Of a stretch of DNA of 64,000 nt, positions 1 through 64,000 are shown piece after piece. The position numbers were made by a program, and so were the translations under genes. Origin of the DNA: Erysipelotrichaceae bacterium (GTDB lineage Bacteria; Bacillota_I; Bacilli_A; Erysipelotrichales; Erysipelotrichaceae); the NCBI GenBank assembly GCA_030525525.1, contig JAUNEN010000010.1, forward strand, positions 1 through 64,000. The letters are read 5' to 3'. The notes under the pieces were generated by a model that ran no database searches, was not told the origin of the DNA, and saw only the letters and a program-made list of their open reading frames with translations. Positions within the stretch are counted from its first letter, which is position 1, and each line of letters starts with the position of its first letter.

Positions 1-812
1 TCCGGTGTTTTTTCTGAATCGGGCTTTTTGCCTGAAGGTCTCAATATCGCTGCCAGCAGGATCAGAGCGACTGCTCCGGCAATGATCATCATCTTGCGGC
101 GCTTGCGGTTTCTTTCAGCAAGATCAGCTTTGTCACTTGCACTTCCCGAAGCTTCAGCAAGACGAAGATTGCTTTCCTTAGCGGCGAGATATTCTTCGGC
201 ACGATGAATGGCGCTGTAATCTTCAGCTTCGTTTCTGTGTCTTTCCTTTGCAAAGTTCAGATTGTTCACGGCACTCTCAACGGCATCCTCCGCTTTCAAT
301 GAAGCGTTGTTGATCTCACTGACAAACTGTCTGGCTTCGGTTTCTTTTTCGGGATCTGTTTCCGCCACAAACTCGCCGTCATCCGCCACAACCTGAATAT
401 AGTGTTTTCTGTGATCCACTTCTTCGCTTGTGATCTTTGTATTCCGCCTGACGCCGCCGACCACAGCTCCGAGCGGGCCTGCCACTGCCCCGCCGATCAG
501 TGCGCCGCCGACCGAAATGCCGTTTGAGCCGGTTGAAGAAATCTTCGATGTAATCTCACCCGAAGTAATGAGTTCGGCTCTGGTATGTTCATTCAATACA
601 TACGAGGCTCCCCCGAATTCCACATGATCAAGATAAAGCTTTACGGAAGCGAATTCTTTACGCGGCTTTGAAATCAGATCTTCACATTCCTGAATCTGTT
701 TTTCGAGCTGCTTCAGGTTTCTTTCCTTTTGCTTTTTTGCGTCTTTGAGCGCTTTGGCAGCTTCTTTCACTTCTTTTTTTGCATTGTCAACACGTCTGAT
801 GTATTCACTCAT
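1..812 (-). CDS. Coiled-coil membrane-anchored protein (partial, 3' end outside window)
   Basis: The frame is open from an ATG at 812 to the window edge (about 270 codons, no stop). The start is set by a strong AGGAGG eight bases upstream. The first ~50 residues are charged and helical (VKEAAKALKDAKKQKER), suggesting a coiled coil. A glycine-rich stretch follows (GGALIGGAVAGPLGAVVGG), then a second charged helical region. Near the window edge is one hydrophobic segment (MMIIAGAVALILLAAIL) after a basic RKRRK cluster. I do not recognise a named family. The layout suggests a cytoplasmic coiled-coil protein tethered to the membrane near its C-terminus. The C-terminus is not visible. Confidence 0.75.
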   Translation of the reverse strand, partial: MSEYIRRVDNAKKEVKEAAKALKDAKKQKERNLKQLEKQIQECEDLISKPRKEFASVKLYLDHVEFGGASYVLNEHTRAELITSGEITSKISSTGSNGISVGGALIGGAVAGPLGAVVGGVRRNTKITSEEVDHRKHYIQVVADDGEFVAETDPEKETEARQFVSEINNASLKAEDAVESAVNNLNFAKERHRNEAEDYSAIHRAEEYLAAKESNLRLAEASGSASDKADLAERNRKRRKMMIIAGAVALILLAAILRPSGKKPDSEKTP

Positions 813-959
813 CTGCTGTTCCTCCTGCCTGATTTTCTGTATGCAAATTCACCATACAGCGGTTCCGTACGGAACACTCAAGTCAAAGATGTACGTACTT
901 TTCTTTGCACTTTCAGTCTAGAAAGAAAGCAATCTCTTTTATATGCCCAAAAAAATGCC

Positions 960-994
960 AAAAAAATACCGTCTTCCCGAAACGGGAAAACGGC
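960..994 (-). terminator. Rho-independent terminator
   Basis: A GC-rich hairpin (CCGTTTTCCCG / CGGGAAGACGG) is followed on the minus strand by a run of T. It lies just after the stop of the lipoprotein gene at 1013. Confidence 0.8.
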
Positions 995-1012
995 ATGATG
1001 AATATCTTAAGC

Positions 1013-1663
1013 TCAGACCTTCTTTTTCTTGTTGGTCACAATCAGCACCGCGGCAACAACTGCCAGAACAGCAGCGCAGATGACGACAATCAGCCAGGGT
1101 GTAAGGCCTGTGGTGCAGGTGATGATCAGTTTGTCTGTTTCATAATTCTGAAGCAGATCGACAGTTACTGTTTTGCCGCTTACCGTACCGATATTCGCTG
1201 TCGCATTGGAGGGCATGTTGATGGTGAGAGTACTTTCGGCACCTGCCTGCTTCAGAGCTTCGATGGAACCGCTGCTGCCAAGTCCCGCTTCTTCCTCAAT
1301 CGAGTTCTGAACGGAGTTCATCGGTATTTCGACAGTGATCTTATTTCCGTCTTTTGTGATTGATGCATCTTTAATCGGAATTGCAGATACCTTGTAGCCG
1401 GCATATGCATTTTCCCCTTCTCCTTCTCTGATGATTTCAACTGTCGCATCCGGATACTCTTTCTTCACCTCTTCAACCTGAGTGGCCAGTGCATCATCAA
1501 CGGTTGAGCCGCCTGTTGTCAGCAGCTGTTCGGTCATTAATACGGAATACGATCCCGTCGCTGTCGCATCGCTGTGCACATCCATGACAATTCTGACCTT
1601 GAAGCATCCGGACAGAAGCATTGCCATACATGCGACGAAGAATGTTCTGAATTTCTTTTTCAT
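1013..1663 (-). CDS. LppM-like membrane-anchored lipoprotein
   Basis: 216 residues from the ATG at 1663, which has an AAAGGG site; an in-frame upstream extension lacks one. An N-terminal lipoprotein signal (MKKKFRTFFVACMAMLLSGC) ends in the lipobox LLSGC, so the mature protein should be lipidated outside the membrane. The next residues (FKVRIVMDVHSDATATGSYS) resemble the start of LppM-type lipoprotein domains. A second hydrophobic segment (WLIVVICAAVLAVVAAVLIV) followed by KKKK anchors the C-terminus. The function of such proteins in Bacillota is unknown. It appears to be monocistronic, with its own terminator. Confidence 0.75.
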   Translation of the reverse strand: MKKKFRTFFVACMAMLLSGCFKVRIVMDVHSDATATGSYSVLMTEQLLTTGGSTVDDALATQVEEVKKEYPDATVEIIREGEGENAYAGYKVSAIPIKDASITKDGNKITVEIPMNSVQNSIEEEAGLGSSGSIEALKQAGAESTLTINMPSNATANIGTVSGKTVTVDLLQNYETDKLIITCTTGLTPWLIVVICAAVLAVVAAVLIVTNKKKKV

Positions 1664-1819
1664 AATGATCCCTTTCATTGATTCTGTGATCTTTTGTGTC
1701 ACTTATATTATTCCATGAAAATGAGATTTTCCTTCACAGAAGTTTCATTTCTTCGTGCATGCAATGCAGATGAAAATGATTTCTGTATCCATTAAAATAC
1801 ATTCAGGAGGAATACACCA

Positions 1820-2359
1820 ATGGGATTCTACGATTATTCTGTCACAGACAGAAAAGGCAATGAAGTTTCAATGAAGAATTTTGAAGGCAAGGTTGTACTG
1901 GTTGTCAATACAGCAACCGGCTGCGGCTTTACACCCCACTATGCACCGATCGAAGAGATGTATGAAAAATATCATGATCAGGGATTCGAAGTTCTTGATA
2001 TTCCCTGCAATCAGTTCGGCCGTCAGACACCGGGCACCGATGAAGAGATTGCAGAGTTCTGCACAATGAATTACAAGACCCAGTTCCCTCAGATGCACAA
2101 ATCCGATGTCAACGGTGAAAACGAACTGCCGCTCTATACATTCTTAAAGAGTCAGAAAGGATTTGAAGGATTCACCGGCCCGAAGGCAGCCTTCATGGAT
2201 CAGCACCTCGCAAAGATCGATCCGGACTTCAAAAACAATCCTGCCATCAAGTGGAACTTCACTAAGTTCGTTGTTGACCGCAATGGCGAAGTTGTCGCAA
2301 GATTTGAACCGACAGCTGAGATGGAGGAAGTTGAAGCCTGTGTTGCTTCCCTGCTTTAA
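1820..2359 (+). CDS. Glutathione peroxidase family thiol peroxidase
   Basis: 179 residues, the usual length of the bacterial family. It shows the diagnostic blocks: NTATGCGFTPHY with the peroxidatic cysteine at residue 35, the CNQFG block with the catalytic glutamine, a second FC motif that supplies the probable resolving cysteine, and WNFTKF with the catalytic tryptophan and asparagine. Bacterial members without selenocysteine usually use thioredoxin to reduce hydroperoxides. The peroxidatic position is an ordinary Cys codon (TGC). The ribosome site CAGGAGG precedes the ATG, and a terminator follows. It is a cytoplasmic peroxide-defence enzyme, typical of an oxygen-tolerant anaerobe. Confidence 0.93.
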   Translation: MGFYDYSVTDRKGNEVSMKNFEGKVVLVVNTATGCGFTPHYAPIEEMYEKYHDQGFEVLDIPCNQFGRQTPGTDEEIAEFCTMNYKTQFPQMHKSDVNGENELPLYTFLKSQKGFEGFTGPKAAFMDQHLAKIDPDFKNNPAIKWNFTKFVVDRNGEVVARFEPTAEMEEVEACVASLL

Positions 2360-2367
2360 TCAGGAGT

Positions 2368-2405
2368 AAAAGCGGAGTCACAGTTCAGTGATTCTGCTTT
2401 TTTCT
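2368..2405 (+). terminator. Rho-independent terminator
   Basis: A hairpin AAGCGGAGTCAC / GTGATTCTGCTT followed by TTTTTT, ten bases after the peroxidase stop. Confidence 0.8.
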
Positions 2406-2494
2406 TTTGTCCTGAATATTTCCGGATTCTGGAAATCGCTTATCTTTTTCACTTCACCCGGCTATCATGAAGACAGAAAAAAAGAGGTGGACAT

Positions 2495-3091
2495 ATGAGT
2501 GAAAAGAAAGCGGCAGTACTTCTGGCAGAAGGATTTGAAGAAGGCGAAACCCTGTTTATTATCGATATTTTCAGACGTGCAAAGATCACATGCGATTCTG
2601 TATCCATTGAAAATGAAATGGTCAAAGGCGGCCATGACATTTATGTCAAAGCCGACCGCATCATTGATGAGGCCATGTTTGATGAATATGACATGGTTGT
2701 GATTCCGGGCGGACTGGCCGCTGCAGAAAGACTTTCTGCATGTGAACCGGTCAGAAAATGGGTACACGGATTTGTTGAAGAAGATAAATACGTTGCGGCA
2801 ATCTGTGCCGGTGTCATGGTACTCAAAGCAGCCGGTGTCAGTGCAGGAAGAACCATCACTTCCTATCCGGGCGAAAAGTATTATCAGATGTTTGCCGATT
2901 CCGATTACATCGATGACAATGCAAAGCTTGATCAGATGGTCGCTGTTGACGGAAAGCTGATCACTTCCAGAGGCCCGGCAACAACATTCCCCTTTGCATT
3001 CAGAATTGCGGAAGCTCTCGGCGCAGATACAGAACCGCTGAAAAAAGGAATGCTGTATCATGCATTCTGCGATTCAATCCGCAACAGCTGA
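2495..3091 (+). CDS. DJ-1/PfpI family protein
   Basis: 198 residues with the complete DJ-1/PfpI core. GFEEGE near residue 13 contains the conserved acidic residue. VVIPGG is near residue 68, AAICAG places the nucleophilic cysteine at residue 104, and SRGPATTFPFAFRIAEAL closes the fold. The subfamily closest to this pattern (YajL/ThiJ-like) has been linked to repair of glyoxal-type damage and to oxidative stress. The exact activity here is not fixed by sequence. AGAGGTGG precedes the ATG. It lies next to the peroxidase gene, but a terminator separates the two. Confidence 0.9.
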   Translation: MSEKKAAVLLAEGFEEGETLFIIDIFRRAKITCDSVSIENEMVKGGHDIYVKADRIIDEAMFDEYDMVVIPGGLAAAERLSACEPVRKWVHGFVEEDKYVAAICAGVMVLKAAGVSAGRTITSYPGEKYYQMFADSDYIDDNAKLDQMVAVDGKLITSRGPATTFPFAFRIAEALGADTEPLKKGMLYHAFCDSIRNS

Positions 3092-3108
3092 AAATCGAAT
3101 AAGCACTC

Positions 3109-3175
3109 AAAAAGCACAGTCAGACGGTAAGCAGCTGAATCAGTTCAGTATGCACCATCTTTCTGTGCTTTTCAT
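3109..3175. terminator. Probable bidirectional terminator between convergent genes
   Basis: AAAAGCACAG and CTGTGCTTTT form a 10-bp stem around a long loop with a smaller internal hairpin (CTGAA/TTCAG). It lies between convergent genes and has A/T runs on both sides. Confidence 0.55.
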
Positions 3176-3183
3176 ATTTCAGA

Positions 3184-4044
3184 TTACTCGATGCCGTTCT
3201 GTCGTTTTGCGGCAGTCACAAGATTGGATACGAGCACACTTGTCGTCACAGATCCCACCCCGCCGGGAACCGGTGTGATCTTCTCTACAAGCGGTTCAGC
3301 TTCATCAAATTTCACATCGCCGGTGATCTTCTGCTTTGCTTCACTCCAGGAAATACCGACATCGGCCACAATCTGACCTTCACGGAAATATTCCTTTCCG
3401 AGCATCTCCGCCTGGCCTGCGGCAGCGACAACAATATCGGCATCCTTCGTCACGGAGGGAATATCCACGGTTCTTGTATGGCAGACTGTCACGGTTGCGT
3501 GTCTGTTGAGCAGCAGCATTGCCAGAGGCTTGCCGACAACCAGGCTTCTTCCGATGATTGCCACTTTTTTGCCTTTGAGCTCAATGCCGTAATGATCAAA
3601 GATTTCAATGACTGCCTGGGCAGTGCACGGCGCAAAGCCTTTCGGTGTATCCGTAAAGACACCTGCCAGAGAATCATCGGTGCAGCCGTCAATATCCTTT
3701 TCGTATGCAATCGCATTGCGTGCTTTGACATTGTTGAGATATTTGGGGACAGGTCTGAACATCAGGATACCGTGGATCTTCGGATCCCTGTTCGCCTTTT
3801 CGATGGTGTCATAGAATTCTTCGGCAGAAACATCGGCAGGCAGAACCAGTTTCTTCACCTGGATTCCTGCATTTTCACAGCGCTTGAGGGCGCCTCTTTC
3901 ATAAGAAAGATCTGCCTCGTTTTCACCGACTCTGATGATTGCAAGAGTCGGAATGATTCCCATTGCTTTAAGCCGTTCTGCTTCCTGACGCACCTTGGCA
4001 GTAATCGCATCAGCGACCGGTTTTCCTTTTAACAATTCAGCCAT
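3184..4044 (-). CDS. folD: Methylene-tetrahydrofolate dehydrogenase (FolD family, atypical cyclohydrolase residues)
   Basis: 286 residues, full family length. The Rossmann block IIGRSLVVGKPLAMLLL and the C-terminal PGGVGSVTTSVL are intact, as is KDIDG near residue 116, supporting oxidation of 5,10-methylene-THF. Two residues needed for cyclohydrolase activity in bifunctional FolD appear changed. The catalytic lysine of the YxxxK motif (E. coli K54) aligns with Ala52, and the LPLP-block glutamine (Q98) aligns with Phe96. The enzyme may therefore be a dehydrogenase only. The gene overlaps fchA by 8 bp in the same operon, and fchA could supply the missing cyclohydrolase step. The start has CGGAGG. 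Confidence 0.9.
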   Translation of the reverse strand: MAELLKGKPVADAITAKVRQEAERLKAMGIIPTLAIIRVGENEADLSYERGALKRCENAGIQVKKLVLPADVSAEEFYDTIEKANRDPKIHGILMFRPVPKYLNNVKARNAIAYEKDIDGCTDDSLAGVFTDTPKGFAPCTAQAVIEIFDHYGIELKGKKVAIIGRSLVVGKPLAMLLLNRHATVTVCHTRTVDIPSVTKDADIVVAAAGQAEMLGKEYFREGQIVADVGISWSEAKQKITGDVKFDEAEPLVEKITPVPGGVGSVTTSVLVSNLVTAAKRQNGIE

Positions 4045-4666
4045 TTGTCAGCCTCCGTGTAATATCATCATAAACTTTGAGAGCACGCTCTGCATATTCG
4101 TCCAGCATTACCTTTGCCTTTTCTGTGTATGCGTCCGCATATTCCCTGTCCTTCATCAGTCGTGTGTTGACAATGATATTCATATAGGCGCCATACATCG
4201 CGCCATGCGCCAGCATCACGCTTGTCGCGGCATCCGAAATTGCAAGCTTTGAGCCGATTTCGGCCAGTCTTTCATCAAGCTCGACAATCCGCACACAGTT
4301 TTTCAGAATTTCATAAGGCGGCTCAGCTGCCACACGCAGGCACTGTTCCATGAGCTCTGCATAGCCTTCGGTATCCTTAGGCAGTGAATATGCTTTTGCC
4401 AAAGGCGCAAAGGCTTCGGCATCCTTTTCAATGCAGGCAAGCAGATTCTTTCTTAAATCAAGAGCTTCTTCCCTGAGTGCACATAATTCATCCGTATATT
4501 CCAGAAATTTCTTTTTGCCGATCGTCAGATTGGTCACCATGGCCGCAAGGCTGCCGGCCAGCGATCCGCATAATGCGCTGACTCCCCCGCCCCCGGGTAC
4601 CGGATCTTTCGATGAAGCGGCGAGTGTAAATTCATCCAATGATAATGTTTCAAATTCGCGGGACAT
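4037..4666 (-). CDS. fchA: Cyclodeaminase/methenyl-THF cyclohydrolase family protein
   Basis: 209 residues. The N-terminal signature DPVPGGGGVSALCGSLAGSLAAMVTNLT and the following GKKKF are characteristic of the formiminotetrahydrofolate cyclodeaminase/FchA family. The rest is helical, as expected for this all-alpha fold. Homologues act either on formimino-THF (histidine breakdown) or as methenyl-THF cyclohydrolase in acetogens and methylotrophs. No histidine-utilisation genes are nearby. The 8-bp overlap with folD points to the cyclohydrolase role. An AGGAGG site precedes the ATG. Function is inferred from family and context. Confidence 0.88.
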   Translation of the reverse strand: MSREFETLSLDEFTLAASSKDPVPGGGGVSALCGSLAGSLAAMVTNLTIGKKKFLEYTDELCALREEALDLRKNLLACIEKDAEAFAPLAKAYSLPKDTEGYAELMEQCLRVAAEPPYEILKNCVRIVELDERLAEIGSKLAISDAATSVMLAHGAMYGAYMNIIVNTRLMKDREYADAYTEKAKVMLDEYAERALKVYDDITRRLTNG

Positions 4667-4747
4667 ATCAATTGCCTCCTGTTCACCTTAAGAATACATG
4701 GAAGTGACACAAATTTGAATCTGCAATCTGCAGGGAAATGCGTTTCT

Positions 4748-5761
4748 TTAACCGTCATTCTGTTCAAGCTGCTTTTTTCTTTCGTCAATTGCGGCTTTCA
4801 GCTTGTCTTCATCCATCGGATTGATGCCGAGAATTGCATCCTCCCTGCATTCATATGCATGTGCCCCGTCGATCTGATTGACCTTGCCGCATCTTTTGCA
4901 TGTCCATGTTTCAAGATGATCGTCAAAGCCTTCCTGATCATTGAGCAGATCATCGCATCTGTCGCAATACCAGTAGAAATCCGGAAATTTCGATTCCGTA
5001 TCATCGCCATCATAGACATATTCATACTCTTCCGGGTAATAGAGATAATGCAGTTTTGAAAGAAGTGAATTCTCTTCGCCCGGTGCTCTGTTGACCTCAT
5101 TGAAACCCGAATCAAACCTTCTGGTCATCCGCCCCGCTTCATTCCTTAACAATGATCCGAGCAGCAGCCACAGATACGAATTGATCAGCCCTTCAAACTT
5201 ATAGCGACAGTACTGGTAGGCAGCGTTGTAGATCACATTGTCAAAGATTTCATCATCAAACGGAAACGCTTCCCGATCCCTTTGCGAAGGGGTGAGCTCA
5301 TCCCGTTCAATCGCTTCGGCATTGATGAAATCAATCAGATTATCCGCAAAGGCAACAAAGCCTTCATCGCTGAGTGCGGTCAGATGATTGAGCACGTTGA
5401 GCTGAAGTTTGGCAACCTGTGCATCGCTTTCGGCAAGCGTGCGGACTATTTTCTTCTGGATCAGTACAGCATTCTTTCTCTGCTTTTCACGGTTTCCGTC
5501 AGCTGTTCCGATCAGCCTGCCGGCAAGCTGGGTGATTGTTGTATCCCCGCCTGCATATAAGCGGCCGTTATATCTTGCCGCATGGATCATCAGTTCATTT
5601 TCATCAAACCACGGCGTTATTTTTTTCTTTCCGTCTGTTTCTTCTTCATGGATCAGAAGATCGCCGAACCATTCAGCCAGTAAATCAAGCTGCTTTGGCA
5701 TCGGCTCATCTGCATAGCGGTAATAGAGTTCGCATACATAACCGAATCTGAGTCTGCTCAT
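4748..5761 (-). CDS. Unrecognised protein with C-terminal zinc ribbon
   Basis: 337 residues from the ATG at 5761, chosen because GGGAGGTG lies just upstream; a longer in-frame start at 5821 has no ribosome site. Most of the chain is soluble and helical. Near the C-terminus are two cysteine pairs, WYCDRCDD and WTCKRCGK, spaced like a zinc ribbon, and a further YEC follows. I do not recognise the family. Upstream on the same strand is another hypothetical gene, and downstream is fchA, so these may be cotranscribed. A possible metal-binding regulatory or structural role is a guess. Confidence 0.7.
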   Translation of the reverse strand: MSRLRFGYVCELYYRYADEPMPKQLDLLAEWFGDLLIHEEETDGKKKITPWFDENELMIHAARYNGRLYAGGDTTITQLAGRLIGTADGNREKQRKNAVLIQKKIVRTLAESDAQVAKLQLNVLNHLTALSDEGFVAFADNLIDFINAEAIERDELTPSQRDREAFPFDDEIFDNVIYNAAYQYCRYKFEGLINSYLWLLLGSLLRNEAGRMTRRFDSGFNEVNRAPGEENSLLSKLHYLYYPEEYEYVYDGDDTESKFPDFYWYCDRCDDLLNDQEGFDDHLETWTCKRCGKVNQIDGAHAYECREDAILGINPMDEDKLKAAIDERKKQLEQNDG

Positions 5762-5817
5762 AAAGCACCTCCCTACGCTTCTATCATCACTTTTTTCAGA
5801 ACAAAAAACATGCCACT

Positions 5818-6309
5818 TCAAAAAGGCAGATCGTCCGCTTCCGGAGAATGATGAATCAGAGCGTCCATCTGTTCGGCATACAGTCTGACCTTTTCTTCAT
5901 AGGGAAGCGAAGAATCGATACCGACTTCCTCCCAGGTAACACCAAACGCAAAGCCCCCGTCTGTTTCACCGGCAATATACGAAAACCAATCATCACTTGT
6001 TTCAATGATTGCCTGATACTGACGCTCAAATTCAACTTCTTTTTTCATCTTCTCAAATCTTTTTCCGGCTTCTTCATCATTCTGATCAAACAGAATTCCA
6101 ATTTCTCTGAGATCTTTTTCAGCAGCCTGCAGATCAAGCCTCATATGTTTTCGGTATCTTGAAAGCACATGCGGCTTTGCGAGATTTCCTTCTTCAAACA
6201 GCCACTTGACCGCTTTTTCTCTGCACAGCTGTTTCTTTTCCTGTTTTGTCAGATGCTTTTCTGGTTTCTTTTTCATTGTTTCTGATCCTGCACCTTCATC
6301 ATATGCCAT
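5818..6309 (-). CDS. Hypothetical charged protein
   Basis: 163 residues, rich in Lys and Glu, with a predicted helical middle (RFEKMKKEVEFERQYQ) and an acidic tail (HHSPEADDLPF). There is no signal peptide or membrane segment. The first 60 residues contain a basic stretch (KKKPEKHLTKQEKKQLCREK). I do not recognise the family. The start at 6309 has AGGAAG only four bases away. An ATG twelve codons in (6273), with AGGA nine bases away, is an alternative. It lies 56 bp upstream of the zinc-ribbon gene and probably belongs to the same transcript. Confidence 0.6.
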   Translation of the reverse strand: MAYDEGAGSETMKKKPEKHLTKQEKKQLCREKAVKWLFEEGNLAKPHVLSRYRKHMRLDLQAAEKDLREIGILFDQNDEEAGKRFEKMKKEVEFERQYQAIIETSDDWFSYIAGETDGGFAFGVTWEEVGIDSSLPYEEKVRLYAEQMDALIHHSPEADDLPF

Positions 6310-6344
6310 TTCTTCCTGTTAAAAATCAATAAAAAAATGACTTC

Positions 6345-6698
6345 TCAGTCATTTTTCGGATGTCTGTCCAGGGTATCGCCCGGATAATAGCCCGGTATAT
6401 AAGGCTTTGCGATCAATGCCGCAAGCAGATAGATAATCAGAACAATTCTGACACATGCCTCCAGCGAAAGAACCCACTCCCATGTCGTGTAGTAATCAAG
6501 CATCTCAAGAACCGCCATGAGACCGAGCCCGCCGTATCCGATCGTATAGAAACGGATTTCCTTCTGTTTATCCTTCTCGGTTCTCGGCGGAATCAGATAC
6601 GGAATCGGCATTCTTCCGGCTGCGACAAGAACTGCATATATCATAAGTGCAAGCCCGAACAGGCCGAGCAGTATGTGAAAGTGTGACTGTATACTCAT
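6345..6698 (-). CDS. Small integral membrane protein, unknown function
   Basis: 117 residues with about three hydrophobic segments: FHILLGLFGLALMIYAVLVAA, a middle one around YGGLGLMAVLEML, and a third around VRIVLIIYLLAALIA. A charged cytoplasmic loop (PPRTEKDKQKEIRF) separates the first two. I do not recognise a family. It is the first gene of the minus-strand run that continues towards folD, and it is divergent from the S10 peptidase gene. Confidence 0.6.
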   Translation of the reverse strand: MSIQSHFHILLGLFGLALMIYAVLVAAGRMPIPYLIPPRTEKDKQKEIRFYTIGYGGLGLMAVLEMLDYYTTWEWVLSLEACVRIVLIIYLLAALIAKPYIPGYYPGDTLDRHPKND

Positions 6699-6831
6699 GA
6701 GTCAATCTTATCGATGGCTTTGATTCATTGCAACTTTGATGCTTATAAGGAATTCTTAAGTCATGTGCACGATGATAACGGAAAACACTGAAGCGATGAT
6801 GTATCATAGCAGATAAGAGAAGGAGCTATCC

Positions 6832-8286
6832 ATGTACAGAACAGAAGCAATCAAGCCGGATGATTTCAAACCGGCAAAATTCATTTCCGAACACACAATC
6901 ACATTGAACAATCAGAAAATCCCCTATCAGACAATCTGCGAGGATAATGTTTTCTACAACGCCGCCGGCAAGCCCATCGCTACCATTTTCTCATATGCGT
7001 ACCTCAGAACCGATGTACCAGATCCCTCCAGCCGTCCGCTGATCTTTGCTTATAACGGAGGTCCGGGCAGCTCAAGCATCTATGTCCATGCCGGCTTCTT
7101 CGGCACAAGAAGAGTCAGCTATGGCGAGCCTGACAGACCGAGTGCATTCGGACCGTATGAAGTCATCGACAATCCCGACTGTCTGCTTGATATCGCTGAT
7201 ATCGTTCTGGTTGATCCGGTCGGATGCGGATATGGAATGCTGATGGATGAAACAGAAAAAGACAATTTCCTCGGCATTGAAGCAGACGCGGAAGCACTGC
7301 TCAGCTTCATTGAATCCTGGTGCCTTCGCTATCAGCGCGGCCTTTCCCCGAAATATCTGATCGGTGAAAGCTATGGCTGTACAAGAAGCGCAACAGCTGC
7401 CGGAATCGCCGCAACCAACGGTAAGGAAAGAGCATACGGCGTCGCGTTTGACGGCATTGTGATGATCGGAAACACCGTCACTGTCGGTGAGTATTACGGC
7501 CGCAATGTACCGGTGGAAGAAAGTGTTCTCGGCTTCCCGACATATGCAGGCGTCAACTGGTATCACAATCATCCGAGCGATCAGCCGGTTGAAGAATTTG
7601 TCAGAGAAGCCAAAGCATTCGCGGATGAAGACTATGTGCTTGCCCTTTACAAAGGCGAAGCCCTTGATGAAGAAAAGAAAGAATACATCATTGAAAAGGT
7701 CTGCTACTACACAGGCGTATCAAGAGAATATCTGATTAGTCACGGTCTGAAAATCGATGACAACGATTACAGACAGGAAGTACTCAGAACAAAAGGAAAA
7801 GCTGTTTCAAGATATGACGGCAGAATCACAAGACCTGTCCTTTCCCCCTGGAAGGATGAAGAAAGAAAAGCACTCTGGGATGATGCGACAGCGGACAGAT
7901 ATGACACCTGTTTCTATGCCGCTCTGACCGGTGATATTCTGCCGTATCTCGGCATTCATCTTGACCGCAATTATGTCAACATGACGATGTATTACAAAGA
8001 CTGGAACAAAACATGCGAGTTCGGCACAACCGGTGAGCAGCTCAGAAATGCAATGACCCGCAGACCGGGCATGAGAGTCTTCTTTGCCAACGGCTGGTAT
8101 GATCTCTGCACAGAATTCGGACATGTCTTCTATACACTTGATCATGCCGGACTGCCCAAAGACAGAATCTCTGTCAAGGGTTACAAATCAGGACACATGA
8201 TCTATATCGGCGAAGACAATACAAAAGAATTAAGCGCCGACATCCGTGCATTTATCCTCGGCAAAGATCCGGAATCCAACATCTGA
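6832..8286 (+). CDS. S10-type serine carboxypeptidase-like peptidase
   Basis: 484 residues. NGGPGSSS near residue 75 forms the oxyanion region, and GESYG places the catalytic serine at residue 180. NGWYDLCTEFG and SGHMIYI near the C-terminus carry the expected Asp and His of the alpha/beta-hydrolase triad. Serine carboxypeptidases remove C-terminal residues from peptides. There is no signal peptide, so a cytoplasmic role in peptide use is likely. AGAAGGAG precedes the ATG and a strong terminator follows, so the gene looks monocistronic. Confidence 0.88.
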   Translation: MYRTEAIKPDDFKPAKFISEHTITLNNQKIPYQTICEDNVFYNAAGKPIATIFSYAYLRTDVPDPSSRPLIFAYNGGPGSSSIYVHAGFFGTRRVSYGEPDRPSAFGPYEVIDNPDCLLDIADIVLVDPVGCGYGMLMDETEKDNFLGIEADAEALLSFIESWCLRYQRGLSPKYLIGESYGCTRSATAAGIAATNGKERAYGVAFDGIVMIGNTVTVGEYYGRNVPVEESVLGFPTYAGVNWYHNHPSDQPVEEFVREAKAFADEDYVLALYKGEALDEEKKEYIIEKVCYYTGVSREYLISHGLKIDDNDYRQEVLRTKGKAVSRYDGRITRPVLSPWKDEERKALWDDATADRYDTCFYAALTGDILPYLGIHLDRNYVNMTMYYKDWNKTCEFGTTGEQLRNAMTRRPGMRVFFANGWYDLCTEFGHVFYTLDHAGLPKDRISVKGYKSGHMIYIGEDNTKELSADIRAFILGKDPESNI

Positions 8287-8293
8287 ATACAGC

Positions 8294-8327
8294 TCAGGGG
8301 AAGCTTTCGCCTCCCCTGTTTTTTATT
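8294..8327 (+). terminator. Rho-independent terminator
   Basis: A CAGGGGAAGC / GCCTCCCCTG hairpin with a four-base loop and a TTTTTT tail. It slightly overlaps the end of the convergent esterase gene. Confidence 0.88.
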
Positions 8328-10083
8328 TCACACCTTGCATGCGGTCGATGATTTCATAAAGCTTCAGATACGGCTCATCGATCATGCCGTTCACATTTCC
8401 GAATTCCATGATCTGTTCTGAATCCGAAGTTTCAAATCCGCTTTCCGAACCGCTGTTCGGGTTACCGGTTTTTGCAAATGAAATCCAGTATTCATTCATC
8501 AGATCAGACAGCTTCCTGTCATCTTCATCATAGAGCTTTGACTTGTCAGGAATGTTATGGAATGCATATACCATCTCTCCGCTGTGCCAGCAGCCAAGTC
8601 TTCCGTTTGACTTTGTGAACAGATACTGCCAGACAGGCACATTGTTTTCATTCTCCAGTCTGTTGAGAGCGTGGTGCGAATAATTGAAGAACACCGCCCC
8701 ATAGATTTCAGCCCACGCCTGATCTGCTTCTTCATCCGTCTGTACCGGATAAAGGGCAAGAACTTCATCTGCATATTCATTGAAGAATGCTCTGACCTTC
8801 TGCTCATAATTTTTCAGGCTTGCTTTGGAGAACAGAATGAACGGTCCGCTTTCCTCCGCATTGAATCCATGCAGAAGTGCTTTTTCATTATGAACGCCGT
8901 TTTTTCTTAAGCTGTACGGCGTATCCGGCAGCACATACCCGTCAATTGTCACATGATGCTGGGTTGCCTGCTCATTGACAAGCTTCTCAGCATCCAGGCT
9001 TCTCAGCTCTTCAACTGAACTGCATCCGTATCTTTCCATCAGATCTTTCCCCGATGAAAGCGCTTCATCATAAAGTCTGTATGAATGCGGCGGTTCAGGC
9101 GAAGAAATCGTCGAGCTTTCCATGACTGCTCTTTCAAACAATCCTTCCGCAAGCGGCGACACGCATAATGCATCCACGCAGACAGCACCTGCCGATTCTC
9201 CGATCAAAGTCACATTCTCAGGATCCCCGCCGAAAGCGGCGATATTGTCTCTGACCCATTCCAGGGCTTTGATCTGATCGAGAAGTCCATAGTTACCGGT
9301 TGTATGATCGGCATCTTCTTCTGCCAGCTCATCGAGGGCAAGAAATCCGAACACACCGAGACGATAGCCCATATTGACACAGATCGCTCCCTTTTCGGCA
9401 AATCCCTGACCGCTGTAATCCGCATACCAGGGCTGCCCTGTCTGCAGCGATCCGCCATGGATATAAACAATGACCGGCAGCTTTTCACATTCGCCATGCG
9501 GTCTCCAGATATTCAGATACAGACTGTCCTCACTGACTGCTTCACGGTATTGATCATCAAGTCTGATTTCATAATCATGATATCCGATGATCTGAGTCAG
9601 GCTGTCAATGACCGGCAGATTGCGTGACTGCATGGACATCGGCGCAAATTCATCGCATTCCCTGATTCCTTCCCAGCTTTCGGCATCCTGCGGCTTTTTC
9701 CATCTGAGTTCTCCAACCGGAGGTGCGGCATAAGGAATCCCGGCAAAGAGTTCTGATTTTTCACCTTCCAGAACAACGCCTCTGACATCTCCGTACTCTG
9801 TTTTCACAGTTTCCGTACGGATCACTTCCTTTGTATCATATGCTTTGACTTTCTGAAGCGGCGGCCATGATACAGCCGCAATCAATACAAAGATAACGAT
9901 ATAGGCTAACAGCTTAACGGCCTTCTTCCACCATACGTCATGAAAGAAACCTTTTGAATTGAGAATGATGAATATTGCAAGAAGTGCAATCCACAGAGCC
10001 CAGCCGAACAGTGTATTTCTGTTCAGCTCAAGAAACGCAGCCATGATTATACTTGTCAGGCCGATCAGAATCATATAAATCAT
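8323..10083 (-). CDS. Membrane-anchored type-B carboxylesterase
   Basis: 586 residues from the ATG at 10083, chosen for its AGGGG site; a longer frame to 10152 lacks one. About three N-terminal hydrophobic segments occupy the first ~85 residues. A full carboxylesterase type-B domain follows: FAGIPYAAPPVGELRW, EDSLYLNIWRP, YIHGG, and GESAG with the catalytic serine near residue 295. HSGEMVYAF supplies the likely catalytic histidine. These enzymes hydrolyse carboxylic esters of varied alcohols. The membrane-anchored N-terminus is unusual for bacterial PnbA-type esterases and probably places the catalytic domain at the outer face. The substrate is unknown. Confidence 0.85.
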   Translation of the reverse strand: MIYMILIGLTSIIMAAFLELNRNTLFGWALWIALLAIFIILNSKGFFHDVWWKKAVKLLAYIVIFVLIAAVSWPPLQKVKAYDTKEVIRTETVKTEYGDVRGVVLEGEKSELFAGIPYAAPPVGELRWKKPQDAESWEGIRECDEFAPMSMQSRNLPVIDSLTQIIGYHDYEIRLDDQYREAVSEDSLYLNIWRPHGECEKLPVIVYIHGGSLQTGQPWYADYSGQGFAEKGAICVNMGYRLGVFGFLALDELAEEDADHTTGNYGLLDQIKALEWVRDNIAAFGGDPENVTLIGESAGAVCVDALCVSPLAEGLFERAVMESSTISSPEPPHSYRLYDEALSSGKDLMERYGCSSVEELRSLDAEKLVNEQATQHHVTIDGYVLPDTPYSLRKNGVHNEKALLHGFNAEESGPFILFSKASLKNYEQKVRAFFNEYADEVLALYPVQTDEEADQAWAEIYGAVFFNYSHHALNRLENENNVPVWQYLFTKSNGRLGCWHSGEMVYAFHNIPDKSKLYDEDDRKLSDLMNEYWISFAKTGNPNSGSESGFETSDSEQIMEFGNVNGMIDEPYLKLYEIIDRMQGVK

Positions 10084-10255
10084 TTGACAAACCCCTTCGC
10101 ATACCAATTGTAATGAATTGCATCTTCCGATTCCATTCAAACAATCACGCATCCTGATGATTAAGATTTTATATTATCCAAAAACTGTGAAGAAAACGTG
10201 AAGAATTCCGTTTGTGTCATTTATTTTCATGTATGATTATAGGGGGGATTTTTTT

Positions 10256-11731
10256 ATGGCAGAAAAGAAAAGCAGCACAAAAAAGATTCCCGCAGCAGGA
10301 ATTATCGCAATCATCGGCGGTCTGCTCGCAGCAGCTGTCTGTGCGGTTCTGTTTCTCAACAAATGGCAGCTTGAGCTCAAAGTCAACGGAGAAGAAACTG
10401 TCCATGTCGAATATGGAGATTCCTATGCGGACGAAGGTGCATCATGTACCTACTACGGATCAATACTTCCATTTATCAGAAAAGATATTGAAGTCACGGT
10501 TTCCGGAAATGTCGACACAAAGAAAACCGGAACCTATACCCTGACCTACACGGCAGATTCCAAAGAACTGCATGCAGAAAAGACCAGAACAGTCGTTGTC
10601 GAGGATACCACTCCTCCTCAGATCGTTCTGAAATCCGAACCTGATTCCTATACTCCCTACAACCATCCGTATACGGAGGAAGGATTCACTGCCACCGACA
10701 ATTATGACGGCGATATCAGTGACAAGGTTGTATCAGAAGAAAAAGACGGAAAGGTCTATTATACAGTCACGGATTCCAGCGGCAACAAAGCAACAGCCGA
10801 AAGAACCATCGTCTATGATGACAGAGAACCTCCGGTCATTACGCTGATCGGCGGCGATACAATCACGCTTCATGTCGGCGATACGTTCTATCATGAATGG
10901 GAAATCATTGATGACTGCGACGGAGAGCTTTCCGAACAGGCAGAGATTACAAAAGATGTGGATACATCAAAACCCGGCACCTATACGGTTACCTATTCAA
11001 TCACTGACAGTCACGGCAATTCGGCAAGCGCAACCCGCACGGTCATTGTTGAAGAAAGACCTGTCAACCCCACTCCGAGCGGCGGAAGCGGTGATGCCAA
11101 AACGATTTATCTGACATTTGATGACGGTCCCGGTCCCTATACGGATCAGCTGCTGTCGATCTTAGCGCAATACAATGTCAAGGCGACATTCTTCACAACC
11201 AGCGCATATCCTGCCTATGCATACTGCATGGCTTCAGCGGCAGCGGCAGGTCATACCGTATGTGTCCATTCAGCAACGCATAACTATGCACAGATCTATT
11301 CATCCGAAGATGCATACTGGGCTGACTTCAATGCCCAGAATGCAGTGATCGCAGCGCAAACCGGCGCCTACTCAACGATGTTCCGTTTCCCGGGCGGCTC
11401 AAGCAATACCGTCAGCCGCAATTACAACTCAGGCATCATGAGCAGACTTGCAGCACAGGCAGCGGCCTACGGCTATACCTATTTTGACTGGAATGTCTCC
11501 AGCGGAGACGCCGGTGAAACAACCAGCACTTCGGTTGTCTATCAGAATGTCATCAACGGCATTACGTGGTGCACCAACAACGGCGTACCTTCTGTCGTTC
11601 TTCAGCACGATGTCAAATCCTATTCGGTTGCGGCAGTTGCCGATATCATTGAATGGGGTCTTGCCAACGGCTATACATTTGCCCCTCTGACACCGGGCAG
11701 CTACGCTCCTCATCACGGAATCAACAACTGA
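10256..11731 (+). CDS. Membrane-anchored NodB polysaccharide deacetylase with Ig-like repeats
   Basis: 491 residues from the ATG at 10256 (AGGGGGG upstream). After an N-terminal anchor (residues ~11-34) come about three bacterial Ig-like/DUF5011 repeats, with recurring KTGTYTLTYT, DSSGNKAT and KPGTYTVTYS patterns. The NodB domain follows: TFDDGP near 286, the metal-site HSATH near 338, RFPGG near 377, DWN near 410 and LQHD near 448. All five NodB motifs are present, so the enzyme is probably active on cell-wall N-acetylated glycans such as peptidoglycan GlcNAc. Deacetylation confers lysozyme resistance in related bacteria. The Ig-like stalk projects the catalytic domain into the wall. Confidence 0.9.
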   Translation: MAEKKSSTKKIPAAGIIAIIGGLLAAAVCAVLFLNKWQLELKVNGEETVHVEYGDSYADEGASCTYYGSILPFIRKDIEVTVSGNVDTKKTGTYTLTYTADSKELHAEKTRTVVVEDTTPPQIVLKSEPDSYTPYNHPYTEEGFTATDNYDGDISDKVVSEEKDGKVYYTVTDSSGNKATAERTIVYDDREPPVITLIGGDTITLHVGDTFYHEWEIIDDCDGELSEQAEITKDVDTSKPGTYTVTYSITDSHGNSASATRTVIVEERPVNPTPSGGSGDAKTIYLTFDDGPGPYTDQLLSILAQYNVKATFFTTSAYPAYAYCMASAAAAGHTVCVHSATHNYAQIYSSEDAYWADFNAQNAVIAAQTGAYSTMFRFPGGSSNTVSRNYNSGIMSRLAAQAAAYGYTYFDWNVSSGDAGETTSTSVVYQNVINGITWCTNNGVPSVVLQHDVKSYSVAAVADIIEWGLANGYTFAPLTPGSYAPHHGINN

Positions 11732-11757
11732 TCAGGTCAATTGACCTGATCTTTTTC
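11730..11757 (+). terminator. Rho-independent terminator
   Basis: The perfect palindrome GATCAGGTCAA/TTGACCTGATC overlaps the stop region of the deacetylase gene and is followed by TTTTT. Confidence 0.8.
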
Positions 11758-11761
11758 ATTC

Positions 11762-11791
11762 AAAAAGATCACCTCGTTGAGATGATCTTTT
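11762..11791 (-). terminator. Rho-independent terminator
   Basis: An AAAAGATCA / TGATCTTTT stem with a loop of about ten bases. Read on the minus strand it ends in T-rich sequence after nrdG. Confidence 0.7.
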
Positions 11792-11800
11792 GTTTTGCAT

Positions 11801-12322
11801 TTACTGCAGATAGAGCACAACCTCTTTTGCTGCAAGTGTTTTCTTCAGATCAATGACTCTCTGATTTTCACTTCCCCTGAACTGAAGAGAGATGTTTTTC
11901 TTTTCTTCAATGAAAGGCCCGTCCACCAGCACATCGATATAAGACAGCATTTCATCTGTCACTTCCGTATGTTTGCGGCAGCCCTCAAGCAGATCGCGTT
12001 CATATACAAAACCGGTATAAGACCAGATATCCTTATGCGGCAGTTCCTTTTTCACACGTCTCAGCAGCTTGACAAGAACTCTCTGATTTTCCGGTTCAAA
12101 GGGCTCCCCGCCAAGCAGCGTCAGTCCCTGGATGTTCTCATCCGACAGCATTTCCATCAGGCTGTTTTCTGTTTCTTCCGTATAGGGTTTTCCGTAATTG
12201 AAATCCCATGTTTCCGGCTGAAAGCAGCCTTTGCAGCAGTTGGTGCAGCCCGAAACAAACAGTGTTGTTCTGACCCCTTCCCCGTCTGCGATGTCATATT
12301 GTTTTATATTTCCGTAATACAT
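11801..12322 (-). CDS. nrdG: Anaerobic ribonucleotide reductase activating protein
   Basis: 173 residues. A radical-SAM CX3CX2C cluster motif (CTNCCKGC) lies in the expected N-terminal position, followed by the GGEPFEPEN block that contacts SAM. NrdG cleaves SAM to install the glycyl radical on NrdD, whose gene lies about 3.7 kb away at 16064-18268 on the same strand. I place the start at the ATG at 12322, one base after the kinase stop. A GTG at 12331 would overlap that stop. The arrangement suggests translational coupling to the PfkB kinase gene. Confidence 0.92.
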   Translation of the reverse strand: MYYGNIKQYDIADGEGVRTTLFVSGCTNCCKGCFQPETWDFNYGKPYTEETENSLMEMLSDENIQGLTLLGGEPFEPENQRVLVKLLRRVKKELPHKDIWSYTGFVYERDLLEGCRKHTEVTDEMLSYIDVLVDGPFIEEKKNISLQFRGSENQRVIDLKKTLAAKEVVLYLQ

Positions 12323-12323
12323 T

Positions 12324-13256
12324 TCACTCACTCACATTTACATGAAGATCAAATTCTTCCGGCTGGAAACGCGGACAGACGCTTTCCTTTGTGCAGATAA
12401 CACTCGCCGCAAGCCTGGTACCGATTTTACATGACTCGGCAAGTGTTTTCCCGTAGGTCAGCCCGATTGTGCAGCCGGCAAAGAAGGCATCTCCGGCACC
12501 GGTGGTATCGATGACATCCACAATCTGCGCCGGCACATATCCGCTTTCGCCGTCTTTTGACGCAAACACTGCCCCATGCGAACCGAGTGTGACAACCATC
12601 TTCTCAAAGCCGGCTTTATGAATTCCTTTTTTCAGGAATTCGAGCATTTCTTCCGGTGCCCGGTTTTCACAGTCGATGCTGAAAAGCATGCCTGCCTCCT
12701 GCTCGTTGCATACAACGCAGGAACACCTGCGCAGCAGATCTCTCCGCTCCATCGCAAGGCTCATATTCGAGACAACAGCATAAACATCTTTGCCGTATTC
12801 TTTGGCAAGTGAAAAGATCTTCTTGAGAACCGGAACATCCATGTCGATCTCAACCGCAACCGAATCTGCTTTTTCAAAAATCTCTTTTCCGTGTTCATTC
12901 AGGACGTCGATAATCGGTGTCAGATCCGGCCGCTTGGAAATGGAGGCTGTCACATCACCGTTATTGTCAAAAACTGCCAGCCATGTGCCGAGTCCGTCAT
13001 CTGTTCGGACAATATAATCCGTTTTCACCTTGTGGCGTTTCAGCTTTTCGATGACATCGGTTGACATGCCGCTGTGATCAACAACCGATACGAAGGTCGG
13101 TCTGAGTTCTACATTGGCAATATCCTCCGCCACATTGCGTGCGACTCCGCCATGAGTCTGCACCACATACCCGACATTTCTGCCGCCCGGAATATACTGT
13201 GCAAGCGGATATCCTTTTACATCCACAAAGACTGCGCCAAATACCGTGATTCCCAT
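12324..13256 (-). CDS. PfkB family carbohydrate kinase
   Basis: 310 residues, typical of the ribokinase/PfkB family. The second PfkB signature DTTGAGDAFFAG near residue 250 contains the catalytic aspartate and anion hole. The N-terminal RNVAEDIANV corresponds to the substrate-side GGxxxN region, in a divergent form. Family members phosphorylate sugars or nucleosides. The phosphate acceptor here cannot be told from sequence. Coupling to nrdG hints at nucleoside or pentose metabolism, but that is inference. GAGAGGA precedes the ATG. Confidence 0.85.
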   Translation of the reverse strand: MGITVFGAVFVDVKGYPLAQYIPGGRNVGYVVQTHGGVARNVAEDIANVELRPTFVSVVDHSGMSTDVIEKLKRHKVKTDYIVRTDDGLGTWLAVFDNNGDVTASISKRPDLTPIIDVLNEHGKEIFEKADSVAVEIDMDVPVLKKIFSLAKEYGKDVYAVVSNMSLAMERRDLLRRCSCVVCNEQEAGMLFSIDCENRAPEEMLEFLKKGIHKAGFEKMVVTLGSHGAVFASKDGESGYVPAQIVDVIDTTGAGDAFFAGCTIGLTYGKTLAESCKIGTRLAASVICTKESVCPRFQPEEFDLHVNVSE

Positions 13257-13310
13257 TGTATCGTTTTCCTCTCTTATGCAAAAAGAATATCACACAACCG
13301 CATGACTTTA

Positions 13311-13342
13311 AGAAGAAAAAAAAGAAGGAAGAAATTCTTCCC
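13311..13342 (-). terminator. Rho-independent terminator
   Basis: A GGAAGAA/TTCTTCC hairpin followed on the minus strand by a long T-rich stretch, just after the DUF1232 gene. Confidence 0.7.
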
Positions 13343-13355
13343 TCCAATCGATGAA

Positions 13356-13763
13356 TTATGCCTGTGTTCCTGCTTCCTTCCACTGTTTGTATGCTTCGAT
13401 TTCAGGTGCGATCAGCTTCATTGCAACAGCGATGACAGCAGCGTCATCAACCTGTCCGAGCAGCGGGATGCTGTCGGGGATCAGGTCCTTTCCTTTGATC
13501 AGATACAGGAATGCACTGACAAGTGCCGCAATAACCTTCGGTGAAACCTCTGTATATTCTTTTGTGATATAGCTTTTGACCATGGAGATCATTGTCGGAA
13601 TATTGGCAATGTCTTCACCGACATACGGGATGTCCTTAACCTTCTCCTGAACACTTTCAAGAAGTTCATTGATCTTTGAAGGATCGTTGATGAGTTCCTG
13701 TGCCTGGCTCATACCGGAGTCGAGCACTTCTTTTGCTTTATCAAGATTGAATTCGTTTGCCAT
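13356..13763 (-). CDS. DUF1232 (YkvA-type) protein
   Basis: 135 residues from the ATG at 13763, selected by a perfect AAGGAGG; a longer frame starts at 13814. The C-terminal block AALVSAFLYLIKGKDLIPDSIPLLGQVDDAAVIAVAMKLI is the DUF1232 core, with its LIPDxIPxxGxxDD pattern. The N-terminal half is helical and acidic. DUF1232 proteins are small and weakly hydrophobic, with no established biochemical role. A terminator follows, so the gene is probably transcribed alone. Confidence 0.85.
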   Translation of the reverse strand: MANEFNLDKAKEVLDSGMSQAQELINDPSKINELLESVQEKVKDIPYVGEDIANIPTMISMVKSYITKEYTEVSPKVIAALVSAFLYLIKGKDLIPDSIPLLGQVDDAAVIAVAMKLIAPEIEAYKQWKEAGTQA

Positions 13764-13946
13764 GGATTTTTCCTCCTTGAATTCATTTTCTGCTGAATGA
13801 TCCGTATTTGTCAATCTGTATCAGAGCAGATCATTTTTTCTGACTTTGATGTTCTTCCGTAAAGTGTGCAAATGAACAAAACCCGTCTCCCCTTTGTAAA
13901 ACGGTGTATAATATTTTAGTTGACTCAATATACGGAGATGAAAGAA

Positions 13947-15707
13947 ATGACATTGAAAGAAGTTAAAACACCGTGGGTTCCGTATCTCGGGGATGTGCCT
14001 GCACACCTCGATTACTTTGAAGGAACCATGTATGAAGCTGTTGAAAAAATAGCCAATGAGTATCCCAACAACATCGCATTCGATTTCATGGGACGCTCCA
14101 CAACATATAAGCGCATGATCACTGAGATCAACCGCTGCGCAAAATCGCTGCGTACAATCGGCGTCCGTCAGGGCGACCGTGTTACCATTGCAATGCCCAA
14201 CTGCCCGCAGGCTATCTACATGTTCTATGCAGTCAACCTGATCGGTGCGATTGCCAATATGATCCACCCGCTTTCGGCAGAGAAGGAAATTGAATTCTAT
14301 CTCAATGCATCGGAAAGCGTCACTGCGATCACTCTCGATCAGTTCTACCACAAGTTTGAAAAGATCAGAGCGAACACAAAGATCGTGAACATCATCATCG
14401 CTTCCGTCAAGGATGAGCTCTCCCAGCCCTTAAGAACAGGCTACATGCTCACCGAAGGCAGAAAGATTCAGAAGATCCCTGCCGATGCACCGGTGATCAG
14501 ATGGAATGAATTTATGAACCTCGGAAAATATTGTTTCTGGAATTATAAGGTTCATACCGAAGCTGATGATACTGCCGTCATCCTCTATTCAGGAGGCACC
14601 ACCGGCACAACCAAGGGAATTATGCTGACAAACAAGAACTTCAACGCTCTGGGTCAGCAGGTTATTGCCGCAAACCCGATGTTCAGACCGGGCGACCGCA
14701 TGCTGGCGGCGATGCCTTTATTCCATGGATTCGGTCTTGGCGTATGTGTTCACACCATGCTTTCGCAGGGCGGCCGCTGCATTCTTGTCCCTCGCTTTAC
14801 TGCCAAGAGCTATGCAAAGCTGATCACCAAATACAAGTGCAACTTCATTGCCGGTGTTCCGACACTCTATGAAGCATTACTGAGACTGCCGTCCATGGAC
14901 AATGCAGATCTCTCCTCACTCAAAGGCGTCTTCTCAGGCGGCGATTCCCTTTCGATTGAGCTCAAAAAGAAATTCGATAAATTCCTGGCAGATCATAAAG
15001 CTGCCATTCAGGTCAGAGAAGGCTACGGCACAACCGAAACCGTTACTGCCTGCTGCCTGACCCCGAGAGACCGCTATAAGGAAGGTTCAATCGGTCTGCC
15101 CTTCCCGGATACATATATTAAGATCGTCAAGCCGGGAACTGACGAAGAGGTGCCGTATGGCGAAGAAGGAGAAATCCTGCTTGCCGGTCCGACCGTCATG
15201 AAGGGATATATGAACAACCCTGAAGAAACAGCTGAAACACTGCGTAAACATGATGACGGTCTGACATGGGTTTATACAGGCGATCTCGGCACGATGGACA
15301 ATGAAGGCTTCATCTACTTCCGCGGCCGTGCCAAGAGAATGATCATCTCTTCCGGCTACAACATCTACCCTGCCCAGCTCGAAAACATCCTCGATGCACA
15401 TGAGAAAGTTCAGATGAGCTGCATCATCGGCATCCCCGATCCCTACCGCATGCAGGCAGTCAAGGCGTTTGTCATGTTGAAACCGGGTGTTGCCGCAAAT
15501 GACGAGACAAAGCAGGAACTGATGGCTTACTGCAAATCGCATATTGCAAAATATGCAATGCCCAAAGACATTGAATTCCGTGAAGAACTTCCCAAGACAC
15601 TTGTCGGCAAGGTTGCCTACAGAGTTCTTGAAGAAGAAGAGCTTGCCAAAATAAAGGCAGCTGAAGAAGCTCTCAAAGCAAGTGAAGACGCGGAAAACAA
15701 GAAATAA
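13947..15707 (+). CDS. AMP-forming acyl-CoA ligase
   Basis: 586 residues. The start is the ATG at 13947, with ACGGAG nine bases upstream; an upstream in-frame TTG at 13920 is less likely. Motifs of the ANL superfamily are all present: the P-loop YSGGTTGTTKG, YGTTET, YTGDLG, the hinge region SSGYNIYPAQLE and a C-terminal catalytic lysine in TLVGKVAYR. The enzyme should activate a carboxylic acid through an acyl-adenylate to its CoA thioester. Length and motif spacing fit medium/long-chain or aromatic acid ligases; the substrate is unknown. A TATAAT-like element sits at 13907-13912. A strong terminator follows. Confidence 0.9.
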   Translation: MTLKEVKTPWVPYLGDVPAHLDYFEGTMYEAVEKIANEYPNNIAFDFMGRSTTYKRMITEINRCAKSLRTIGVRQGDRVTIAMPNCPQAIYMFYAVNLIGAIANMIHPLSAEKEIEFYLNASESVTAITLDQFYHKFEKIRANTKIVNIIIASVKDELSQPLRTGYMLTEGRKIQKIPADAPVIRWNEFMNLGKYCFWNYKVHTEADDTAVILYSGGTTGTTKGIMLTNKNFNALGQQVIAANPMFRPGDRMLAAMPLFHGFGLGVCVHTMLSQGGRCILVPRFTAKSYAKLITKYKCNFIAGVPTLYEALLRLPSMDNADLSSLKGVFSGGDSLSIELKKKFDKFLADHKAAIQVREGYGTTETVTACCLTPRDRYKEGSIGLPFPDTYIKIVKPGTDEEVPYGEEGEILLAGPTVMKGYMNNPEETAETLRKHDDGLTWVYTGDLGTMDNEGFIYFRGRAKRMIISSGYNIYPAQLENILDAHEKVQMSCIIGIPDPYRMQAVKAFVMLKPGVAANDETKQELMAYCKSHIAKYAMPKDIEFREELPKTLVGKVAYRVLEEEELAKIKAAEEALKASEDAENKK

Positions 15708-15730
15708 TTCCTGATCGGAAAAAAACTTAC

Positions 15731-15767
15731 AGCGGATGAAAGTCAATTGATCTTCATCCGCTTTTTT
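15731..15767 (+). terminator. Rho-independent terminator
   Basis: A perfect 10-bp stem AGCGGATGAA / TTCATCCGCT with an 11-base loop, followed by TTTTTT. Confidence 0.9.
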
Positions 15768-15909
15768 AATGAATGAAATCTTCAGGCAATAATAAACTGA
15801 CGATCATCTGCGATGTGCTGGATGCGGACCCGGTCTGATCTTTTTTCTTCTGACCTGCCATCTGATCCCACCTTCCCCTTTCTGTTAACTAAACGATAAG
15901 GAAGAAGTT

Positions 15910-16089
15910 ATGGATGACTTCTTTGTCTGGGTTAAGAAACATGAAGGATACCCGCATCTCAGCTTCTCAGGCATTGCAATGGAGTACATGTCAACCGTTC
16001 TCGGTCTGAAGATTGATATTACAGAAAAAAAACCTCTCATCCGAATTGAGAGGTTTCATTACATTAAAGGTGAAGAACTCTGTCCTTGA
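15910..16089 (+). CDS. Possible 59-residue protein or gene remnant
   Basis: An ATG at 15910 preceded by AAGGAAG opens a 59-codon frame (MDDFFVWVKKHEGYPH...) ending at 16089. It runs through the inverted repeat that serves as the nrdD terminator and into the antisense end of nrdD. That overlap makes it doubtful as an intact gene, and it may be the 5' remnant of a lost gene. The rest of the 15708-16063 gap holds two terminators and nothing else I recognise. Confidence 0.3.
   Translation: MDDFFVWVKKHEGYPHLSFSGIAMEYMSTVLGLKIDITEKKPLIRIERFHYIKGEELCP
16022..16055 (-). terminator. Rho-independent terminator of nrdD
   Basis: An AACCTCTCA / TGAGAGGTT stem. On the minus strand it is followed by a run of eight T, immediately after the nrdD stop. 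Confidence 0.85.
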
Positions 16090-18268
16090 TTTCCTGTGTA
16101 CGGCCCTGGTTCCAGTACTGGGTGCCGATATACCCACAGGTACGTCTTGCGACATTCATCTTGTTCTGATCGGTGTTGCCGCAGTTCGGGCATCTCCAGA
16201 TCAGCTTATGATGTTCGTCTTCCTTGATTTCGATTTCACCGTTGTATCCGCATACCTGGCAGTAGTCGCTCTTTGTGTTGAGCTCGGCATACATGATGGT
16301 TTTGTAGATATGCTTCATGATCGCAAGCACTGCCGGGATGTTGTTCTGCATATTCGGAACTTCGACATAGGAGATCGCTCCGCCCGGAGAAAGCTTCTGG
16401 AAGCGTGCTTCCTTGGTCAGCTTGTCAAATGCGTTGATCTCTTCGCCGACATGGATGTGGTAGGAGTTTGTGATGTAGTTCTTGTCAGTAACGCCTTCGA
16501 TCTTTCCGAAGCGCTCCTGCAGACACTTTGCGAACTTGTATGTTGTGGATTCCATCGGTGTTCCGTAAACGGAGAAGTCGATGTTTGTTTCTGCCTTCCA
16601 CTTTGCACATGCATCATTCAGATGCTGCATGACAGCCAGTCCGAACTTTTCACCTTCAGGTGTTGTATGGGAAAGTCCTGTCATGTATCTGACACATTCG
16701 CATAAGCCGCCGTATCCGAGTGAGATGGTTGAATAGCCGTTGTAGAGCAGCTTGTCAATGACTTCACCCTTCTCAAGTCTTGCGATTGCGCCGTTCTGCC
16801 AGAGAATCGGAGCGACATCGCTCGGTGTTCCCTTCAGACGGTTATGACGGATCATGAGAGCCTTGTAGCAGAGTTCGAGTCTTTCATCGAAGATCTCCCA
16901 GAATCTGTCCATATCCTTTCCGGATGAGCAGGCAATATCAACAAGGTTGATGGTGACAACGCCCTGGTTGAAACGTCCGTAATACTTATGCTTGGAAGGA
17001 TCATAGTTGAGGGCATGTTCAGGATTTCCGAATTTGCCTGTATCTGTGAATCTGTCCGGTGTTAAGAAGGAACGGCAGCCCATGCAGCCATAGACATCGC
17101 CCTTGAGTTCTTTCATGATTTTAGCGGAAATGTAGTCCGGAACCATTCTCTTTGCTGTGCATTCTGCAGCCAGCTTTGTCAGATACCAGTATTTGGAATC
17201 TTCATGAATGTTGTCTTCATCAAGAACATAGATCAGCTTCGGGAAAGCAGGTGTGATATAGACACCCTTCTCGTTTTTGACGCCGAGGATTCTCTGCTTC
17301 AGCATTTCCTCAATGATCAGAGCCAGGTCATCTCTTGTCTGACCTTCTTCTGCTTCATCAAGATACATATAGACTGTCACAAACGGAGCCTGACCGTTTG
17401 TTGTCATGAGTGTGATGATCTGATACTGAATTGTCTGGCAGCCAGTCTCAATTTCTCTGCGCACTCTCTTTTCAGCCATGACATTGACCTTTTCATTGTC
17501 AACATCAATGCCGGCAGCGGCGAGCTCTTCAGCAACTGCCTTTCTGTGCTTCTGACGGGAAACTTCAACAAACGGTGCAAGATGAGTCAGGGAAACAGTC
17601 TGTCCGCCATACTGGTTGGATGCGACCTGAGCAATGATCTGGGTTGCGATATTGCATGCCGTTGCGAAGCTGTGGGGCTTCTCGATTGCTGTTTCGGAAA
17701 TGACGGTACCGTTCTGCAGCATGTCTTCCAGATTGATCAGGCAGCAGTTGTACATCGGCTGGGCAAAGTAATCAGCGTCATGGAAATGGATGATTCCCTT
17801 TGTATGAGCATCCCAGATATCCTGCGGCAGAAGGAATCTGCGGGTGATATCCTTGGAAACTTCGCCTGCCATATAGTCACGCTGGGTGGAGTTGACAGTC
17901 GGATTCTTGTTTGAATTTTCCTGCTTGGCCTCTTCATTGACACGGCCGATCAGAGTCAGGATCTGCTTGTCGGTTGTGTTGGCTTTACGGACAAGAGCTC
18001 TTTCATAACGGTATGTGATATAGTTGTGGGCAACCTGGAAAATCTGTGCTGCCATCAGCTCATTTTCAACCATATCCTGGATTTCTTCGACAGAAACAGC
18101 TCTGCCGAGTTTCATGCATCTATCTACAACCGACTTTGTGATTTCTTCGATTTTATCTTCATCGGTGCGCTTTGCAGGTTCTGTTGCTGCGTTTGCTTTC
18201 TTGACTGCGTTTTCAATTTTAACTGCGTCGAATGTGACTTCTTCACCGCTTCTCTTGATTACATTCAT
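16064..18268 (-). CDS. nrdD: Anaerobic ribonucleoside-triphosphate reductase
   Basis: 734 residues, full length. The N-terminal ~90 residues form an ATP-cone (IKRSGEEVTFDAVKIENAVKKA), the allosteric activity site. The barrel contains the expected cysteines, for example GCMGCRSFL and SLGYGGLCECVRYM. The C-terminus carries a four-cysteine zinc site (CQVCGY and CPNCGN) and the glycyl-radical motif RRTCGYIG near residue 713. It makes deoxyribonucleotides without oxygen, using the radical installed by NrdG. The start has AGGGGT. nrdG is nearby but not adjacent, so the two probably have separate promoters. Confidence 0.96.
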   Translation of the reverse strand: MNVIKRSGEEVTFDAVKIENAVKKANAATEPAKRTDEDKIEEITKSVVDRCMKLGRAVSVEEIQDMVENELMAAQIFQVAHNYITYRYERALVRKANTTDKQILTLIGRVNEEAKQENSNKNPTVNSTQRDYMAGEVSKDITRRFLLPQDIWDAHTKGIIHFHDADYFAQPMYNCCLINLEDMLQNGTVISETAIEKPHSFATACNIATQIIAQVASNQYGGQTVSLTHLAPFVEVSRQKHRKAVAEELAAAGIDVDNEKVNVMAEKRVRREIETGCQTIQYQIITLMTTNGQAPFVTVYMYLDEAEEGQTRDDLALIIEEMLKQRILGVKNEKGVYITPAFPKLIYVLDEDNIHEDSKYWYLTKLAAECTAKRMVPDYISAKIMKELKGDVYGCMGCRSFLTPDRFTDTGKFGNPEHALNYDPSKHKYYGRFNQGVVTINLVDIACSSGKDMDRFWEIFDERLELCYKALMIRHNRLKGTPSDVAPILWQNGAIARLEKGEVIDKLLYNGYSTISLGYGGLCECVRYMTGLSHTTPEGEKFGLAVMQHLNDACAKWKAETNIDFSVYGTPMESTTYKFAKCLQERFGKIEGVTDKNYITNSYHIHVGEEINAFDKLTKEARFQKLSPGGAISYVEVPNMQNNIPAVLAIMKHIYKTIMYAELNTKSDYCQVCGYNGEIEIKEDEHHKLIWRCPNCGNTDQNKMNVARRTCGYIGTQYWNQGRTQEIKDRVLHL

Positions 18269-18291
18269 GTGAAATACCCCTATACATTCAG

Positions 18292-18313
18292 AAAGGTTGG
18301 ATGTCCAACCTTT
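18292..18313. promoter_or_regulatory. Hairpin in the nrdD leader
   Basis: AAAGGTTGGA and TCCAACCTTT form a perfect 10-bp dyad 24 bases upstream of the nrdD start codon. It would lie in the 5' leader if the promoter at 18327-18353 is used. It could be an operator or a leader hairpin. I see no clear NrdR box. Confidence 0.5.
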
Positions 18314-18326
18314 TTACGAAATACAG

Positions 18327-18353
18327 ATTATATGATTTCACAAACATACGCAA
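18327..18353 (-). promoter_or_regulatory. Candidate nrdD promoter
   Basis: On the minus strand TTGCGT (18353-18348) is followed after 15 bases by TATAAT (18332-18327). The -10 is perfect, but the spacing is short. Confidence 0.4.
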
Positions 18354-18447
18354 GGGGTTTAATCAAAAAACATTGTGAAGTTTTTCGCCTGTGAAAATCC
18401 CCTGAAAATTCATCAAAATACCTGTAAATTCTAACAGGATTTTTCTC

Positions 18448-19680
18448 TCAGTCAACCTCCGAAAAAATATTTCTGATATAGAGCGACCAGAAGGAATCTG
18501 ACCCGTATGTCTCCCATAAGGTCCTTCCGTTTTCATTCATCAAAGATCTGATTTTTTCGTGATTTCCCGAAAAATAAGCCGCATTGATCTGTACCGCAAA
18601 TTCTTCCATTTCTTTCTGAATTGCTTCATCATCACTTGCTTTTTCCGCTTCCGCACTTACCATGCGCAGCACCGTTTCTTCAAACCGGTCAAAGGATTCC
18701 TGTTCCAGGATGCCGAGTGCGGCAAGTTTATGGGTGAATTCATGTGTGCCGGTATTATAGTCAATCAATCCATACTGCAAAGGATAGACAGACAGCGATT
18801 CACAGCATATATCCGTCAGCCCGTCACTTTCAGCCGTATGCTGAAGATGCGAATGACCTGAAATCACAAGATTGACACCATGATCGCGCAGAATGTTTTC
18901 AACCGCTGTATGATTGTCCAGCACATAGCCCATATACATCATTTCACTTTGAATCAATACATTCTGATGACTCATGGCAATGACCGTAATTCCCTTTTCT
19001 TCACTTTCGCTTAACACTTCATCCATCCATGACAATGTTTCAGTCGGGATACTGCCTCTGCTTGTCAGTGAGTTGGCATCAAGCACCAGAAACCAGAGAT
19101 GATCGTTCAGCTCATAAACATAAGACAATGTTTTTGCATCGCGCTTCAAAGCTTCTTCATATCCGAATGCGCCAAGCACTTCGGCATATTCTGCATCGGA
19201 AATATCTTCCGTCATCTGCGGCAGATCGCCGAAGTAAGTCATGCACGAGCTGTAGTAGATATCATGATTGCCGGTTGTCACAAGAACAGGGACCCCACCC
19301 TCTTCGATTTCTTTCAGCACTGAGGCAATCTCTTTTAAGGAAATCATTTCTCCGTTGAATGTGATATCTCCGGCAAGCAGAAGAACATCAGGTTTTTCTT
19401 CAAGTGCTTTTTCCTTCAGAGCCTGCAGGATCGCTGTTCCTCCCTCAATCAGCTTGCCGTCATTTTTTTCAAGGACCTTAGCAAAGATTGCGGAAGCAGG
19501 ATCATAAAGCTCTTCGGAAAGATAATGCAGATCGCTGGCGCACATGATTTTCACTGTTTCTTTATCACTCATTTCCTTCACACCTTTCGCTGCACATCCG
19601 TCTGTGCACAAAAGACTTAAACAGATCAAAAATGCTTTGATCATTTTAATGCAGTTTCGTTTCAGTAATTCTTTTTCCAT
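18448..19680 (-). CDS. Secreted metallophosphoesterase lipoprotein
   Basis: 410 residues. A lipoprotein signal ends at TDGC near residue 28. The calcineurin-like metallophosphoesterase core follows: DLHY, GDITFNGE, GNHD, a SHQN block and GHSH, which together supply the two-metal site. The C-terminal ~100 residues are helical. The substrate, a phosphoester outside the cell, is unknown. No ribosome site is evident. Instead TATAAT lies five to seven bases before the start, so the transcript could be leaderless. An imperfect hairpin at 18421-18438 may end transcription. Confidence 0.85.
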   Translation of the reverse strand: MEKELLKRNCIKMIKAFLICLSLLCTDGCAAKGVKEMSDKETVKIMCASDLHYLSEELYDPASAIFAKVLEKNDGKLIEGGTAILQALKEKALEEKPDVLLLAGDITFNGEMISLKEIASVLKEIEEGGVPVLVTTGNHDIYYSSCMTYFGDLPQMTEDISDAEYAEVLGAFGYEEALKRDAKTLSYVYELNDHLWFLVLDANSLTSRGSIPTETLSWMDEVLSESEEKGITVIAMSHQNVLIQSEMMYMGYVLDNHTAVENILRDHGVNLVISGHSHLQHTAESDGLTDICCESLSVYPLQYGLIDYNTGTHEFTHKLAALGILEQESFDRFEETVLRMVSAEAEKASDDEAIQKEMEEFAVQINAAYFSGNHEKIRSLMNENGRTLWETYGSDSFWSLYIRNIFSEVD

Positions 19681-19745
19681 CACGGAAAATTATACAGCAA
19701 AGTGCCTGCTGACGTTTGTGCTGATGCTTCCGGGGATATTCAAAA

Positions 19746-19762
19746 GGACATCTGAGATGTCC
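19746..19762 (-). terminator. Rho-independent terminator
   Basis: A GGACATC / GATGTCC stem with a TTTT tail on the minus strand, after the Gfo/Idh/MocA gene. Confidence 0.7.
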
Positions 19763-19769
19763 CGTTCAC

Positions 19770-20801
19770 TCACTTCAGATTTCTGACGCCTTCTTCCAGC
19801 ATTTCAAGCTGAATGAGTGTCTGTTCAGGTGTCACAAGCTGAGGCTTTCCGTTTTTGATTGTTTCATAAAGGGCATCATAGTAATAACCGTAATCCCCTT
19901 TTACGCTGACAACTTTCTCTTCATGATAAACTCTGTCATCATCATAATAGATCAGCGTTCCGTATTCATGGGGTGTATCGAGTCCGAAATCAGGGTGACT
20001 GAGCGGCAGATAGAACTTCTTGAGATCTGCTTCCTGTCTGTCTTTGTAATACTTTTCAAACATTCCCTTTTTGCCATAGACAACAAATGAAGGTCTTTCC
20101 TTCACACGGAAGTAGGATGATTTGACCGATACTTTGAGTGTTCCGTAGTAAAGATCAAGATCGAAATAATCATTCATCCTTCCTTCGCCAAGCAATTGTC
20201 TCACATCATAATGCACATGATCCGGTTTGCCGAAATATGAGATCACCTGATCCAGTGTATGGCAGCCATGTCCGTAAAGATAGCTGTAGGCAGGATGAAA
20301 GAATGTGACGCTTTCAGGAATCTCCGGACGGTAATAATCAAAATGCATTTCCATTTCCAGAAGGTCACCGAGCTTACCGGATTCGATCACCTTCTGTACG
20401 GTCAGGAAGTCAGAATCAAATCTTCTGTTCTGATAGCACTGCAGCATCAGCCCCTTTTCCTTAGCCAAGGCAAAGAGTTCTTCCGCTTCTTTCTTTGTTT
20501 CGGTAAACGGCTTTTCACAGACGCAGTTCTTCCCTGCTTCGAGAACCCTGCGGATGTATTCTCCATGCAGATGATGCGGCAGTGTGATCACAACAACATC
20601 GATTTCCGGATCCTTCAGCACATCATCAATGTTTTCCGTATAGGTGACACCTTCAATTCTGTCCCAGTCTTTCTTGTTCAGATTTCTTGCCCAGATTGTT
20701 TTGATCTCTATCGTATCTGATCTTGTCAGGATAAACGGTGCGTGGTAACGGTTTGTGCTTTTGCCGTTGCCGATAAATCCGAGAATCATCTTTTCACTCA
20801 T
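19770..20801 (-). CDS. Gfo/Idh/MocA family oxidoreductase
   Basis: 343 residues. The N-terminal Rossmann fold (LGFIGNGKSTNRYHAPF, followed by IDVVVITLPHHLHGEYI) and the family hallmark CEKPFTETKKEAEELF (the EKP motif) near residue 95 are clear. The C-terminal substrate domain includes GCHTLDQVISYFG, with the probable catalytic His. These NAD(P)-dependent enzymes oxidise or reduce sugars, inositols or their derivatives. The gene lies 18 bp after the EIIB-ROK fusion gene on the same strand, suggesting a shared carbohydrate-related role. GAGGAA precedes the ATG. Confidence 0.9.
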   Translation of the reverse strand: MSEKMILGFIGNGKSTNRYHAPFILTRSDTIEIKTIWARNLNKKDWDRIEGVTYTENIDDVLKDPEIDVVVITLPHHLHGEYIRRVLEAGKNCVCEKPFTETKKEAEELFALAKEKGLMLQCYQNRRFDSDFLTVQKVIESGKLGDLLEMEMHFDYYRPEIPESVTFFHPAYSYLYGHGCHTLDQVISYFGKPDHVHYDVRQLLGEGRMNDYFDLDLYYGTLKVSVKSSYFRVKERPSFVVYGKKGMFEKYYKDRQEADLKKFYLPLSHPDFGLDTPHEYGTLIYYDDDRVYHEEKVVSVKGDYGYYYDALYETIKNGKPQLVTPEQTLIQLEMLEEGVRNLK

Positions 20802-20819
20802 GTCTGTTTCCTCTTTCTT

Positions 20820-22244
20820 TTATTTTTCATTTTCCGGCATACTGCGGACGAGTTTTCTGACGGAAGATTTATACTTCCGCATTCCGTAAAGAAGCGTGCC
20901 GAGCAATGCATATTCCTTGATATCTCTGATATGAATCAGATCGGGAATGTTCTCTTCCTTCATATGCTTTGCAAGTTCACTTCTGATTTCATCCATGTCG
21001 GGTGTCAGATCGCTTCTGATCAGAATCACTTCCGGAGCGATGATGCTGATATTTGCAATCAGGCAGCTGACCAGAACCTTCTTCACATTCTCAACCGTAA
21101 CATTCTGATTCATCAGTTCAGGAAAGCGGTCTGCAAACAACGGTCCGATCTCTCCGCCAAGCTGCAGTCTGCCGTCAATCGGCATTCCTCTGTATACACA
21201 TCCCTGGCCGCCCGAAAGCGCCCCGCGGGGCTGGGAATGATAGGAGACGATGTCATACTTGCCCTGCTGGGCATACCAGCCATAGGCAACCGCAGCCGTG
21301 TTGTGATGAACATACACAGGCAGGCCGCAATGCTCGCTGAGCTCTTCAGCCAGCTGACTGTAATCCACACTGGCGATGACTCTGTTTTTCTCAATATGTC
21401 CCGGCAGGGAAATCGATACGGCGTCCACCGAGAAGTTTTTGCGCAGGCTTCTCAATTGGGTATCGAGAATATCGATGATATCCTCAATCGAATTTCTTTC
21501 CTTGATGACTTCATCGCTGAGAATCACATTTCCGGCTTCATATAAGCGGTGGCAGTATCTGGTGAAGCGGGTTTCATTGGTCACATTGATAACAAACATG
21601 CCGGCATTCAGGTCAATATCACGCATCACTTTGGCAATTGCCATTTCTTCTTTTGTCGTTTTCTTCTTCTGCATTTCTTCCCGAATCAAAGTGATCATAC
21701 TTCCTGCATCATAGGAAGCGAAGACTGATGCAGGGACTTTGATGACAATCTGATCAGCCAGGATTTCCTGTGCTTTTTTGTATTGATAGCCGATCTGAGG
21801 AGCCAGCAGAATCACTTTGTATTCAAATCCGATTTCATACAGTCTGCTGTATTCCACCGCATTGAATTCATAATCCAGCGACAGGGTTGCGGCAGCTTCA
21901 TTGAGCTTTTCCGCAAAAAAGCTGGTTGTCAGCCCGCTTGTACAGCTTAAAAGAACTTTGACTTTCTGATGATCCTTGTATTTCAAAAGGCTCGCCCGCA
22001 TTTCTTCAAACAGGCCTCTGGCATGCTTTTCATCCTTCAGTTCAAAATGAAGAAAGAAGAAGTTTTCATGGGTCTGGCTGCTTGCCAGGCGCATTTCAAC
22101 AATATCCGTTTCCAGATGATAGATCTGAATTTCACCTGATGCATATTCACTTTCTATGACAATATAATCTTCATTCTCACGGCGCATTGAAAAACCGGAC
22201 TGTTCCTGTGCCATGATCCATTCCATATATTGATTTGCATTCAT
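20820..22244 (-). CDS. PTS EIIB-like/ROK-like fusion protein, putative sugar sensor
   Basis: 474 residues in three parts. Residues 1-90 are a beta-rich domain I do not recognise. Residues ~95-190 look like a lactose/cellobiose-type PTS IIB domain: KVLLSCTSGLTTSFFAEKL puts a P-loop cysteine at residue 101, and VILLAPQIGYQYKKAQEI matches the family. Residues ~215-474 resemble a ROK kinase/regulator fold (VSISLPGHIEKNRVIASVDY, VYVHHNTAAVAYGW, GGEIGPLF). There is no helix-turn-helix at the N-terminus. It probably senses or phosphorylates a sugar and may respond to PTS phosphorylation, but that is inference. GAGGA precedes the ATG. It is cotranscribed with the oxidoreductase gene. Confidence 0.75.
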   Translation of the reverse strand: MNANQYMEWIMAQEQSGFSMRRENEDYIVIESEYASGEIQIYHLETDIVEMRLASSQTHENFFFLHFELKDEKHARGLFEEMRASLLKYKDHQKVKVLLSCTSGLTTSFFAEKLNEAAATLSLDYEFNAVEYSRLYEIGFEYKVILLAPQIGYQYKKAQEILADQIVIKVPASVFASYDAGSMITLIREEMQKKKTTKEEMAIAKVMRDIDLNAGMFVINVTNETRFTRYCHRLYEAGNVILSDEVIKERNSIEDIIDILDTQLRSLRKNFSVDAVSISLPGHIEKNRVIASVDYSQLAEELSEHCGLPVYVHHNTAAVAYGWYAQQGKYDIVSYHSQPRGALSGGQGCVYRGMPIDGRLQLGGEIGPLFADRFPELMNQNVTVENVKKVLVSCLIANISIIAPEVILIRSDLTPDMDEIRSELAKHMKEENIPDLIHIRDIKEYALLGTLLYGMRKYKSSVRKLVRSMPENEK

Positions 22245-22325
22245 TTTCGTGTCCTCTACAAAGATTATAGCTGAAGAGACACTGAAAAAGCAGATGAACT
22301 TCCCTTTTGATGTTATGCTTGATCT

Positions 22326-23108
22326 ATGAGAAGAGTGACTGCCGCCCTGCTGCTTGCATGTACATGTGCATGCACATCAGGCGCAATGAAGGAAACTGAT
22401 ATGAATATTACAATCGATACCGGCTACGGCGGTTTCAGAGTGTGTTTTGACATGCCTGAAAACAATGATCACGCAGAGATCGAGTGCGTCAGAGAAAATC
22501 AGAAACCGTTCAAAGAAAGATCTGTCGTCAGTACGGACTATGATGCATATGATCTATACGGTTTATGCGCATATACAGCGGTTGAAAACAACTGGTACGG
22601 AACGATGAAAGTCTCTGTCAGCTGTTTTGATGAAAAAGGAAAACTCATTGCCAAAGATTACAGTGAGCCCTTTGAAGTCACCGATTATTTCTGCGAAGAA
22701 GAAACAAGATCAGTTGAAGGCAGAAAGCCTTACGTCTTCACATATACTTCCGAACAGACTTCCTACATGCAGCGCTATCAGGACGAAGTTGTATCATGCA
22801 CGATCATATTCGATGAAGATGTTTCAATCGATGCCGTCTATTATGACAGGCAGGAAGAGAAAAACGAAATCAGCAGAAATCTCAATGAATCTGAAATTCA
22901 GAAACTCAACGAATTCATAGTGAGCGGACAGCTTGTCAGAAAAGGCATTTCCGATCCTTCCGTCCATATGCTTGACGGTTCAGTTCCGGCTTATTATCAT
23001 CTGACACTGACTGACAGCGATCCGAATGAAGACAGATGGTATCACTTCGAACCTGAAAAAAGCCGCCGGGATGAACTGACGGACTTCCTCAAAGAGCTTT
23101 GCCAATAA
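22326..23108 (+). CDS. Putative lipoprotein, unknown function
   Basis: 260 residues. A short hydrophobic N-terminus (MRRVTAALLLACTCACTSG) with several cysteines suggests a lipoprotein signal, with modification at Cys12 or Cys16. The rest is acidic and predicted beta-rich, and I recognise no family. The final block (YYHLTLTDSDPNEDRWYHFEPEKS) hints at a compact C-terminal domain. It is divergent from the EIIB-ROK gene. No strong ribosome site is visible, so the start is uncertain. Confidence 0.6.
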   Translation: MRRVTAALLLACTCACTSGAMKETDMNITIDTGYGGFRVCFDMPENNDHAEIECVRENQKPFKERSVVSTDYDAYDLYGLCAYTAVENNWYGTMKVSVSCFDEKGKLIAKDYSEPFEVTDYFCEEETRSVEGRKPYVFTYTSEQTSYMQRYQDEVVSCTIIFDEDVSIDAVYYDRQEEKNEISRNLNESEIQKLNEFIVSGQLVRKGISDPSVHMLDGSVPAYYHLTLTDSDPNEDRWYHFEPEKSRRDELTDFLKELCQ

Positions 23109-23120
23109 GCTCTTTTTTTT
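23092..23120 (+). terminator. Rho-independent terminator
   Basis: AAGAGCTT / AAGCTCTT stem followed by TTTTTT. The stop codon of the lipoprotein gene lies inside the hairpin loop. Confidence 0.75.
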
Positions 23121-23775
23121 AAATTTTCCTTCCTGAACCGATTTCGAAATGATATTTCACAATGCCGAGATCCGTCGAAGAATACGGACCCCTGAGTGCC
23201 TTTACGCTGACTTTTCCGTCATCATATTCAAATCTGAATTTCTGCTGATTCATGGCAGTCGGCGCAAGACTTGCCGCCCGTACACCATCCATGAACCATT
23301 GCGGCTCTGCCGTAATGGCTGTGTAAAGATCTCCGAGGGGTTTGCTTTTGTGGGCATATCCCTGATTTTCGCCATAGCCGACTGCAATCACCATCACCAG
23401 CTTTTCATTCTTTCCGACTTCAAAAACGCCCGGCACCTTTCTGAATGTCAGAGCTACCCAGCATGTATTTAGGCCAAGCTGTTGGGCAAAAAGGACAATC
23501 CTCTCGCCATAATAACCGCATTTTTCATAAAGATCTTCACTCTTTTTCCCGACTAAGGCGATGTAGTTTCTGACCCCTGTGAACCTTCCGTATTTTGCCA
23601 ATGCGCCGGAGAATGCTTTCGGCTCTTCCGTTACCAGCTGAATATGAAGATCCGCCTCTTTATTGATTTCTTCGATCAGTTTCGTAAGCCCGGCAAGAGT
23701 TTCCCCTTCAATTTTCCGGTCGGTATAAGAGCGGACAGAATGTCTTTGTTCAATTGCTTCTTTCAATGTCATCAT
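23119..23775 (-). CDS. Nitroreductase family protein
   Basis: 218 residues. The N-terminal RHSVRSYTDRKI is the FMN-binding start of the nitroreductase fold. The central WVALTF and GYGENQGYAHKSKPLGD match short clostridial-type nitroreductases, and APTAMNQQKFRFE carries the APSxxNxQ-like block near the C-terminus. The order of blocks, with APT...NQQ late in the chain, matches the permuted/short nitroreductase group often called TM-nitroreductase-like. It would be an FMN flavoprotein using NAD(P)H. The substrate is unknown. GGGGAG precedes the start. Confidence 0.85.
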   Translation of the reverse strand: MMTLKEAIEQRHSVRSYTDRKIEGETLAGLTKLIEEINKEADLHIQLVTEEPKAFSGALAKYGRFTGVRNYIALVGKKSEDLYEKCGYYGERIVLFAQQLGLNTCWVALTFRKVPGVFEVGKNEKLVMVIAVGYGENQGYAHKSKPLGDLYTAITAEPQWFMDGVRAASLAPTAMNQQKFRFEYDDGKVSVKALRGPYSSTDLGIVKYHFEIGSGRKI

Positions 23776-23842
23776 ACAAGTTACTCCCCGGCTTCAGTAT
23801 ACGTGAAACGCCCGCTTTTTTGTGATGCAAAACACAGAAAAG

Positions 23843-23863
23843 ACAGACGGATGATACCCGTCT
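23843..23863 (-). terminator. Rho-independent terminator
   Basis: A CAGACGG / CCGTCTG stem followed by TCTTTTC on the minus strand, after the PepSY-like gene. Confidence 0.7.
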
Positions 23864-23872
23864 GCCCTGCTT

Positions 23873-24343
23873 TCAGTTTTGTTTTGTATATTTCAGTTCA
23901 TATTCAAGGAATGTTCCGTCAGTCCCGTTCAGTTCTGCTTCACCTGTGTACTCGTCACTCCGGAATCTGACTTTGTAATAACTGCCCTCTTTACGGGATC
24001 TCTTCTTTGTGATTCTGATTTTTTCAGGACTGTTGAATTGTTTCTTGAGAATGCTTCTGATCTCTGCTTCTTTGAGTACGAAATCTTTTGAAACAATTCT
24101 GTCAAATGCTTCATATTCAGTTTTCAGAAGCTTTCCGTTTTCATCAAGAGTCACTTCGAATTCTGCATCTTCACTCAGAAATTCAATTTCCCATTTTCCG
24201 TCTTCCTGTTCAGCTTCTTTATATTCAAAGCCTACAGGCACATATTGTTCAGCTTTCTGAACCGCTTCTTCTTCATCCAGTGCATTCACATTGATGACAT
24301 TTGCGCCTATCAGCAATGAACAGATCAGTACATGTCTTTTCAT
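23873..24343 (-). CDS. Secreted PepSY-like protein
   Basis: 156 residues from the ATG at 24343, which lies eight bases after a perfect AAGGAGG. A longer frame would put that site inside its own coding region. A signal peptide (MKRHVLICSLLIGANVINVNA) ends near residue 21. The remainder looks like two PepSY-type repeats: helix, then strands with WEIEFLSEDAEFEVTLDENGKLL and YYKVRFRSDEYTGEAELNGTDGTFL. PepSY domains often inhibit proteases or bind wall components. The role here is not known. Confidence 0.75.
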   Translation of the reverse strand: MKRHVLICSLLIGANVINVNALDEEEAVQKAEQYVPVGFEYKEAEQEDGKWEIEFLSEDAEFEVTLDENGKLLKTEYEAFDRIVSKDFVLKEAEIRSILKKQFNSPEKIRITKKRSRKEGSYYKVRFRSDEYTGEAELNGTDGTFLEYELKYTKQN

Positions 24344-24402
24344 GATCATGTCCTCCTTCATTAACGAAATGCATCAGGCTGCTGTTTTATTGCATTAAAA
24401 AA

Positions 24403-24424
24403 GAAGAAATCATGTGATTTCTTC
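24403..24424 (-). terminator. Rho-independent terminator
   Basis: A GAAGAAATCA / TGATTTCTTC stem with a TTTTTT tail on the minus strand. Confidence 0.8.
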
Positions 24425-24428
24425 AGGA

Positions 24429-24722
24429 TTATTTCTTCTTGCCGCTGATTCCTTTTGAATAACCAAGCAAAAGACCTGCCGCAATTGCGATGATGAAGTA
24501 CGGCGCAATCGTGAGGATTCTCTTTGCGATGGAAGGCTTTTCTGCTTCTTCAGTTTCTGCTTCATAGATGACAGTCTTCAGAGCATCTGTATTTTCATTG
24601 AGCACAAGAACCGTTCTTTCTGCAAGGTTCTCTGCAGGTGACTCTGCATATACATGCACCGGCATCATCAGTGCGATGACCAGTACAATCGCGGCTGTCA
24701 ATAATTTCATGTATCTTTTCAT
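24429..24722 (-). CDS. Small secreted/anchored protein
   Basis: 97 residues from the ATG at 24722 (AAGGGA upstream). A signal peptide (LLTAAIVLVIALMMPVHVYA) precedes ~35 acidic residues. A C-terminal membrane helix (IAPYFIIAIAAGLLLGY) with a SGKKK tail follows. The layout resembles a small surface protein kept at the membrane. I do not recognise a family and see no LPxTG motif. Confidence 0.65.
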   Translation of the reverse strand: MKRYMKLLTAAIVLVIALMMPVHVYAESPAENLAERTVLVLNENTDALKTVIYEAETEEAEKPSIAKRILTIAPYFIIAIAAGLLLGYSKGISGKKK

Positions 24723-24896
24723 AGTCTGTTCCCTTATCTCAGTGCTTTCAGCAAGCACCCTTATTATAGCGGAAAGTGAAGCTGTTTTGCATGCAAATGA
24801 GACAATGCACAAAAACCGCTCTTTTGATGAATATTAATCCGAAAAGAATACTCCCGCGTCTGATTCTGTTTTACAATGAAGTCGGAGACAGATATT

Positions 24897-25220
24897 ATGA
24901 GCGAAAAAAACAATAAAAAGGATATTGAATCCATGAGCGATCATGAACTGCTTGCAGAACTGTTGCGTGTCAGCAAAAGAAAACAGACAGCTGCCACATT
25001 GCTCAGCCTTCTGGCAGTCGTTGTTTCAGTTTCGGTTCTCATCGCAATGGTTGTTCTGATTCCAAGATTCATGGCATCGATGGAACAGATCACACTGCTT
25101 GCCGAACAGGGCAGTGCATCTCTTGAAGACCTCAACAAAATTGATTTCGATACACTGAATCAGGGAATCCAGGATTTCTCTTCGATCGCTGCGAAACTCG
25201 CCAAATGGTTCGGTAAATGA
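24897..25220 (+). CDS. Small single-pass membrane protein
   Basis: 107 residues from the ATG at 24897 (CGGAG upstream). A charged N-terminus (SEKNNKKDIESMSDHELLAELLRVSKRKQ) leads into one membrane helix (AATLLSLLAVVVSVSVLIAMVVLI), and an amphipathic helical tail follows. The pattern resembles small bacterial membrane proteins related to methyl-accepting or divisome-type adaptors, but I cannot assign a family. It is monocistronic with a terminator. Confidence 0.6.
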   Translation: MSEKNNKKDIESMSDHELLAELLRVSKRKQTAATLLSLLAVVVSVSVLIAMVVLIPRFMASMEQITLLAEQGSASLEDLNKIDFDTLNQGIQDFSSIAAKLAKWFGK

Positions 25221-25223
25221 AAA

Positions 25224-25247
25224 CAAGGCATACCGCCTTGCTTTTTC
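25224..25247 (+). terminator. Rho-independent terminator
   Basis: A CAAGGC / GCCTTG hairpin followed by TTTTTC, directly after the small membrane protein gene. Confidence 0.75.
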
Positions 25248-26133
25248 ATTTATAGTCAAATCCGCTCGGTTCATTCAGAGGCTGATCGAGAATTTCCGGA
25301 TGTTCGAAAATATGACGGATCAGCTTGAGGCTTCTTGCAAAATAGAAACCGTCCGCAATTCTTTCATCAAGGGTTGCACCGATATCGACGCAATCCCTGA
25401 TTTCCTTATGTCCGTCCGGCATCAAAATCTCTTCCTTGTGGAGTGTTCCGATCGTGATCATGATCGAGCAGGTACCGTAGTTGTTGAGATGATGGTAGAC
25501 TGCCGGGCATTTGATGGAACCGAGATTCGAAACAAGAATCGTCGAATAGTTCGGATCGCCTGCAGTAATGAAGTCGGGATTCTTTCCCCAGAAATCCAGA
25601 TAGCGGATTAAACGCACACTTCCCGCCAGCAGGGGACGGGGCAATGCCGCAAATTTATCAAGCAGCTCATCGACGCCGCCGGTTGCGTGTTCGCTTTTTC
25701 TCGCTTCTGCAACATCGCCGACAATCTTCGCAGAAATCTCATTGACAGTATCGGTTTCCTTGGGCACCAAGAACATCAGTGTTTCTTCGGCACCGTCCGC
25801 AAATCTGCGCTTGGCGACAAAAGACAGTGAAATCTCATTGCGTTCATAAATCCGGTATCCCTGGATGAAGCGGTTCATCAAGGGTCTTTCATAAACCATT
25901 CTGGCAAGTGCGGCGATGAAGCAATGGAAGATCGTCATCTTTCCTTCTTCCCTGCCTTCATTCTTTTTGGCAAGATATTCAACCAGTGCGGTCGCATCGA
26001 TTGTATCGTTGAGATAAACTTCGGCTTCAGTCCTTTTCGGCATTAATGCCGTCATGACTGTCTGCAGTCCCGGAGCGCTGACTTTCTTTCCGTCTTTTCT
26101 GTCGCCCCATTTTACCTTAGTCGCGTTTTTCAT
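25246..26133 (-). CDS. Lipoyl-less 2-oxoacid dehydrogenase E2-like acyltransferase
   Basis: 295 residues that match only the catalytic (CAT-like) domain of 2-oxoacid dehydrogenase E2 subunits. The middle carries VSNLGSIKC, and the end carries the block that normally reads DHRVVDG. Here it reads DERIADG, with Glu257 in place of the catalytic histidine. No lipoyl or E1/E3-binding domain is present, and no dehydrogenase subunits are nearby. The fold is therefore clear, but normal acyl transfer to lipoamide is doubtful. It may be a divergent acyltransferase or a non-catalytic relative. GAGGAG precedes the ATG. Confidence 0.8.
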   Translation of the reverse strand: MKNATKVKWGDRKDGKKVSAPGLQTVMTALMPKRTEAEVYLNDTIDATALVEYLAKKNEGREEGKMTIFHCFIAALARMVYERPLMNRFIQGYRIYERNEISLSFVAKRRFADGAEETLMFLVPKETDTVNEISAKIVGDVAEARKSEHATGGVDELLDKFAALPRPLLAGSVRLIRYLDFWGKNPDFITAGDPNYSTILVSNLGSIKCPAVYHHLNNYGTCSIMITIGTLHKEEILMPDGHKEIRDCVDIGATLDERIADGFYFARSLKLIRHIFEHPEILDQPLNEPSGFDYK

Positions 26134-26198
26134 GGATTCTCCTCAGATTCAAACAGCCCAACTGTTCATGTTTCATTCTTTACATCAGCAGTTCTTTT

Positions 26199-26315
26199 TT
26201 AGACTGCCTGTGTCATTATAACATCACATATGAAAAAAACTGCATACGGATATGACCATATGCAGCTGATGATAACCGGCGTATATGCCGCACGGATGCG
26301 GTCATATACACTCAT
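26199..26315 (-). CDS. Candidate 38-residue hydrophobic small protein / structured leader
   Basis: A perfect AAGGAGG lies five bases before an ATG at 26315, with a second ATG directly before it. It opens a 38-codon frame, MSVYDRIRAAYTPVIISC..., with a hydrophobic middle. Its coding sequence contains two strong inverted repeats (GTATATG...ATATAC and CTGCATA...TATGCAG). The 325-bp gap 26134-26458 otherwise shows nothing I recognise. It could be a small membrane protein or a regulatory leader for the E2-like gene downstream. Confidence 0.45.
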   Translation of the reverse strand: MSVYDRIRAAYTPVIISCIWSYPYAVFFICDVIMTQAV

Positions 26316-26458
26316 CATTGCCTCCTTCCAAAAGAGAAAAATCGCCGGATGGCTAAGACATCCTTTCTGATTTATTTTCAATGATGAACAAACAGTACGG
26401 GAAATGCACCCGTCTTTCGTTAACTTGATTATGCGTCATGCAAAAAGCAAAATCAAGA

Positions 26459-27796
26459 TCACACATTCAGTCTTGTAACGGAGTCTTCGCTGATGGCATC
26501 GGTTGTGCCGTCTTCCGAAATCACGATTGCGATCAGCTTCTGACCGAGAGCATTTCTCCGCTTGATATAGTTCAGAGATGAATTGAACCTTGCCCCGCGG
26601 GCAACACTTCCTTTGGCGGCGTCTCCGTCAAGAATTGCGCCGATGCAGCAGCAGCTGCATTTTGTATCGACAAGCAGCGCTCCGTCGATTGAGACAAAGG
26701 ACGGCAGAATGTCACGGTGATGATCCAGTGACAGCGGATCGATACCGATTCCTACCCTCGCCTCGGTCAGACGTTCTGTTTCATCCATGATATCTTTCGT
26801 TTTGCCGAAAATCAGAATCGTTCCGAATTTCTGACGGGAAGCTTCAATGATCAGTGATGCAATCCGTGAAATTTCAACCGGTGAAATCTTCGGATCGATC
26901 TCCCTGATCAGATCTGATATATCAATGTCAGGTTTATGATCGCTCACCATGTGATAGCGTGCATTGTAATAGGACAGCTTATGCATTCCTTCATATGCGA
27001 TCCGCCATGAGAGGTGCCCTCTGATTTTGATTTCGCATTCATTGGGGAATACATGCTTGTCACTTAGGCCGCGTATTTTTCCGTTTTCATCCACAACCAG
27101 CGCCAGCTTTTCATTGGAAAGCTCAAGAAGCTTTCTGATCTGCCTGTGATTCTCAGAAGCAAACAGAATCGGTTCATTGAAGGCAACAGACAGCCCCTGC
27201 TTTGCGCTGCGTCTGGTGGAGCGGCTGGAAACTTTGGGAATAATGATACGGCAGTCGGCATAATGCTTTTCATAGGTTTCTGCCGACAGATTCATTAAGA
27301 AGTTGATATCGAGCTTGTAGAAGCCATAGAAGAATTCGACCACGCCTCCCGATATGATCAGATCGTACATATGCGAGATATTCACCCTTCTGATTCCGTA
27401 GAAATACATCTGCTTATAGACTTCTTCATAGAAGGCACGGGTGATGAACTGAAGCGGCGTAATCCCGCTGCCGCAGTAATCAAAAATCACAAAGACATTG
27501 TCCTGATACCAGGTATAGGAGTTTTCAAAATTCGGAATTTCAGTGACATCAGTGATTGTCATTTCACTCACTTCACGGCTTCTGCGGCTGATTGTGGCAA
27601 TCTGATAGCCCTCTGAAAGGCCGCTCTCCTCATCGCGGGGAGTGAGTGAAAAATGAATGCGGAAGTCTGGTATTTCCCGCGGGTTGTCATAGAGATGTTT
27701 CAGAAGTGAATAATAAAGCTCGCGGATTCTCAGGAATGTATCTTCAATACTTCCGGAATCATTTTGGGCAAGCTCACGCCAATAGCTGCTTTCCAT
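26459..27796 (-). CDS. Diadenylate cyclase (DisA_N)-domain-like protein
   Basis: 445 residues from an ATG with GAGGAAAG upstream. The last ~80 residues carry a DisA_N/DAC-type signature: SIDGALLVD (the DGA motif), a glycine-rich GAILDGDAAKGSVARGARFNSSL, and IAIVISEDGTTD. In c-di-AMP synthases the second motif is RHR within GTRHR. Here the matching place reads RGARFN, so activity or product may differ. The first ~350 residues form a large N-terminal region that I do not recognise in detail. It recalls the DACN-type sensor domains found fused to such cyclases. No membrane helix is visible, so a cytoplasmic nucleotide-signalling role is likely but unproven. Confidence 0.75.
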   Translation of the reverse strand: MESSYWRELAQNDSGSIEDTFLRIRELYYSLLKHLYDNPREIPDFRIHFSLTPRDEESGLSEGYQIATISRRSREVSEMTITDVTEIPNFENSYTWYQDNVFVIFDYCGSGITPLQFITRAFYEEVYKQMYFYGIRRVNISHMYDLIISGGVVEFFYGFYKLDINFLMNLSAETYEKHYADCRIIIPKVSSRSTRRSAKQGLSVAFNEPILFASENHRQIRKLLELSNEKLALVVDENGKIRGLSDKHVFPNECEIKIRGHLSWRIAYEGMHKLSYYNARYHMVSDHKPDIDISDLIREIDPKISPVEISRIASLIIEASRQKFGTILIFGKTKDIMDETERLTEARVGIGIDPLSLDHHRDILPSFVSIDGALLVDTKCSCCCIGAILDGDAAKGSVARGARFNSSLNYIKRRNALGQKLIAIVISEDGTTDAISEDSVTRLNV

Positions 27797-27847
27797 ATTG
27801 CTCTTTCCTCACATATCCATTATATGCAAAAACATGCGTTTTGAAAA

Positions 27848-27877
27848 AGCGCACCTCCCGTAACGGAAAGTGCGTTT
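27848..27877 (-). terminator. Rho-independent terminator
   Basis: An ACGCAC...CCG / CGG...GTGCG hairpin with a CTTTTTC tail on the minus strand, after the DAHP synthase gene. Confidence 0.75.
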
Positions 27878-27888
27878 CATCATTTCTT

Positions 27889-28929
27889 TCACATTTCAAC
27901 AAGATCAGCCAGTTCATAAACCAGCTTTTCCGTCTTCTCCCAGCCCAGGCACGGATCCGTGATCGACTGTCCGTAGCAGCTGCCGCCGGGCTGCTGTGAT
28001 CCGTCAACCAGATAGCTTTCAATCATCAGTCCCTTGACAAGTCTGTTGACTTCGCCTGAAACATGGCAGCTGTGCATGATGTCCTTGGCGATGCGGATCT
28101 GCTCATTGAATTTCTTACCGGAATTCGCATGGTTGCAGTCAACGATGACACCGGGATTGGCAAGATCTGTCGCTGCATATGCATCGATCAGATGCCTTAA
28201 ATCTTCATAATGGTAATTCGGATGGGAAATGCCGAATTTATCAACATAACCTCTTAAGATTGCATGAGCGAACGGATTGCCGCTTGTTTCAACTTCCCAG
28301 CCTCTGTAAACAAACTTCTGTACAGACTGGGCAGCGATCATCGCATTCATCATGACGGAAATATCTCCGCCGGTCGGGTTCTTCATTCCAACCGGCGCAT
28401 TGATGCCGCTGGCAACCATGCGGTGCTGCTGATCTTCAACGCTTCTTGCACCGACTGCGACATATCCGAGCAGATCGGAAAGATAGGCATAGTTTTCCGG
28501 ATAGAGCATTTCATCCGCACTTGTAAAGCCTGACTGCTTCACAACATTGGTATGCAGCTGACGGATGGCAATGATGCCGGCAAGCATGTTTTCATCCTTC
28601 CTTGCATCGGGCTGGTGCAGCATTCCCTTGTAACCCGTTCCCTTTGTACGGGGTTTGTTGGTATAGACACGGGGAATCACATAAATACGGTCAGCTACCT
28701 TTTCCTGCAGCTTTGCAAGGCGTGAAATGTATTCGAGGACTGCATCCTCACGGTCGGCGGAACACGGGCCGATGACAAGAATCAGTCTGCCGTCCTCTCC
28801 GGAAAGGATCTTCTGAACTTCCTCATCCCGTCTCTTTTTGATCTGCTTTGTTTCCTCATCAATCGGAAACATCTCTTTCATACCTTCGGGAGTGGGGAGT
28901 TCATCGATCTGCTTCATTAAGATTTCCAT
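27889..28929 (-). CDS. 3-deoxy-7-phosphoheptulonate (DAHP) synthase
   Basis: 346 residues from the ATG at 28929 with AAGGA upstream. It is a class-I AroF/G/H-type enzyme: IGPCSADRE near residue 72, PRVYTNKPRTKGTGYKG (PEP/E4P site), GARSVEDQQHRMVASGI and VDCNHANSGK all match. It condenses PEP with erythrose 4-phosphate at the entry to aromatic amino acid synthesis. Residues equivalent to the feedback-inhibition N-terminus are present. The gene stands alone. A striking nested dyad in its leader (28939-28977) may control translation. Confidence 0.93.
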   Translation of the reverse strand: MEILMKQIDELPTPEGMKEMFPIDEETKQIKKRRDEEVQKILSGEDGRLILVIGPCSADREDAVLEYISRLAKLQEKVADRIYVIPRVYTNKPRTKGTGYKGMLHQPDARKDENMLAGIIAIRQLHTNVVKQSGFTSADEMLYPENYAYLSDLLGYVAVGARSVEDQQHRMVASGINAPVGMKNPTGGDISVMMNAMIAAQSVQKFVYRGWEVETSGNPFAHAILRGYVDKFGISHPNYHYEDLRHLIDAYAATDLANPGVIVDCNHANSGKKFNEQIRIAKDIMHSCHVSGEVNRLVKGLMIESYLVDGSQQPGGSCYGQSITDPCLGWEKTEKLVYELADLVEM

Positions 28930-28938
28930 TTTGAATCC

Positions 28939-28977
28939 TTCTTTCTGAAAAGTAACGTTACTCTCTTTCAGAAAGAA
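28939..28977 (-). promoter_or_regulatory. Nested dyad in the DAHP synthase leader
   Basis: A 12-bp inverted repeat (TTCTTTCTGAAA / TTTCAGAAAGAA) flanks a second perfect palindrome, AGTAACGTTACT. The stem ends at the Shine-Dalgarno of the gene, so it could sequester it. It could also be an operator. Confidence 0.55.
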
Positions 28978-28989
28978 TTTCAAGGGTTT

Positions 28990-30042
28990 TCATTCATGCA
29001 TGAAGAGATAATCTTTGACAAAGTCCCTGACAAGATCAGCCGGAACGATAAATGACAGATTTTCATCCTGAACCGATACTGCCGAAGCGATTCCTGCCAC
29101 TTCGCCATACTGATTGAGTACCGGTGAACCTGAAATTCCTTCTTTCAGTGCCATCTGCACCGGCATATAGGAAACTCCTTTCTCAAAATGAATCACACCG
29201 CCGAGCGAAGTTCCGCTTAACACAGTCAGCTTCTGATCGCCCGGATAGCCAACCGCATAGAGCACATCATCCTTTAAGGGATTGACTTCGGAAATCTTCA
29301 GAACTGCATTTGTTGAAGTATTGATCTTCAGCAGAGCAATATCTTCCTGTTCGGATACAGCGATCACTTCTGCTTCATATCTGTTTTCGCGATACATCAC
29401 ATAATAGCTGACCGCCGCATGATCAACGACATGGGCGTTGGTCACAATATATCCGTCTTCATCAATCACAAAGCCGCACCCGCGCCATGCATCTTCATTC
29501 ATGGAGCTTAGGGAATAAACCCTGACAACCGACTTCCTGACGTGCTCGCTGATTTCTTCTTTCTCGATGATCTTTTCTTCTTCATGATTCATCGTAAATG
29601 AAACAGCCCGCCATAAAAGAACAGCTGCCAGCAGCGCACAGATCACAAAACAGATGATTCCGAAAATCTTTGAGCCTTTTGTTTCTTTCTGCTCTTTGCG
29701 GAAGATATCACTCTGCCTTTCGGCAATCATCTTTCTTAATGTTTCAAAGCTGACAGTATTTGCGTCAATCACGCCGGTATGACTTTTGAGTTCAGGATTT
29801 TCTGATGCATGGATCAGAACAACCGGAATATCCCGGCTCAGTGCCGTATTCAGAAATGAAGAGATTTCTTCATCGCCGCTTATTTTTTCATCTGCCATGC
29901 ATAACACGGCGTCCGCTCTTAAAAGAAGCTGTTCCGTTTTTGCTTTTGCAAAAACAAAGCCTTCTTTTTCAAATATGTTCTGATAGAAGCGAAAATCAGC
30001 TTCATCTTCCTTCAGATATAAGGGAAATAAAATTTTTCTCAT
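28990..30042 (-). CDS. Membrane trypsin-like (S1C) protease with TIR-like N-terminus
   Basis: 350 residues. Residues 1-~115 form an alpha/beta domain (ILFPLYLKEDEADFRFY..., ADAVLCMADEKISGDEEISSFL, IPVVLIH) that resembles a TIR or TIR-like fold. Residues 126-146 form one membrane helix (IFGIICFVICALLAAVLLWRA). A trypsin-like domain follows with the full triad: H204 in TNAHVV, D234 in EDIALLKI and S306 in GISGSPVLN. By topology the N-terminal domain is cytoplasmic and the protease is outside. There is no PDZ domain. It resembles HtrA-type sensors in layout, but with a signalling-type domain instead. The start has no strong ribosome site. Confidence 0.8.
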   Translation of the reverse strand: MRKILFPLYLKEDEADFRFYQNIFEKEGFVFAKAKTEQLLLRADAVLCMADEKISGDEEISSFLNTALSRDIPVVLIHASENPELKSHTGVIDANTVSFETLRKMIAERQSDIFRKEQKETKGSKIFGIICFVICALLAAVLLWRAVSFTMNHEEEKIIEKEEISEHVRKSVVRVYSLSSMNEDAWRGCGFVIDEDGYIVTNAHVVDHAAVSYYVMYRENRYEAEVIAVSEQEDIALLKINTSTNAVLKISEVNPLKDDVLYAVGYPGDQKLTVLSGTSLGGVIHFEKGVSYMPVQMALKEGISGSPVLNQYGEVAGIASAVSVQDENLSFIVPADLVRDFVKDYLFMHE

Positions 30043-30129
30043 GCGTCTATCTTACCACAGACGCTTTGATGTATCCCTTTACGCTTCAGTGTGCTAAAAT
30101 CTTAAACATAAAAAAATGAGGACAATCAT

Positions 30130-30924
30130 ATGACTTCCAAGAAACACAGGATCGTGATCAAAGTCGGCACATCCACCCTGACAAACGAAAACGGAAACTC
30201 AAATCTCAGAAGAATCGAGCTTCTTTCCAGAGTGCTCAGCGACATCCAGAATATGGGCAATGAAGTAATACTCGTATCCTCCGGCGCCATCGCTGTGGGA
30301 GCCAACAAGCTTCACCTTCCCGGCAAGCCGAAAGAAATGCGCATGAAGCAGGCAGCGGCCGCTGTCGGTCAGTGTGAAAACATGTTTTTATATGACAAGT
30401 TCTTCGGAGAATACGGCAAGACGGTTGCCCAGATTCTTCTCAATGCCGAAGACATCCGCCAGGAAGTCAAAAAGGAGAATCTCGCCAATACGTTCGAATC
30501 GCTTCTTGAACTGGGCGTCATTCCGATCGTCAATGAAAATGACTCGGTCAGCTACACCGAAATCGAATCGGAAGAAAAGCTGTTCGGCGACAACGACATG
30601 CTGTCGGCGGTTGTTGCCATTCTCTGCAGAGCGGACAGACTCGTGATTCTTTCCGACATCGACGGCTTCTATGACCGCGATCCAAGACTCTACAAGAATG
30701 CAAACCTGATCAGACAGATTGATGAAATCACCGATGAAACCTATGAGCTTGCCGGCGGAGCGGGCAGCCGCAGAGGCACCGGCGGTATGCGCACAAAGCT
30801 GCAGGCGGCAGACCTTGCCACAGCCCAGCATATCGACACATGGGTGCTCAACGGTTCCGATCCTGTCATCTTATACAAGCTGATGGATGGCGAACCGGTG
30901 GGAACACTGTTCAAGGCAAAGTAA
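30130..30924 (+). CDS. proB: Glutamate 5-kinase (short form)
   Basis: 264 residues. The kinase core is complete: VIKVGTSTLTNENG, LVSSGAIAVG, PIVNENDSV, FGDNDMLSA, DIDGFYDRDPRL and GTGGMRTKLQAA. The C-terminal PUA domain of the usual ~367-residue enzyme is absent, as in other short ProB forms. It phosphorylates glutamate in the first step of proline synthesis. No proA lies beside it. TGAGGA precedes the ATG, and a terminator follows. It is cytoplasmic and probably monocistronic. Confidence 0.93.
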   Translation: MTSKKHRIVIKVGTSTLTNENGNSNLRRIELLSRVLSDIQNMGNEVILVSSGAIAVGANKLHLPGKPKEMRMKQAAAAVGQCENMFLYDKFFGEYGKTVAQILLNAEDIRQEVKKENLANTFESLLELGVIPIVNENDSVSYTEIESEEKLFGDNDMLSAVVAILCRADRLVILSDIDGFYDRDPRLYKNANLIRQIDEITDETYELAGGAGSRRGTGGMRTKLQAADLATAQHIDTWVLNGSDPVILYKLMDGEPVGTLFKAK

Positions 30925-30930
30925 ATTCAG

Positions 30931-30955
30931 GGAAGCTGAAATCAGCTTCCTTTTT
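30931..30955 (+). terminator. Rho-independent terminator
   Basis: A perfect GGAAGCTGA / TCAGCTTCC hairpin followed by TTTTT. Confidence 0.88.
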
Positions 30956-30980
30956 CAATTCCCGTTCATGTTCAGATCCA

Positions 30981-31027
30981 CAAAAAAGAGCTGTTGCTCT
31001 TCATAAAATTCAGAAGAAAAACAGCTC
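30981..31027 (-). terminator. Rho-independent terminator
   Basis: A GAGCTGTT / AACAGCTC stem with a TTTTTT tail on the minus strand, after the acidic repeat protein gene. Confidence 0.65.
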
Positions 31028-31042
31028 CTGTTTTTGTCAGTA

Positions 31043-31456
31043 TTATTCGACTTCTTCGTATTCAGCGGAAAGATCGGCGAACGGATCGTCCATCATTTCT
31101 TTTTTCAGTTCCTCTTCTGTCTTTTCTTCCGCTTCTTCAGCTTCCGCAGCAGTTTCTTCTTCTGCTGTTTCTTCTGCTTCTTCCTGAACTTCAGGGACTT
31201 CGACATCTTCATCCTGAGCAGCGATATCAGCGAACGGATCTTCCATCATCTCTTCTGCCAGGCTCTTTTCGGGAGCTTTCGAAATCTCTGATTCAACAAA
31301 TTCTGCATATTCCTGCGTAAAACGGCTGGCCGGCATTTCAGCATTCTTCAGATCTTCATCCGGTTCAAGAGTGCTGAATTCGATCTTTGTTTCTTCCACT
31401 GGTTGTACCTCTTCTTTGTCTTTTCTGCTGAACAGTTTTCTGATCCAATCAAACAT
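31043..31456 (-). CDS. Acidic protein with two MM-DPFAD motifs
   Basis: 137 residues, very acidic. It contains two near copies of one motif, EEMMEDPFADIAAQ and KEMMDDPFADLSAE, separated by a Glu/Ala-rich linker. The N-terminus is basic/amphipathic (MFDWIRKLFSRKDKEE) and could peripherally bind membrane. There is no signal peptide. The repeated DPFAD motif looks like a short binding site for a partner protein. I do not recognise the family. Base composition reflects the Glu-rich linker rather than obvious transfer. Confidence 0.6.
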   Translation of the reverse strand: MFDWIRKLFSRKDKEEVQPVEETKIEFSTLEPDEDLKNAEMPASRFTQEYAEFVESEISKAPEKSLAEEMMEDPFADIAAQDEDVEVPEVQEEAEETAEEETAAEAEEAEEKTEEELKKEMMDDPFADLSAEYEEVE

Positions 31457-31527
31457 GAGATTCTCCCCGTTTTTTTCTATATTATCTATAATTCTATTTT
31501 AGAAAATGAAGAGAATATTCACAAGGA

Positions 31528-32019
31528 TTATTGATTCTGAAGCGGTTCATATACTTTCCGCTCTGCTGCAATGCCCTCTTTTGTGATATCGAGAACCATA
31601 TAGGTCGGATACGGGAATGCGAAATCCTTCGGTCTGCGGATCGATCCCGGATTGAGGATATGAATTCCTTTGCACATGGAATCACATGACACATGTGTAT
31701 GTCCGAAGAATACGGCACTGCATTCATATTTTTTTGCGGCATTGGCAAGAGGCGTCAGATCTTCTCTGTCAAAAGGATTGAGATAGGCATGCCCGTGCAC
31801 AATCAATACACGGTTGCCTTCAAATTCCTCCACGCGTCCCCATGGATAATCGGGATCAAAATCGGTATTGCCTCTGACTGTGATGAAATCAGCGGCAGCT
31901 TCATATGGAATCTGCAGATCGCCGCAATGCACAAATGCATCGGCATCCTGATACATGATTCTGAGATCATCCAGGCACTTTCTGTCGCCATGGCTGTCGC
32001 TTACAAGTATGACCTTCAT
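31528..32019 (-). CDS. YfcE/MJ0936-type metallophosphoesterase
   Basis: 163 residues from the ATG at 32019 (AGGGGT upstream). The compact calcineurin-like fold shows DSHGD, HCGD, RGNTD, VHGH and FGHTH, all in family order. Such small phosphodiesterases hydrolyse model phosphodiesters and cyclic nucleotides in vitro; physiological substrates are largely unknown. The gene starts four bases after the stop of the preceding lipoprotein gene, so it is cotranscribed with it and with the MATE exporter. Confidence 0.88.
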   Translation of the reverse strand: MKVILVSDSHGDRKCLDDLRIMYQDADAFVHCGDLQIPYEAAADFITVRGNTDFDPDYPWGRVEEFEGNRVLIVHGHAYLNPFDREDLTPLANAAKKYECSAVFFGHTHVSCDSMCKGIHILNPGSIRRPKDFAFPYPTYMVLDITKEGIAAERKVYEPLQNQ

Positions 32020-32023
32020 CGGC

Positions 32024-32650
32024 TTACCCCTGCTCATCGATCAGATCCAGATCAATGATCTGGAAATTGGCACGATGCAGATAGAGAGCGCGTCCGTCCA
32101 CCATCAGCTTGGTGAACTTGGGCAGATCGGCAGGAATCGACCATGTGACCTTGCGGCCGCTGAATGCATAGATCGGTACGCCTGTCTGCGATTTGATAAT
32201 CACAACCACCGGCTTGCCGAATGCATTTTTGACTCTGTTGACAACGCCTGAAACAAGCGGTGTATCGGCAATGGAATCTGATTCGGAATTGATCTCCTTG
32301 ACTGAGAAGTCATAATCCGGCTGCAGTCCCTTTTCATAGAAAATGCATGTATCGCCGCATGTCAGCATCTGCGAGCCGTCAATATCAAGCGTGATGACTG
32401 AACTTAGTGTATTGATATATCCGGTTGAGTTTTCATCCGCGTTGTATGTTTCTTCCTGAACGACATTTCCCGATACATCGATTCTGTCGCCATGGGTTGT
32501 CAGCACCTTTGTGCCGTAGTTGTCAAATGTATCGATTGTATAGGTGTTTCCTGAAATATGACCGTTCCAGTCATTGACCTGCTGCGAAATGTTTCCGCAT
32601 CCGCAAAGCAGTCCCGCTGCCAGCAATCCTGCAAGAACTTTCTGTTTCAT
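32024..32650 (-). CDS. Lipoprotein of unknown function
   Basis: 208 residues. A lipoprotein signal (VLAGLLAAGLLCGC) gives an acylated cysteine near residue 18. The rest is beta-rich and includes NTYTIDTFDNYGTKVLTTHGDRIDVSGN and ITLDIDGSQMLTCGDTCIFYEKG. The pattern resembles DUF5052-type lipoproteins of Bacillota, but I am not certain. It sits between a MATE exporter and a phosphoesterase in one minus-strand run. Confidence 0.75.
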   Translation of the reverse strand: MKQKVLAGLLAAGLLCGCGNISQQVNDWNGHISGNTYTIDTFDNYGTKVLTTHGDRIDVSGNVVQEETYNADENSTGYINTLSSVITLDIDGSQMLTCGDTCIFYEKGLQPDYDFSVKEINSESDSIADTPLVSGVVNRVKNAFGKPVVVIIKSQTGVPIYAFSGRKVTWSIPADLPKFTKLMVDGRALYLHRANFQIIDLDLIDEQG

Positions 32651-32660
32651 ACATTTCCTC

Positions 32661-34025
32661 CTATATATGTGCAGCTTCCCCGTCTGCCGGGAATTTTCTG
32701 TAAACCGTCAGATACATTGTAACAAACGCCGCCATACCGCCGACAAGATTTGAAATCGGCTCGGCAAGGAAGACTCCTTTGACGCCATACCCGATTGCCG
32801 GCAGGATCAGGGTCAGCGGAACAACGATAATGACTTTTCTGAAGATTGAGAAGAACACTGCCCGTTTTGAGCACTTCAGAGCCGTAAAGGCAGACTGTCC
32901 CGCAAACTGAAGAGTCATGAAGATAAAGCCGAAGAAATAGATCTTCAGTGCCGGTGTTCCTGCCTCGATCATCTCTGCACTGTTGGTGAAAATCGAAATC
33001 AGCTGTTTCGGGAAAATCAGTACAACCGCCCAGGCAGCTGCCGTATAGACAAATGAAGCAAGTGTCGATACTTTGATGCCCTCCTTGATGCGGCTGTATT
33101 TTCTTGCCCCGAAGTTGAAGCTGAGAACAGGCTGCGAGCCCTGCGAAATTGCATTGACCGGAAGTGACAATATTTCTCTGACCGAGTTGATGACCGTCAT
33201 AAGACCGACATAGAGATCGCCGCCATACTGACGCAGCGCAATGTTGCAGATGATCTGCACGGCAGCGTTTGTGCCCTGCATGACAAATCCGGCCGTTCCG
33301 AGCGGAATGATCTCTTTCATGACGGAAAGCTTCGGCAGCATCTTTCCCGGGTTGATTCTGTAAACCGCATGTGAGCCGGTGAAGAATGAGAGTGCCCAGG
33401 CGGCTGAAGCAATCTGTGAAATCACTGTTGCAAGAGCTGCACCTGCCACATTCATATGGAATAAATAAATGAATACCGGATCAAGAACCAGATTCAGGAA
33501 TGCGCCGAGCAGAACGGTCATCATGCCGATTTTCGGATAGCCGCTTGCATTGATAAAACCGTTTAAACCGGTCGAGAGCATCGCTGCTGCCGTACCGAAT
33601 AAATAAATCTTCAGATATTCATCGGCATAGACATAGGACGCATCCGAAGCACCGAATGCATATAAGATCGGCTTGCGGAAAACATAGCTTAATGCAAAGA
33701 GAATGACCGAAGAGATCACAAGCGCACCGCACACCTGGGACAGGATTGTTTCGGCATGATCTTCCTTTCCTTCCCCGCGCGCAATCGCAAACAGCGGCGT
33801 ACCGCCGGTAGCGAAGAGATTTGTAAAGGCCGCAATCAATGTTGTCAAAGGAAAGGCAAGTCCGATTCCGGTCAGAGCCATGGAACCGATTCCTTCCAGA
33901 TGGCCGATATAAATTCGGTCGACAACGTTGTATAAAAGATGAACCAACTGTGCCAGCATCAGCGGCATCGACTGGGCAAAGATTACCTTCCAGATTTTTC
34001 CACTGCCAAAATCATTCTGCATCAT
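32661..34025 (-). CDS. MATE family efflux transporter
   Basis: 454 residues with about twelve hydrophobic segments in the MATE pattern. The first is FAQSMPLMLAQLVHLLYNVVDRIYIGHL, which carries a typical N-terminal MATE motif, and a second half repeats the layout (VIPLGTAGFVMQGTNAAVQIICN). These proteins export drugs or metabolites using sodium or proton gradients. The substrate cannot be inferred. The start is taken as the ATG at 34025; a GTG precedes it. It is the first gene of the run that continues into the lipoprotein and phosphoesterase genes. Confidence 0.93.
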   Translation of the reverse strand: MMQNDFGSGKIWKVIFAQSMPLMLAQLVHLLYNVVDRIYIGHLEGIGSMALTGIGLAFPLTTLIAAFTNLFATGGTPLFAIARGEGKEDHAETILSQVCGALVISSVILFALSYVFRKPILYAFGASDASYVYADEYLKIYLFGTAAAMLSTGLNGFINASGYPKIGMMTVLLGAFLNLVLDPVFIYLFHMNVAGAALATVISQIASAAWALSFFTGSHAVYRINPGKMLPKLSVMKEIIPLGTAGFVMQGTNAAVQIICNIALRQYGGDLYVGLMTVINSVREILSLPVNAISQGSQPVLSFNFGARKYSRIKEGIKVSTLASFVYTAAAWAVVLIFPKQLISIFTNSAEMIEAGTPALKIYFFGFIFMTLQFAGQSAFTALKCSKRAVFFSIFRKVIIVVPLTLILPAIGYGVKGVFLAEPISNLVGGMAAFVTMYLTVYRKFPADGEAAHI

Positions 34026-34109
34026 CACACCTTCTTGTTAACTTCAGTATTGTAGCACGTTTGCATCAGACACATGAACTGCTCTTATGTATCTGACCGT
34101 ACAGCTGTT

Positions 34110-34130
34110 ACGAAAAGACCGGCTGATTTT
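34110..34130 (-). terminator. Rho-independent terminator
   Basis: A CGGCTGA / TCAGCCG hairpin with a TCTTTTC tail on the minus strand, after the AlkZ-related gene. Confidence 0.7.
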
Positions 34131-34132
34131 AT

Positions 34133-34831
34133 TCAGCCGATCAGTTTTCTGATTAATTCTTCATCCGTTCCCGGCAGCACCTTTTTCAGATGCTTCAGGA
34201 TTCTCCGATATGACTCTTCGGGCGTGCGCTGATAGACTTTGTTCACCCACTTTTTTCCGTAGAATTCTTCCGGCGTCGCATAGCGGGCAATCCCCCAGCC
34301 ATAGAAGTTTCCGTTTTTATCGACTTCATATTCAAAGTCACTGGTCAGCACATAGCACTGCATCTGAAGTCTCGTGATTCTTGTATCAAAGCCTTTGCGC
34401 GGTTCCCATGAATCCTTTGATGTTTCACGAGGCTTCACATAGCCGCCGATTGCCTTGGCATCTTTGGAAAGAATGGAATGCCTTGATGCGATCAGATTAT
34501 AGAGATACTGATCTTCATACGTTGCCAGACCATCCTCAAAACGGGCGTCATAGTCATATCCGTCTCTGCGGTAATTGGCAAAATCATAAAACCATTGTTT
34601 TGTGATATAGCCTGCCTTTTTGCCGAAGAATTTTCCATAGGCACATCGGGTTTCCTGGATCACCGGTCCCTTCCATTCCCATACGCCCGGTTCACTGCCG
34701 AAATAGGCTTCCGGAGCACAGTGCTCCTCAATTGAAAAACCGGGAATTTCATTGGCAAAAAACGGCAGGAAGCCGAAGTCCTTCACCGCCTGAATCAGAT
34801 CTTCTTTTGTATGGATCGTAAAATCTTTCAT
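34133..34831 (-). CDS. AlkZ-related conserved protein
   Basis: 232 residues. The N-terminal KEDLIQAVKDFGFLPFFANEIPGFSIEEHCAP and WEWKGPVI are the pattern of a conserved Bacillota family annotated as AlkZ-related. Many tyrosines and tryptophans are present (GYITKQWFYDFANYRRDGYDYDARFEDG). The C-terminal RRILKHLKKVLPGTDEELIRKLI is helical. Whether it shares the DNA-glycosylase activity of AlkZ is not established. A terminator follows. Its leader also lies close to the YerC/TrpR-like gene, which has its own terminator. Confidence 0.65.
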   Translation of the reverse strand: MKDFTIHTKEDLIQAVKDFGFLPFFANEIPGFSIEEHCAPEAYFGSEPGVWEWKGPVIQETRCAYGKFFGKKAGYITKQWFYDFANYRRDGYDYDARFEDGLATYEDQYLYNLIASRHSILSKDAKAIGGYVKPRETSKDSWEPRKGFDTRITRLQMQCYVLTSDFEYEVDKNGNFYGWGIARYATPEEFYGKKWVNKVYQRTPEESYRRILKHLKKVLPGTDEELIRKLIG

Positions 34832-34849
34832 AGTGTCTTTTTCTAAAAA

Positions 34850-34870
34850 GATATCCTTCTTTCGGATATC
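34850..34870 (-). terminator. Rho-independent terminator
   Basis: A GATATCC / GGATATC stem with a TTTTT tail on the minus strand, directly after the TrpR-like gene. Confidence 0.75.
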
Positions 34871-34871
34871 C

Positions 34872-35174
34872 TTATTTCTGATTCTCTTTTTCCTTCAGTC
34901 TGGCCGCTGCCATCTCAAGGCCGTCTTCATCATCGCCGAGCAGTCTGCGCACGCGTGAAATTGTTGCAGTCGAAGCACCTGTTTCTTTGGAAACCTCCTG
35001 ATAGGTCTTCCCGTTGAGCAGACGGATGCCGACATCGAATCTCTGAGCAAATGTCTTAAGCTCATTGACGGTGCAGATGTCCTTGAAGAATTTCCTGCAC
35101 TCTTCTTCTGTCTCCAGGCTGAGAATTGCCTGAAAAAGCTGATTGATTTCAAATGAATCGAGATTGTTTTTCAT
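34872..35174 (-). CDS. YerC/TrpR-like DNA-binding regulator
   Basis: 100 residues from the ATG at 35174 (GGGAG upstream). It matches the YerC/YecD TrpR-like family: LSLETEEECRKFFKDICTVNELKTFAQRFDVGIRLLNGKTYQEVSKETGASTATISRVRRLL. The final part is a Trp-repressor-type helix-turn-helix. No ligand-binding tryptophan-repressor residues can be confidently assigned. It is divergent from the sodium:solute symporter, and imperfect dyads lie in the shared upstream region. It probably regulates itself and perhaps the transporter. Confidence 0.85.
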   Translation of the reverse strand: MKNNLDSFEINQLFQAILSLETEEECRKFFKDICTVNELKTFAQRFDVGIRLLNGKTYQEVSKETGASTATISRVRRLLGDDEDGLEMAAARLKEKENQK

Positions 35175-35233
35175 ATGGTTCTCCCAATGGAATATTACCA
35201 CTTTAAAGGATTAAATTCAATGGCAGAAACCTC

Positions 35234-35262
35234 TTGCCAATTTGCATGCAGGCAGGTATACT
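35234..35262 (+). promoter_or_regulatory. Promoter of the symporter gene
   Basis: TTGCCA, a 17-base spacer and TATACT match a sigma-A promoter well. The predicted start point is near 35269, about 50 bases upstream of the ATG. Confidence 0.75.
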
Positions 35263-35279
35263 TTAGTGGACTGATACGT

Positions 35280-35305
35280 TAATGCTTTGAAGTGTTAAAG
35301 TATTA
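35280..35305. promoter_or_regulatory. Dyad in the symporter leader, candidate operator
   Basis: TAATGCTTT and AAAGTATTA form an imperfect inverted repeat (8 of 9 positions) around GAAGTGTT, just downstream of the predicted transcription start. It could bind the adjacent TrpR-like regulator. Confidence 0.45.
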
Positions 35306-35319
35306 TGGAGGGATAGATT

Positions 35320-36867
35320 ATGTTTTTCAAGGTATTCTTATTGATTTTATTCTTTGCTGTCATGATCGGAATCGGATTCATGTACAGACACAGTTCCGCT
35401 GATGTCAGCGGATTCGTACTCGGCGGCCGTTCGGTCGGTCCGTGGGTGACAGCATTTGCATACGGCACATCCTACTTCTCGGCAGTTATCTTCGTCGGCT
35501 ATGCAGGCCAGTTCGGCTGGAAATACGGTATCGCTTCCACATGGATCGGTATCGGAAACGCACTCATCGGTTCTCTGATGGCCTGGGTCATTCTCGGCAG
35601 AAGAACAAGAATCATGTCCCAGCATCTGCACTCCGCCACCATGCCGCAGTTCTTCGAAGCCCGCTTCGGTTCGACTGCTCTCAAAATCGCTGCCAGTGTG
35701 ATCACATTCATTTTCCTGATTCCCTACACAGCTTCCCTGTACAACGGTCTTTCAAGACTGTTCGGAATGGCATTCAATATCGACTACTCGATCTGTGTCA
35801 TAGTCATGGCAGTATTGACCGGCATCTATGTCATTGCCGGAGGATATATGGCAACTGCGATCAACGACTTCATTCAGGGTATCATTATGCTGTTTGGTAT
35901 CTGTGCAGTCATCTATGCAGTCCTCAAAAGCCAGGGCGGCTTCTTAGCAGCACTCAACGGCCTTGCAATGGTCACTGATGAAACAGTCTCTTCATCACCC
36001 GGCGTATTCAATTCCTTCTTCGGACCGGATCCTCTGAATCTGCTCGGCGTTGTCATTCTGACTTCCCTCGGTACATGGGGACTGCCGCAGATGGTACAGA
36101 AATTCTATGCAATCAAGAGTGAAAAGTCCATTTCCACAGGTACCATCGTCTCCACAGCATTCGCATTCATCGTTGCCGGAGGATGCTACTTCCTGGGCGG
36201 TTTCGGAAGACTCTTCTCTTCACAAATTGACATCGCTGCCGGCGGCTATGACTCCATCATTCCGACCATGCTCAGCGGACTTCCTGATTTCCTGATCGCA
36301 ATCGTTGTCATTCTTGTATTATCTGCTTCCATGAGCACATTATCTTCACTTGTTCTCACATCCTCTTCCACAATGACGCTTGATCTGCTCAAGGGTCACA
36401 TCATCAAAGACATGGATGAAAAGAAACAGGTCTTCATCATGAGAGCGCTGATCGTTGTCTTCATTGCAGTCTCGGTTGTCATTGCAATCATTCAGTACAA
36501 GTCCAACATCACCTTCATTGCTCAGCTGATGGGTGTTTCCTGGGGTGCTCTTGCCGGTGCATTCCTGGCTCCGTTCTTATACGGCCTCTATTGGAAAGGC
36601 GCTACCAGAGCTTCAGTCTGGGTCAGCTTCATCTTCTCAACCGTTGTCATGCTGGCAAATATGCTTGTCAGAGGAAGCTTCCCTGCTCTTCTGCAGTCCC
36701 CGATCAATGCCGGAGCCTTCTGCATGATTGCCGGTCTCATCCTTGTACCGGTCATCTCACTCTTCACACCGAAACCGGATCAGAAAGTCGTTGAAGATGC
36801 ATTTGCATGCTACAATGAAAAAGTTCTGGTTCCCCAGCGCGAAGCTCTCGGCGACAGCGAGTCATAA
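35320..36867 (+). CDS. Sodium:solute symporter (SSS family)
   Basis: 515 residues with about thirteen hydrophobic segments. The family pattern is clear: GFVLGGRSVGPWVTAFAYGTSYFSAVIFVGYAG at the N-terminus, then YVIAGGYMATAINDFIQGIIML, and SASMSTLSSLVLTSSSTMTLDL in the second half (sodium-site region). SSS proteins import sugars, amino acids, organic acids or vitamins with sodium. The substrate cannot be set. TGGAGGG precedes the ATG. The amidohydrolase gene follows within 65 bases and may share the transcript. Confidence 0.92.
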   Translation: MFFKVFLLILFFAVMIGIGFMYRHSSADVSGFVLGGRSVGPWVTAFAYGTSYFSAVIFVGYAGQFGWKYGIASTWIGIGNALIGSLMAWVILGRRTRIMSQHLHSATMPQFFEARFGSTALKIAASVITFIFLIPYTASLYNGLSRLFGMAFNIDYSICVIVMAVLTGIYVIAGGYMATAINDFIQGIIMLFGICAVIYAVLKSQGGFLAALNGLAMVTDETVSSSPGVFNSFFGPDPLNLLGVVILTSLGTWGLPQMVQKFYAIKSEKSISTGTIVSTAFAFIVAGGCYFLGGFGRLFSSQIDIAAGGYDSIIPTMLSGLPDFLIAIVVILVLSASMSTLSSLVLTSSSTMTLDLLKGHIIKDMDEKKQVFIMRALIVVFIAVSVVIAIIQYKSNITFIAQLMGVSWGALAGAFLAPFLYGLYWKGATRASVWVSFIFSTVVMLANMLVRGSFPALLQSPINAGAFCMIAGLILVPVISLFTPKPDQKVVEDAFACYNEKVLVPQREALGDSES

Positions 36868-36895
36868 GCGATTTGCAAAAAAGAAGAAAAAAGGA

Positions 36896-36920
36896 ACCGG
36901 CAGCCATCATGGCTGCCGGT
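36896..36920 (+). promoter_or_regulatory. Perfect hairpin between symporter and amidohydrolase genes
   Basis: ACCGGCAGCC and GGCTGCCGGT form a 10-bp stem with a five-base loop, with no T tract after it. It sits between an AAGGA site and the amidohydrolase ATG, which could bring the two together when folded. Confidence 0.55.
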
Positions 36921-36932
36921 ATCGGTATTCAT

Positions 36933-37778
36933 ATGATTGCAGACATCCATACACATACATTCCCCGACCGCATTGCAAAGCGGACAATCGATTCCCTGGC
37001 ATCTGTTGCTCATATCAGACCTTCCACCGATGCGACTGCAGACAGTCTTTATGCATCGATGAAGAAAGCAGGAATCGATTATTCTCTTGTACTGCCGGTT
37101 GCCACCAAACCGTCCCAGGTTGAAAAGATCAATACCACCGCATACGAAAACAACCTGAAATACAAAGACATCGGCATCATTTCAGCCGGTGCCATCCATC
37201 CTGATTATGAAGGCTGGTATGAAGAGCTTGCAAGAGTGAAGCAGCTCGGTCTTAAAGGCATTAAACTTCATCCCGTCTATCAGGGATATGATCTTGACGG
37301 TGTGAAATTCATGGACATCATGAAGCGCTGCGCTGAACTGGGCCTCTTTGTCATTACCCATGCCGGGGATGATATCGGCTATCCCGGTGCGGTGCACTGC
37401 TCACCTGAAATGAGCCTTCATGTGACGGAAGAAATCCCAGAGCTCACGCTGATCCTTGCCCATATGGGAGGCTGGCAGAACTGGAAGGAAGTATGCGAAA
37501 AGCTGGTTCATACAAATGTACTGCTGGATACAGCCTTCTCGCTTTACCCGGTGCACCGGCTGGATGATCACTGGAAAGAAGATGAACCATGGCTTTTAAC
37601 AAATGAAGAATTCATGGAGATGGTCAATCTCTTCGGAGCAGACAGGATTCTTTTTGGAACGGACTGCCCATGGGCAGATCAGGCTGAGTATACGGAAGTG
37701 TTCAGAAAGCTGCCGTTAAGCAAAGAACAATATACAAAAATCATGGGTGAAAATGCGGCAGAGCTGCTGTCATTATAG
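36933..37778 (+). CDS. Amidohydrolase (TIM-barrel metal-dependent hydrolase)
   Basis: 281 residues from the ATG at 36933, where the barrel begins with MIADIHTHTFPDRIAKR (the HxH metal motif). Longer in-frame starts exist at 36873 and 36909. Later blocks are KGIKLHPVYQGYD, VITHAGDD, LILAHMGG and FGTDCPW, which supply the other metal ligands and the catalytic aspartate. The pattern matches amidohydrolase_2-type hydrolases or decarboxylases. The natural substrate is unknown. Its position after the symporter suggests use of an imported compound. Confidence 0.88.
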   Translation: MIADIHTHTFPDRIAKRTIDSLASVAHIRPSTDATADSLYASMKKAGIDYSLVLPVATKPSQVEKINTTAYENNLKYKDIGIISAGAIHPDYEGWYEELARVKQLGLKGIKLHPVYQGYDLDGVKFMDIMKRCAELGLFVITHAGDDIGYPGAVHCSPEMSLHVTEEIPELTLILAHMGGWQNWKEVCEKLVHTNVLLDTAFSLYPVHRLDDHWKEDEPWLLTNEEFMEMVNLFGADRILFGTDCPWADQAEYTEVFRKLPLSKEQYTKIMGENAAELLSL

Positions 37779-37786
37779 ACTCTCTC

Positions 37787-37815
37787 AAAGTGTGCAGAAA
37801 AGCGCACTTTTTTAT
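37787..37815 (+). terminator. Rho-independent terminator
   Basis: An AAAGTGTGC / GCGCACTTT hairpin followed by TTTTA, after the amidohydrolase gene. Confidence 0.8.
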
Positions 37816-37843
37816 TGTGAATGAGTCCCCTGCTCCATCATAA

Positions 37844-37867
37844 AACGCAGACCGTACGGCCTGCGTC
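37844..37867 (-). terminator. Rho-independent terminator
   Basis: ACGCAG / CTGCGT arms around a GTAC core, with TTTTA on the minus strand, after the ACT protein gene. Confidence 0.7.
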
Positions 37868-37891
37868 TTATTGATTCAATTGAAGTTTTGA

Positions 37892-38320
37892 TTACTGGAT
37901 ATCTTCGAGCGAGAGAACCTGGATTCCTCTTGCCGTGAGCTTGTTTTCAGCAGCTGCCGTATCATTGACACGGAAGATCATTCCGGCACTTCTGCGCTCG
38001 TGTCCGATAATGAATGAATACATATATTCAATATTGACGTTCACAGACGCAAATGTTTCCAGCAGTGCATCAAGAGCTCCCGGTTCATCAGGAATCTCAA
38101 GAGCGATGACCGAGTTGACGCTTGTGACAAAATCAGCTTCCTTGAGAATATCGACTGCGCGGATGACATCGTCGACAACGATTCTCGCAATGCCGTATTC
38201 CTTTGTCTCCGCAAGAGAAATTGCGCGCATATCAATGTGATTGGCAGCCAGGACGCCGGTCATGTTTTTCAGCGTTCCCGGTTTGTTGACCAGAAATATT
38301 GAAATCTGTTTGATACTCAT
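37892..38320 (-). CDS. Tandem ACT-domain protein
   Basis: 142 residues from the ATG at 38320 (GGAGG upstream). Two ACT domains are visible: IKQISIFLVNKPGTLKNMTGVLAANHIDMRAISL and VIALEIPDEPGALDALLETFASVNVNIEYMYSF. There is no enzyme domain, so it is a small ligand-binding regulator. Such genes commonly follow phenylacetate-CoA ligase and ior genes, as here. It probably binds an amino acid and tunes the pathway or its expression. It is the last gene of the minus-strand ior cluster. Confidence 0.88.
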   Translation of the reverse strand: MSIKQISIFLVNKPGTLKNMTGVLAANHIDMRAISLAETKEYGIARIVVDDVIRAVDILKEADFVTSVNSVIALEIPDEPGALDALLETFASVNVNIEYMYSFIIGHERRSAGMIFRVNDTAAAENKLTARGIQVLSLEDIQ

Positions 38321-38354
38321 TATCCACTCCTCCGGTTTTTTCCTTCTGCTTTTA

Positions 38355-39659
38355 TTATATCTTTCTCTTGTCGATGACGCGAACAGCTTTTCCTTCACTT
38401 CTTGCAATTGTCTTCGGTGCAACAAGTGTGACCTTTGCCTTTAAGCCAAGCATTGACCTGAGGCCATCCACAAGAACCTTCTGACGGTCGGAGATGTCAC
38501 CGATGTTGTCAGTGAACATTTCAGGTGTCATTTCAACCTGGACATCGAGTGTATCGGTGTTGTTGACACGGTCGACAATGATCTGATAGTTTGCCGGATA
38601 GCCGTTGTTGAGCAGCACGGTTTCGATCTGGCTCGGGAAGACGTTGACGCCGCGGATAATCAGCATATCGTCTGTTCTGCCCATCGGTTTTCTCATTCTG
38701 ACATGTGTTCTGCCGCATGAGCACTTTTCATAGTTGAGCATGCAGATATCACGTGTTCTGTAACGGATCAGCGGGAACGCTTCCTTGTCAAGGCATGTGA
38801 AGACAAGCTCACCCTGCTCGCCGCCTTCCATCACTTCACCTGTCTTCGGATTGATGATTTCCGGAACGAAGTGATCTTCATTGACATGCATACCCTGCTG
38901 GGCGGAACATTCAAAGGAAACGCCCGGGCCTGAGATTTCAGTTAAGCCATAGATATCATAAGCCTTGATACCGAGTGTCTTTTCGATATCGCGGCGCATT
39001 TCATCACTCCACGCTTCAGCACCAAAGATTCCTGCCTTGAGAGGAATATCATCCGGACCGTAGCCGAGTTCCTTCATTCTTTCGCCAAGATATGCCGCAT
39101 ATGAAGGTGTGCAGCAGAGAATGGTTGCCTGCAGATCCATGATGAACATGATCTGTCTGTCCGTGTTGCCTGAGCTTGTCGGAACAGTCAGGCATCCGAC
39201 TTTGTGGGAACCGCCGTTAAGACCCGGACCGCCTGTGAAAAGACCGTATCCGTAGGAGACCTGGCAGACATCTTCATTTGTTCCGCCGGCTGCCGTAATC
39301 GCACGTGCGCAGCAGTCTTCCCAGATGTCAATGTCATGCTGGGTATAGAATGCGACAACACGCTTGCCGGTTGTGCCTGAAGTCGACTGAATGCGGACGC
39401 AATCCTTCAGAGGCATGCCAAGCAGACCGTAGGGATACTGTTCCTTGAGGTCATCCTTTGTCGTAAAGGGAAGCTTATAGAGATCATCGATGGATTTGAT
39501 GTCATCGGGTGTCACGCCGGCAGCTTCCATTTTCTTTCTGTAAAACAGAACGTTGTTATAGACATGATGAACCTGTTTGATGAGTTTTTCCGACTGGATT
39601 GCCCTGATTTCCTCACGGCTGGCTGTCTCAATTTCTTTCTGATAGTACCTTTCTTCCAT
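38355..39659 (-). CDS. paaK: Phenylacetate--CoA ligase
   Basis: 434 residues. The ANL fold shows YKLPFTTKDDLKEQYPYG, the P-loop IQSTSGTTGKRVV and YGLTEISGPGV; RTRDICML supplies the hinge aspartate. A four-cysteine-type block (CSCGRTHVRM) is typical of PaaK-type enzymes. It activates aryl acetates to their CoA thioesters with ATP. In an anaerobe with ior genes upstream, it may instead run in reverse to conserve energy from arylacetyl-CoA. GGGGAGG precedes the ATG. It belongs to the iorA-iorB-paaK-ACT operon. Confidence 0.93.
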   Translation of the reverse strand: MEERYYQKEIETASREEIRAIQSEKLIKQVHHVYNNVLFYRKKMEAAGVTPDDIKSIDDLYKLPFTTKDDLKEQYPYGLLGMPLKDCVRIQSTSGTTGKRVVAFYTQHDIDIWEDCCARAITAAGGTNEDVCQVSYGYGLFTGGPGLNGGSHKVGCLTVPTSSGNTDRQIMFIMDLQATILCCTPSYAAYLGERMKELGYGPDDIPLKAGIFGAEAWSDEMRRDIEKTLGIKAYDIYGLTEISGPGVSFECSAQQGMHVNEDHFVPEIINPKTGEVMEGGEQGELVFTCLDKEAFPLIRYRTRDICMLNYEKCSCGRTHVRMRKPMGRTDDMLIIRGVNVFPSQIETVLLNNGYPANYQIIVDRVNNTDTLDVQVEMTPEMFTDNIGDISDRQKVLVDGLRSMLGLKAKVTLVAPKTIARSEGKAVRVIDKRKI

Positions 39660-39681
39660 GTATCCTCCCCAATCTCAGATC

Positions 39682-40254
39682 TCAGGCATTTTTCCCAAGT
39701 TCGAATGCTTTCTTATTCATTTCAAGGAAACGGGAAGGAACAATCGCTTCCAGCGAAGCCATCCAGTCCGCCTCATCAATGTCAAAGTAATGAGAAAGTC
39801 TGCCGAGAAGGACAACGTTGACCGCTTTGGAAGAACCTGCTTCTTCAGCCAGCTTCAGACAGTCAAGCGCATCGACCTTAACGCCTGCATTCTTCATTTT
39901 TTCAATTACATTTTCAGGATATTTCATCGCTCCGGTGATGACCGGCATCGGATCAATCTGCTGTGTATTTGTAACAATCACGCCGTCTTCCTTCAGATAG
40001 GAAAGCCATCTGGCAGCTTCGAGAGCTTCAAAGGAAACGATGACATCCGCTTCACCCTGATCAATGACAGGTGAATAAACCTTATCGCCGTATCTGACAT
40101 ATGTGACGACGCTTCCGCCGCGCTGGCTCATGCCGTGAACTTCGGAAACCTTGACATCATAGCCCTGGTTCATTAACAGATGGCCGAGCAGCTTTGAAGC
40201 GAGCAGACTTCCCTGTCCGCCGACGCCGACGATCATAATATTCTTCGTATTCAT
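39682..40254 (-). CDS. iorB: Indolepyruvate oxidoreductase beta subunit
   Basis: 190 residues. The N-terminal MIVGVGGQGSLLASKLLGHLL (the GGQG motif) and SEVHGMSQRGGSVVTYVRYG match the gamma-type domain of 2-oxoacid:ferredoxin oxidoreductases and IorB. The gene starts two bases after the iorA stop, with AGGAGG inside the end of iorA, so the subunits are translationally linked. With IorA it oxidatively decarboxylates aryl pyruvates to aryl-acetyl-CoA, reducing ferredoxin. Confidence 0.94.
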   Translation of the reverse strand: MNTKNIMIVGVGGQGSLLASKLLGHLLMNQGYDVKVSEVHGMSQRGGSVVTYVRYGDKVYSPVIDQGEADVIVSFEALEAARWLSYLKEDGVIVTNTQQIDPMPVITGAMKYPENVIEKMKNAGVKVDALDCLKLAEEAGSSKAVNVVLLGRLSHYFDIDEADWMASLEAIVPSRFLEMNKKAFELGKNA

Positions 40255-40256
40255 GT

Positions 40257-42011
40257 TTAAGCCTCCTGTTCTGATGAAACAAGTGCGTCAAAGTGACACA
40301 GCTGTGAGCAGACGCCGCATCCGACGCAGAGAGTTGCGTCAACACATGCCTTGCCTTCCTTGATGGAGATTGCCGGGCAGCCGATTCTCATGCATGACTG
40401 ACAGCCGACGCACTTACCCGGATCTGCCTTGAGGGCAGGTTTATGCTTGACATATTTGAGCAGTGCACAAGGTCTTCTTGAAATAATGACGGACGGTTCA
40501 TTGACGGAAAGTTCTTCTTTCAGAACCTGATCGCATTCTTTCAGATTGTACGGATCAGCGACTCTGACTCTGCTGAATCCCATCGCTCTGCACAATGCTT
40601 CAAGATCAATCTTGCCGGCCGGATCGCCTTTGATGTTGTATCCGGTGGTCGGATTCTGCTGGTGGCCGGTCATGCCGGTGATCGAGTTGTCAAGAATGAT
40701 CACGGTTGAATTTGACTGGTTGTAGGCAACATTGGCAAGACCTGTCATGCCGGAATGCATGAATGTTGAATCGCCGATGACCGCAACTGTCTTTGATTCG
40801 CTCTTTTCACCGAGAATCTTATTGAAGCCATGAACTGCACCGATCGATGCGCCCATGCATAATGTTGTTTCAATTGTCGCAAGCGGAGCCGCTGCACCGA
40901 GTGTATAGCATCCGATATCGCCGAGTACGGTGCATTTGTTCTGCTTGAGTGTATAGAACATGCCTCTGTGCGGGCAGCCTGCACACATCACCGGCGGACG
41001 GGGCGGAATCGCATCTTCCAGCTTCTTTCCCTTATGGGGAGTGACGCCGAGCTTTTCAGCAATCAGATTCTGGGAGAATTCTCCTTCAAGCGGGAAGATA
41101 TTCTTGCCTTCTGTTTTGATGCCGAGCGCCTTGACATGATTCTCAATGATCGGATCGAGCTCTTCGACAACAACCAGTCTTTCAACCTTTGATGCAAAAT
41201 CACGTATCAGTCTCTCGGGAAGCGGGTTGGCAATGCCGAGTTTCAATACACTTGCCTTGTCGCCGAAGACTTCCTTGACATACTGATAGGATGTGGAAGA
41301 TGTGATAATGCCGAGTGATGTATCACCCATTTCGACTCTGTTCAGATCGCTTGTTTCAGCGAATTCAATCAGATCCCGGGTTCTCTGCTCAACGATCGGA
41401 TGGCGTCTGATCGCATTGCCCGGCATCATGACATATTTGGCGATATTCTTTTCATATTCCCTGACAGGAACCTGTCTTTCACCCGGTTCAACCAGCGACT
41501 GCGAGTGGGCAACTCTTGTGCACATCTTGATCAGTACCGGTGTGTCAAACTGTTCGGAAATTTCAAAAGCTCTCTTTGTAAATTCAAGGCTTTCAGCCGA
41601 ATCGGACGGTTCCAGCATCGGCAGCTTGGCAGCGATCACATGATGGCGGCTGTCCTGCTCGTTCTGGCTTGAATGCATACCGGCATCATCGGCAACCCCG
41701 ACAACGAGGCCTGCATTGACGCCTGTATAAGACATTGTATAAAGAGGGTCGGCAGCTACATTGAGACCGACGTGCTTCTGCGCACAGAATGCTCTTCTGC
41801 CGGCCAGGCTTGCGCCGAATGCTGCTTCCATGGCCACCTTTTCATTGGGTGCCCATTCACAATAGATTTCATCATACTTTGCGGCCTCTTCCGTGATCTC
41901 GGTACTCGGTGTACCGGGATAGCTGGAAATGAAGCAGACACCTGCTTCATATAAGCCTCTTGCGACTGCTTTGTTGCCAAGCATCAGTTCTTTTTTCTTC
42001 GGATTTTCCAT
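40257..42011 (-). CDS. iorA: Indolepyruvate ferredoxin oxidoreductase alpha subunit
   Basis: 584 residues. The pyrimidine-binding region (GVCFISSYPGTPSTEITEEA), the TPP-binding stretch (GDIGCYTLGAAAPL... and GDSTFMHSGMTGLANVAYN) and two C-terminal [4Fe-4S] ferredoxin motifs (CVGCQSCMRIGC and CVGCGVCSQLC) are in the expected order. It converts indolepyruvate and other aryl pyruvates, made by transamination, to aryl-acetyl-CoA with ferredoxin reduction. The gene is the first of its operon and divergent from an acyl-CoA synthetase gene. Confidence 0.95.
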   Translation of the reverse strand: MENPKKKELMLGNKAVARGLYEAGVCFISSYPGTPSTEITEEAAKYDEIYCEWAPNEKVAMEAAFGASLAGRRAFCAQKHVGLNVAADPLYTMSYTGVNAGLVVGVADDAGMHSSQNEQDSRHHVIAAKLPMLEPSDSAESLEFTKRAFEISEQFDTPVLIKMCTRVAHSQSLVEPGERQVPVREYEKNIAKYVMMPGNAIRRHPIVEQRTRDLIEFAETSDLNRVEMGDTSLGIITSSTSYQYVKEVFGDKASVLKLGIANPLPERLIRDFASKVERLVVVEELDPIIENHVKALGIKTEGKNIFPLEGEFSQNLIAEKLGVTPHKGKKLEDAIPPRPPVMCAGCPHRGMFYTLKQNKCTVLGDIGCYTLGAAAPLATIETTLCMGASIGAVHGFNKILGEKSESKTVAVIGDSTFMHSGMTGLANVAYNQSNSTVIILDNSITGMTGHQQNPTTGYNIKGDPAGKIDLEALCRAMGFSRVRVADPYNLKECDQVLKEELSVNEPSVIISRRPCALLKYVKHKPALKADPGKCVGCQSCMRIGCPAISIKEGKACVDATLCVGCGVCSQLCHFDALVSSEQEA

Positions 42012-42063
42012 GACTCTCTCCGTTTCATATCCCTTTTTTCAACTGCGGGTTAATATGTTTTGT

Positions 42064-42092
42064 ATTATATCGCTCATATATTGATAATTCAA
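42064..42092 (-). promoter_or_regulatory. iorA promoter
   Basis: On the minus strand TTGAAT (42092-42087), a 17-base spacer and TATAAT (42069-42064). Its -35 directly abuts the -35 of the divergent promoter. Confidence 0.75.
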
Positions 42093-42109
42093 CATTTTAA
42101 TGTTACAAT
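42081..42109 (+). promoter_or_regulatory. Acyl-CoA synthetase promoter
   Basis: TTGATA, a 17-base spacer and TACAAT on the plus strand, facing away from the iorA promoter. Confidence 0.75.
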
Positions 42110-42120
42110 GCGTTAACGCA
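42091..42120. promoter_or_regulatory. Two palindromes over the divergent promoters
   Basis: AACATTTTAATGTT lies in the spacer of the plus promoter and overlaps the end of the iorA -35. TGCGTTAACGCA covers the plus -10 end and the likely start point. Both are candidate repressor sites. Confidence 0.55.
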
Positions 42121-42147
42121 CTAAATTGTTGAAAGGACGTTACGATT

Positions 42148-43782
42148 ATGCCGATTACAGATCTTCTGGAAAAAAACAGAAAACTTTACGGAAACGATGT
42201 GGCCCTGGTCGAAATCAACCCGGAGCTCAGAGAAGAACAGCGAGTCACATGGAAGGAATATGAACTCATCCAGCCGACTTCAAACACATTCTACAGACGC
42301 CAGATCACATGGGCTGTCTTTGATGAAAAGGCAAACCGTGTTGCGAATATGCTGATGGACAGAGGCATTCTGCCCGGTCAGAAATGTGCAGTTCTGCTCA
42401 TGAACTGCCTGGAATGGCTGCCGATTTACTTCGGTATCCTCAAAGCAGGAGCGATTGCCGTGCCGCTCAACTTCCGCTTCACTGCCGATGAAATTGAATA
42501 CTGCATTGACGCTTCCGACAGCGATGTCCTCTTCTACGGACCGGAGTTTATCGGAAGAATTGAAGATATTGCCGATAAGATCAAGAAGAACACCCTGCTC
42601 TTCTTCGTCGGCGATCAGACACCGGCTTATGCAGAAGACTACTACCGTCAGGCTGCCAACTACTCTTCGGAAGCACCGAAGATCCTAGTGCAGGACACCG
42701 ATGACGGAGCGATCTATTTTTCAAGCGGAACAACCGGCTTCCCCAAAGCCATCCTTCTGAAACATGAAGCGCTCATGCAGTCGGCACGCATGGAAGCCAT
42801 CCATCATGAAACAACCAGAAACGATACATTCCTCTGCATCCCTCCTCTTTACCATACAGGAGCGAAAATGCACTGGTTCGGTTCTCTTTATACCGGCAGC
42901 CGCGCCGTCATTCTCAAAGGAAACTCTCCGGAAGCGATCATGCGTGCGGTTTCCAATGAAGGCTGCACGATTGTCTGGCTGCTTGTCCCCTGGGCACAGG
43001 ACATCCTCGCTGCCCTTGATTCAGGAAAAATCAAACTTGAAGATTACAGAACAAGCCAATGGCGCTTAATGCACATCGGTGCACAGCCTGTACCGCCGAG
43101 CCTCATCAAGCACTGGCTGACCTACTTCCCGAATCATCAGTATGATACAAACTACGGTCTTTCCGAATCCACCGGTCCGGGATGTGTGCACCTTGGCATG
43201 GAGAATGTTTCCAAAGTCGGTGCCATCGGTATTCCGGGCTATGGCTGGAAAACAAAAATTGTCGATGAAACAAACCAGCCTGTCAGACAGGGAGATGTCG
43301 GTGAGCTTTGCGTCAAGGGCCCCGGCGTCATGGTTGAATACTATAAGAATCCTGAGGCAACAGCCGAAGTTCTTGAAAACGGCTGGCTCCATACCGGTGA
43401 TATGGCCATGATGGATGAAGACGGATTCATTTTCCTGGTCGACCGTAAGAAAGACGTCATCATTTCCGGCGGTGAGAACCTCTATCCGGTTCAGATTGAA
43501 TCCTTCCTGATGACAAACCAGAAGATTCATGACGCTGCTGTCATCGGTCTTCCGGATGAAAGACTCGGCGAAATCGCCGCTGCGATCATCCAGGTCAAGG
43601 AAGGCTATGAATTAAGCGAGGATGAGCTCAACCAGTTCTGCCGTGAGCTGCCCCGCTACAAGAGACCGCGCAAAATCATTTTCGCCAATGTCATCCGCAA
43701 TGCGACAGGCAAGATTGACAAGCCGAAGCTGAGAGAAATCTACGGCGGTTCAAGACTTGTCGAAAAGCAGAACAGATCTTAA
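42148..43782 (+). CDS. AMP-forming acyl-CoA synthetase
   Basis: 544 residues. ANL motifs are complete: YFSSGTTGFPKAI, YGLSESTGPG, HTGDMAMMDEDG, a lysine-rich hinge (FLVDRKKDVIISGGENLYP) and a C-terminal catalytic lysine in NATGKIDKPKLRE. It should make a CoA thioester from a carboxylic acid. Divergent placement from the iorA operon suggests an aromatic or medium-chain acid, but the substrate is open. AAGGACG precedes the ATG. Confidence 0.9.
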   Translation: MPITDLLEKNRKLYGNDVALVEINPELREEQRVTWKEYELIQPTSNTFYRRQITWAVFDEKANRVANMLMDRGILPGQKCAVLLMNCLEWLPIYFGILKAGAIAVPLNFRFTADEIEYCIDASDSDVLFYGPEFIGRIEDIADKIKKNTLLFFVGDQTPAYAEDYYRQAANYSSEAPKILVQDTDDGAIYFSSGTTGFPKAILLKHEALMQSARMEAIHHETTRNDTFLCIPPLYHTGAKMHWFGSLYTGSRAVILKGNSPEAIMRAVSNEGCTIVWLLVPWAQDILAALDSGKIKLEDYRTSQWRLMHIGAQPVPPSLIKHWLTYFPNHQYDTNYGLSESTGPGCVHLGMENVSKVGAIGIPGYGWKTKIVDETNQPVRQGDVGELCVKGPGVMVEYYKNPEATAEVLENGWLHTGDMAMMDEDGFIFLVDRKKDVIISGGENLYPVQIESFLMTNQKIHDAAVIGLPDERLGEIAAAIIQVKEGYELSEDELNQFCRELPRYKRPRKIIFANVIRNATGKIDKPKLREIYGGSRLVEKQNRS

Positions 43783-43789
43783 AAATGAC

Positions 43790-43821
43790 AAACGGTACAG
43801 CCGATTGACTGTACCGTTTTT
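43790..43821. terminator. Bidirectional terminator
   Basis: An AACGGTACAG / CTGTACCGTT stem with TTTTTT on the plus strand, between convergent genes. A weaker T-rich stretch on the minus strand suggests it may serve both. Confidence 0.8.
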
Positions 43822-43828
43822 TCATATC

Positions 43829-44758
43829 CTAATCTGTGAAGAAACTTCCTTTTTTCCGCTTTGTGCGGTTCAGGCTGAGTGCTTTGATCAATGCATCGCA
43901 GGCTGCGATCAGCTTTGCATTGCAGTCTTTGAGAATCTGCGGATCGAAATACCGCTCTGTCCCTGTTCCGTATGAAAGGATGATTCTGCTTTTCCATAAC
44001 GGAAATGCATTGACGCATAAGGAGCGCAGATTTTCCGCAAAGACAATATCCGTATTCTGCATCATCCTGATTTCGGTGCACATCTGAAACGGCAGCTGTC
44101 TGCTTAAGGAAAGATCGGAAAGCTTCTTTTCAAGCCTTGCACACCCCTGCTCATAATCCTGTGCATGCAGAACATCCTCCTTGTGCCCGCTGCTTTTCGC
44201 ACGCATCAGAAGATCATTGAGATTAACGGACCTTGAGCGTTTGAGACATAATTCGCCGGCATAGATGTACATGTCATATTCCCGGATATAATTCATACAG
44301 GTATTGTAATGATCTTCCAGCCTTGCATGGTGTCTCAGGAGTGAACTGCGGTGGATTTCAAGTCTTCTGGCCGTTTCACTGACAGCTGAAGAAATGCGCT
44401 CATAAGCAGATTTGAACGAAGCGAATACCTGATCGTTGAGTGTTCCCCCTTCGGCAAGATTGAGCATTTCCCTTTCAAATGAAGCGATCTTTTTCTTCAT
44501 TTTATTCAGATCATTTTTGATTTCGTCATAATCATGCTGAGGCAGATCGCTTAATGAGCGGTCTGAAAAATCAACCACATGTTTCTGTGCCTGATAACCG
44601 TACTGAAGAATCATTCTGGTGTTGCTGACATCGATCTCTTCCGAAAACTTTTCTGCATATTTCCGGTCTGCGTCAGATAAACGGACCATCGCCGCATAGC
44701 CTGATTCTTTCTTTGGATTTTCTTCTTCAATGTTGAGTCTGATTTCGCCGTTTTCCAT
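43829..44758 (-). CDS. TelA-like toxic-anion-resistance family protein (short)
   Basis: 309 residues from the ATG at 44758; a TTG extension to 44801 is possible. The N-terminal YAEKFSEEIDVSNTRMILQYGYQAQKHVVDFSD matches the conserved start of TelA/KlaA-family proteins. The rest is helical with predicted coiled coils, and a basic tail RTKRKKGS. TelA proteins were named from tellurite resistance, but many are linked to envelope stress. This one is shorter than the usual ~360-390 residues and has no yceG or tellurite genes beside it. The ribosome site is weak. Confidence 0.7.
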   Translation of the reverse strand: MENGEIRLNIEEENPKKESGYAAMVRLSDADRKYAEKFSEEIDVSNTRMILQYGYQAQKHVVDFSDRSLSDLPQHDYDEIKNDLNKMKKKIASFEREMLNLAEGGTLNDQVFASFKSAYERISSAVSETARRLEIHRSSLLRHHARLEDHYNTCMNYIREYDMYIYAGELCLKRSRSVNLNDLLMRAKSSGHKEDVLHAQDYEQGCARLEKKLSDLSLSRQLPFQMCTEIRMMQNTDIVFAENLRSLCVNAFPLWKSRIILSYGTGTERYFDPQILKDCNAKLIAACDALIKALSLNRTKRKKGSFFTD

Positions 44759-44780
44759 CAAGGAAAGTATACCAAAAAGA

Positions 44781-44805
44781 AAGGATTGCAGAGCAGGCAA
44801 TCCTT
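44781..44805 (-). terminator. Rho-independent terminator
   Basis: An AAGGATTGC / GCAATCCTT hairpin with a TTCTTTTT tail on the minus strand, overlapping the stop of the glycosyltransferase gene. Confidence 0.8.
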
Positions 44806-46237
44806 AATCCATATGTTTTGATATTAGTTCACTGACATCTTTGACCAGCTGATCCGCCCTGTTTTCAAACCGGGTGCGGATCATTTTTGCACGGTCTTCA
44901 ATATTGTCGAGCATGCCTTCATAGACCTGGAATTCATTTTCAGCCATATGCATATACCGTTCGGCAGCTTCCGCAGACATTTCAAATAACTGATCATCGG
45001 CAAGCTCAACCGGCTTCCATAAACCGCTTCGTTTCCTTTCCAGAAGGTTTTCGTAATGTCCTTTCGCAATATGAACCGCATCCTTCCAGGAAAGATAGAT
45101 TTCTTTCATCGCATGTTCTCCGGCCGTATGGAATCTTTCCGTATCATCCATATTCTGTTTCAGGAATTCATACAGAGCCTCTGACGATTCATCAATCAGA
45201 AAGCCGTTGCGGCCGTCCGTGATTCCTTCAGCTGCGCATGATCCTTTCACAAGCACACTTGCAAGAGAGCAGGCTGCCGCTTCCCTGACGACCAGACCGT
45301 TTGTATCAAATGTCGAAGGAAACAGGAAGAGATCCGCTCTTGTATTCCATCCTCTCAGAAGATTTCTGTCTTTCAGCGAACCGGTGAATATGATCTTTCC
45401 GGAAAGTGAGCCTTCTGTATGACGTAATATCCCGCTGCTTTGATCATCGACAGAAAGGCCTGTCTCTTCTGCTTCTTTGATCAGGCTTTTAAGATCCTGA
45501 CCGCCGCCGATAAATACCATGCGGAAGTCTTTTCCTTCTTTGCCAAGCATTCTCAATGCTTCAATGATCAAAGGAAGATTTTTGTATTTCATCATCCTGC
45601 CGACATAGAGAAATACCGGAACCCCTGCCGGCAGATCATATCCGCTCACGGCGTCAGAAACTGTTTTTTCATCTGCTTTTCCGGCTTCAAAATCAACGCC
45701 GTTCAGCACCACTCGGTAGTCCCGTTCAAATCCAAGCGACTGCAGATTTCTGCCTGCCCCTTCGGAAACTGTCCAGATTTCATCGCATGCGGACACATTG
45801 TGCACAAGTGCTTTGATGATCTGCTTCTGCAATAACTCACCGGGAACTGCATTGCGGATATCGATGTCATATTTTGTATGCCATGTAAATACAACCGGCG
45901 CATCCGTCATTTCACGCAGGCTTCTTGCAATCAGATTTGATGTAAAAGGACAGTGCACATGAATCAGATCAGGCTTCAGTGCGGCAGCTTCCGAAAGCTC
46001 TCTGATCGGCATCGGATAGCCTGCCCGATAGCCTACCGTAAATGCCGAAGTATCCACGCTGTCATAGGTCAGCACTCTGTAGGGATAGCTTTCATAGTTT
46101 CCTTCCGGATAATACGGAGTCACAACAAAAGCCGATGTATCTTTTTCCTGATTCAGATAATCGGCATAATTCTTCACTGCATTTGCCACGCCGTCAATCA
46201 CCGGCGGAAATGTATCATTCAAAAGTGCAATTTTCAT
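44804..46237 (-). CDS. GT4-type glycosyltransferase, probably lipid glycosylation
   Basis: 477 residues from the ATG at 46237. The GT-B N-terminal domain (MKIALLNDTFPPVIDGVANAVKNYADYLN) and the C-terminal EX7E-type region (LFLFPSTFDTNGLVVREAAACSLASVL) place it in GT4, close to diacylglycerol glycosyltransferases. An extra ~100-residue C-terminal helical region (AEAAERYMHMAENEFQVYEGMLDNIEDRAKMIRTR) is present. It probably transfers a sugar from UDP or GDP donors to a membrane lipid on the cytoplasmic face. The acceptor is not proven. The ribosome site is weak. Confidence 0.8.
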   Translation of the reverse strand: MKIALLNDTFPPVIDGVANAVKNYADYLNQEKDTSAFVVTPYYPEGNYESYPYRVLTYDSVDTSAFTVGYRAGYPMPIRELSEAAALKPDLIHVHCPFTSNLIARSLREMTDAPVVFTWHTKYDIDIRNAVPGELLQKQIIKALVHNVSACDEIWTVSEGAGRNLQSLGFERDYRVVLNGVDFEAGKADEKTVSDAVSGYDLPAGVPVFLYVGRMMKYKNLPLIIEALRMLGKEGKDFRMVFIGGGQDLKSLIKEAEETGLSVDDQSSGILRHTEGSLSGKIIFTGSLKDRNLLRGWNTRADLFLFPSTFDTNGLVVREAAACSLASVLVKGSCAAEGITDGRNGFLIDESSEALYEFLKQNMDDTERFHTAGEHAMKEIYLSWKDAVHIAKGHYENLLERKRSGLWKPVELADDQLFEMSAEAAERYMHMAENEFQVYEGMLDNIEDRAKMIRTRFENRADQLVKDVSELISKHMD

Positions 46238-46286
46238 AACACCGTTTATTTTAGCACCGGGCAAATGATTTCGTTTGTTTTTTCTG

Positions 46287-46811
46287 CTATCTTGCGGAAA
46301 GACCTGCTCTCTGAAGAGCTCTTACAAGAACGGGAATCAATACAAGATCGGCAATGATTGCCGGAAGTGTTCCGACAAAGTAGGCGCTGATCCATGCACT
46401 GATGGAATATTCTCCTGCATTCAGGATAAAGCCTGTCACAAGTCCGCCGGCAATTCTGCCGATGATCATCGCAATGATCAGTGACAGATAGATTTTCAGG
46501 ATTCCCTTTTCCTTGCCGAATGTCTTCATGCATAAGCCGGTGATGAGCCCATACACGCCAAGCTCAGCCATCATCGCAAAAGGTCCGTTGGGAGGCAGCT
46601 GGTTAATGACATAGGAAAGCGCCGGTGTCATCAAACCGCATACCAGTCCTTCAACCGGTCCGATCACAAGCCCGGCAATCAGGACGGGAAAGTGCATCGG
46701 TGAAAACAGACGCAGAATCGGCTGGCCGCCGAAGTTTTTGAGCACGGTGACGATGACGATGCCAAGTGCAATCATCAGACCTGTCAGTACAATGTTTCTT
46801 GTTTTGTTCAT
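46287..46811 (-). CDS. ECF transporter S component
   Basis: 174 residues with about five to six membrane segments. The block FSPMHFPVLIAGLVIGPVEGLVCGLMTPALSYVI is typical of substrate-binding S components of energy-coupling-factor transporters, and VLVRALQRAGL is a short cytoplasmic tail. It would share EcfT/EcfA modules encoded elsewhere. The vitamin or cofactor imported is unknown. It lies upstream of the glycosyltransferase gene on the same strand, with a short gap and no strong ribosome site. Confidence 0.85.
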   Translation of the reverse strand: MNKTRNIVLTGLMIALGIVIVTVLKNFGGQPILRLFSPMHFPVLIAGLVIGPVEGLVCGLMTPALSYVINQLPPNGPFAMMAELGVYGLITGLCMKTFGKEKGILKIYLSLIIAMIIGRIAGGLVTGFILNAGEYSISAWISAYFVGTLPAIIADLVLIPVLVRALQRAGLSAR

Positions 46812-46831
46812 AATGGATTCCCTTTCTTTTC

Positions 46832-46865
46832 AAAAAAGAAGACATGCACAAATATGCATGCCTTC
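46832..46865 (-). terminator. Rho-independent terminator
   Basis: GAAGACATGCA / TGCATGCCTTC arms with a TTTTTTG tail on the minus strand, after the DUF362 gene. Confidence 0.75.
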
Positions 46866-46897
46866 TGGTATGTTTCTTTTTCGTACTTCTGTACGGT

Positions 46898-47881
46898 TTA
46901 TTTGATCAGTTTGAACGGTTTGACACCCTCGACTGCCTTTGTGGGAGTGATGCGTGCTTCCTCGTTGTCAAGATCGATGAGGATGTATCTGCGGTTGCCC
47001 ATGCCGAGCTCATACATGTAGGAAAGCTGTCTGTGGCCGTGTCTTGTTTCAATTCTTTCGACAAGATCCTTATGATCCTTTTCGCACATTGCATAGATCA
47101 GATCGACGCAAGCGGAATCAATGGCGCAGATATCTGTGGAGGAGAGAATACCGACGTTCGGTGTCACGACAGGCTGTGCGGCAACCCCTTCGCAGTCGCA
47201 GGAAACGCTCATGTTTCTCATGACGTTGACATAGCAGATATTCTTTCCGAAGAAGTCGATGGTTGCCTTTGTGGATTCACTGATCTTCTCCATCAGCTCA
47301 TCTTCCACGACTCCCCAGTCATTGCCGTTTTTCGCATGGATCATGGCTTTTCCGATCCGGCCGTCTGCGCAGCCGATGCCGATGTTCTTGTTGGAGCCGC
47401 CGAAGCCGCCCATGGCATGACCCTTGAAGTGGGTTAATACAAACATGGAGTCATAGTCAACCATGGTTTTGCCATGTGTCATATGGTCGAACCACTTGCC
47501 GCCTTTGACGGGCAGATCAACGGTTCCTTCCGCATCCATGATATCAACCGGACAGAAGTCCCAGCCGTTGACCTTGAGCGTTTCAAGATGCTCTTCGGTT
47601 GTATAGCGGTCGCCGGCATAAAACGTATTTGTCTCAACGATTGTCGCATCTTTGAGGCTGTCGGTTGTTTCCATGACTTTCTTCACCCAGCTGCTCGGAA
47701 CGATGTTCGGTCCGTTCTTTTCACCTGTATGAAGCTTGATCGCAACCTTGCCGGTGATATTTGCATTGACTTTTTCGTAAGCCTTTTTGATGCCTTCCGG
47801 TGAAAGATCTCTTGTGAAATAAACGATGGATTCATTTCCTGTCCGCTCTTCATAAGGGACATATTTTGTTGTATCAGTCAT
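46898..47881 (-). CDS. DUF362 domain protein
   Basis: 327 residues. The DUF362 pattern is clear: VAIKLHTGEKNGPNIVPSSWVKKVM, TNTFYAGDRYTTEEHLETLKVNGW, THFKGHAMGGFGGSNKNIGIG and a late AIDSACVDLIY. Several cysteines (SCDCEG, CADGR) may bind metal, but the usual C-terminal ferredoxin is missing. The role of the family is not settled. Some members occur near Fe-S or redox enzymes. It is monocistronic with its own terminator. Confidence 0.85.
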   Translation of the reverse strand: MTDTTKYVPYEERTGNESIVYFTRDLSPEGIKKAYEKVNANITGKVAIKLHTGEKNGPNIVPSSWVKKVMETTDSLKDATIVETNTFYAGDRYTTEEHLETLKVNGWDFCPVDIMDAEGTVDLPVKGGKWFDHMTHGKTMVDYDSMFVLTHFKGHAMGGFGGSNKNIGIGCADGRIGKAMIHAKNGNDWGVVEDELMEKISESTKATIDFFGKNICYVNVMRNMSVSCDCEGVAAQPVVTPNVGILSSTDICAIDSACVDLIYAMCEKDHKDLVERIETRHGHRQLSYMYELGMGNRRYILIDLDNEEARITPTKAVEGVKPFKLIK

Positions 47882-48053
47882 TCTTGACTCCTTTCAATGA
47901 TCAACTCTTCTGAGTTTGCTTTTTCTAATCTGTATTTTACATGGTTCAGGCATGTTTTTCCATTATGATAATCCACACATGATCAGCACAGAACAATTCA
48001 ATGGACGGCGGCTTTGCTTTGAAATATAATCTTCCTCATGAGGGAGGATTCAC

Positions 48054-48476
48054 ATGTTACGTATCGCAATCTGCTGCGGAGGAGGTTTTTCAAGCAGCGC
48101 TCTGGCAAGTCATCTCGACCATGAGATTGCTGAAAAGCATCTCGAAGATCAGGTTTCATTTATTTTCATTCCCGGCCATCAGCTGGAAAAAAGACAGGAT
48201 GAAGTGGACATCGCAATGATCTGTCCGCATCTTGAATACAGCATGAAACAAAAAGCGGCCAAAAATCTCTACCACATCCCCGTTTCCGTCATCCCGCCAA
48301 GACTCTACGGCCTCATGCCGGCCAGAGACTTTGTTGAAGATGCGGAAGATCTCATCGAACTGTGGAAGGCAGGTGCGAAGAATCTTGTCACATTTGAAGA
48401 TGAACCGCGTCCCCTTCAGGTCAAACGGATGGTTTCCCACCGCCGCAGCCTGAGAGGTGAAACAGCTTCGTTTTAA
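48054..48476 (+). CDS. Orphan PTS IIB component (lactose/cellobiose type)
   Basis: 140 residues from an ATG with GAGGGAGG upstream. The N-terminal MLRIAICCGGGFSSSALASHL is the phosphocysteine P-loop of lactose/cellobiose IIB proteins, and VDIAMICPHLEYSMKQ aligns with later strands. The C-terminal ~40 residues extend beyond the usual ~100-residue IIB. No IIA or IIC gene is adjacent, so it may serve a permease elsewhere or act in regulation. TATAAT at 48025-48030 may be its -10. Confidence 0.85.
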   Translation: MLRIAICCGGGFSSSALASHLDHEIAEKHLEDQVSFIFIPGHQLEKRQDEVDIAMICPHLEYSMKQKAAKNLYHIPVSVIPPRLYGLMPARDFVEDAEDLIELWKAGAKNLVTFEDEPRPLQVKRMVSHRRSLRGETASF

Positions 48477-48499
48477 AAAAGGTCCAACGACCTTTTTTC
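48475..48499 (+). terminator. Rho-independent terminator
   Basis: AAAAAAGGTC / GACCTTTTTT stem with a four-base loop, directly after the IIB gene. The AKR gene ends on the other side. Confidence 0.85.
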
Positions 48500-48500
48500 T

Positions 48501-49595
48501 TTAACCGAGTGATTCTGAACACTTCTTGAGAAGTGAAATGATTTCAAGATGCTGGGGGCAGGCTGCTTCACACTGTCCGCAGCCGATGCATGCATCGGCG
48601 CCGTTTCCTCTGCCTGAGATTTCCCTGTAAGCCTCTTTGGCTTCTTCAATTCTTCCCTGTCCCAGTCTCAGATTCATCGCTTTGAAAATATCGGGAATCG
48701 GAATGTCATGCGGGCAGCCTTTGGTGCAGTATGAGCAGGCAGTGCAGCCGATTGTTTTCGATGTGCCGAGAATCTTCTGTGCTTCATGAATGACCTTCAT
48801 CTCTTCTTCATCAAGAGGTCTGAAATCCTTCATATAGGAAAGATTGTCCTTCATCTGTTCAACATTTGACATTCCGCTCAATACTGCCAGAATGCCATCC
48901 AGTCCCGCCGCAAAGCGGATTGCCCATGAAGCATAGGAAAGATCGGGATTCTTATCTTTCATCAGCTTCTGAATTCTTTCATCCGGCTTCGCCAGTGCCC
49001 CGCCTTTGACCGGCTCCATGATCACAATCTGTTTGCCGTATTTTCTGGCAACTTCATAATTGGCACGTGAAGTGACGGAAGGATTTTCCCAATCCGCATA
49101 GTTGATCTGAAGCTGCACGAATTCAGCTTCCGGGTGAGCCTTCAGGATTTCTTCAAGCAGCTCAGGTCCGTCATGAAATGAGAAACCGATATGACGTATC
49201 ACGCCCTTTTCTTTCTGTTCCTTCACAAAGTCCCAGAGATGATATTTCTCATACTTCCGGTAATTGGATAACATCAGAGAGTGCAGCAGATAATAATCCA
49301 CATAATCCGTTCCAAGTCTCTTCAACGAAGTCTCAAGCTCTTTTTTTGCCATGCTTTCAGTCGGTACGGCAGTTGCCATCAGCTTTGTGGCAATCGTATA
49401 GCTGCTTCGCTCATGCCGTTCGACCAGTGCCTTGCGCACTGCTTTTTCACTTCCCGGATACACAAATGCAGTATCGAAGTAAGTAAATCCCGCCTCCAGG
49501 AAGAGATCGGTCATTTTTGAAGTTTCTTCAATATCGATCGCAATTGATCTGCGCGGCAGTCTCATCATTCCGAATCCGAGTTTCTTGTCTGTCAT
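48501..49595 (-). CDS. Aldo/keto reductase with C-terminal 2[4Fe-4S] module
   Basis: 364 residues from the ATG at 49595 (AAGG upstream). The N-terminal ~280 residues are an aldo/keto reductase barrel (MMRLPRRS, FDTAFVYPGSEKAVRKAL, IGFSFHDGP, IVIMEPVKGG). The C-terminus carries two four-cysteine motifs (IGCTACSYCTKGCPHDI and CIGCGQCEAACPQ). AKR-ferredoxin fusions are common in anaerobes and are thought to link NAD(P)H and ferredoxin pools. The substrate is unknown. It follows the DUF3237-type gene by 14 bp, probably in the TetR-linked unit. Confidence 0.9.
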   Translation of the reverse strand: MTDKKLGFGMMRLPRRSIAIDIEETSKMTDLFLEAGFTYFDTAFVYPGSEKAVRKALVERHERSSYTIATKLMATAVPTESMAKKELETSLKRLGTDYVDYYLLHSLMLSNYRKYEKYHLWDFVKEQKEKGVIRHIGFSFHDGPELLEEILKAHPEAEFVQLQINYADWENPSVTSRANYEVARKYGKQIVIMEPVKGGALAKPDERIQKLMKDKNPDLSYASWAIRFAAGLDGILAVLSGMSNVEQMKDNLSYMKDFRPLDEEEMKVIHEAQKILGTSKTIGCTACSYCTKGCPHDIPIPDIFKAMNLRLGQGRIEEAKEAYREISGRGNGADACIGCGQCEAACPQHLEIISLLKKCSESLG

Positions 49596-49609
49596 AACAT
49601 CGCCTTTTT

Positions 49610-50449
49610 TCAAATCTCATTGATCCGCCATCTTGCATAGCGGTTGACAGGTCTGTCGAAATATTTCGCACCGCCGGTTTCTCTGAAGATTTCAGCAAAA
49701 ACAGTCAGTGCCATATCGTCGATGTTGCGGATTCTGCCGGCAATGAAGGAAACCGCCGCCAGCTCGTTTTTCTCATTGATCATAAATGCCATCTGCGGCG
49801 TTCCTCTGACGGCCGCTAAAACGGCTGCGATCACCCGTTCATCAGGTTCATCAATCACATATGTATTCGATTCATGATTGGAGAAGAAGATCAACTGGGA
49901 AACCTTTTGTGTTCCGCAAATCCGCTTCGCCTCTTCAAGAATCTTTTCATCCTTCTCACGCTTACAGAGTTCTTCGATATAAGGATCCAGAACAACTTTT
50001 TCTTCTTCCTGCATTTCGTTCTGACTTTCCTTTGTGACATCAAAGATCAGAATATCGACGCCGCTTGCCGTCCCGTGTCCTTCACTGCGGTAAACAGGTT
50101 TTGAAAGCAGTTCACTCAGATACGGCGAATCGCTGAGAAAGGATGGGCAAGCATGAAAGACTTCAGGCCTCGACGTCGGTTCGAAATATCCGTTGTTTTC
50201 AACAAACAGCCTGCATCTTCTTCCTTCTCTGTCGATTCCTTCAAACATATATTTTGCGCACATATGCCGGATTTGGGCTGCGTTGACTGTCTGTACATCG
50301 CATGCGCCGGGCAGAATCTTTCCTTTGAAATGTTCCGATTCGGTATAGCCGCCAAATGGAATCATGACAGCTGCACCGTTTGGAGCTTTCAGCTCATTGA
50401 TACCGGCGCGCTCGATAATAATATGAAAAGTCATAAGAGGTGAAGACAT
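49610..50449 (-). CDS. DUF3237-type protein with extra C-terminal domain
   Basis: 279 residues from the ATG at 50449 (AGAAGG upstream). The N-terminal ~150 residues resemble DUF3237 (FHIIIERAGINELKAPNGAAVMIPFGGYTESEHFKGKILPGACDVQTV). The last ~115 form a second domain I do not recognise, starting around RICGTQKVSQLIFF with an alpha/beta pattern (DERVIAAVLAAVRGTPQMAFMI). DUF3237 proteins often neighbour aromatic or polyketide metabolism genes; their biochemistry is unclear. The gene lies between the TetR gene and the aldo/keto reductase on one strand. Confidence 0.65.
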   Translation of the reverse strand: MSSPLMTFHIIIERAGINELKAPNGAAVMIPFGGYTESEHFKGKILPGACDVQTVNAAQIRHMCAKYMFEGIDREGRRCRLFVENNGYFEPTSRPEVFHACPSFLSDSPYLSELLSKPVYRSEGHGTASGVDILIFDVTKESQNEMQEEEKVVLDPYIEELCKREKDEKILEEAKRICGTQKVSQLIFFSNHESNTYVIDEPDERVIAAVLAAVRGTPQMAFMINEKNELAAVSFIAGRIRNIDDMALTVFAEIFRETGGAKYFDRPVNRYARWRINEI

Positions 50450-50547
50450 ATGGGAACCTTCTTTCTTTTGTATGCTTAATACCATTGTATCAGCCAAATA
50501 TCGCAAATTGCTTTGGATATATAAAAACTTCCGCATTCACGGAAGTC

Positions 50548-51165
50548 TCATTCACCGGATTTCCTTGAAATCCCTTCTTTATTGTCCAGCAGCTTGTAGA
50601 AATAGCCGGCTGCCGAATGGGTAATATCGTAAAGATAATTACAGAGCTCCGTTTCGGAAAGACTGCCCGGCTCATCAAGCCAGATCATGATAATACTCGT
50701 CAGACCGTCCGATATACACGCTCTGCTCATTTTCAGAACCTGATCCTGTTCGATCAGTTCCGTTCCGTTGAAAACAGCGTGCAGTGTTTCATCGATAAAC
50801 ACCCTGCGGACCATATCACGGAAGCGTGTCTCCGAACATTTTGCAAGAATCTTCAGAAGAGAGCGGTTTTTGTTCACCGAACGGATGCACCACTCCGAAG
50901 TCCGGTACATGGCATCCTTTGAAAGATTGGAGATGATCTCTTCGTTCAGATCATCGATCATCCGTTTTTCAACTTCATTGTAGACCGCCTCAAGGAGGGA
51001 ATATTTGCTGTCGTAATGACCGTAGAAGGCATTGCGGCTGATCCTTGCCCTGGCACAGATATCCTTGATATGGATTTCTTCAATCGTACGTTCTGAGCAG
51101 CATGATAAAAATGCATTTCGGATCAGTTCTTCTGTTTTGATATATCTGAGATCTTTGACTGTCAT
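50548..51165 (-). CDS. TetR family regulator
   Basis: 205 residues from the ATG at 51165 (AGAGGT upstream). The N-terminal helix-turn-helix is clear: TEELIRNAFLSCCSERTIEEIHIKDICARARISRNAFYGHYDSKYSLLEAVY. The C-terminal ligand domain is helical and diverse, as usual. The gene is divergent from the OYE-type gene and upstream of the DUF3237/AKR pair. A 20-bp dyad overlapping its own leader suggests self-regulation. The ligand is unknown but presumably a small hydrophobic molecule. Confidence 0.88.
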   Translation of the reverse strand: MTVKDLRYIKTEELIRNAFLSCCSERTIEEIHIKDICARARISRNAFYGHYDSKYSLLEAVYNEVEKRMIDDLNEEIISNLSKDAMYRTSEWCIRSVNKNRSLLKILAKCSETRFRDMVRRVFIDETLHAVFNGTELIEQDQVLKMSRACISDGLTSIIMIWLDEPGSLSETELCNYLYDITHSAAGYFYKLLDNKEGISRKSGE

Positions 51166-51177
51166 AGATACCTCTTT

Positions 51178-51197
51178 AAATGACATACTGTTCATTT
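51178..51197. promoter_or_regulatory. Candidate TetR operator
   Basis: AAATGA-N8-TCATTT forms a symmetric dyad 13 bases upstream of the TetR start. The half-site TTCATTTGT recurs at 51234-51242, nearer the divergent OYE gene. Confidence 0.5.
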
Positions 51198-51356
51198 GTT
51201 CCCTTTATCTCACACATTAATTTTTTTGTCAATTTCATTTGTCATGCATGCGCGCTATATTATGGACGGAAGCAGTATTCTTTACAAACAGTAAAATCGT
51301 TAAGCATCAAAGAGGGTATTTTTTGCGTGTAACAACAGAATAAGGAGGTAATGTTT

Positions 51357-53297
51357 ATGCGCTTCAATCACACTTTCTCACCCTATCGGATCGGTAACGT
51401 CGACATCAAGAACAGACTGATCGTTCCGGCTATGGACTCGGGTGTCTTTGACCCGAAAGGATTTGTTTACCAGCCCACTCTTGATTACTACGGAGCCCGC
51501 GCTGCCGGCGGTTTCGGCCTCATTATCATTGAAATCACAGCCGTTGAACCGACCGGTGTCGGTATGCCCTGCGAGCCTGCCGGATGGACAGATGAATGCA
51601 TTCCGGGCATGACAAAGCTCGCTTCGGTAATCCACGAGCATGGAGCCAAGACAATCGTTCAGCTCCACCATGCAGGACGTGAAACCGTCTCCGCCTTGGC
51701 CGGCAAGGTTGTCGCACCTTCATCCGTACCGTGCCCGACAAACCGTGAAACACCTCATGAATTCACAACCGAAGAAGTCTATGAACTGATTCAGCATTAT
51801 GTCGATGCGGCTGTCCGTATGAAGAAAGCCGGATTCGACGGCGTTGAAATCCACGCTTCCCACGGCTACATGGGCGGTCAGTTCCTCTCCCCGCGTTCCA
51901 ACAAGAGAGTTGATGAATTCGGCGGCGGCGTGGACGGACGTGCTTACTTCATGAAGCTTGTCTGCGAAGGCATCAAGAAAGCATGCGGCGAAGATTTCGC
52001 TGTCACTGCCCGTCTTTCCTCCAAGGAAAACAGAATCGGCGGTCTTGAAATGGAAGAGACTGTCGTCTATGCATCAATGCTTGAAGAATACGGATATGAT
52101 GCACTGCACATCTCTGCAGGTACATATGAAACATGGGAGACCATCGTACCGCCGACCGCATGGCAGTCCGGATGGAACCTTTCAAACGCAAGAAGAATCA
52201 AGGAAGCAGTCGACATTCCTGTTATTTCAGTCGGTCTCTTCCATGATCCGTTCACAATCGAGACTGCAATCAGAAGAGGTGATTGCGACGCTGTATCACT
52301 GGGCCGTCAGTCAATCGCCGATCCCGCCTTCCCGAACAAAGCAGTCGGCGGCGCAATTGAAGATATTATCCCGTGTATCGGCTGCACACAGAGATGCATG
52401 GAATTCAACTATCCTGAGAACCTGATGCCGGGCGACTGGGGTGTCGGATGTATGTACAACCCGCAGTCCTCACACCGTGCAGACAGAATGCTCACAAAGA
52501 CAGCTGAGCCGAAGAAAGTTGTCGTTGTCGGTGCAGGTCCTGCCGGCATGACTGCCGCATGGATGAGCGCATGGCGCGGACATGATGTTGTCCTTCTTGA
52601 AAAGAACGGCAAGCTGCAGGCCGGCGGTCAGTTAAGAATCGGTGCCTATCCGCCTTTCAAGCAGCCGCTGACACGTGAAATCAGATACATGCTGCACATG
52701 TGCGAAAAGAACGGCGTTGACATCAGGTGGAATTGCGAAGCAACACCCGAAGTCATCAAGTCATTCAATCCGGATGTTGTCATCGTCGCTACCGGTGCAA
52801 AACCGAGCGTACCGCCGATCAAGGGCTTAAAGGAAACAGGCGTTGTTCTGGCAAACGATGTGCTGCTCGGCACACCTGTATTGCAGAAGAGCGCGCTGAT
52901 TATCGGCGGCGGCGAAGTCGGTGCTGAAACAGCTGAATATGCGACAGACTACTGCTCAAGAGTTGCCATCGTGGAGATGCTGCCGGAAATCGTTCCGACT
53001 CTCTATCTCACAGTCAGAAATGCAATGCTTGACCGTATCAAGAAAGAAGAAATCGAAGTCTACACAAGCACAAAGGTTCTCGAATTCATCGAGGGCGGCG
53101 TCATTGCTGAAAAAGACGGCGAACAGCTGAAGCTCGATGGATTCGATACTGTCATTCTCGCTCTTGGTTCCAAGCCTTATGTACCGTTTGAAACAGAAGG
53201 ACTTGCGGATCAGGTTTATGTGATCGGTGATGCCGATGCTGTCAAGGATGCCAAGTGGGCAATCTACAAAGCATACCGCACAGCGATGGAGATCTGA
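51357..53297 (+). CDS. Old-yellow-enzyme/2,4-dienoyl-CoA-reductase-type NADH:flavin oxidoreductase
   Basis: 646 residues from the ATG at 51357, eight bases after AAGGAGGT; an ATG at 51351 is too close to it. The N-terminal TIM barrel binds FMN (FSPYRIGNVDIKNRL, QLHHAGRE, HASHGYMGGQFLSP with catalytic-type Tyr171). Cys340, 343, 347 and 365 form a [4Fe-4S] site (CIGCTQRC...C). An FAD domain (VVVGAGPAGM near 387) and an NAD(P) domain (LIIGGGEVGAETAEY near 513) follow. This is the layout of FadH and of BaiCD/BaiH steroid reductases, which reduce conjugated double bonds. It overlaps the next gene by one base (TGATG). Confidence 0.92.
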   Translation: MRFNHTFSPYRIGNVDIKNRLIVPAMDSGVFDPKGFVYQPTLDYYGARAAGGFGLIIIEITAVEPTGVGMPCEPAGWTDECIPGMTKLASVIHEHGAKTIVQLHHAGRETVSALAGKVVAPSSVPCPTNRETPHEFTTEEVYELIQHYVDAAVRMKKAGFDGVEIHASHGYMGGQFLSPRSNKRVDEFGGGVDGRAYFMKLVCEGIKKACGEDFAVTARLSSKENRIGGLEMEETVVYASMLEEYGYDALHISAGTYETWETIVPPTAWQSGWNLSNARRIKEAVDIPVISVGLFHDPFTIETAIRRGDCDAVSLGRQSIADPAFPNKAVGGAIEDIIPCIGCTQRCMEFNYPENLMPGDWGVGCMYNPQSSHRADRMLTKTAEPKKVVVVGAGPAGMTAAWMSAWRGHDVVLLEKNGKLQAGGQLRIGAYPPFKQPLTREIRYMLHMCEKNGVDIRWNCEATPEVIKSFNPDVVIVATGAKPSVPPIKGLKETGVVLANDVLLGTPVLQKSALIIGGGEVGAETAEYATDYCSRVAIVEMLPEIVPTLYLTVRNAMLDRIKKEEIEVYTSTKVLEFIEGGVIAEKDGEQLKLDGFDTVILALGSKPYVPFETEGLADQVYVIGDADAVKDAKWAIYKAYRTAMEI

Positions 53298-53632
53298 TGT
53301 CAGTCAGCGAAGTACTTGAAAAATACGTTGCCGCATTGAATTCTGCAAATGCGGACAATGTCGCAGTCCTCTATGCGGATGAATGCTCATTTGTGGACGG
53401 CGGGGCAAGACCCTTTGGCTTCCCGGATGTTGTTGCAAACGGAAAAGAAGGCGTCAGAAATGCATTTGCCGGCGTATTTGAAACCTACAAAGTTGAAGCG
53501 AAGATCGTGAAGCTCAATCCCAATTCCATGGAATATGATGTCGAGCTTGCCGGTCTGCACATTCCCTGTATCGGCGCTGCCACATGCAATGAGGATGGAC
53601 TCATCACAGAATATATTGTCCGTCCCCGCTGA
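53297..53632 (+). CDS. Ketosteroid-isomerase-like (NTF2/SnoaL fold) protein
   Basis: 111 residues, starting at the ATG that overlaps the OYE stop as TGATG, so translation is coupled. The N-terminus EKYVAALNSANADNVAVLYADECSFVDG aligns well with ketosteroid isomerases. Tyr10 corresponds to the catalytic Tyr14 of the Comamonas enzyme, and Asp34 to the general base Asp38. The place of Asp99 is not clearly conserved. The fold also includes BaiE-type dehydratases and SnoaL cyclases. It may isomerise or dehydrate the product of its OYE partner. A strong terminator follows. Confidence 0.8.
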   Translation: MSVSEVLEKYVAALNSANADNVAVLYADECSFVDGGARPFGFPDVVANGKEGVRNAFAGVFETYKVEAKIVKLNPNSMEYDVELAGLHIPCIGAATCNEDGLITEYIVRPR

Positions 53633-53657
53633 TCGGATCATTCACTGAATCATCACC

Positions 53658-53693
53658 AAACCCGGAATCATGTGTCAGGATTCCGGGTTTTGA
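53658..53693 (+). terminator. Strong rho-independent terminator
   Basis: AAACCCGGAATC / GATTCCGGGTTT, a 12-bp stem with an 8-9-base loop and a TTTTG tail. Confidence 0.9.
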
Positions 53694-53807
53694 TTTGTGA
53701 TCTGCATGTAGAAAAGTCAGTTCTGATCATGAAGCAGAAAAATGATGAAATATGGTATGCTGAAATCAGAAAAACAAATTGACCAAACACAATTAAAGGA
53801 GCTTGTT

Positions 53808-55139
53808 ATGCGCGGTTTTGATGAAGAATATCAGCGAAAGCTTCAAACGCCGGAAGAGGCCGTAAAAATTGTCAAAAGCGGAGATTGGGTGGACTATGGA
53901 ACCAATGTCTGTTTTCCGACTCTTCTGGACGAAGCTCTTTCGAAACGTCGGGATGAACTGACCGATGTTAAAATCCGGGGCAATCTTGCTTTCGGTCCCG
54001 TAAAAGCTGCCGAGTGCGATCCTTCGAGAGAGCACTTCCATTACAACAGCTGGCACTGCTCGGCTTATGAGAGAAAACTCTGCGACCGCGGTTTATGCAA
54101 TTACATTCCGATGATTTTCAGAAATGTTGTCCCTTATTACAGACATTTCCTGACTGTCAATGTCGCAATGATCTGTGTCACGCCGATGGATCGCCACGGC
54201 TATTTCAATCTTTCCTGCGCCGCCGGCATTGCAAAAGGAATTCTCGACAAGGCAGATTATGTCATTCTGGAGATCAATGAACATCTGCCGAAGATCTACG
54301 GCGGATTTGATGAAAGCATTCATATTTCCGAAATCGACTGCATCGTCGAAGGAAAACATGATCCCCTTCCTGAATTTCCGATCCCCAAAGCAGAAAAAGA
54401 ACATGTCGCCATTGCCGAACATATCCTCCCTTATATTCCGGACGGTGCAACGCTGCAGCTTGGAATCGGTGCTCTGCCCAATGTCGTCGGCAGTATGCTT
54501 GCCAAAAGCGATCTGAAAGATCTCGGCATGCATACGGAGTTATGCGGGGATGCGTATTATGAGCTTTTCAAAGCCGGCAAGCTGACAAACAAAAGAAAAA
54601 CATACCAGCCCCATAAAGGTGTCACCGGAATGGTATTCGGTTCGCATGAACTGTATGAATGGGTCAATGAGAATCCCGGCGTGATTGCCGAACCGCTTGA
54701 ATTTGTCAATGCGTCAGAAGTGATTGCCCTTCAGGAAAACATGATCGCCATCAACAACTGCATCTCAATCGATTTATACGGTCAGACCGGTGCAGAAAGT
54801 GCAGGTTTACGCCATATCAGCGGCACCGGCGGACAGCTTGATTATCTGACCGGGGCTGCCATGAGCAAAGGCGGCAAGGCATTTGCCTGCATGACTTCGA
54901 CATTTACGGACAAGCAAGGCAAGCTGCACTCCCGCATTGTCCCTTATTTCAAAGGCGATATCGTCACCATTCCCCGCTCCCAGGATCATTTCGTCGTCAC
55001 CGAATACGGAGCCGTCAATTTAGCCGGCCGCTCGACATGGGAAAGAGCGGAAATGCTGATATCAATTGCCCATCCTGCTTTCCGGGAAGAACTGATCCAT
55101 GCCGCGGAAGAACAGAAAATCTGGCGCTCTCATCACTGA
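53808..55139 (+). CDS. Acetyl-CoA hydrolase/CoA-transferase family protein
   Basis: 443 residues from the ATG at 53808, with AAAGGAG seven bases upstream; a longer in-frame start at 53742 lacks one. Family blocks include [46 protein letters not shown], and the C-terminal [32 protein letters not shown] with the glutamate expected to form the CoA ester. It most resembles 4-hydroxybutyrate/acetyl-CoA:acid CoA-transferases. It would move CoA between acids, as BaiF does for bile acids with an unrelated fold. A hairpin with T-rich tail follows. Confidence 0.9.
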
Positions 55140-55187
55140 ATCCTTCAAAATGGCGGGACATTGATCAAAAAAACAGTATTTCTGCGG

Positions 55188-55210
55188 ATATGAGGCGGTT
55201 CTCATATTTT
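55188..55210 (+). terminator. Weak terminator
   Basis: ATATGAG / CTCATAT arms with a six-base loop and TTTTCT, about 50 bases after the CoA-transferase stop. Confidence 0.5.
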
Positions 55211-55268
55211 CTAAGATAAAGATGAAATCCTGGGAAAGAATTAGGAGATCATTAAACAGGAGGAAAAT

Positions 55269-55487
55269 ATGGGAAAGTTATCACTTGATTCAAAGATCAG
55301 AGACATCATGCGTTCAGAAGAAGGCAGAGCCGTTATGGAAAAATACGCACCCGGATCAACAAAGGATCCGCGTATGAAGCTGGTCGGCGGCCTGACATAC
55401 AGAAAGCTGTTAAGCTATCCTGAATCCGCTGAAGTCGCAGCCCATGCCGAAGAACTCGACAAAGAACTTCAGGCCTGCTCCAGATAA
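55269..55487 (+). CDS. Small helical protein, putative accessory domain
   Basis: 72 residues from an ATG with CAGGAGG upstream. The sequence LSLDSKIRDIMRSEEGRAVMEKYAPGSTKDPRMKLVGGLTYRKLLSYPESAEV resembles a small helical domain often found as a C-terminal tail of enzymes in Clostridia and relatives. Here it stands as a separate gene. It is probably cytoplasmic. Its position after the CoA-transferase suggests an accessory or partner role; I cannot define it. Confidence 0.7.
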   Translation: MGKLSLDSKIRDIMRSEEGRAVMEKYAPGSTKDPRMKLVGGLTYRKLLSYPESAEVAAHAEELDKELQACSR

Positions 55488-55498
55488 TTGATTCATCT

Positions 55499-55524
55499 AA
55501 AAAATGCCTCACGGCATTTTTTCT
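55499..55524. terminator. Bidirectional terminator
   Basis: AAAAAATGCC / GGCATTTTTT stem with a four-base loop. It serves the small helical protein gene and the convergent PucR gene. Confidence 0.88.
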
Positions 55525-55530
55525 TATGAT

Positions 55531-57063
55531 TCATGTGTGGATTCTTTTTTCAATCTCGATTGCCTTGAGAATGATCTCCATCCGTAATCTCTGATCAGGA
55601 TTCTTCAGACTGATATCCAGTTCCCTTTCGATTCTTGCAATGCGGTCAATCAGGGTTGAACGGTGTATGTAAAGCCTTCGTGCAGCTGATGTATAAGACA
55701 GATTTTCTTCCAGGAAGACACGCAGTGTTTCAAGATACGACACACCTGATGCATCATCATGACGGATGATTTCTGAAAGGCCGCTTGGAAAATAGGCATT
55801 GGAAGGCAGATCGCCGAGCGCATTGAGCACAAGCTCATTGAGGGCATATTCTTCAAAGAAATAGAGGATTCCTGCAGGATTGAACAGAATGCCGTTTTCA
55901 ATGGCACAGATGGCCTGGGTATGATGAATGCGGATGTCAAAGAGATCATTGAAGACTGAAGAAATTCCTGCTTTGAGCTTCATCGATTCACAGAATTCTT
56001 TCAGCCTCATTCCTTCATGTTTCATCAAACCGCTGGGACTGCCTGAAACTTCATGATCCGTTTTCAGGAAACAGACAACCCCTTCATCACTCTGAAATGC
56101 CCATGAATCCCTGAATTGTTCTTCAAAGGAATCGCAGATATAGCCATAGGGAATGCGGTTCTTTTTATTTGCATAGCGTAAGATTGCGCACACATAATCT
56201 GTTTTCAGATTTGCCCCGTTCAGGATCAGACGCTGCGACTGCGAAATCGGCTGTTCATCGACAAGCGTTCTCAGCAATGATTTGACACTCGGCTGTTCCT
56301 CATTCACAAGTAACGGATTTTTCTCAATCGCGGTTTCAATCATGCCGGCAAGAAATTCGGCAAGTCTGTCTTCGCCTTCATTGAATTCTTCTTCGCCATA
56401 TGCAATGCATAAGCATCCTTCATATTGTGAAAATCGGTCAAACAGATTGACGCAGAGTGTGCGGTTGCCTTTGATTTCAATCCTGAGTGCGCCATGCCTC
56501 TCAGTCTGCAGATCCGATGCATTCAGAAATGTGCTGAGCGATTCTGCATTCAGAGCACCGCTTGACTGCGATCCCCATTCTTTTTTCTTTGCTTCATTTC
56601 CGGCAGAAGCCATGATGTGAAAGGACGAATCCAGCAGAACAAGTGACTTTGAAAAAACGGCAAACGAGTCACGGATCATCAGCTGAATGCTTCCGTCTTT
56701 CAGAAGATCCCGGTAAAGATTTCTTTCCCACTCGTCATAGCGGTTGAAGATATTCTGCAGGAAGTGATACGCCTTGAAAAAATCGGTGCGGTTATGAATC
56801 GTGATGAGGCATAGTCTTTCTTCAAAATAGCGCAGCGCATTGGATTCCCCGATGCATACAAGAACTGCACCTCTCTGGATTTTGGGACGGCGCGGAAGAT
56901 GTTCGGCAGTTGCCAGATACAGATGATCCGTCAGGAAAGAATCCTCCCCGTCCATATAGAATTCGGGACGCGAAAGAGTCAGTCGTTTTTCGTGAGGACC
57001 GTTCATTGTGATTCTGTATTGTGAAGAAAGCTCAAGATACAGAATATCCGCATTCAGTTTCAT
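55531..57063 (-). CDS. PucR family transcriptional regulator
   Basis: 510 residues from the ATG at 57063, with AAGGAG seven bases upstream. The C-terminal PucR-type HTH is clear: LETLRVFLEENLSYTSAARRLYIHRSTLIDRIARIERELDI. The N-terminal ~120 residues resemble the PucR sensory domain (YLELSSQYRITMNGPHEKRLTLSRPEF). A middle GGDEF-like or GAF-like region lies between. PucR-type activators control purine, polyol or aromatic catabolism genes. It is divergent from the SDR operon and is its likely regulator. The effector is unknown. Confidence 0.85.
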   Translation of the reverse strand: MKLNADILYLELSSQYRITMNGPHEKRLTLSRPEFYMDGEDSFLTDHLYLATAEHLPRRPKIQRGAVLVCIGESNALRYFEERLCLITIHNRTDFFKAYHFLQNIFNRYDEWERNLYRDLLKDGSIQLMIRDSFAVFSKSLVLLDSSFHIMASAGNEAKKKEWGSQSSGALNAESLSTFLNASDLQTERHGALRIEIKGNRTLCVNLFDRFSQYEGCLCIAYGEEEFNEGEDRLAEFLAGMIETAIEKNPLLVNEEQPSVKSLLRTLVDEQPISQSQRLILNGANLKTDYVCAILRYANKKNRIPYGYICDSFEEQFRDSWAFQSDEGVVCFLKTDHEVSGSPSGLMKHEGMRLKEFCESMKLKAGISSVFNDLFDIRIHHTQAICAIENGILFNPAGILYFFEEYALNELVLNALGDLPSNAYFPSGLSEIIRHDDASGVSYLETLRVFLEENLSYTSAARRLYIHRSTLIDRIARIERELDISLKNPDQRLRMEIILKAIEIEKRIHT

Positions 57064-57301
57064 GAGGCACTCCTTTTTCTTCATTGTACAACAAACCATT
57101 TATTCATGACCGTCAATCTGTAGGTGTCTGTTGACATTTCGGCTGACATTTTTATCGGCCCCTTTCTCAGATGTCCGCATGAATTCAGCGGTTTCAGGGA
57201 AACACATCACTTTTTGCAAAGATCCCCCATCCGTCATTTTGTTTGTGAAACATGCATCTTTTTCCTTCTTTATCCGTATAGGAGAGCACTCTTCATCTTT
57301 T

Positions 57302-57316
57302 TACAATGAAATTGTA
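57302..57316. promoter_or_regulatory. Palindrome upstream of the SDR operon
   Basis: TACAATgaaATTGTA lies about 45 bases upstream of the SDR start. A related TTGTACAA is at 57085-57092 beside the PucR start. The 297-bp divergent gap holds no gene I recognise. Confidence 0.45.
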
Positions 57317-57360
57317 TTCAATCACGGGAATACCGTTTCATATTGAGGAGGAAATCATTC

Positions 57361-58269
57361 ATGCCCTTTACACCCAATGACAAATCCATGCTGGAAGGCT
57401 ATATCAGAAAAGCCCGTCCTTTTGAAGAGATGTTCTCTGTCAGAGGAAAGACAGCCATCATTACCGGCGGCTCCAGCGGTTTGGGATTTGATATCACACT
57501 GCGTCTTCTGCAGGGTGGCGCCAATGTCGTCATCGCATCCTATTCTGAAATCGAAAGGGATGCGGCAATGCCTTTACTTGAAGAGCAGGGATTCAAAGAC
57601 ACCGTCAGATTCTGTAAGACAGATGTCACAAAGGAAGAAGAAGTCGAAGCTCTTGTGAATTACACAGTCGAAACCTTCGGAACCGTCGACATCTATGTCA
57701 ACTGCGCGGCGACATGGAACTATGCAAAGATCTATGATCTGCCCAAGGAAGATCTTCAGAAAGTATTTGCCGTCAATGTCTTCGGTGCATTCTTTGGCGT
57801 CAAATATGTCAGCCGCGTCATGAAGGATTCAGGAAACGGCGGCAAGATCGTCCTGATCTCATCCAACTGTCCGGTCATGCCTTATCCGGTATTCGGAGGC
57901 TATCCCCACTACGCATCAAGCAAAGCCGCAATCATGGGCCTGACAGTCGAAACAGCCAAAGAGCTCAAGCGCTACGGCATCATGGTCAACTCAATTGCGC
58001 CGGGCGGAATGGTCACCCCCGGCAGTGCCGGCAACCTGGCTTCGGAAGCTCTTACCGAAGAACAGCAGGACGAGTTCTATGATGAACTGATGGTCTGGCA
58101 GACCGACGGCCAGATGGAAGTGGATCAGATCGGTATCATGGCCTATACATTCTGCACACCGGCTGCGGACGGAATCACGGGCGAAGTCATCATGGTTGAT
58201 GGCGGCGCTACTCATAATATCGTGAAATACCAGCCTGCAATTGATCAATACCCGCCTGAGGAGGATTAA
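57361..58269 (+). CDS. Short-chain dehydrogenase/reductase
   Basis: 302 residues from the ATG at 57361 (GAGGAGG upstream). An upstream TTG would include the ribosome site. TGGSSGLG at 35-42 binds the nucleotide, and Tyr184 and Lys188 in YASSKAA are the catalytic pair, with Ser in LISSN upstream. The NCAATW block replaces the usual NNAG. An N-terminal ~25-residue extension and a C-terminal tail distinguish it from minimal FabG proteins. It should oxidise or reduce a hydroxyl/keto group with NAD(P). It starts the SDR-Cys-rich-GcvT operon. Confidence 0.9.
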   Translation: MPFTPNDKSMLEGYIRKARPFEEMFSVRGKTAIITGGSSGLGFDITLRLLQGGANVVIASYSEIERDAAMPLLEEQGFKDTVRFCKTDVTKEEEVEALVNYTVETFGTVDIYVNCAATWNYAKIYDLPKEDLQKVFAVNVFGAFFGVKYVSRVMKDSGNGGKIVLISSNCPVMPYPVFGGYPHYASSKAAIMGLTVETAKELKRYGIMVNSIAPGGMVTPGSAGNLASEALTEEQQDEFYDELMVWQTDGQMEVDQIGIMAYTFCTPAADGITGEVIMVDGGATHNIVKYQPAIDQYPPEED

Positions 58270-58272
58270 AAC

Positions 58273-59499
58273 ATGACAAAGAAAATCAATGAAAGAATAC
58301 CTGCTGATTCCGGTAACGGCGCCGGTTTCAGACAGTTCAATGCCGTACAGTCACCCTGGAACAAGCTGATGAGCTATCAGGATGCCCTTCACTATGCATC
58401 AAGATTTGAAGCAGTCTTAAGCTCAGCTGTTGCCCAGGCATACAGAATCATCATTCCTGACTATGCAACCCGTGCCGATGAAATGTGCAAGGAAGCATAC
58501 GGCCGTCTGTTCTACACCGGACTCAATTATCCCAATGATGACGGCTTCGGCATTCACCCCTTCATGTGCGGCTCTTATCCGGGCGCTTTGATCGGTGACA
58601 AAGGCGATGACGCATTGCTGATGTGCGGGCGATGCCAGGATTTCGGAACATACAGATGTGAAAAAGAACTCGATGTCTGTGACTGGGATATCTGCGGAAG
58701 CGAACTTTGCCGTGCAACGACGATGTCCCTGCAGGGTCAGGCAGACGCCACCGAAACAAGACACAGAAAAGGAAAGAAGCTTGACTATCTGATGGTTGAA
58801 GCAAAAGGCTGCGGAGACAGACACTGCCGTATCATTGCCGAAAGCCGTGAAAAATACCCTGCCCCGCCGCATGCACTTTGGGAATCCTTTGGCCCTGCGG
58901 TTTCCGATGATTACAAGAAATTCACAGCGGAAGAAGAATGCGTGGAAGAATCCATGATGTTCCGTGAAGAATGTGACTATCACTTTGTCAACGGCACAAA
59001 CAACGAAACCGACTCTTCCAACCAGATGGTCAACCTGTCCACTGCCGCTTCCCTCTACCTTCTGCCGGCAATCGCAAATGCCGTCAAACTCGGCTACACA
59101 ACCGAACAGAATGCAGAATGGATCAAGAAGTGCGTTCTTGAAGCAGCCGGCAAGGCAATGTTCGGCGAGCGCTATGCAATCCGCGCATGCAGAGAGTGGC
59201 TGGGTGTTCCGGACAATGTGCATGACGGAAGAATGCTCGGCGGTGTGATTGAGATGCTGCTGCAGTCAATCCTCTGCAATTATGAAATTGAAGCCTTCAA
59301 TGAGAACGAAGTCATCTATGTCATCGACAGAAGCGGACTTGCAATCGGTGCAACACAGTCACTGTGCGAAGCGCATCTGTATATGTGGCACGGCATGGTC
59401 AAGACTCTTGTCAGCGCTGAATGGAGCGTCTGGGAAGAAGATTCCCCGAAGGGCAAGATGCGCATCAAAATTGCAAAGAAGATCGATAAATTCATGTAA
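58273..59499 (+). CDS. Cysteine-rich protein of unknown function, V4R-like hints
   Basis: 408 residues, three bases after the SDR stop, with GAGGAGG upstream. The N-terminal half holds ten cysteines at 72, 99, 118, 121, 129, 136, 141, 146, 180 and 185. A CxxC pair (CGRC) and the CDWDICGSELC cluster stand out. The block KGCGDRHCRIIAE near 179-191 resembles the end of V4R (4-vinyl-reductase) domains, which bind small hydrophobic molecules or metals; this is weak. The second half is helical with many Asn/Thr (NGTNNETDSSNQMVNLSTAAS). There is no signal peptide. Tight coupling to the SDR and GcvT-like genes implies one pathway. I do not claim a reaction. Confidence 0.75.
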   Translation: MTKKINERIPADSGNGAGFRQFNAVQSPWNKLMSYQDALHYASRFEAVLSSAVAQAYRIIIPDYATRADEMCKEAYGRLFYTGLNYPNDDGFGIHPFMCGSYPGALIGDKGDDALLMCGRCQDFGTYRCEKELDVCDWDICGSELCRATTMSLQGQADATETRHRKGKKLDYLMVEAKGCGDRHCRIIAESREKYPAPPHALWESFGPAVSDDYKKFTAEEECVEESMMFREECDYHFVNGTNNETDSSNQMVNLSTAASLYLLPAIANAVKLGYTTEQNAEWIKKCVLEAAGKAMFGERYAIRACREWLGVPDNVHDGRMLGGVIEMLLQSILCNYEIEAFNENEVIYVIDRSGLAIGATQSLCEAHLYMWHGMVKTLVSAEWSVWEEDSPKGKMRIKIAKKIDKFM

Positions 59500-59513
59500 G
59501 GAGACGGGCTCTT

Positions 59514-60545
59514 ATGTTTAAGAATATTTTTAAAAACGACGACTGGAAACGCCGTGAACATATGGCGGTCCGTGAAAAGGTCGGATATTATCTGTTCACC
59601 CATCAGCTCATGGAAGTCACCGGTCCCGATGCTCAAAGATTCCTGGACTGGATCTTCCCGAATAAAATTGACACCCTGAAAGTCGGACGCGACCGCTATA
59701 CCGTCATGCTCAATGAGAAAGGCGAAATCATCGATGACGTTGTCGTCATGCGCATGGATGAAGAAAGATACTGGGTTTCCACCCTCTATGCAACAAAGGC
59801 AGATGACTGGTTCTATTACCACAGTGAAGAATTCGATGTCGACTGCTCAGAGATCACCGAAGACTGGCACATGTTCTCCATCCAGGGACCGCTCTCCAAA
59901 GATGTCATGAACAAGCTTGTCGAAGGCGGCGTTGATGATCTGAAATTCTTCGCAAACAGAGAAGCGAAGATGAATGACATTGATATCATTGTCAACCGCG
60001 GCGGCTTCACCGGTGAGAAACTTGGCTATGAGGTCTATTGCGCAGCCGATGATGCCGATGCAGTTCAGGATCTGATCGATGCAGCGGTTAAAGAAGCAGG
60101 CGGTCTTGAAGTCACTGAATTCCAGGTCTTTGCCTGGACACTTCCGACCGAAGCAGGCTTCTATTACATGAGAGATCTTGCCCACACCAATCCGTTTGAA
60201 GTGGGTCTTGAAAAGAATATCAACTGGGACAAGGAATTCATCGGAAAAGAAGCCCTTCTGAAGATTAAAGAAGAAGGACCGAAGAGAGAGATGGTCGGCT
60301 TCATCGTCACCGATCCCGAAGAAAACTTCTACATCCGTGCAAAGCAGTACGGAGGACCGGGTGAACCTGTCTTTATCGAAGGTGAAGAAGAGGAAGTCGG
60401 CCGTGTTTCAAAGATGGTCTACTCCTATGTCAAAGACGTCAACAACGGCTACATCCTCGCCAAAAAAGACAAGCTCCATATCGGTGATAAGATCAGAATT
60501 CACGGATATGAATGTGAAATCACTGAAAAGAACTGGCTGAACTGA
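59514..60545 (+). CDS. GcvT-like folate-dependent aminomethyltransferase/demethylase
   Basis: 343 residues, with AAGGAG ten bases before the ATG. The GcvT fold is evident: GPDAQRFLDWIFPNKIDTLKVGRDRYTVMLNEKGEIIDDVVVMR, with Asp74 at the place of the catalytic aspartate of GcvT; GGFTGEKLGYEVY; and a C-terminal barrel (VGFIVTDPEENFYIR). GcvT itself forms part of the glycine cleavage system, but no gcvP/gcvH is here. Relatives such as LigM and DmdA transfer methyl groups from substrates to tetrahydrofolate. The operon suggests a substrate demethylation of that kind. Confidence 0.85.
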   Translation: MFKNIFKNDDWKRREHMAVREKVGYYLFTHQLMEVTGPDAQRFLDWIFPNKIDTLKVGRDRYTVMLNEKGEIIDDVVVMRMDEERYWVSTLYATKADDWFYYHSEEFDVDCSEITEDWHMFSIQGPLSKDVMNKLVEGGVDDLKFFANREAKMNDIDIIVNRGGFTGEKLGYEVYCAADDADAVQDLIDAAVKEAGGLEVTEFQVFAWTLPTEAGFYYMRDLAHTNPFEVGLEKNINWDKEFIGKEALLKIKEEGPKREMVGFIVTDPEENFYIRAKQYGGPGEPVFIEGEEEEVGRVSKMVYSYVKDVNNGYILAKKDKLHIGDKIRIHGYECEITEKNWLN

Positions 60546-60582
60546 ATCACATCAGCAGATCTGCTTAACTGAATAACATGCA

Positions 60583-60614
60583 AAAAAGGAAGATCAATTG
60601 CGGTCTTCCTTTTT
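60583..60614 (+). terminator. Rho-independent terminator
   Basis: A perfect AAAAAGGAAGA / TCTTCCTTTTT stem with a ten-base loop, 38 bases after the GcvT-like stop. Confidence 0.9.
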
Positions 60615-60636
60615 GCGTGATGTGTTTTGGAACTGT

Positions 60637-61635
60637 TCAGAGTTCAGATTCATTTCTGATGAGAGAGAATCCGATTTCTTCCACATTGACGAGGCCATAA
60701 TTGATTCCTACAGCAACTGCGGTTTTTGTACTCCGGTTTAAGCCCAGCCAGGCATGATACGGCCCGGCTGCACCCGTATGCCATGAAACCGGAATATCCT
60801 TTTCAAGTCTCCAGGCAAGTCCGCTGTTTGCATTCTTCTCACACGGTCCGTGAATATCATGGCACATTCTGAGATAAGGCCTTGAGCCGTCAAGATTGAT
60901 TTCTGCAAATTTCAGAAGATCTTCGATTGTCGCATTCAGAGCTCCGGCCGGTGCAATGACATCTTCTTTTTCCCACTGCCAGCACCTGCAGGGCTGATCT
61001 TTTTTGTCATAGCCTTTCATGTCAACATTTCCAAGGAATGTATTCTTCAGGCCGAGATCATTTTCAATATAGTCAGTCAATGAATCCCAGAATCCTTTTC
61101 CGTTTACCGTGCCTACGATATAGCCGAGAATACTCATGCCGATATTTGAATAGACAAACGGATACTGCTTATCTTTGAGATGAGTTTCCCGTATGATCTT
61201 CAGCATCAGCTCTTCATCCGGATATCCTCTGAACGGATTGGTGTGGAAAAGACCTCCTTCTCTGTTCTGATTGATCAGAAATGGCAGAGTTGTGATCAGA
61301 TTGTAGGGCTGTGTTTTGTATCCGGAAGTGTGGGTGGCAAGTCTTCTTAATGTCGGATAGTATCCTTCCGGCAGATCTTTGATGTAATCATTGATGTGCC
61401 CGTCAAGATTCAGCATTCCTTCGGAAACATATTTTGCAAGAAGGCTTGCTGTGAAAGGCTTGCAGATGGAGCCGACGGGATAGATGAGCGGATCCCCTGA
61501 TACGATGCTTTGATCCGGGCCGTAATGAACGATTTCGGTCTCTCCGTTTTTCATCACACCGATTGTCAGTTCCACATGGCTGCGGTTTCTGTAGAGTTTT
61601 TCAATTTCAGATTGTGTACTTTCCGGAAGGTTCAT
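60637..61635 (-). CDS. Serine hydrolase of the beta-lactamase/class C family
   Basis: 332 residues from the ATG at 61635, which has GGAGG five bases upstream; that site would lie inside a longer frame. SICK places the catalytic SxxK serine at residue 56. YSNIG supplies the YxN tyrosine, and WHTGAAG is the third motif (HTG). It could be an esterase, a D-aminopeptidase or a penicillin-binding-type enzyme. There is no signal peptide, so it is probably cytoplasmic and unlikely to be a drug-resistance beta-lactamase. It is convergent with the GcvT operon. Confidence 0.88.
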   Translation of the reverse strand: MNLPESTQSEIEKLYRNRSHVELTIGVMKNGETEIVHYGPDQSIVSGDPLIYPVGSICKPFTASLLAKYVSEGMLNLDGHINDYIKDLPEGYYPTLRRLATHTSGYKTQPYNLITTLPFLINQNREGGLFHTNPFRGYPDEELMLKIIRETHLKDKQYPFVYSNIGMSILGYIVGTVNGKGFWDSLTDYIENDLGLKNTFLGNVDMKGYDKKDQPCRCWQWEKEDVIAPAGALNATIEDLLKFAEINLDGSRPYLRMCHDIHGPCEKNANSGLAWRLEKDIPVSWHTGAAGPYHAWLGLNRSTKTAVAVGINYGLVNVEEIGFSLIRNESEL

Positions 61636-61697
61636 AAGTTCCTCCATATCTCTGAATTCATTCTAACATTGTCAATCAAATATAACGTTGACATAAA

Positions 61698-61724
61698 AGA
61701 AAACCGCCTGTCACCGACAGACGG
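61698..61724 (-). terminator. Rho-independent terminator
   Basis: CCGTCTGTC / GACAGGCGG arms with a three-base loop and TTTTC on the minus strand, after the AIM24-type gene. Confidence 0.8.
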
Positions 61725-61735
61725 AATCACTTCAC

Positions 61736-62413
61736 TTAATTGCTGGAAGGATGGGGCATGTATGCATAGAGGCTCATTGCCAGTGAGCTGATCGGCATTG
61801 TCTGCAGCCAGACTTTGCCCGGACCTGTCACAACAGTATTGAACAGTCCTTCCCCGCCCATGACAACATTTGTAAAGCCTTTGATCCTCTGGATGCTCAT
61901 GGTACATGTGCCTTCCATAGCAGCGACATAACCGGAATCAATCACAAGCGATTCACCGGCTGCGAGTTCTCTCACATCAACTGCGCCGTCAATTTCCAGC
62001 CATGCATAGCCGCTTCCGGAATACTTCTGCATGATGAAGCCTTCGCCGCCAAAGAAGCCGACACCTGCTTTTTCATGCAGATAGATATCCATATTCACAT
62101 TTTCGGTTGCCGCCAAGAAGGAAGTCTTCTGGGCAATGATCGGCGTCTGACCGATATTGAAGGCAATGATATCGCCGGGGCTGTGCTTGGCAAGAACGAG
62201 TTCACCCTGTCCGTCCGCATAATAATGATTGAGGGCAAGTGATTCGCCGACCAGCATCTTTTTGAACATTCCGCCGAATCCGCCGGTTTTTGTCTCCATC
62301 TGAATTGTCGGGCTCATCCAAGCCATGGCGCCGCTCTGACATTTGATTGATTCGCCTGTTTCCATCTGAAGTCTCAGAATTGTAAAAGGCTGCTTTGTAA
62401 TTTCATACTTCAT
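61736..62413 (-). CDS. AIM24/TIGR00266 family protein
   Basis: 225 residues. The N-terminal QMETGESIKCQSGAMAWMSPTIQMETKTGGFGGMFKKMLVGESLALNHYYADGQGELVLA is the hallmark of the TIGR00266/AIM24 family. The middle and C-terminal strands (GGEGFIMQKYSGSGYAWLEIDG, GLFNTVVTGPGKVWLQTMP) complete the beta-prism-like fold. Bacterial members form homotrimers of unclear function. There is no signal peptide. It has its own terminator, and its leader (about 180 bp) is shared with the divergent peptidase gene. Confidence 0.9.
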   Translation of the reverse strand: MKYEITKQPFTILRLQMETGESIKCQSGAMAWMSPTIQMETKTGGFGGMFKKMLVGESLALNHYYADGQGELVLAKHSPGDIIAFNIGQTPIIAQKTSFLAATENVNMDIYLHEKAGVGFFGGEGFIMQKYSGSGYAWLEIDGAVDVRELAAGESLVIDSGYVAAMEGTCTMSIQRIKGFTNVVMGGEGLFNTVVTGPGKVWLQTMPISSLAMSLYAYMPHPSSN

Positions 62414-62595
62414 AGATTTTTTTCTCCTGTTCTGTTATGTGATACTGTTTTCTTCCTCACCTATTATGTCAGAAATGAAATATCCGTTAAAGTCTGAATT
62501 TCTGTTTTCATTCCAATTGCACAGAATTCACATCAGGCCGTCAGGATTCGCTGCCATGATATAATGATCCCCATAGAAGGGAAATCAACAACAAT

Positions 62596-64000
62596 ATGAA
62601 TAAAGAATGGTCACTTGAAAAACTCTATAAGGGTTATGATGATCCGAAATTCGCAGCTGATGAAGCAGATCTCGATCAGCTGATCGAAGACTTCAAAGCT
62701 CTTTCCTCAAACCTTGAAGGAGAAGCGAAAGATGTTCTGAGAAAGGCGATTGAAATCAATCAGCAGCTCGAAGCAAAAGCACATACTCTCTTTTCTTTTG
62801 CAAGCCTCTCCCAGGCCGTCAATACATCCGATGCCAAAGCCGCTGCCGTACAGGGAAGACTTTCCCGCAAGCTCTCAGCCATTGCCGGCCCGAGAACTTC
62901 TCTTGTGCAGTACATCTCCTCAATTGAGAATCTTGAAGAAGTCATCGCTTCCGACTCACTTCTCAAGGAACATGAATTCTATCTGACAAATATCAAAGAG
63001 TCAGCGAAGTATACACTTTCCCCGGAAGTTGAAAATGCGATCAGCCTCTATGAAATCAGCGGTTCTTCTGCCTGGAGCGATCTGCAGAGCTATCTGACTT
63101 CCACCGTACCGGTCGAATATGAAGGCGGCGTTACCACCCTTTCCGATATCAGAAACAAGGCATATGATCCCGACCCTGCCATCAGAAAGAGTGCCTATGA
63201 AGCAGAAATCAAGGCATATGACAGAATCAAGGACGGCATTGCCTTCGCCCTCAACTCCATCAAGATGGAAGTCATCTCCCACTGCCAGTTAAGAGGCTAT
63301 GAGTCACCGCTTGATGAAACACTGAAGAATGCCCACATGAAGAAGGAAACACTCGACGCACTGATCGGTGCAATGAATGAATACCTTCCGAAGTTCTGGG
63401 AATATATGAAAGCCAAGGCAAAGCTGCTCGGATATGAAAACGGACTGCCTTTCTATGAGATGTTTGCACCGCTCGAGGGAAACGATACAGTCTACACAAC
63501 CGAACAGGCACGCGACTATCTGGTTGAGCTGTTCTCCACATTTGATGAAGAAGAGACAAACATGATCGCAAGAGCCTTCGATGAATCATGGATTGACTTC
63601 TATCCGCATGACGGAAAAGTCGGCGGCGCATTCTGTGCAGAAATGCCGACCATCAAGGAAAGCCGAATCCTCACCAACTTCGGCGGCACCCTCGGCGATG
63701 TCGTAACTCTTGCCCATGAACTGGGCCATGCGTTCCATAACCACTGTCTGAGAGACAACTCCATTCTCAATCTCGATGTCTCCATGCCGGTTGCCGAAAC
63801 AGCATCCACATTCAATGAGGTTGTCGCAATGAATGCCGCAATCAAAGCTGAAAAAGATCCAGTCGCAAAGCGTGCACTCATTGAAAGTCAGCTGATGGAT
63901 GCCAACCAGATCATCTGCGACATCTATTCCAGATATCTGTTTGAAACAGCAGTCTTCGAAAACAGAGAACATGAATTCATGTTTGCCGATCAGTTATGCG
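62596..64000 (+). CDS. pepF: Oligoendopeptidase F, M3 family (partial, 3' end outside window)
   Basis: 468 codons from an ATG at 62596 to the window edge; the full family length is near 600. The zinc motif HELGHAFH sits near residue 375, with the downstream glutamate in NEVVAMN. The N-terminal helical half (MNKEWSLEKLYKGYDDPKFAADEADLDQLIEDF) matches PepF. The enzyme degrades oligopeptides in the cytoplasm using zinc. TATAAT at 62560-62565 may be its -10, and AGAAGGG lies 14 bases upstream of the ATG. The missing C-terminus is expected outside the window. Confidence 0.92.
   Translation, partial: MNKEWSLEKLYKGYDDPKFAADEADLDQLIEDFKALSSNLEGEAKDVLRKAIEINQQLEAKAHTLFSFASLSQAVNTSDAKAAAVQGRLSRKLSAIAGPRTSLVQYISSIENLEEVIASDSLLKEHEFYLTNIKESAKYTLSPEVENAISLYEISGSSAWSDLQSYLTSTVPVEYEGGVTTLSDIRNKAYDPDPAIRKSAYEAEIKAYDRIKDGIAFALNSIKMEVISHCQLRGYESPLDETLKNAHMKKETLDALIGAMNEYLPKFWEYMKAKAKLLGYENGLPFYEMFAPLEGNDTVYTTEQARDYLVELFSTFDEEETNMIARAFDESWIDFYPHDGKVGGAFCAEMPTIKESRILTNFGGTLGDVVTLAHELGHAFHNHCLRDNSILNLDVSMPVAETASTFNEVVAMNAAIKAEKDPVAKRALIESQLMDANQIICDIYSRYLFETAVFENREHEFMFADQLC

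Follow-up and report, generated by a model that had tools for sequence, protein, structure and literature searches.

Proteins with a DAC domain tend to be called "diadenylate cyclase" on the basis of similarity, and an entire branch of them, the DACNH branch, has changed two of the three residues of a motif that is needed in the tested enzymes. A protein of this branch is encoded in the 64,000-nucleotide stretch of Erysipelotrichaceae DNA that was analyzed here (the window), which raises the question of whether it still synthesizes a cyclic nucleotide or has become a receptor. The branch includes a gene required for phage defense (DS-2). If it is true that the branch makes a different second messenger, c-di-AMP annotation changes, and so does the wiring of CBASS systems that contain a DAC; if it makes no messenger, receptors have been annotated as enzymes. 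The Erysipelotrichaceae family offers a simple, single-gene and CBASS-free case for deciding between enzyme and receptor.

The reading frame proposed in the initial annotation was recovered exactly, with 445 aa on the minus strand, and is flanked by putative transcription signals.

26459..27796, minus strand: gene of the DACNH-DAC protein, 445 aa from ATG (open reading frame and purifying selection)
27850..27874, minus strand: terminator-like stem-loop that follows the upstream DAHP synthase gene (11 pairs, 7 GC, T-tail)
27819..27847, minus strand: promoter-like site ahead of the gene, TTTTCA-17-TATAAT (10 of 12 matches)
26238..26267, minus strand: terminator-like stem-loop downstream of the gene (12 pairs)

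The gene is under purifying selection, with a dN/dS of 0.10-0.16 against four orthologs. Its neighbors encode a DAHP synthase, an acyltransferase-like protein, and a trypsin-like protease, and its start lies 92 bases past the stop of the DAHP synthase gene, which runs in the same direction. An operon of the two was rejected because a terminator-like stem sits between them, which is not proof. The scan was based on consensus only; promoter-like sites were no commoner than in shuffled sequences, and nine terminator-like stem-loops were found in the scanned region versus 1.3 expected. No Rfam family matched at 23000-31000 of the window, and no tRNA was found in its 64 kb. The gene reads as a single-gene unit, and its earlier description as isolated stands.

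The protein is composed of three parts.

27302..27796, minus strand: N-terminal region, residues 1-165 (no Pfam match, not DACNG, low-confidence model)
27050..27298, minus strand: DACNH "probable sensor domain" (PF21750), residues 167-249 (Pfam E 4.4e-8, 33.4 bits)
26462..26899, minus strand: DAC fold, residues 300-445 (VIA-align and Pfam DAC)

The AlphaFold model, built from eight sequences, is good in the DAC part only and fair in DACNH. The C-terminal DAC fold is confirmed, and with it the proposed kinship to DisA_N proteins. Residues 300-445 superimpose best, among the solved DACs, on DacM (7dg0_A; VIA-align Z 13.6, rmsd 2.6 Å, 131 aligned residues), and every one of the 50 Foldseek matches listed at E <= 0.001 is a DAC of the CdaA/DacA/DisA/CdaM type. 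At the sequence level, neither phmmer nor a profile search matched any PDB sequence. Pfam DAC matches residues 318-430 with an E of 8.2e-5 and 22.6 bits, under the cut-off of 27 bits that applies to DAC and DACNH alike, which speaks against a cyclase. DACNH exceeds its curated cut-off and is followed by the DAC match, the architecture of the DACNH-DAC branch. No Pfam match was obtained for the C-terminal/HhH domain of DisA or the membrane domain of CdaA.

The N-terminus had been called unrecognized, which is correct for residues 1-165, whereas residues 167-249 are now assigned to DACNH. DACNG was rejected as the N-terminal domain (no Pfam match, hhalign probability 0.2 percent), and no trustworthy AlphaFold model of residues 1-165 was obtained (pLDDT 42 for residues 1-171 modeled alone). 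This region is nevertheless conserved at 74-80% in four orthologs and at 46-52% in the four sequences of the paralog group that were compared.

The active site was examined by setting the DAC domain of 32 DACNH-type proteins against that of 30 classical DACs, the latter being the loci opened among 37 matches.

26678..26686, minus strand: Asp371-Gly372-Ala373 (DGA; Asp and Gly fixed in 32/32 DACNH-DACs and 30/30 classical DACs)
26645..26659, minus strand: Cys380-x-Cys382-x-Cys384 (19/32 sequences, which are all 19 of the genus family)
26624..26632, minus strand: Leu389-Asp390-Gly391, a DACNH-branch motif (Asp390 and Gly391 in 32/32)
26582..26599, minus strand: Arg400-Gly-Ala-Arg403-Phe404-Asn405 (RGARFN) in place of x-G-x-R-H-R (Arg400, Gly401, Arg403, and Asn405 in 32/32)
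26510..26518, minus strand: Ser427-Glu428-Asp429, counterpart of the classical SEE (Ser 31/32, Glu 28/32, Asp 3)

The DACNH set is drawn from the window genus (19, window protein included), plasmids (seven), viral contigs (four), another family of the class (one), and E. coli DS-2 (one); 19 of the 32 sequences thus come from a single genus, and the Citrobacter and E. coli ones are close relatives. From the genus, two of 21 sequences were dropped as identical, and the fragment L023 fell below the limit. L004, which carries an N run inside the gene, was kept in the motif count and left out of the tree; its odd values near 410 and 427-430 probably stem from that run. As the four viral sequences were found with patterns that contain the motif, the independent count is 28, not 32.

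The DGA is kept (residues 371-373), and positions 403-405, where classical DACs have RHR, read RFN also after joint alignment with them, both as first noticed. RHR is present in all 30 classical DACs and R-[YFL]-N in all 32 DACNH-DACs (28/28 without the four pattern-found ones). Tyr takes the position of the histidine in 16 sequences, Phe in 15, and Leu in one, the second arginine is Asn in 32/32, and the alanine that follows the motif in classical DACs is Ser in 31/32. The set I[LC]DG plus RG-x-R-[YFL]-N occurs in 32/32, the window protein included. Classical DACs carry Tyr, Leu, Met, Thr, or Phe at the Arg400 position, mostly Lys, Pro, Ile, or Thr at Asp390, and Ile, Pro, or Leu at Gly391; position 429 changes from Glu in classical DACs to Asp in the branch. 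Gly325, Asp371, Gly372, Gly401, and Arg403 are fixed in both sets (32/32 and 30/30), and Ser427 is found in 31/32 and 30/30, respectively. In the tree, 31 DACNH-type rows separate from eight classical rows, with poorly supported deep branching. Judged by these alignments, RFN is a signature of the whole DACNH-type branch and not peculiar to the window gene. No description of the R-x-N change was found in a full-text literature search, which did not cover Galperin 2023, the work cited for DAC architectures in PMC13092281. Searches for the domain names DACNH, DACNV, DACND, and DACNG gave no relevant paper, and “DS2-3” gave none.

The three cysteines lie on the strand after the DGA and could form a metal or thiol site beside the active site. 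None of the 13 relatives outside the genus has the complete cluster; Cys382 alone is present in 31/32 DACNH-DACs.

An ordinary c-di-AMP synthase of the DisA or CdaA type, in which a sequencing or alignment slip obscures the RHR, would agree with the DGA and the fold. It is extremely improbable, as R-[YFL]-N recurs in 32/32 relatives, all matches in the genus are open frames without stops, and the protein lacks the DisA C-terminal and CdaA membrane domains in a genome that has a separate CdaA. The slip is refuted as to the RHR; c-di-AMP could still be the product. A decayed classical DAC was likewise rejected on the fixation of R-[YFL]-N (32/32) and the dN/dS of 0.10-0.16. The branch-wide fixation of Arg400, Asp390, Gly391, and Asn405 argues for a kept, altered function rather than decay.

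The motif also bears on catalysis. Changing RHR to AAA is reported to abolish the activity of M. tuberculosis DacA (PMC3328451) and of M. bovis CdaM (PMC13022847), and DGA and RHR are described as required for ligand binding (PMC8573169). Loss of the histidine and the second arginine could therefore mean that catalysis is lost, although the substitutions tested there replaced all three residues, including the first arginine that the window protein keeps. The DAC could then be a noncatalytic receptor whose ligand is a nucleotide or a cyclic dinucleotide, for example the c-di-AMP that the cell's CdaA makes, and whose signal passes through the N-terminal domains. Besides the replacement of two residues that tested classical enzymes need together with the first arginine, the receptor is favored by the presence of a classical CdaA with RHR in the same genome and by the DGA itself, which reads DGG in two orthologs (L002 and L003/L010, IDGG for IDGA). 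The last point is weakened by 3/30 classical DACs that have LHDGG and an intact RHR. Furthermore, Asp371, Arg403, and Ser427 are fixed, though for binding alone the catalytic aspartate could be dispensed with, and DS-2 reportedly needs its predicted catalytic residues (PMC13092281), though binding could explain that too. We consider a receptor unlikely.

The genomic setting of the family bears on its role. Within the taxonomic family, relatives occur in 13 of 244 genomes, all in one of 59 genera; in the window genus, 24 of 70 genomes hold one, and all of these matches are open frames without stops. The named relatives of the window protein are Erysipelotrichaceae. Several genomes, including the window's, carry two copies, the window type and a paralog at 47-48 percent identity. 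The paralog of the window's genome (G000:C154:6485-7801; L007, L036) lies between an rpiR-type regulator and ftsH, a place common to three other species. When 22 neighborhoods were clustered, the window orthologs fell into one conserved place, with a trypsin-like protease in seven, a proB-type gene in seven, and an acyltransferase-like gene in eight; these conserved neighbors all come from the window's ortholog group, in which some species were fetched twice, the gene calls are longest-ORF guesses, and proB was named by eye from sequence. The paralog group fell beside ftsH and an rpiR-type regulator, and a third group adjoins a phosphoribosyltransferase gene. A single ordinary DAC, CdaA-like with GARHRAA, is found in the window's genome. 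A mobile gene of a defense island was rejected, as the loci are stable, syntenic, and of housekeeping type.

Outside the genus, some DACNH-DACs stand beside CBASS genes. Six of 13 such loci adjoin them, the neighbors of the other seven having been partly scanned (those of L041 and L051 were left out of the PADLOC scan). The Gluconobacter and Citrobacter proteins adjoin a phospholipase and a CD-NTase, the viral L054 a CD-NTase and a Cap15-type 2TM effector, and the Priestia L032 an SMODS CD-NTase and a 4TM effector; E. coli and G389 complete the six. The proportion agrees with the 15/30 reported in PMC13092281. In G389 (L052 6682-8664, contig 37), a gene whose product has the Cap15 domain of cyclic-dinucleotide receptors (Pfam E 1.2e-15) lies 15 bases upstream of the DACNH-DAC and forms a two-gene unit with it, so that the CBASS neighbor is the effector only. 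No CD-NTase was seen among the scanned part of the ORFs on the 9.2-kb contig, nor an SMODS match at E <= 0.1 in the genome; as the contig extends for just 525 bases upstream of the receptor gene and genome completeness is 94 percent, the absence is not proven. The G389 DAC may be the signal source for its Cap15 receptor, and this pair, from a distant relative, hints that the branch can itself make the signal.

Three further loci were noted. In the IMG/VR contig L055 (3003-6977), the DACNH-DAC (4428-6236) lies between portal-like and prohead-protease-like ORFs, named by eye, and resembles a prophage cargo gene. In an E. coli chromosome, DS-2 is followed immediately by another CBASS, which has DncV (L057 1069-7746). 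A Priestia plasmid DACNH-DAC (L031 5852-8979) adjoins genes annotated as DNA cytosine methyltransferase, NgoFVII-type restriction enzyme, and very short patch repair.

The best-described relative is the DAC of DS-2, a DefensePredictor anti-phage system that consists of a phospholipase, a CD-NTase, and a DAC, the last being the third gene and represented by NCBIfam NF053872. The E. coli protein reads IDGT and RGSRYNSG and is annotated as the third protein beside an anti-phage phospholipase and a nucleotidyltransferase. The Citrobacter protein is a true NF053872 member (803.8 bits against a cut-off of 630) with the motif RYN, and the DACNG N-terminal domain is present in the two members above the cut-off that were tested. 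According to PMC13092281, defense was lost when two residues of the DS-2 DAC that are predicted to be catalytic were mutated. Taken with the RYN of this DAC, this means that a DAC with the rewritten motif is functionally needed somewhere, be it as enzyme or binder.

NF053872 matches residues 166-435 of the window protein (E 3.5e-35, 121.4 bits against the cut-off of 630), which by its score is a relative and not a member. The window protein could accordingly be an anti-phage protein, a stand-alone or scattered DS-2 relative that acts together with a CD-NTase or effector from another locus; its similarity to NF053872 and the six CBASS-adjacent loci of 13 (Gluconobacter, Citrobacter, E. coli, L054, L032, and G389) point in this direction. 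We regard this as quite improbable, since 121 of 630 bits is far under the cut-off, PADLOC found no CBASS gene beside the window gene or in six further contexts of the genus, and the stable syntenic housekeeping loci are unlike those of a mobile defense gene. Nor was an SMODS CD-NTase found in four genomes of the genus, the window's among them (E <= 0.1, controls working). PADLOC did not match the window protein itself; among its neighbors, only the trypsin-like protease was matched, in each case to protease-containing models of other systems. In wider searches, Pfam DACNH matched two of 395 genomes of the class, and NF053872 matched the window's own genome alone among 392. Searches with NF053871 and PF18153, and with Pfam DACNV in 392 genomes, gave no match, with controls that were silent too. 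The window protein had no match in the phage collection; the viral scans gave none with pattern A1 and four loci with pattern A2.

Taken together, the reading that we favor, and hold to be reasonably likely, is that the window protein is a nucleotide cyclase with a DAC fold, a member of the DACNH branch that is controlled by a sensor, has a re-specified active site, and is predicted to synthesize a cyclic dinucleotide. The observations behind it are the DAC fold, the DACNH domain, the branch motif set, purifying selection, a single-gene housekeeping locus, and a separate CdaA. Two DAC domains would face each other, with Asp371 holding the metal/3′-OH function and Arg403, Ser427, and Glu428 keeping the classical nucleotide contacts; the roles of Asp371, Ser427, and Glu428 are assumed from the classical enzymes. 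Arg400 might partly replace the positive charge lost at His404/Arg405. From two NTPs the protein would form a cyclic dinucleotide, which may be c-di-AMP or a different one, and the N-terminal region and DACNH would sense a cue and switch the cyclase on. The DAC relative of this gut-type bacterium probably makes a cyclic-nucleotide signal beside the ordinary c-di-AMP enzyme, and its role in the window genus is probably cellular signaling, no longer in a CBASS operon.

A bolder and doubtful extension is that the R-[YFL]-N DACs form a distinct synthase class, with a product other than c-di-AMP or a different control. Such a DAC would stand in for a CD-NTase to serve a Cap15-type receptor in G389, and would have been tamed in one Erysipelotrichaceae genus as a chromosomal, possibly thiol- or metal-sensing (CxCxC) enzyme beside CdaA.

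The branch of the window gene is known, though biochemically unproven; new here are the genus family's own N-terminal region, the CxCxC cluster, the CBASS-free housekeeping place, and the residue-by-residue switch table. With CdaA/DacA, DisA, and CdaM (PF02457), the protein shares the DAC fold and the Asp-Gly, Gly-x-Arg, and Ser-Glu positions. It differs from them by RFN for RHR, the added Arg400 and Asp390-Gly391, and Ser for Ala past the motif, and no transmembrane or HhH domain was matched in it. It falls into one branch with the proteins of Priestia plasmids (L029, L031, and L032) and Dyadobacter (L030), which differ by their own N-terminal regions and, in L032, by the adjoining SMODS CD-NTase and 4TM effector; L031 is the best plasmid match (E 6e-20 over residues 217-438), and RFN is found in L029 and L031. 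Unlike the DS-2 DAC, the window protein has no DACNG and no adjacent CBASS partners and carries the CxCxC cluster; like it, it takes on the order DACNH-then-DAC and the set IDG...ILDG...RG.R.N...S[ED]D.

Follow-up and report, generated by a model that had tools for sequence, protein, structure and literature searches.

When gut anaerobes detach methyl, methylene or hydroxymethyl groups, this is usually ascribed to corrinoid methyltransferases. One-carbon (C1) groups are also passed to tetrahydrofolate (THF) by relatives of GcvT, as in TDM, where a zinc-cysteine domain that releases formaldehyde is paired with a GcvT-like THF domain; non-catalytic proteins with the GcvT fold, such as YgfZ, exist as well. 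Among the catabolic relatives, LigM and DesA (about 460 amino acids) remove C1 groups at the methyl level in a THF-dependent manner and are tied to THF-C1 genes including the formate-THF ligase gene; in SYK-6, ligM forms an operon with metF and ligH (PMC6888825). BrdA and SesA transfer the methylene group of methylenedioxy rings to THF, with berberine and sesamin as the compounds concerned (PMC5547118).

Here we analysed a three-gene cluster, referred to as the triad, coding for a short-chain dehydrogenase/reductase (SDR), a cysteine-rich protein and a GcvT-like protein. It is located in the window, i.e. the whole stretch of 64,000 nucleotides of an Erysipelotrichaceae genome (contig JAUNEN010000010.1, positions 1 to 64,000) that was studied (Table 1). 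The original prediction had described the three genes as an operon with gaps of 3 bases (SDR to cysteine protein) and 14 bases (cysteine protein to GcvT-like protein), divergent from pucR and followed by a strong terminator, and all of this agreed with the coordinates, the ORF boundaries, the HTH_30 domain encoded on the opposite strand and the folding energy of the hairpin, which none of 200 shuffled sequences equalled in stability. The automated terminator scan overlooked this hairpin, presumably owing to its loop length. The SDR start codon is the ATG at the first listed position and is preceded by GAGGAGG, and a sequence scan of the PucR/SDR intergenic region gave no promoter-like matches above chance. 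The PucR-type protein is likely a substrate-responsive regulator of the operon.

Table 1. Features of the triad locus, with positions given in the window.
Feature	Position	Strand	Basis
PucR-type regulator, divergent from the operon	55531..57099	-	HTH_30 E=6e-18
Divergent intergenic region, presumed control region	57100..57360	.	sequence
SDR oxidoreductase	57361..58269	+	adh_short E=2e-45; alignment of 23
408-aa cysteine-rich protein, new family	58273..59499	+	no Pfam/NCBIfam match; AF2 and fold searches
GcvT-like THF-type protein, 343 aa, putative THF binder	59514..60545	+	GCV_T E=9e-49; tree; alignments
Intrinsic terminator	60577..60619	+	-23.5 kcal/mol, z -6.7

When the cysteine protein was used as the query across 84,980 species genomes, 57 loci were obtained, and tblastn with the three window proteins revealed that the SDR, the cysteine protein and the GcvT-like protein co-occur in every locus with an uncut contig. 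The triad is thus a real, conserved unit, and its arrangement is not due to chance because 57 loci carry it. The hosts are Erysipelotrichaceae, Lachnospiraceae, Oscillospiraceae and related MAGs, including the named carriers Blautia schinkii, Blautia parvula and Fusibacillus kribbianus, and many of the carrier records are titled goat, sheep, cattle or deer gut. The triad is rare, with the middle protein matching one of 392 sampled Bacillota genomes, which was the window genome itself. Loci of the near and mid clades have the gene order SDR-CYS-GcvT with a divergent pucR upstream, while those of the far clade (approximately 50% identity) have the order CYS-GcvT-SDR and a divergent regulator, which is PucR-type in at least one case; most of the homologous loci are flanked by a divergent PucR-type regulator. 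Across 48 loci, the three proteins have correlated pairwise distances (r=0.89-0.94, part of which is explained by shared ancestry). One locus (L016) holds a second, diverged copy of the triad, with SDRs of other types; two further SDRs, a Zn-alcohol dehydrogenase and an esterase accompany this copy.

The GcvT-like protein clearly exceeded the gathering cut-off of the folate-binding domain GCV_T (PF01571; 166.5 bits versus 25.6) and remained below the cut-offs of the more specific models, namely GcvT (160 bits versus 300 for NF001567 and 132 versus 235.85 for TIGR00528), TDM (124 versus 1100, the triad protein having no fusion), DmdA (107 versus 410), LigM (66.5 versus 580) and DesA (64.3 versus 800), which places it outside TDM, DmdA and LigM/DesA; its score to the NCBIfam SoxA model was 125 bits. 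A maximum-likelihood tree, whose deep branching is unresolved and in which several rows are long, grouped the triad proteins together (support 93/88), apart from GcvT, TDM, DmdA, SoxA, a DMGDH-like protein and LigM/DesA, the last of which had a long branch of their own. The DmdA reference sequence was taken from a PDB alignment, and the LigM reference came from a Rhizobium plasmid. In this tree, the protein is in a clade of its own, outside true GcvT, LigM/DesA, DmdA, TDM and sarcosine oxidase. It is not a YgfZ either, since the motif KGCYxGQE is missing, with FIGKEA at that place in the alignment, and no YgfZ model was among the NCBIfam matches.

Like GcvT, the triad protein has the GcvT fold and the folate-site residues: Tyr62, Asp75 and Glu173 align to Tyr83, Asp96 and Glu195 of the Thermotoga maritima protein (offsets hand-counted) and are invariant in 27 sequences. 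The prediction that Asp74 is kept was correct in that this residue is invariant, but it is Asp75, likewise invariant, that aligns to Asp96 of T. maritima, the catalytic Asp of GcvT. The arginine of the GcvT motif RLEA is replaced in the triad proteins (LPTEA), as it is in LigM (TLES). THF binding is predicted from these sequence features. Unlike GcvT, the protein belongs to its own clade, and no GcvH or GcvP was recognised with it: neither was seen beside the triad in the window, and at the other loci, where neighbours are partly annotated, no shared neighbour cluster was identified as either. The lack of glycine-cleavage partners that had been noted before is thus right locally, but the host genome encodes a separate true GcvT adjoining GcvP on another contig. 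Score, tree and this separate GcvT exclude an ordinary GcvT.

The cysteine-rich middle protein had been called unrecognised, which holds for the family libraries: it has no Pfam or NCBIfam match, a Pfam scan of 28 members gave nothing meaningful and, even with E allowed to reach 10, none of them was hit by the Pfam V4R model. Both halves, however, resemble the V4R/TRAPP superfamily by predicted structure. The AlphaFold2 model, built from 28 sequences, had a mean pLDDT of 68, with most of the second half at approximately 90, and the whole model matched TRAPP Bet3, H-NOX and the V4R domains of PoxR, MopR and DmpR, although these matches were modest (Foldseek and VIA-align; lowest Foldseek E 3e-3, highest Z 8.9). 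Modelled alone, the first half was poor (pLDDT 58) and had PoxR, MopR and DmpR (Z up to 8.2) together with Bet3 as top matches, with a V4R-family protein of Methanocaldococcus jannaschii further down the list, and the second half matched Bet3 and MopR (Z 7-8). The sole match of the family profile in the PDB was PoxR (E 1.5), where EAKGCGDRHCRI was aligned to PoxR ECVGCGHPHCRI; the motif E-x-x-G-C-G-x-x-H-C-R-I is common to both. Profile comparison detected no internal repeat, although both halves look V4R-like in predicted structure. Each of these lines is weak and no single fold match is significant, but taken together they suggest that the protein is likely a tandem member of the V4R superfamily. 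Its halves are predicted to resemble in fold the V4R domains of PoxR, MopR and DmpR, TRAPP Bet3 and the M. jannaschii vinyl-4-reductase family protein; it differs from the V4R sensors in having two predicted tandem domains, no regulator domain and partly different metal-site cysteines. In all 53 sequences compared, the six cysteines 72, 118, 136, 146, 185 and 287 are kept and, together with the fold, point to probable binding of a metal, e.g. zinc. Heme binding is not proposed because H-NOX, which ranked high for the whole model, matched the first half alone only weakly.

The SDR shows the family motif TGxxxGxG and the Asn-Ser-Tyr-Lys set, with Asn139, Ser168, Tyr184 and Lys188 invariant in an alignment of 23. 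It carries an N-terminal extension of approximately 25 residues and did not reach the cut-off of any of the top-scoring NCBIfam models listed.

Genes of THF-C1 metabolism were found near the triad in 19 of the 57 loci (Fhs, FchA or FolD), with FolD and FchA at 16 loci each, Fhs at 11 and FolC at five. The 16 loci with FolD compare with approximately 0.4-0.7 expected in the 0.89 Mb examined, if a genome has one or two FolD genes in 2.5 Mb; as some of the species are related, their loci are not independent and a Poisson probability for this excess is naive. A triad-linked formate-THF ligase scored above its cut-off (946 bits); a triad-linked FchA remained under its own (167 bits versus 275) and matched FTCD_C with E=7e-56. 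FolT-family proteins were encoded near the triad at L005 (above the cut-off) and at L046 and L050 (just under it). In the distant relative L050, the genes for CYS, GcvT, SDR, an MFS transporter, a further SDR, Fhs, FchA and FolD follow each other on one strand, and L058 has a similar arrangement without the transporter. The linkage to C1 genes occurs in at least three arrangements and in two diverged clades; in the mid clade (Lachnospiraceae), no linkage of the triad to Fhs, FchA or FolD was seen.

MetF, in contrast to FolD, FchA and Fhs, was found near the triad in only one of the 57 neighbourhoods. Of 16 carrier genomes, six (L005, L008, L012, L035, L046 and L050) gave no MetF at all, for which MAG incompleteness is a possible cause, and in five of these six FolD or FchA adjoins the triad. 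Three calibrators were considered: a real LigM (780 bits, above the cut-off) adjoins MetF, as does a DesA/LigM-like gene, which has PurU beside it as well. The third, a DMGDH-like FAD-GcvT fusion, is located near PurU and FolD. Because of these calibrator neighbourhoods, the scarcity of MetF and the linkage of FolD, FchA and Fhs, the triad looks like a methylene-level system, and the scores of the GcvT-like protein, which are nearer to GcvT, SoxA and TDM than to DmdA or LigM, favour the same level. Transfer at the methylene (formaldehyde) level, with 5,10-methylene-THF as the predicted product (as for GcvT), is therefore favoured over methyl transfer of the LigM/DmdA type. In the latter case, a methyl group of an O- or S-methyl compound would be transferred to THF to give 5-methyl-THF, with the SDR and the cysteine protein acting before or after this step. 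Such chemistry is carried out by the GcvT relatives LigM, DesA and DmdA (PMC6888825, PMC5547118), the triad family does score to DmdA, and 5-methyl-THF would be directly usable by acetogenic carriers. LigM and DesA also resemble the triad in being catabolic and tied to THF-C1 genes, but they are longer, MetF-linked, low-scoring and on a separate long branch, and together with the scarcity of MetF beside the triad this makes a methyl-level demethylase unlikely.

Strong matches to CdhC were found in five of the 16 carriers (L023, L030, L031, L036 and L047). None of these five has C1 genes beside the triad, compared with seven of the 11 others (one-sided Fisher test approximately 0.03, computed by hand and ignoring phylogeny), a pattern that fits C1-oxidation genes travelling with the triad where the Wood-Ljungdahl pathway is absent. 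In the window genome no CdhC was found, and an acetyl-CoA-pathway enzyme of the host was for this reason rejected as a candidate role; the genome has a full-length Fhs on another contig and one MetF, which lies in a methionine-biosynthesis neighbourhood.

The original prediction of a THF-dependent demethylation unit is retained insofar as a C1-removing unit is the best reading of the clade and its linked THF-C1 genes, but the methyl level of LigM and DmdA is replaced by the methylene level, in view of FolD, FchA and Fhs rather than MetF. We propose, with a probability of roughly 0.55, that the triad is an anaerobic catabolic unit by which a C1 group of a small compound, probably of plant origin and perhaps aromatic, is transferred to THF, giving 5,10-methylene-THF. 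PucR would sense the compound and turn the operon on. The SDR, whose catalytic residues are present, would oxidise a hydroxyl group adjoining the C1-bearing carbon or heteroatom to a ketone, so that the C1 group becomes activated and can leave. The tandem V4R-like cysteine protein, judging from its fold and invariant cysteines, may hold the substrate, probably with a metal such as zinc, and would work with the GcvT-like protein, whose THF, given the folate-site residues, would accept the C1 unit at the formaldehyde level. FolD and FchA could then convert methylene-THF to 10-formyl-THF, from which Fhs would yield formate and ATP; acetogenic carriers would instead feed the C1 unit into the Wood-Ljungdahl pathway. 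The phenol-sensor fold of the modelled cysteine protein is the sole pointer that suggests an aromatic substrate. In lignin-dimer catabolism, formaldehyde is lost from hydroxymethyl groups and SDRs act elsewhere in the pathways (PMC12997858). As the triad has no flavoprotein, N-methyl oxidation of the sarcosine type is argued against.

Fhs and FolD are reversible, and the linked gene set would also suit a biosynthetic direction, in which Fhs, FchA and FolD turn formate, known to be plentiful in the gut, into methylene-THF and the triad adds a hydroxymethyl or methyl group to an acceptor. The patchy occurrence of the triad among Bacillota, its PucR-type regulator and the MFS transporter of L050 resemble an accessory catabolic unit, and biosynthetic partner genes are not conserved at the loci; we regard this direction as improbable. 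It is less probable still that the triad only happens to lie in a general folate locus, with no mechanistic tie to C1-THF metabolism. In the near clade, the genomes have no FolD-like gene besides the triad-linked FolD, and the linkage there could partly reflect a housekeeping folate locus, but against such a location stand the several arrangements in two diverged clades, the second FolD elsewhere in the genomes of L050 and L058, and the THF-type nature of one triad member itself. That the GcvT-like protein is a folate-binding helper without C1-transfer catalysis, e.g. Fe-S related like YgfZ, has among the results only the shared fold in its favour and is very improbable given the FIGKEA sequence, the lack of a YgfZ model match and the retained folate-site residues.

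A catabolic, methylene-level triad would resemble BrdA and SesA, in which a GcvT-like protein likewise takes C1 from a plant compound at the formaldehyde level and passes it to THF, no oxygen chemistry being involved, but these, compared here by description, act as single proteins in aerobes with no SDR or V4R-like partner described. TDM, a functional analogue, also pairs a GcvT-like THF domain with another domain; unlike the triad, it is one fused chain, and its partner scores as a urea-amidolyase-associated (DUF1989-type) family, not as V4R. No matching gut GcvT-like demethylase, V4R-GcvT pair or THF-dependent gut methoxy demethylase was found in the open-access literature searched, so that the expectation of an undescribed combination of SDR, cysteine protein and GcvT-like protein stands, and the triad is apparently a new architecture within the known THF-dependent C1-transfer systems. 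More tentatively, it may represent a new oxygen- and corrinoid-independent route of C1 removal from a dietary compound in gut and rumen Bacillota, in which a free-standing GcvT-like THF acceptor would be partnered by the tandem V4R-like, putatively metal-binding protein, in a catalytic or a substrate-binding role, and the SDR would make the leaving group. If true, a THF-only unit in non-acetogens would constitute a second route besides the corrinoid methyltransferases, ATP could be conserved via formate-THF ligase and formate would be supplied in the rumen, and the triad would provide the first catalytic context for a V4R-fold protein outside all family libraries searched.

Among the genes upstream of the PucR-type regulator, the flavoenzyme scored 454 bits, below the cut-off of 825, and the CoA-transferase was also present at two homologous triad loci in other genomes (L002 and L056). 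The Fusibacillus kribbianus locus (L031) carries a CoA-transferase from a different family. Pfam gave no match for the 308-aa ORF; the aldo-keto reductase adjoining it matched Fe-S protein models. The phenylacetate-CoA-ligase-like protein, the oxidoreductase-like pair and the acyl-CoA synthetase together suggest a role of their gene set in aryl-acid metabolism.

Features in the window and at homologous triad loci
Feature	Location	Position
Phenylacetate-CoA-ligase-like protein	window, within 38355-43782	
Indolepyruvate:ferredoxin oxidoreductase-like pair	window, within 38355-43782	
Acyl-CoA synthetase	window, within 38355-43782	
308-aa ORF	window 49610-50536	adjoins aldo-keto reductase
TetR regulator	window, within 50548-55139	upstream of PucR
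BaiCD/bilirubin-reductase-like Fe-S flavoenzyme	window, within 50548-55139	upstream of PucR
Small SgcJ/EcaC-like protein	window, within 50548-55139	upstream of PucR
Butyryl-CoA:acetate-type CoA-transferase	window, within 50548-55139	upstream of PucR
936-aa protein	L004:2419-5226, four more loci	adjoins FolD-FchA-PucR-triad
FadX-like CoA-transferase, 533 aa	L031:5099-6697	immediately after triad
Second CYS-GcvT copy	L016:14695-21226	

The 936-aa protein contains Fer4 and GltD-like domains, its N-terminal part being without a Pfam match, and is possibly an electron-transfer partner in C1 oxidation. One genome (L016) holds a diverged second copy of the genes for the cysteine-rich (CYS) and GcvT-like proteins (45% and 54% identity, respectively), and around it lie an esterase of the hormone-sensitive lipase type, a Zn-alcohol dehydrogenase and two SDRs distinct from that of the triad; the copy and these neighbours possibly form a sister pathway acting on another substrate.
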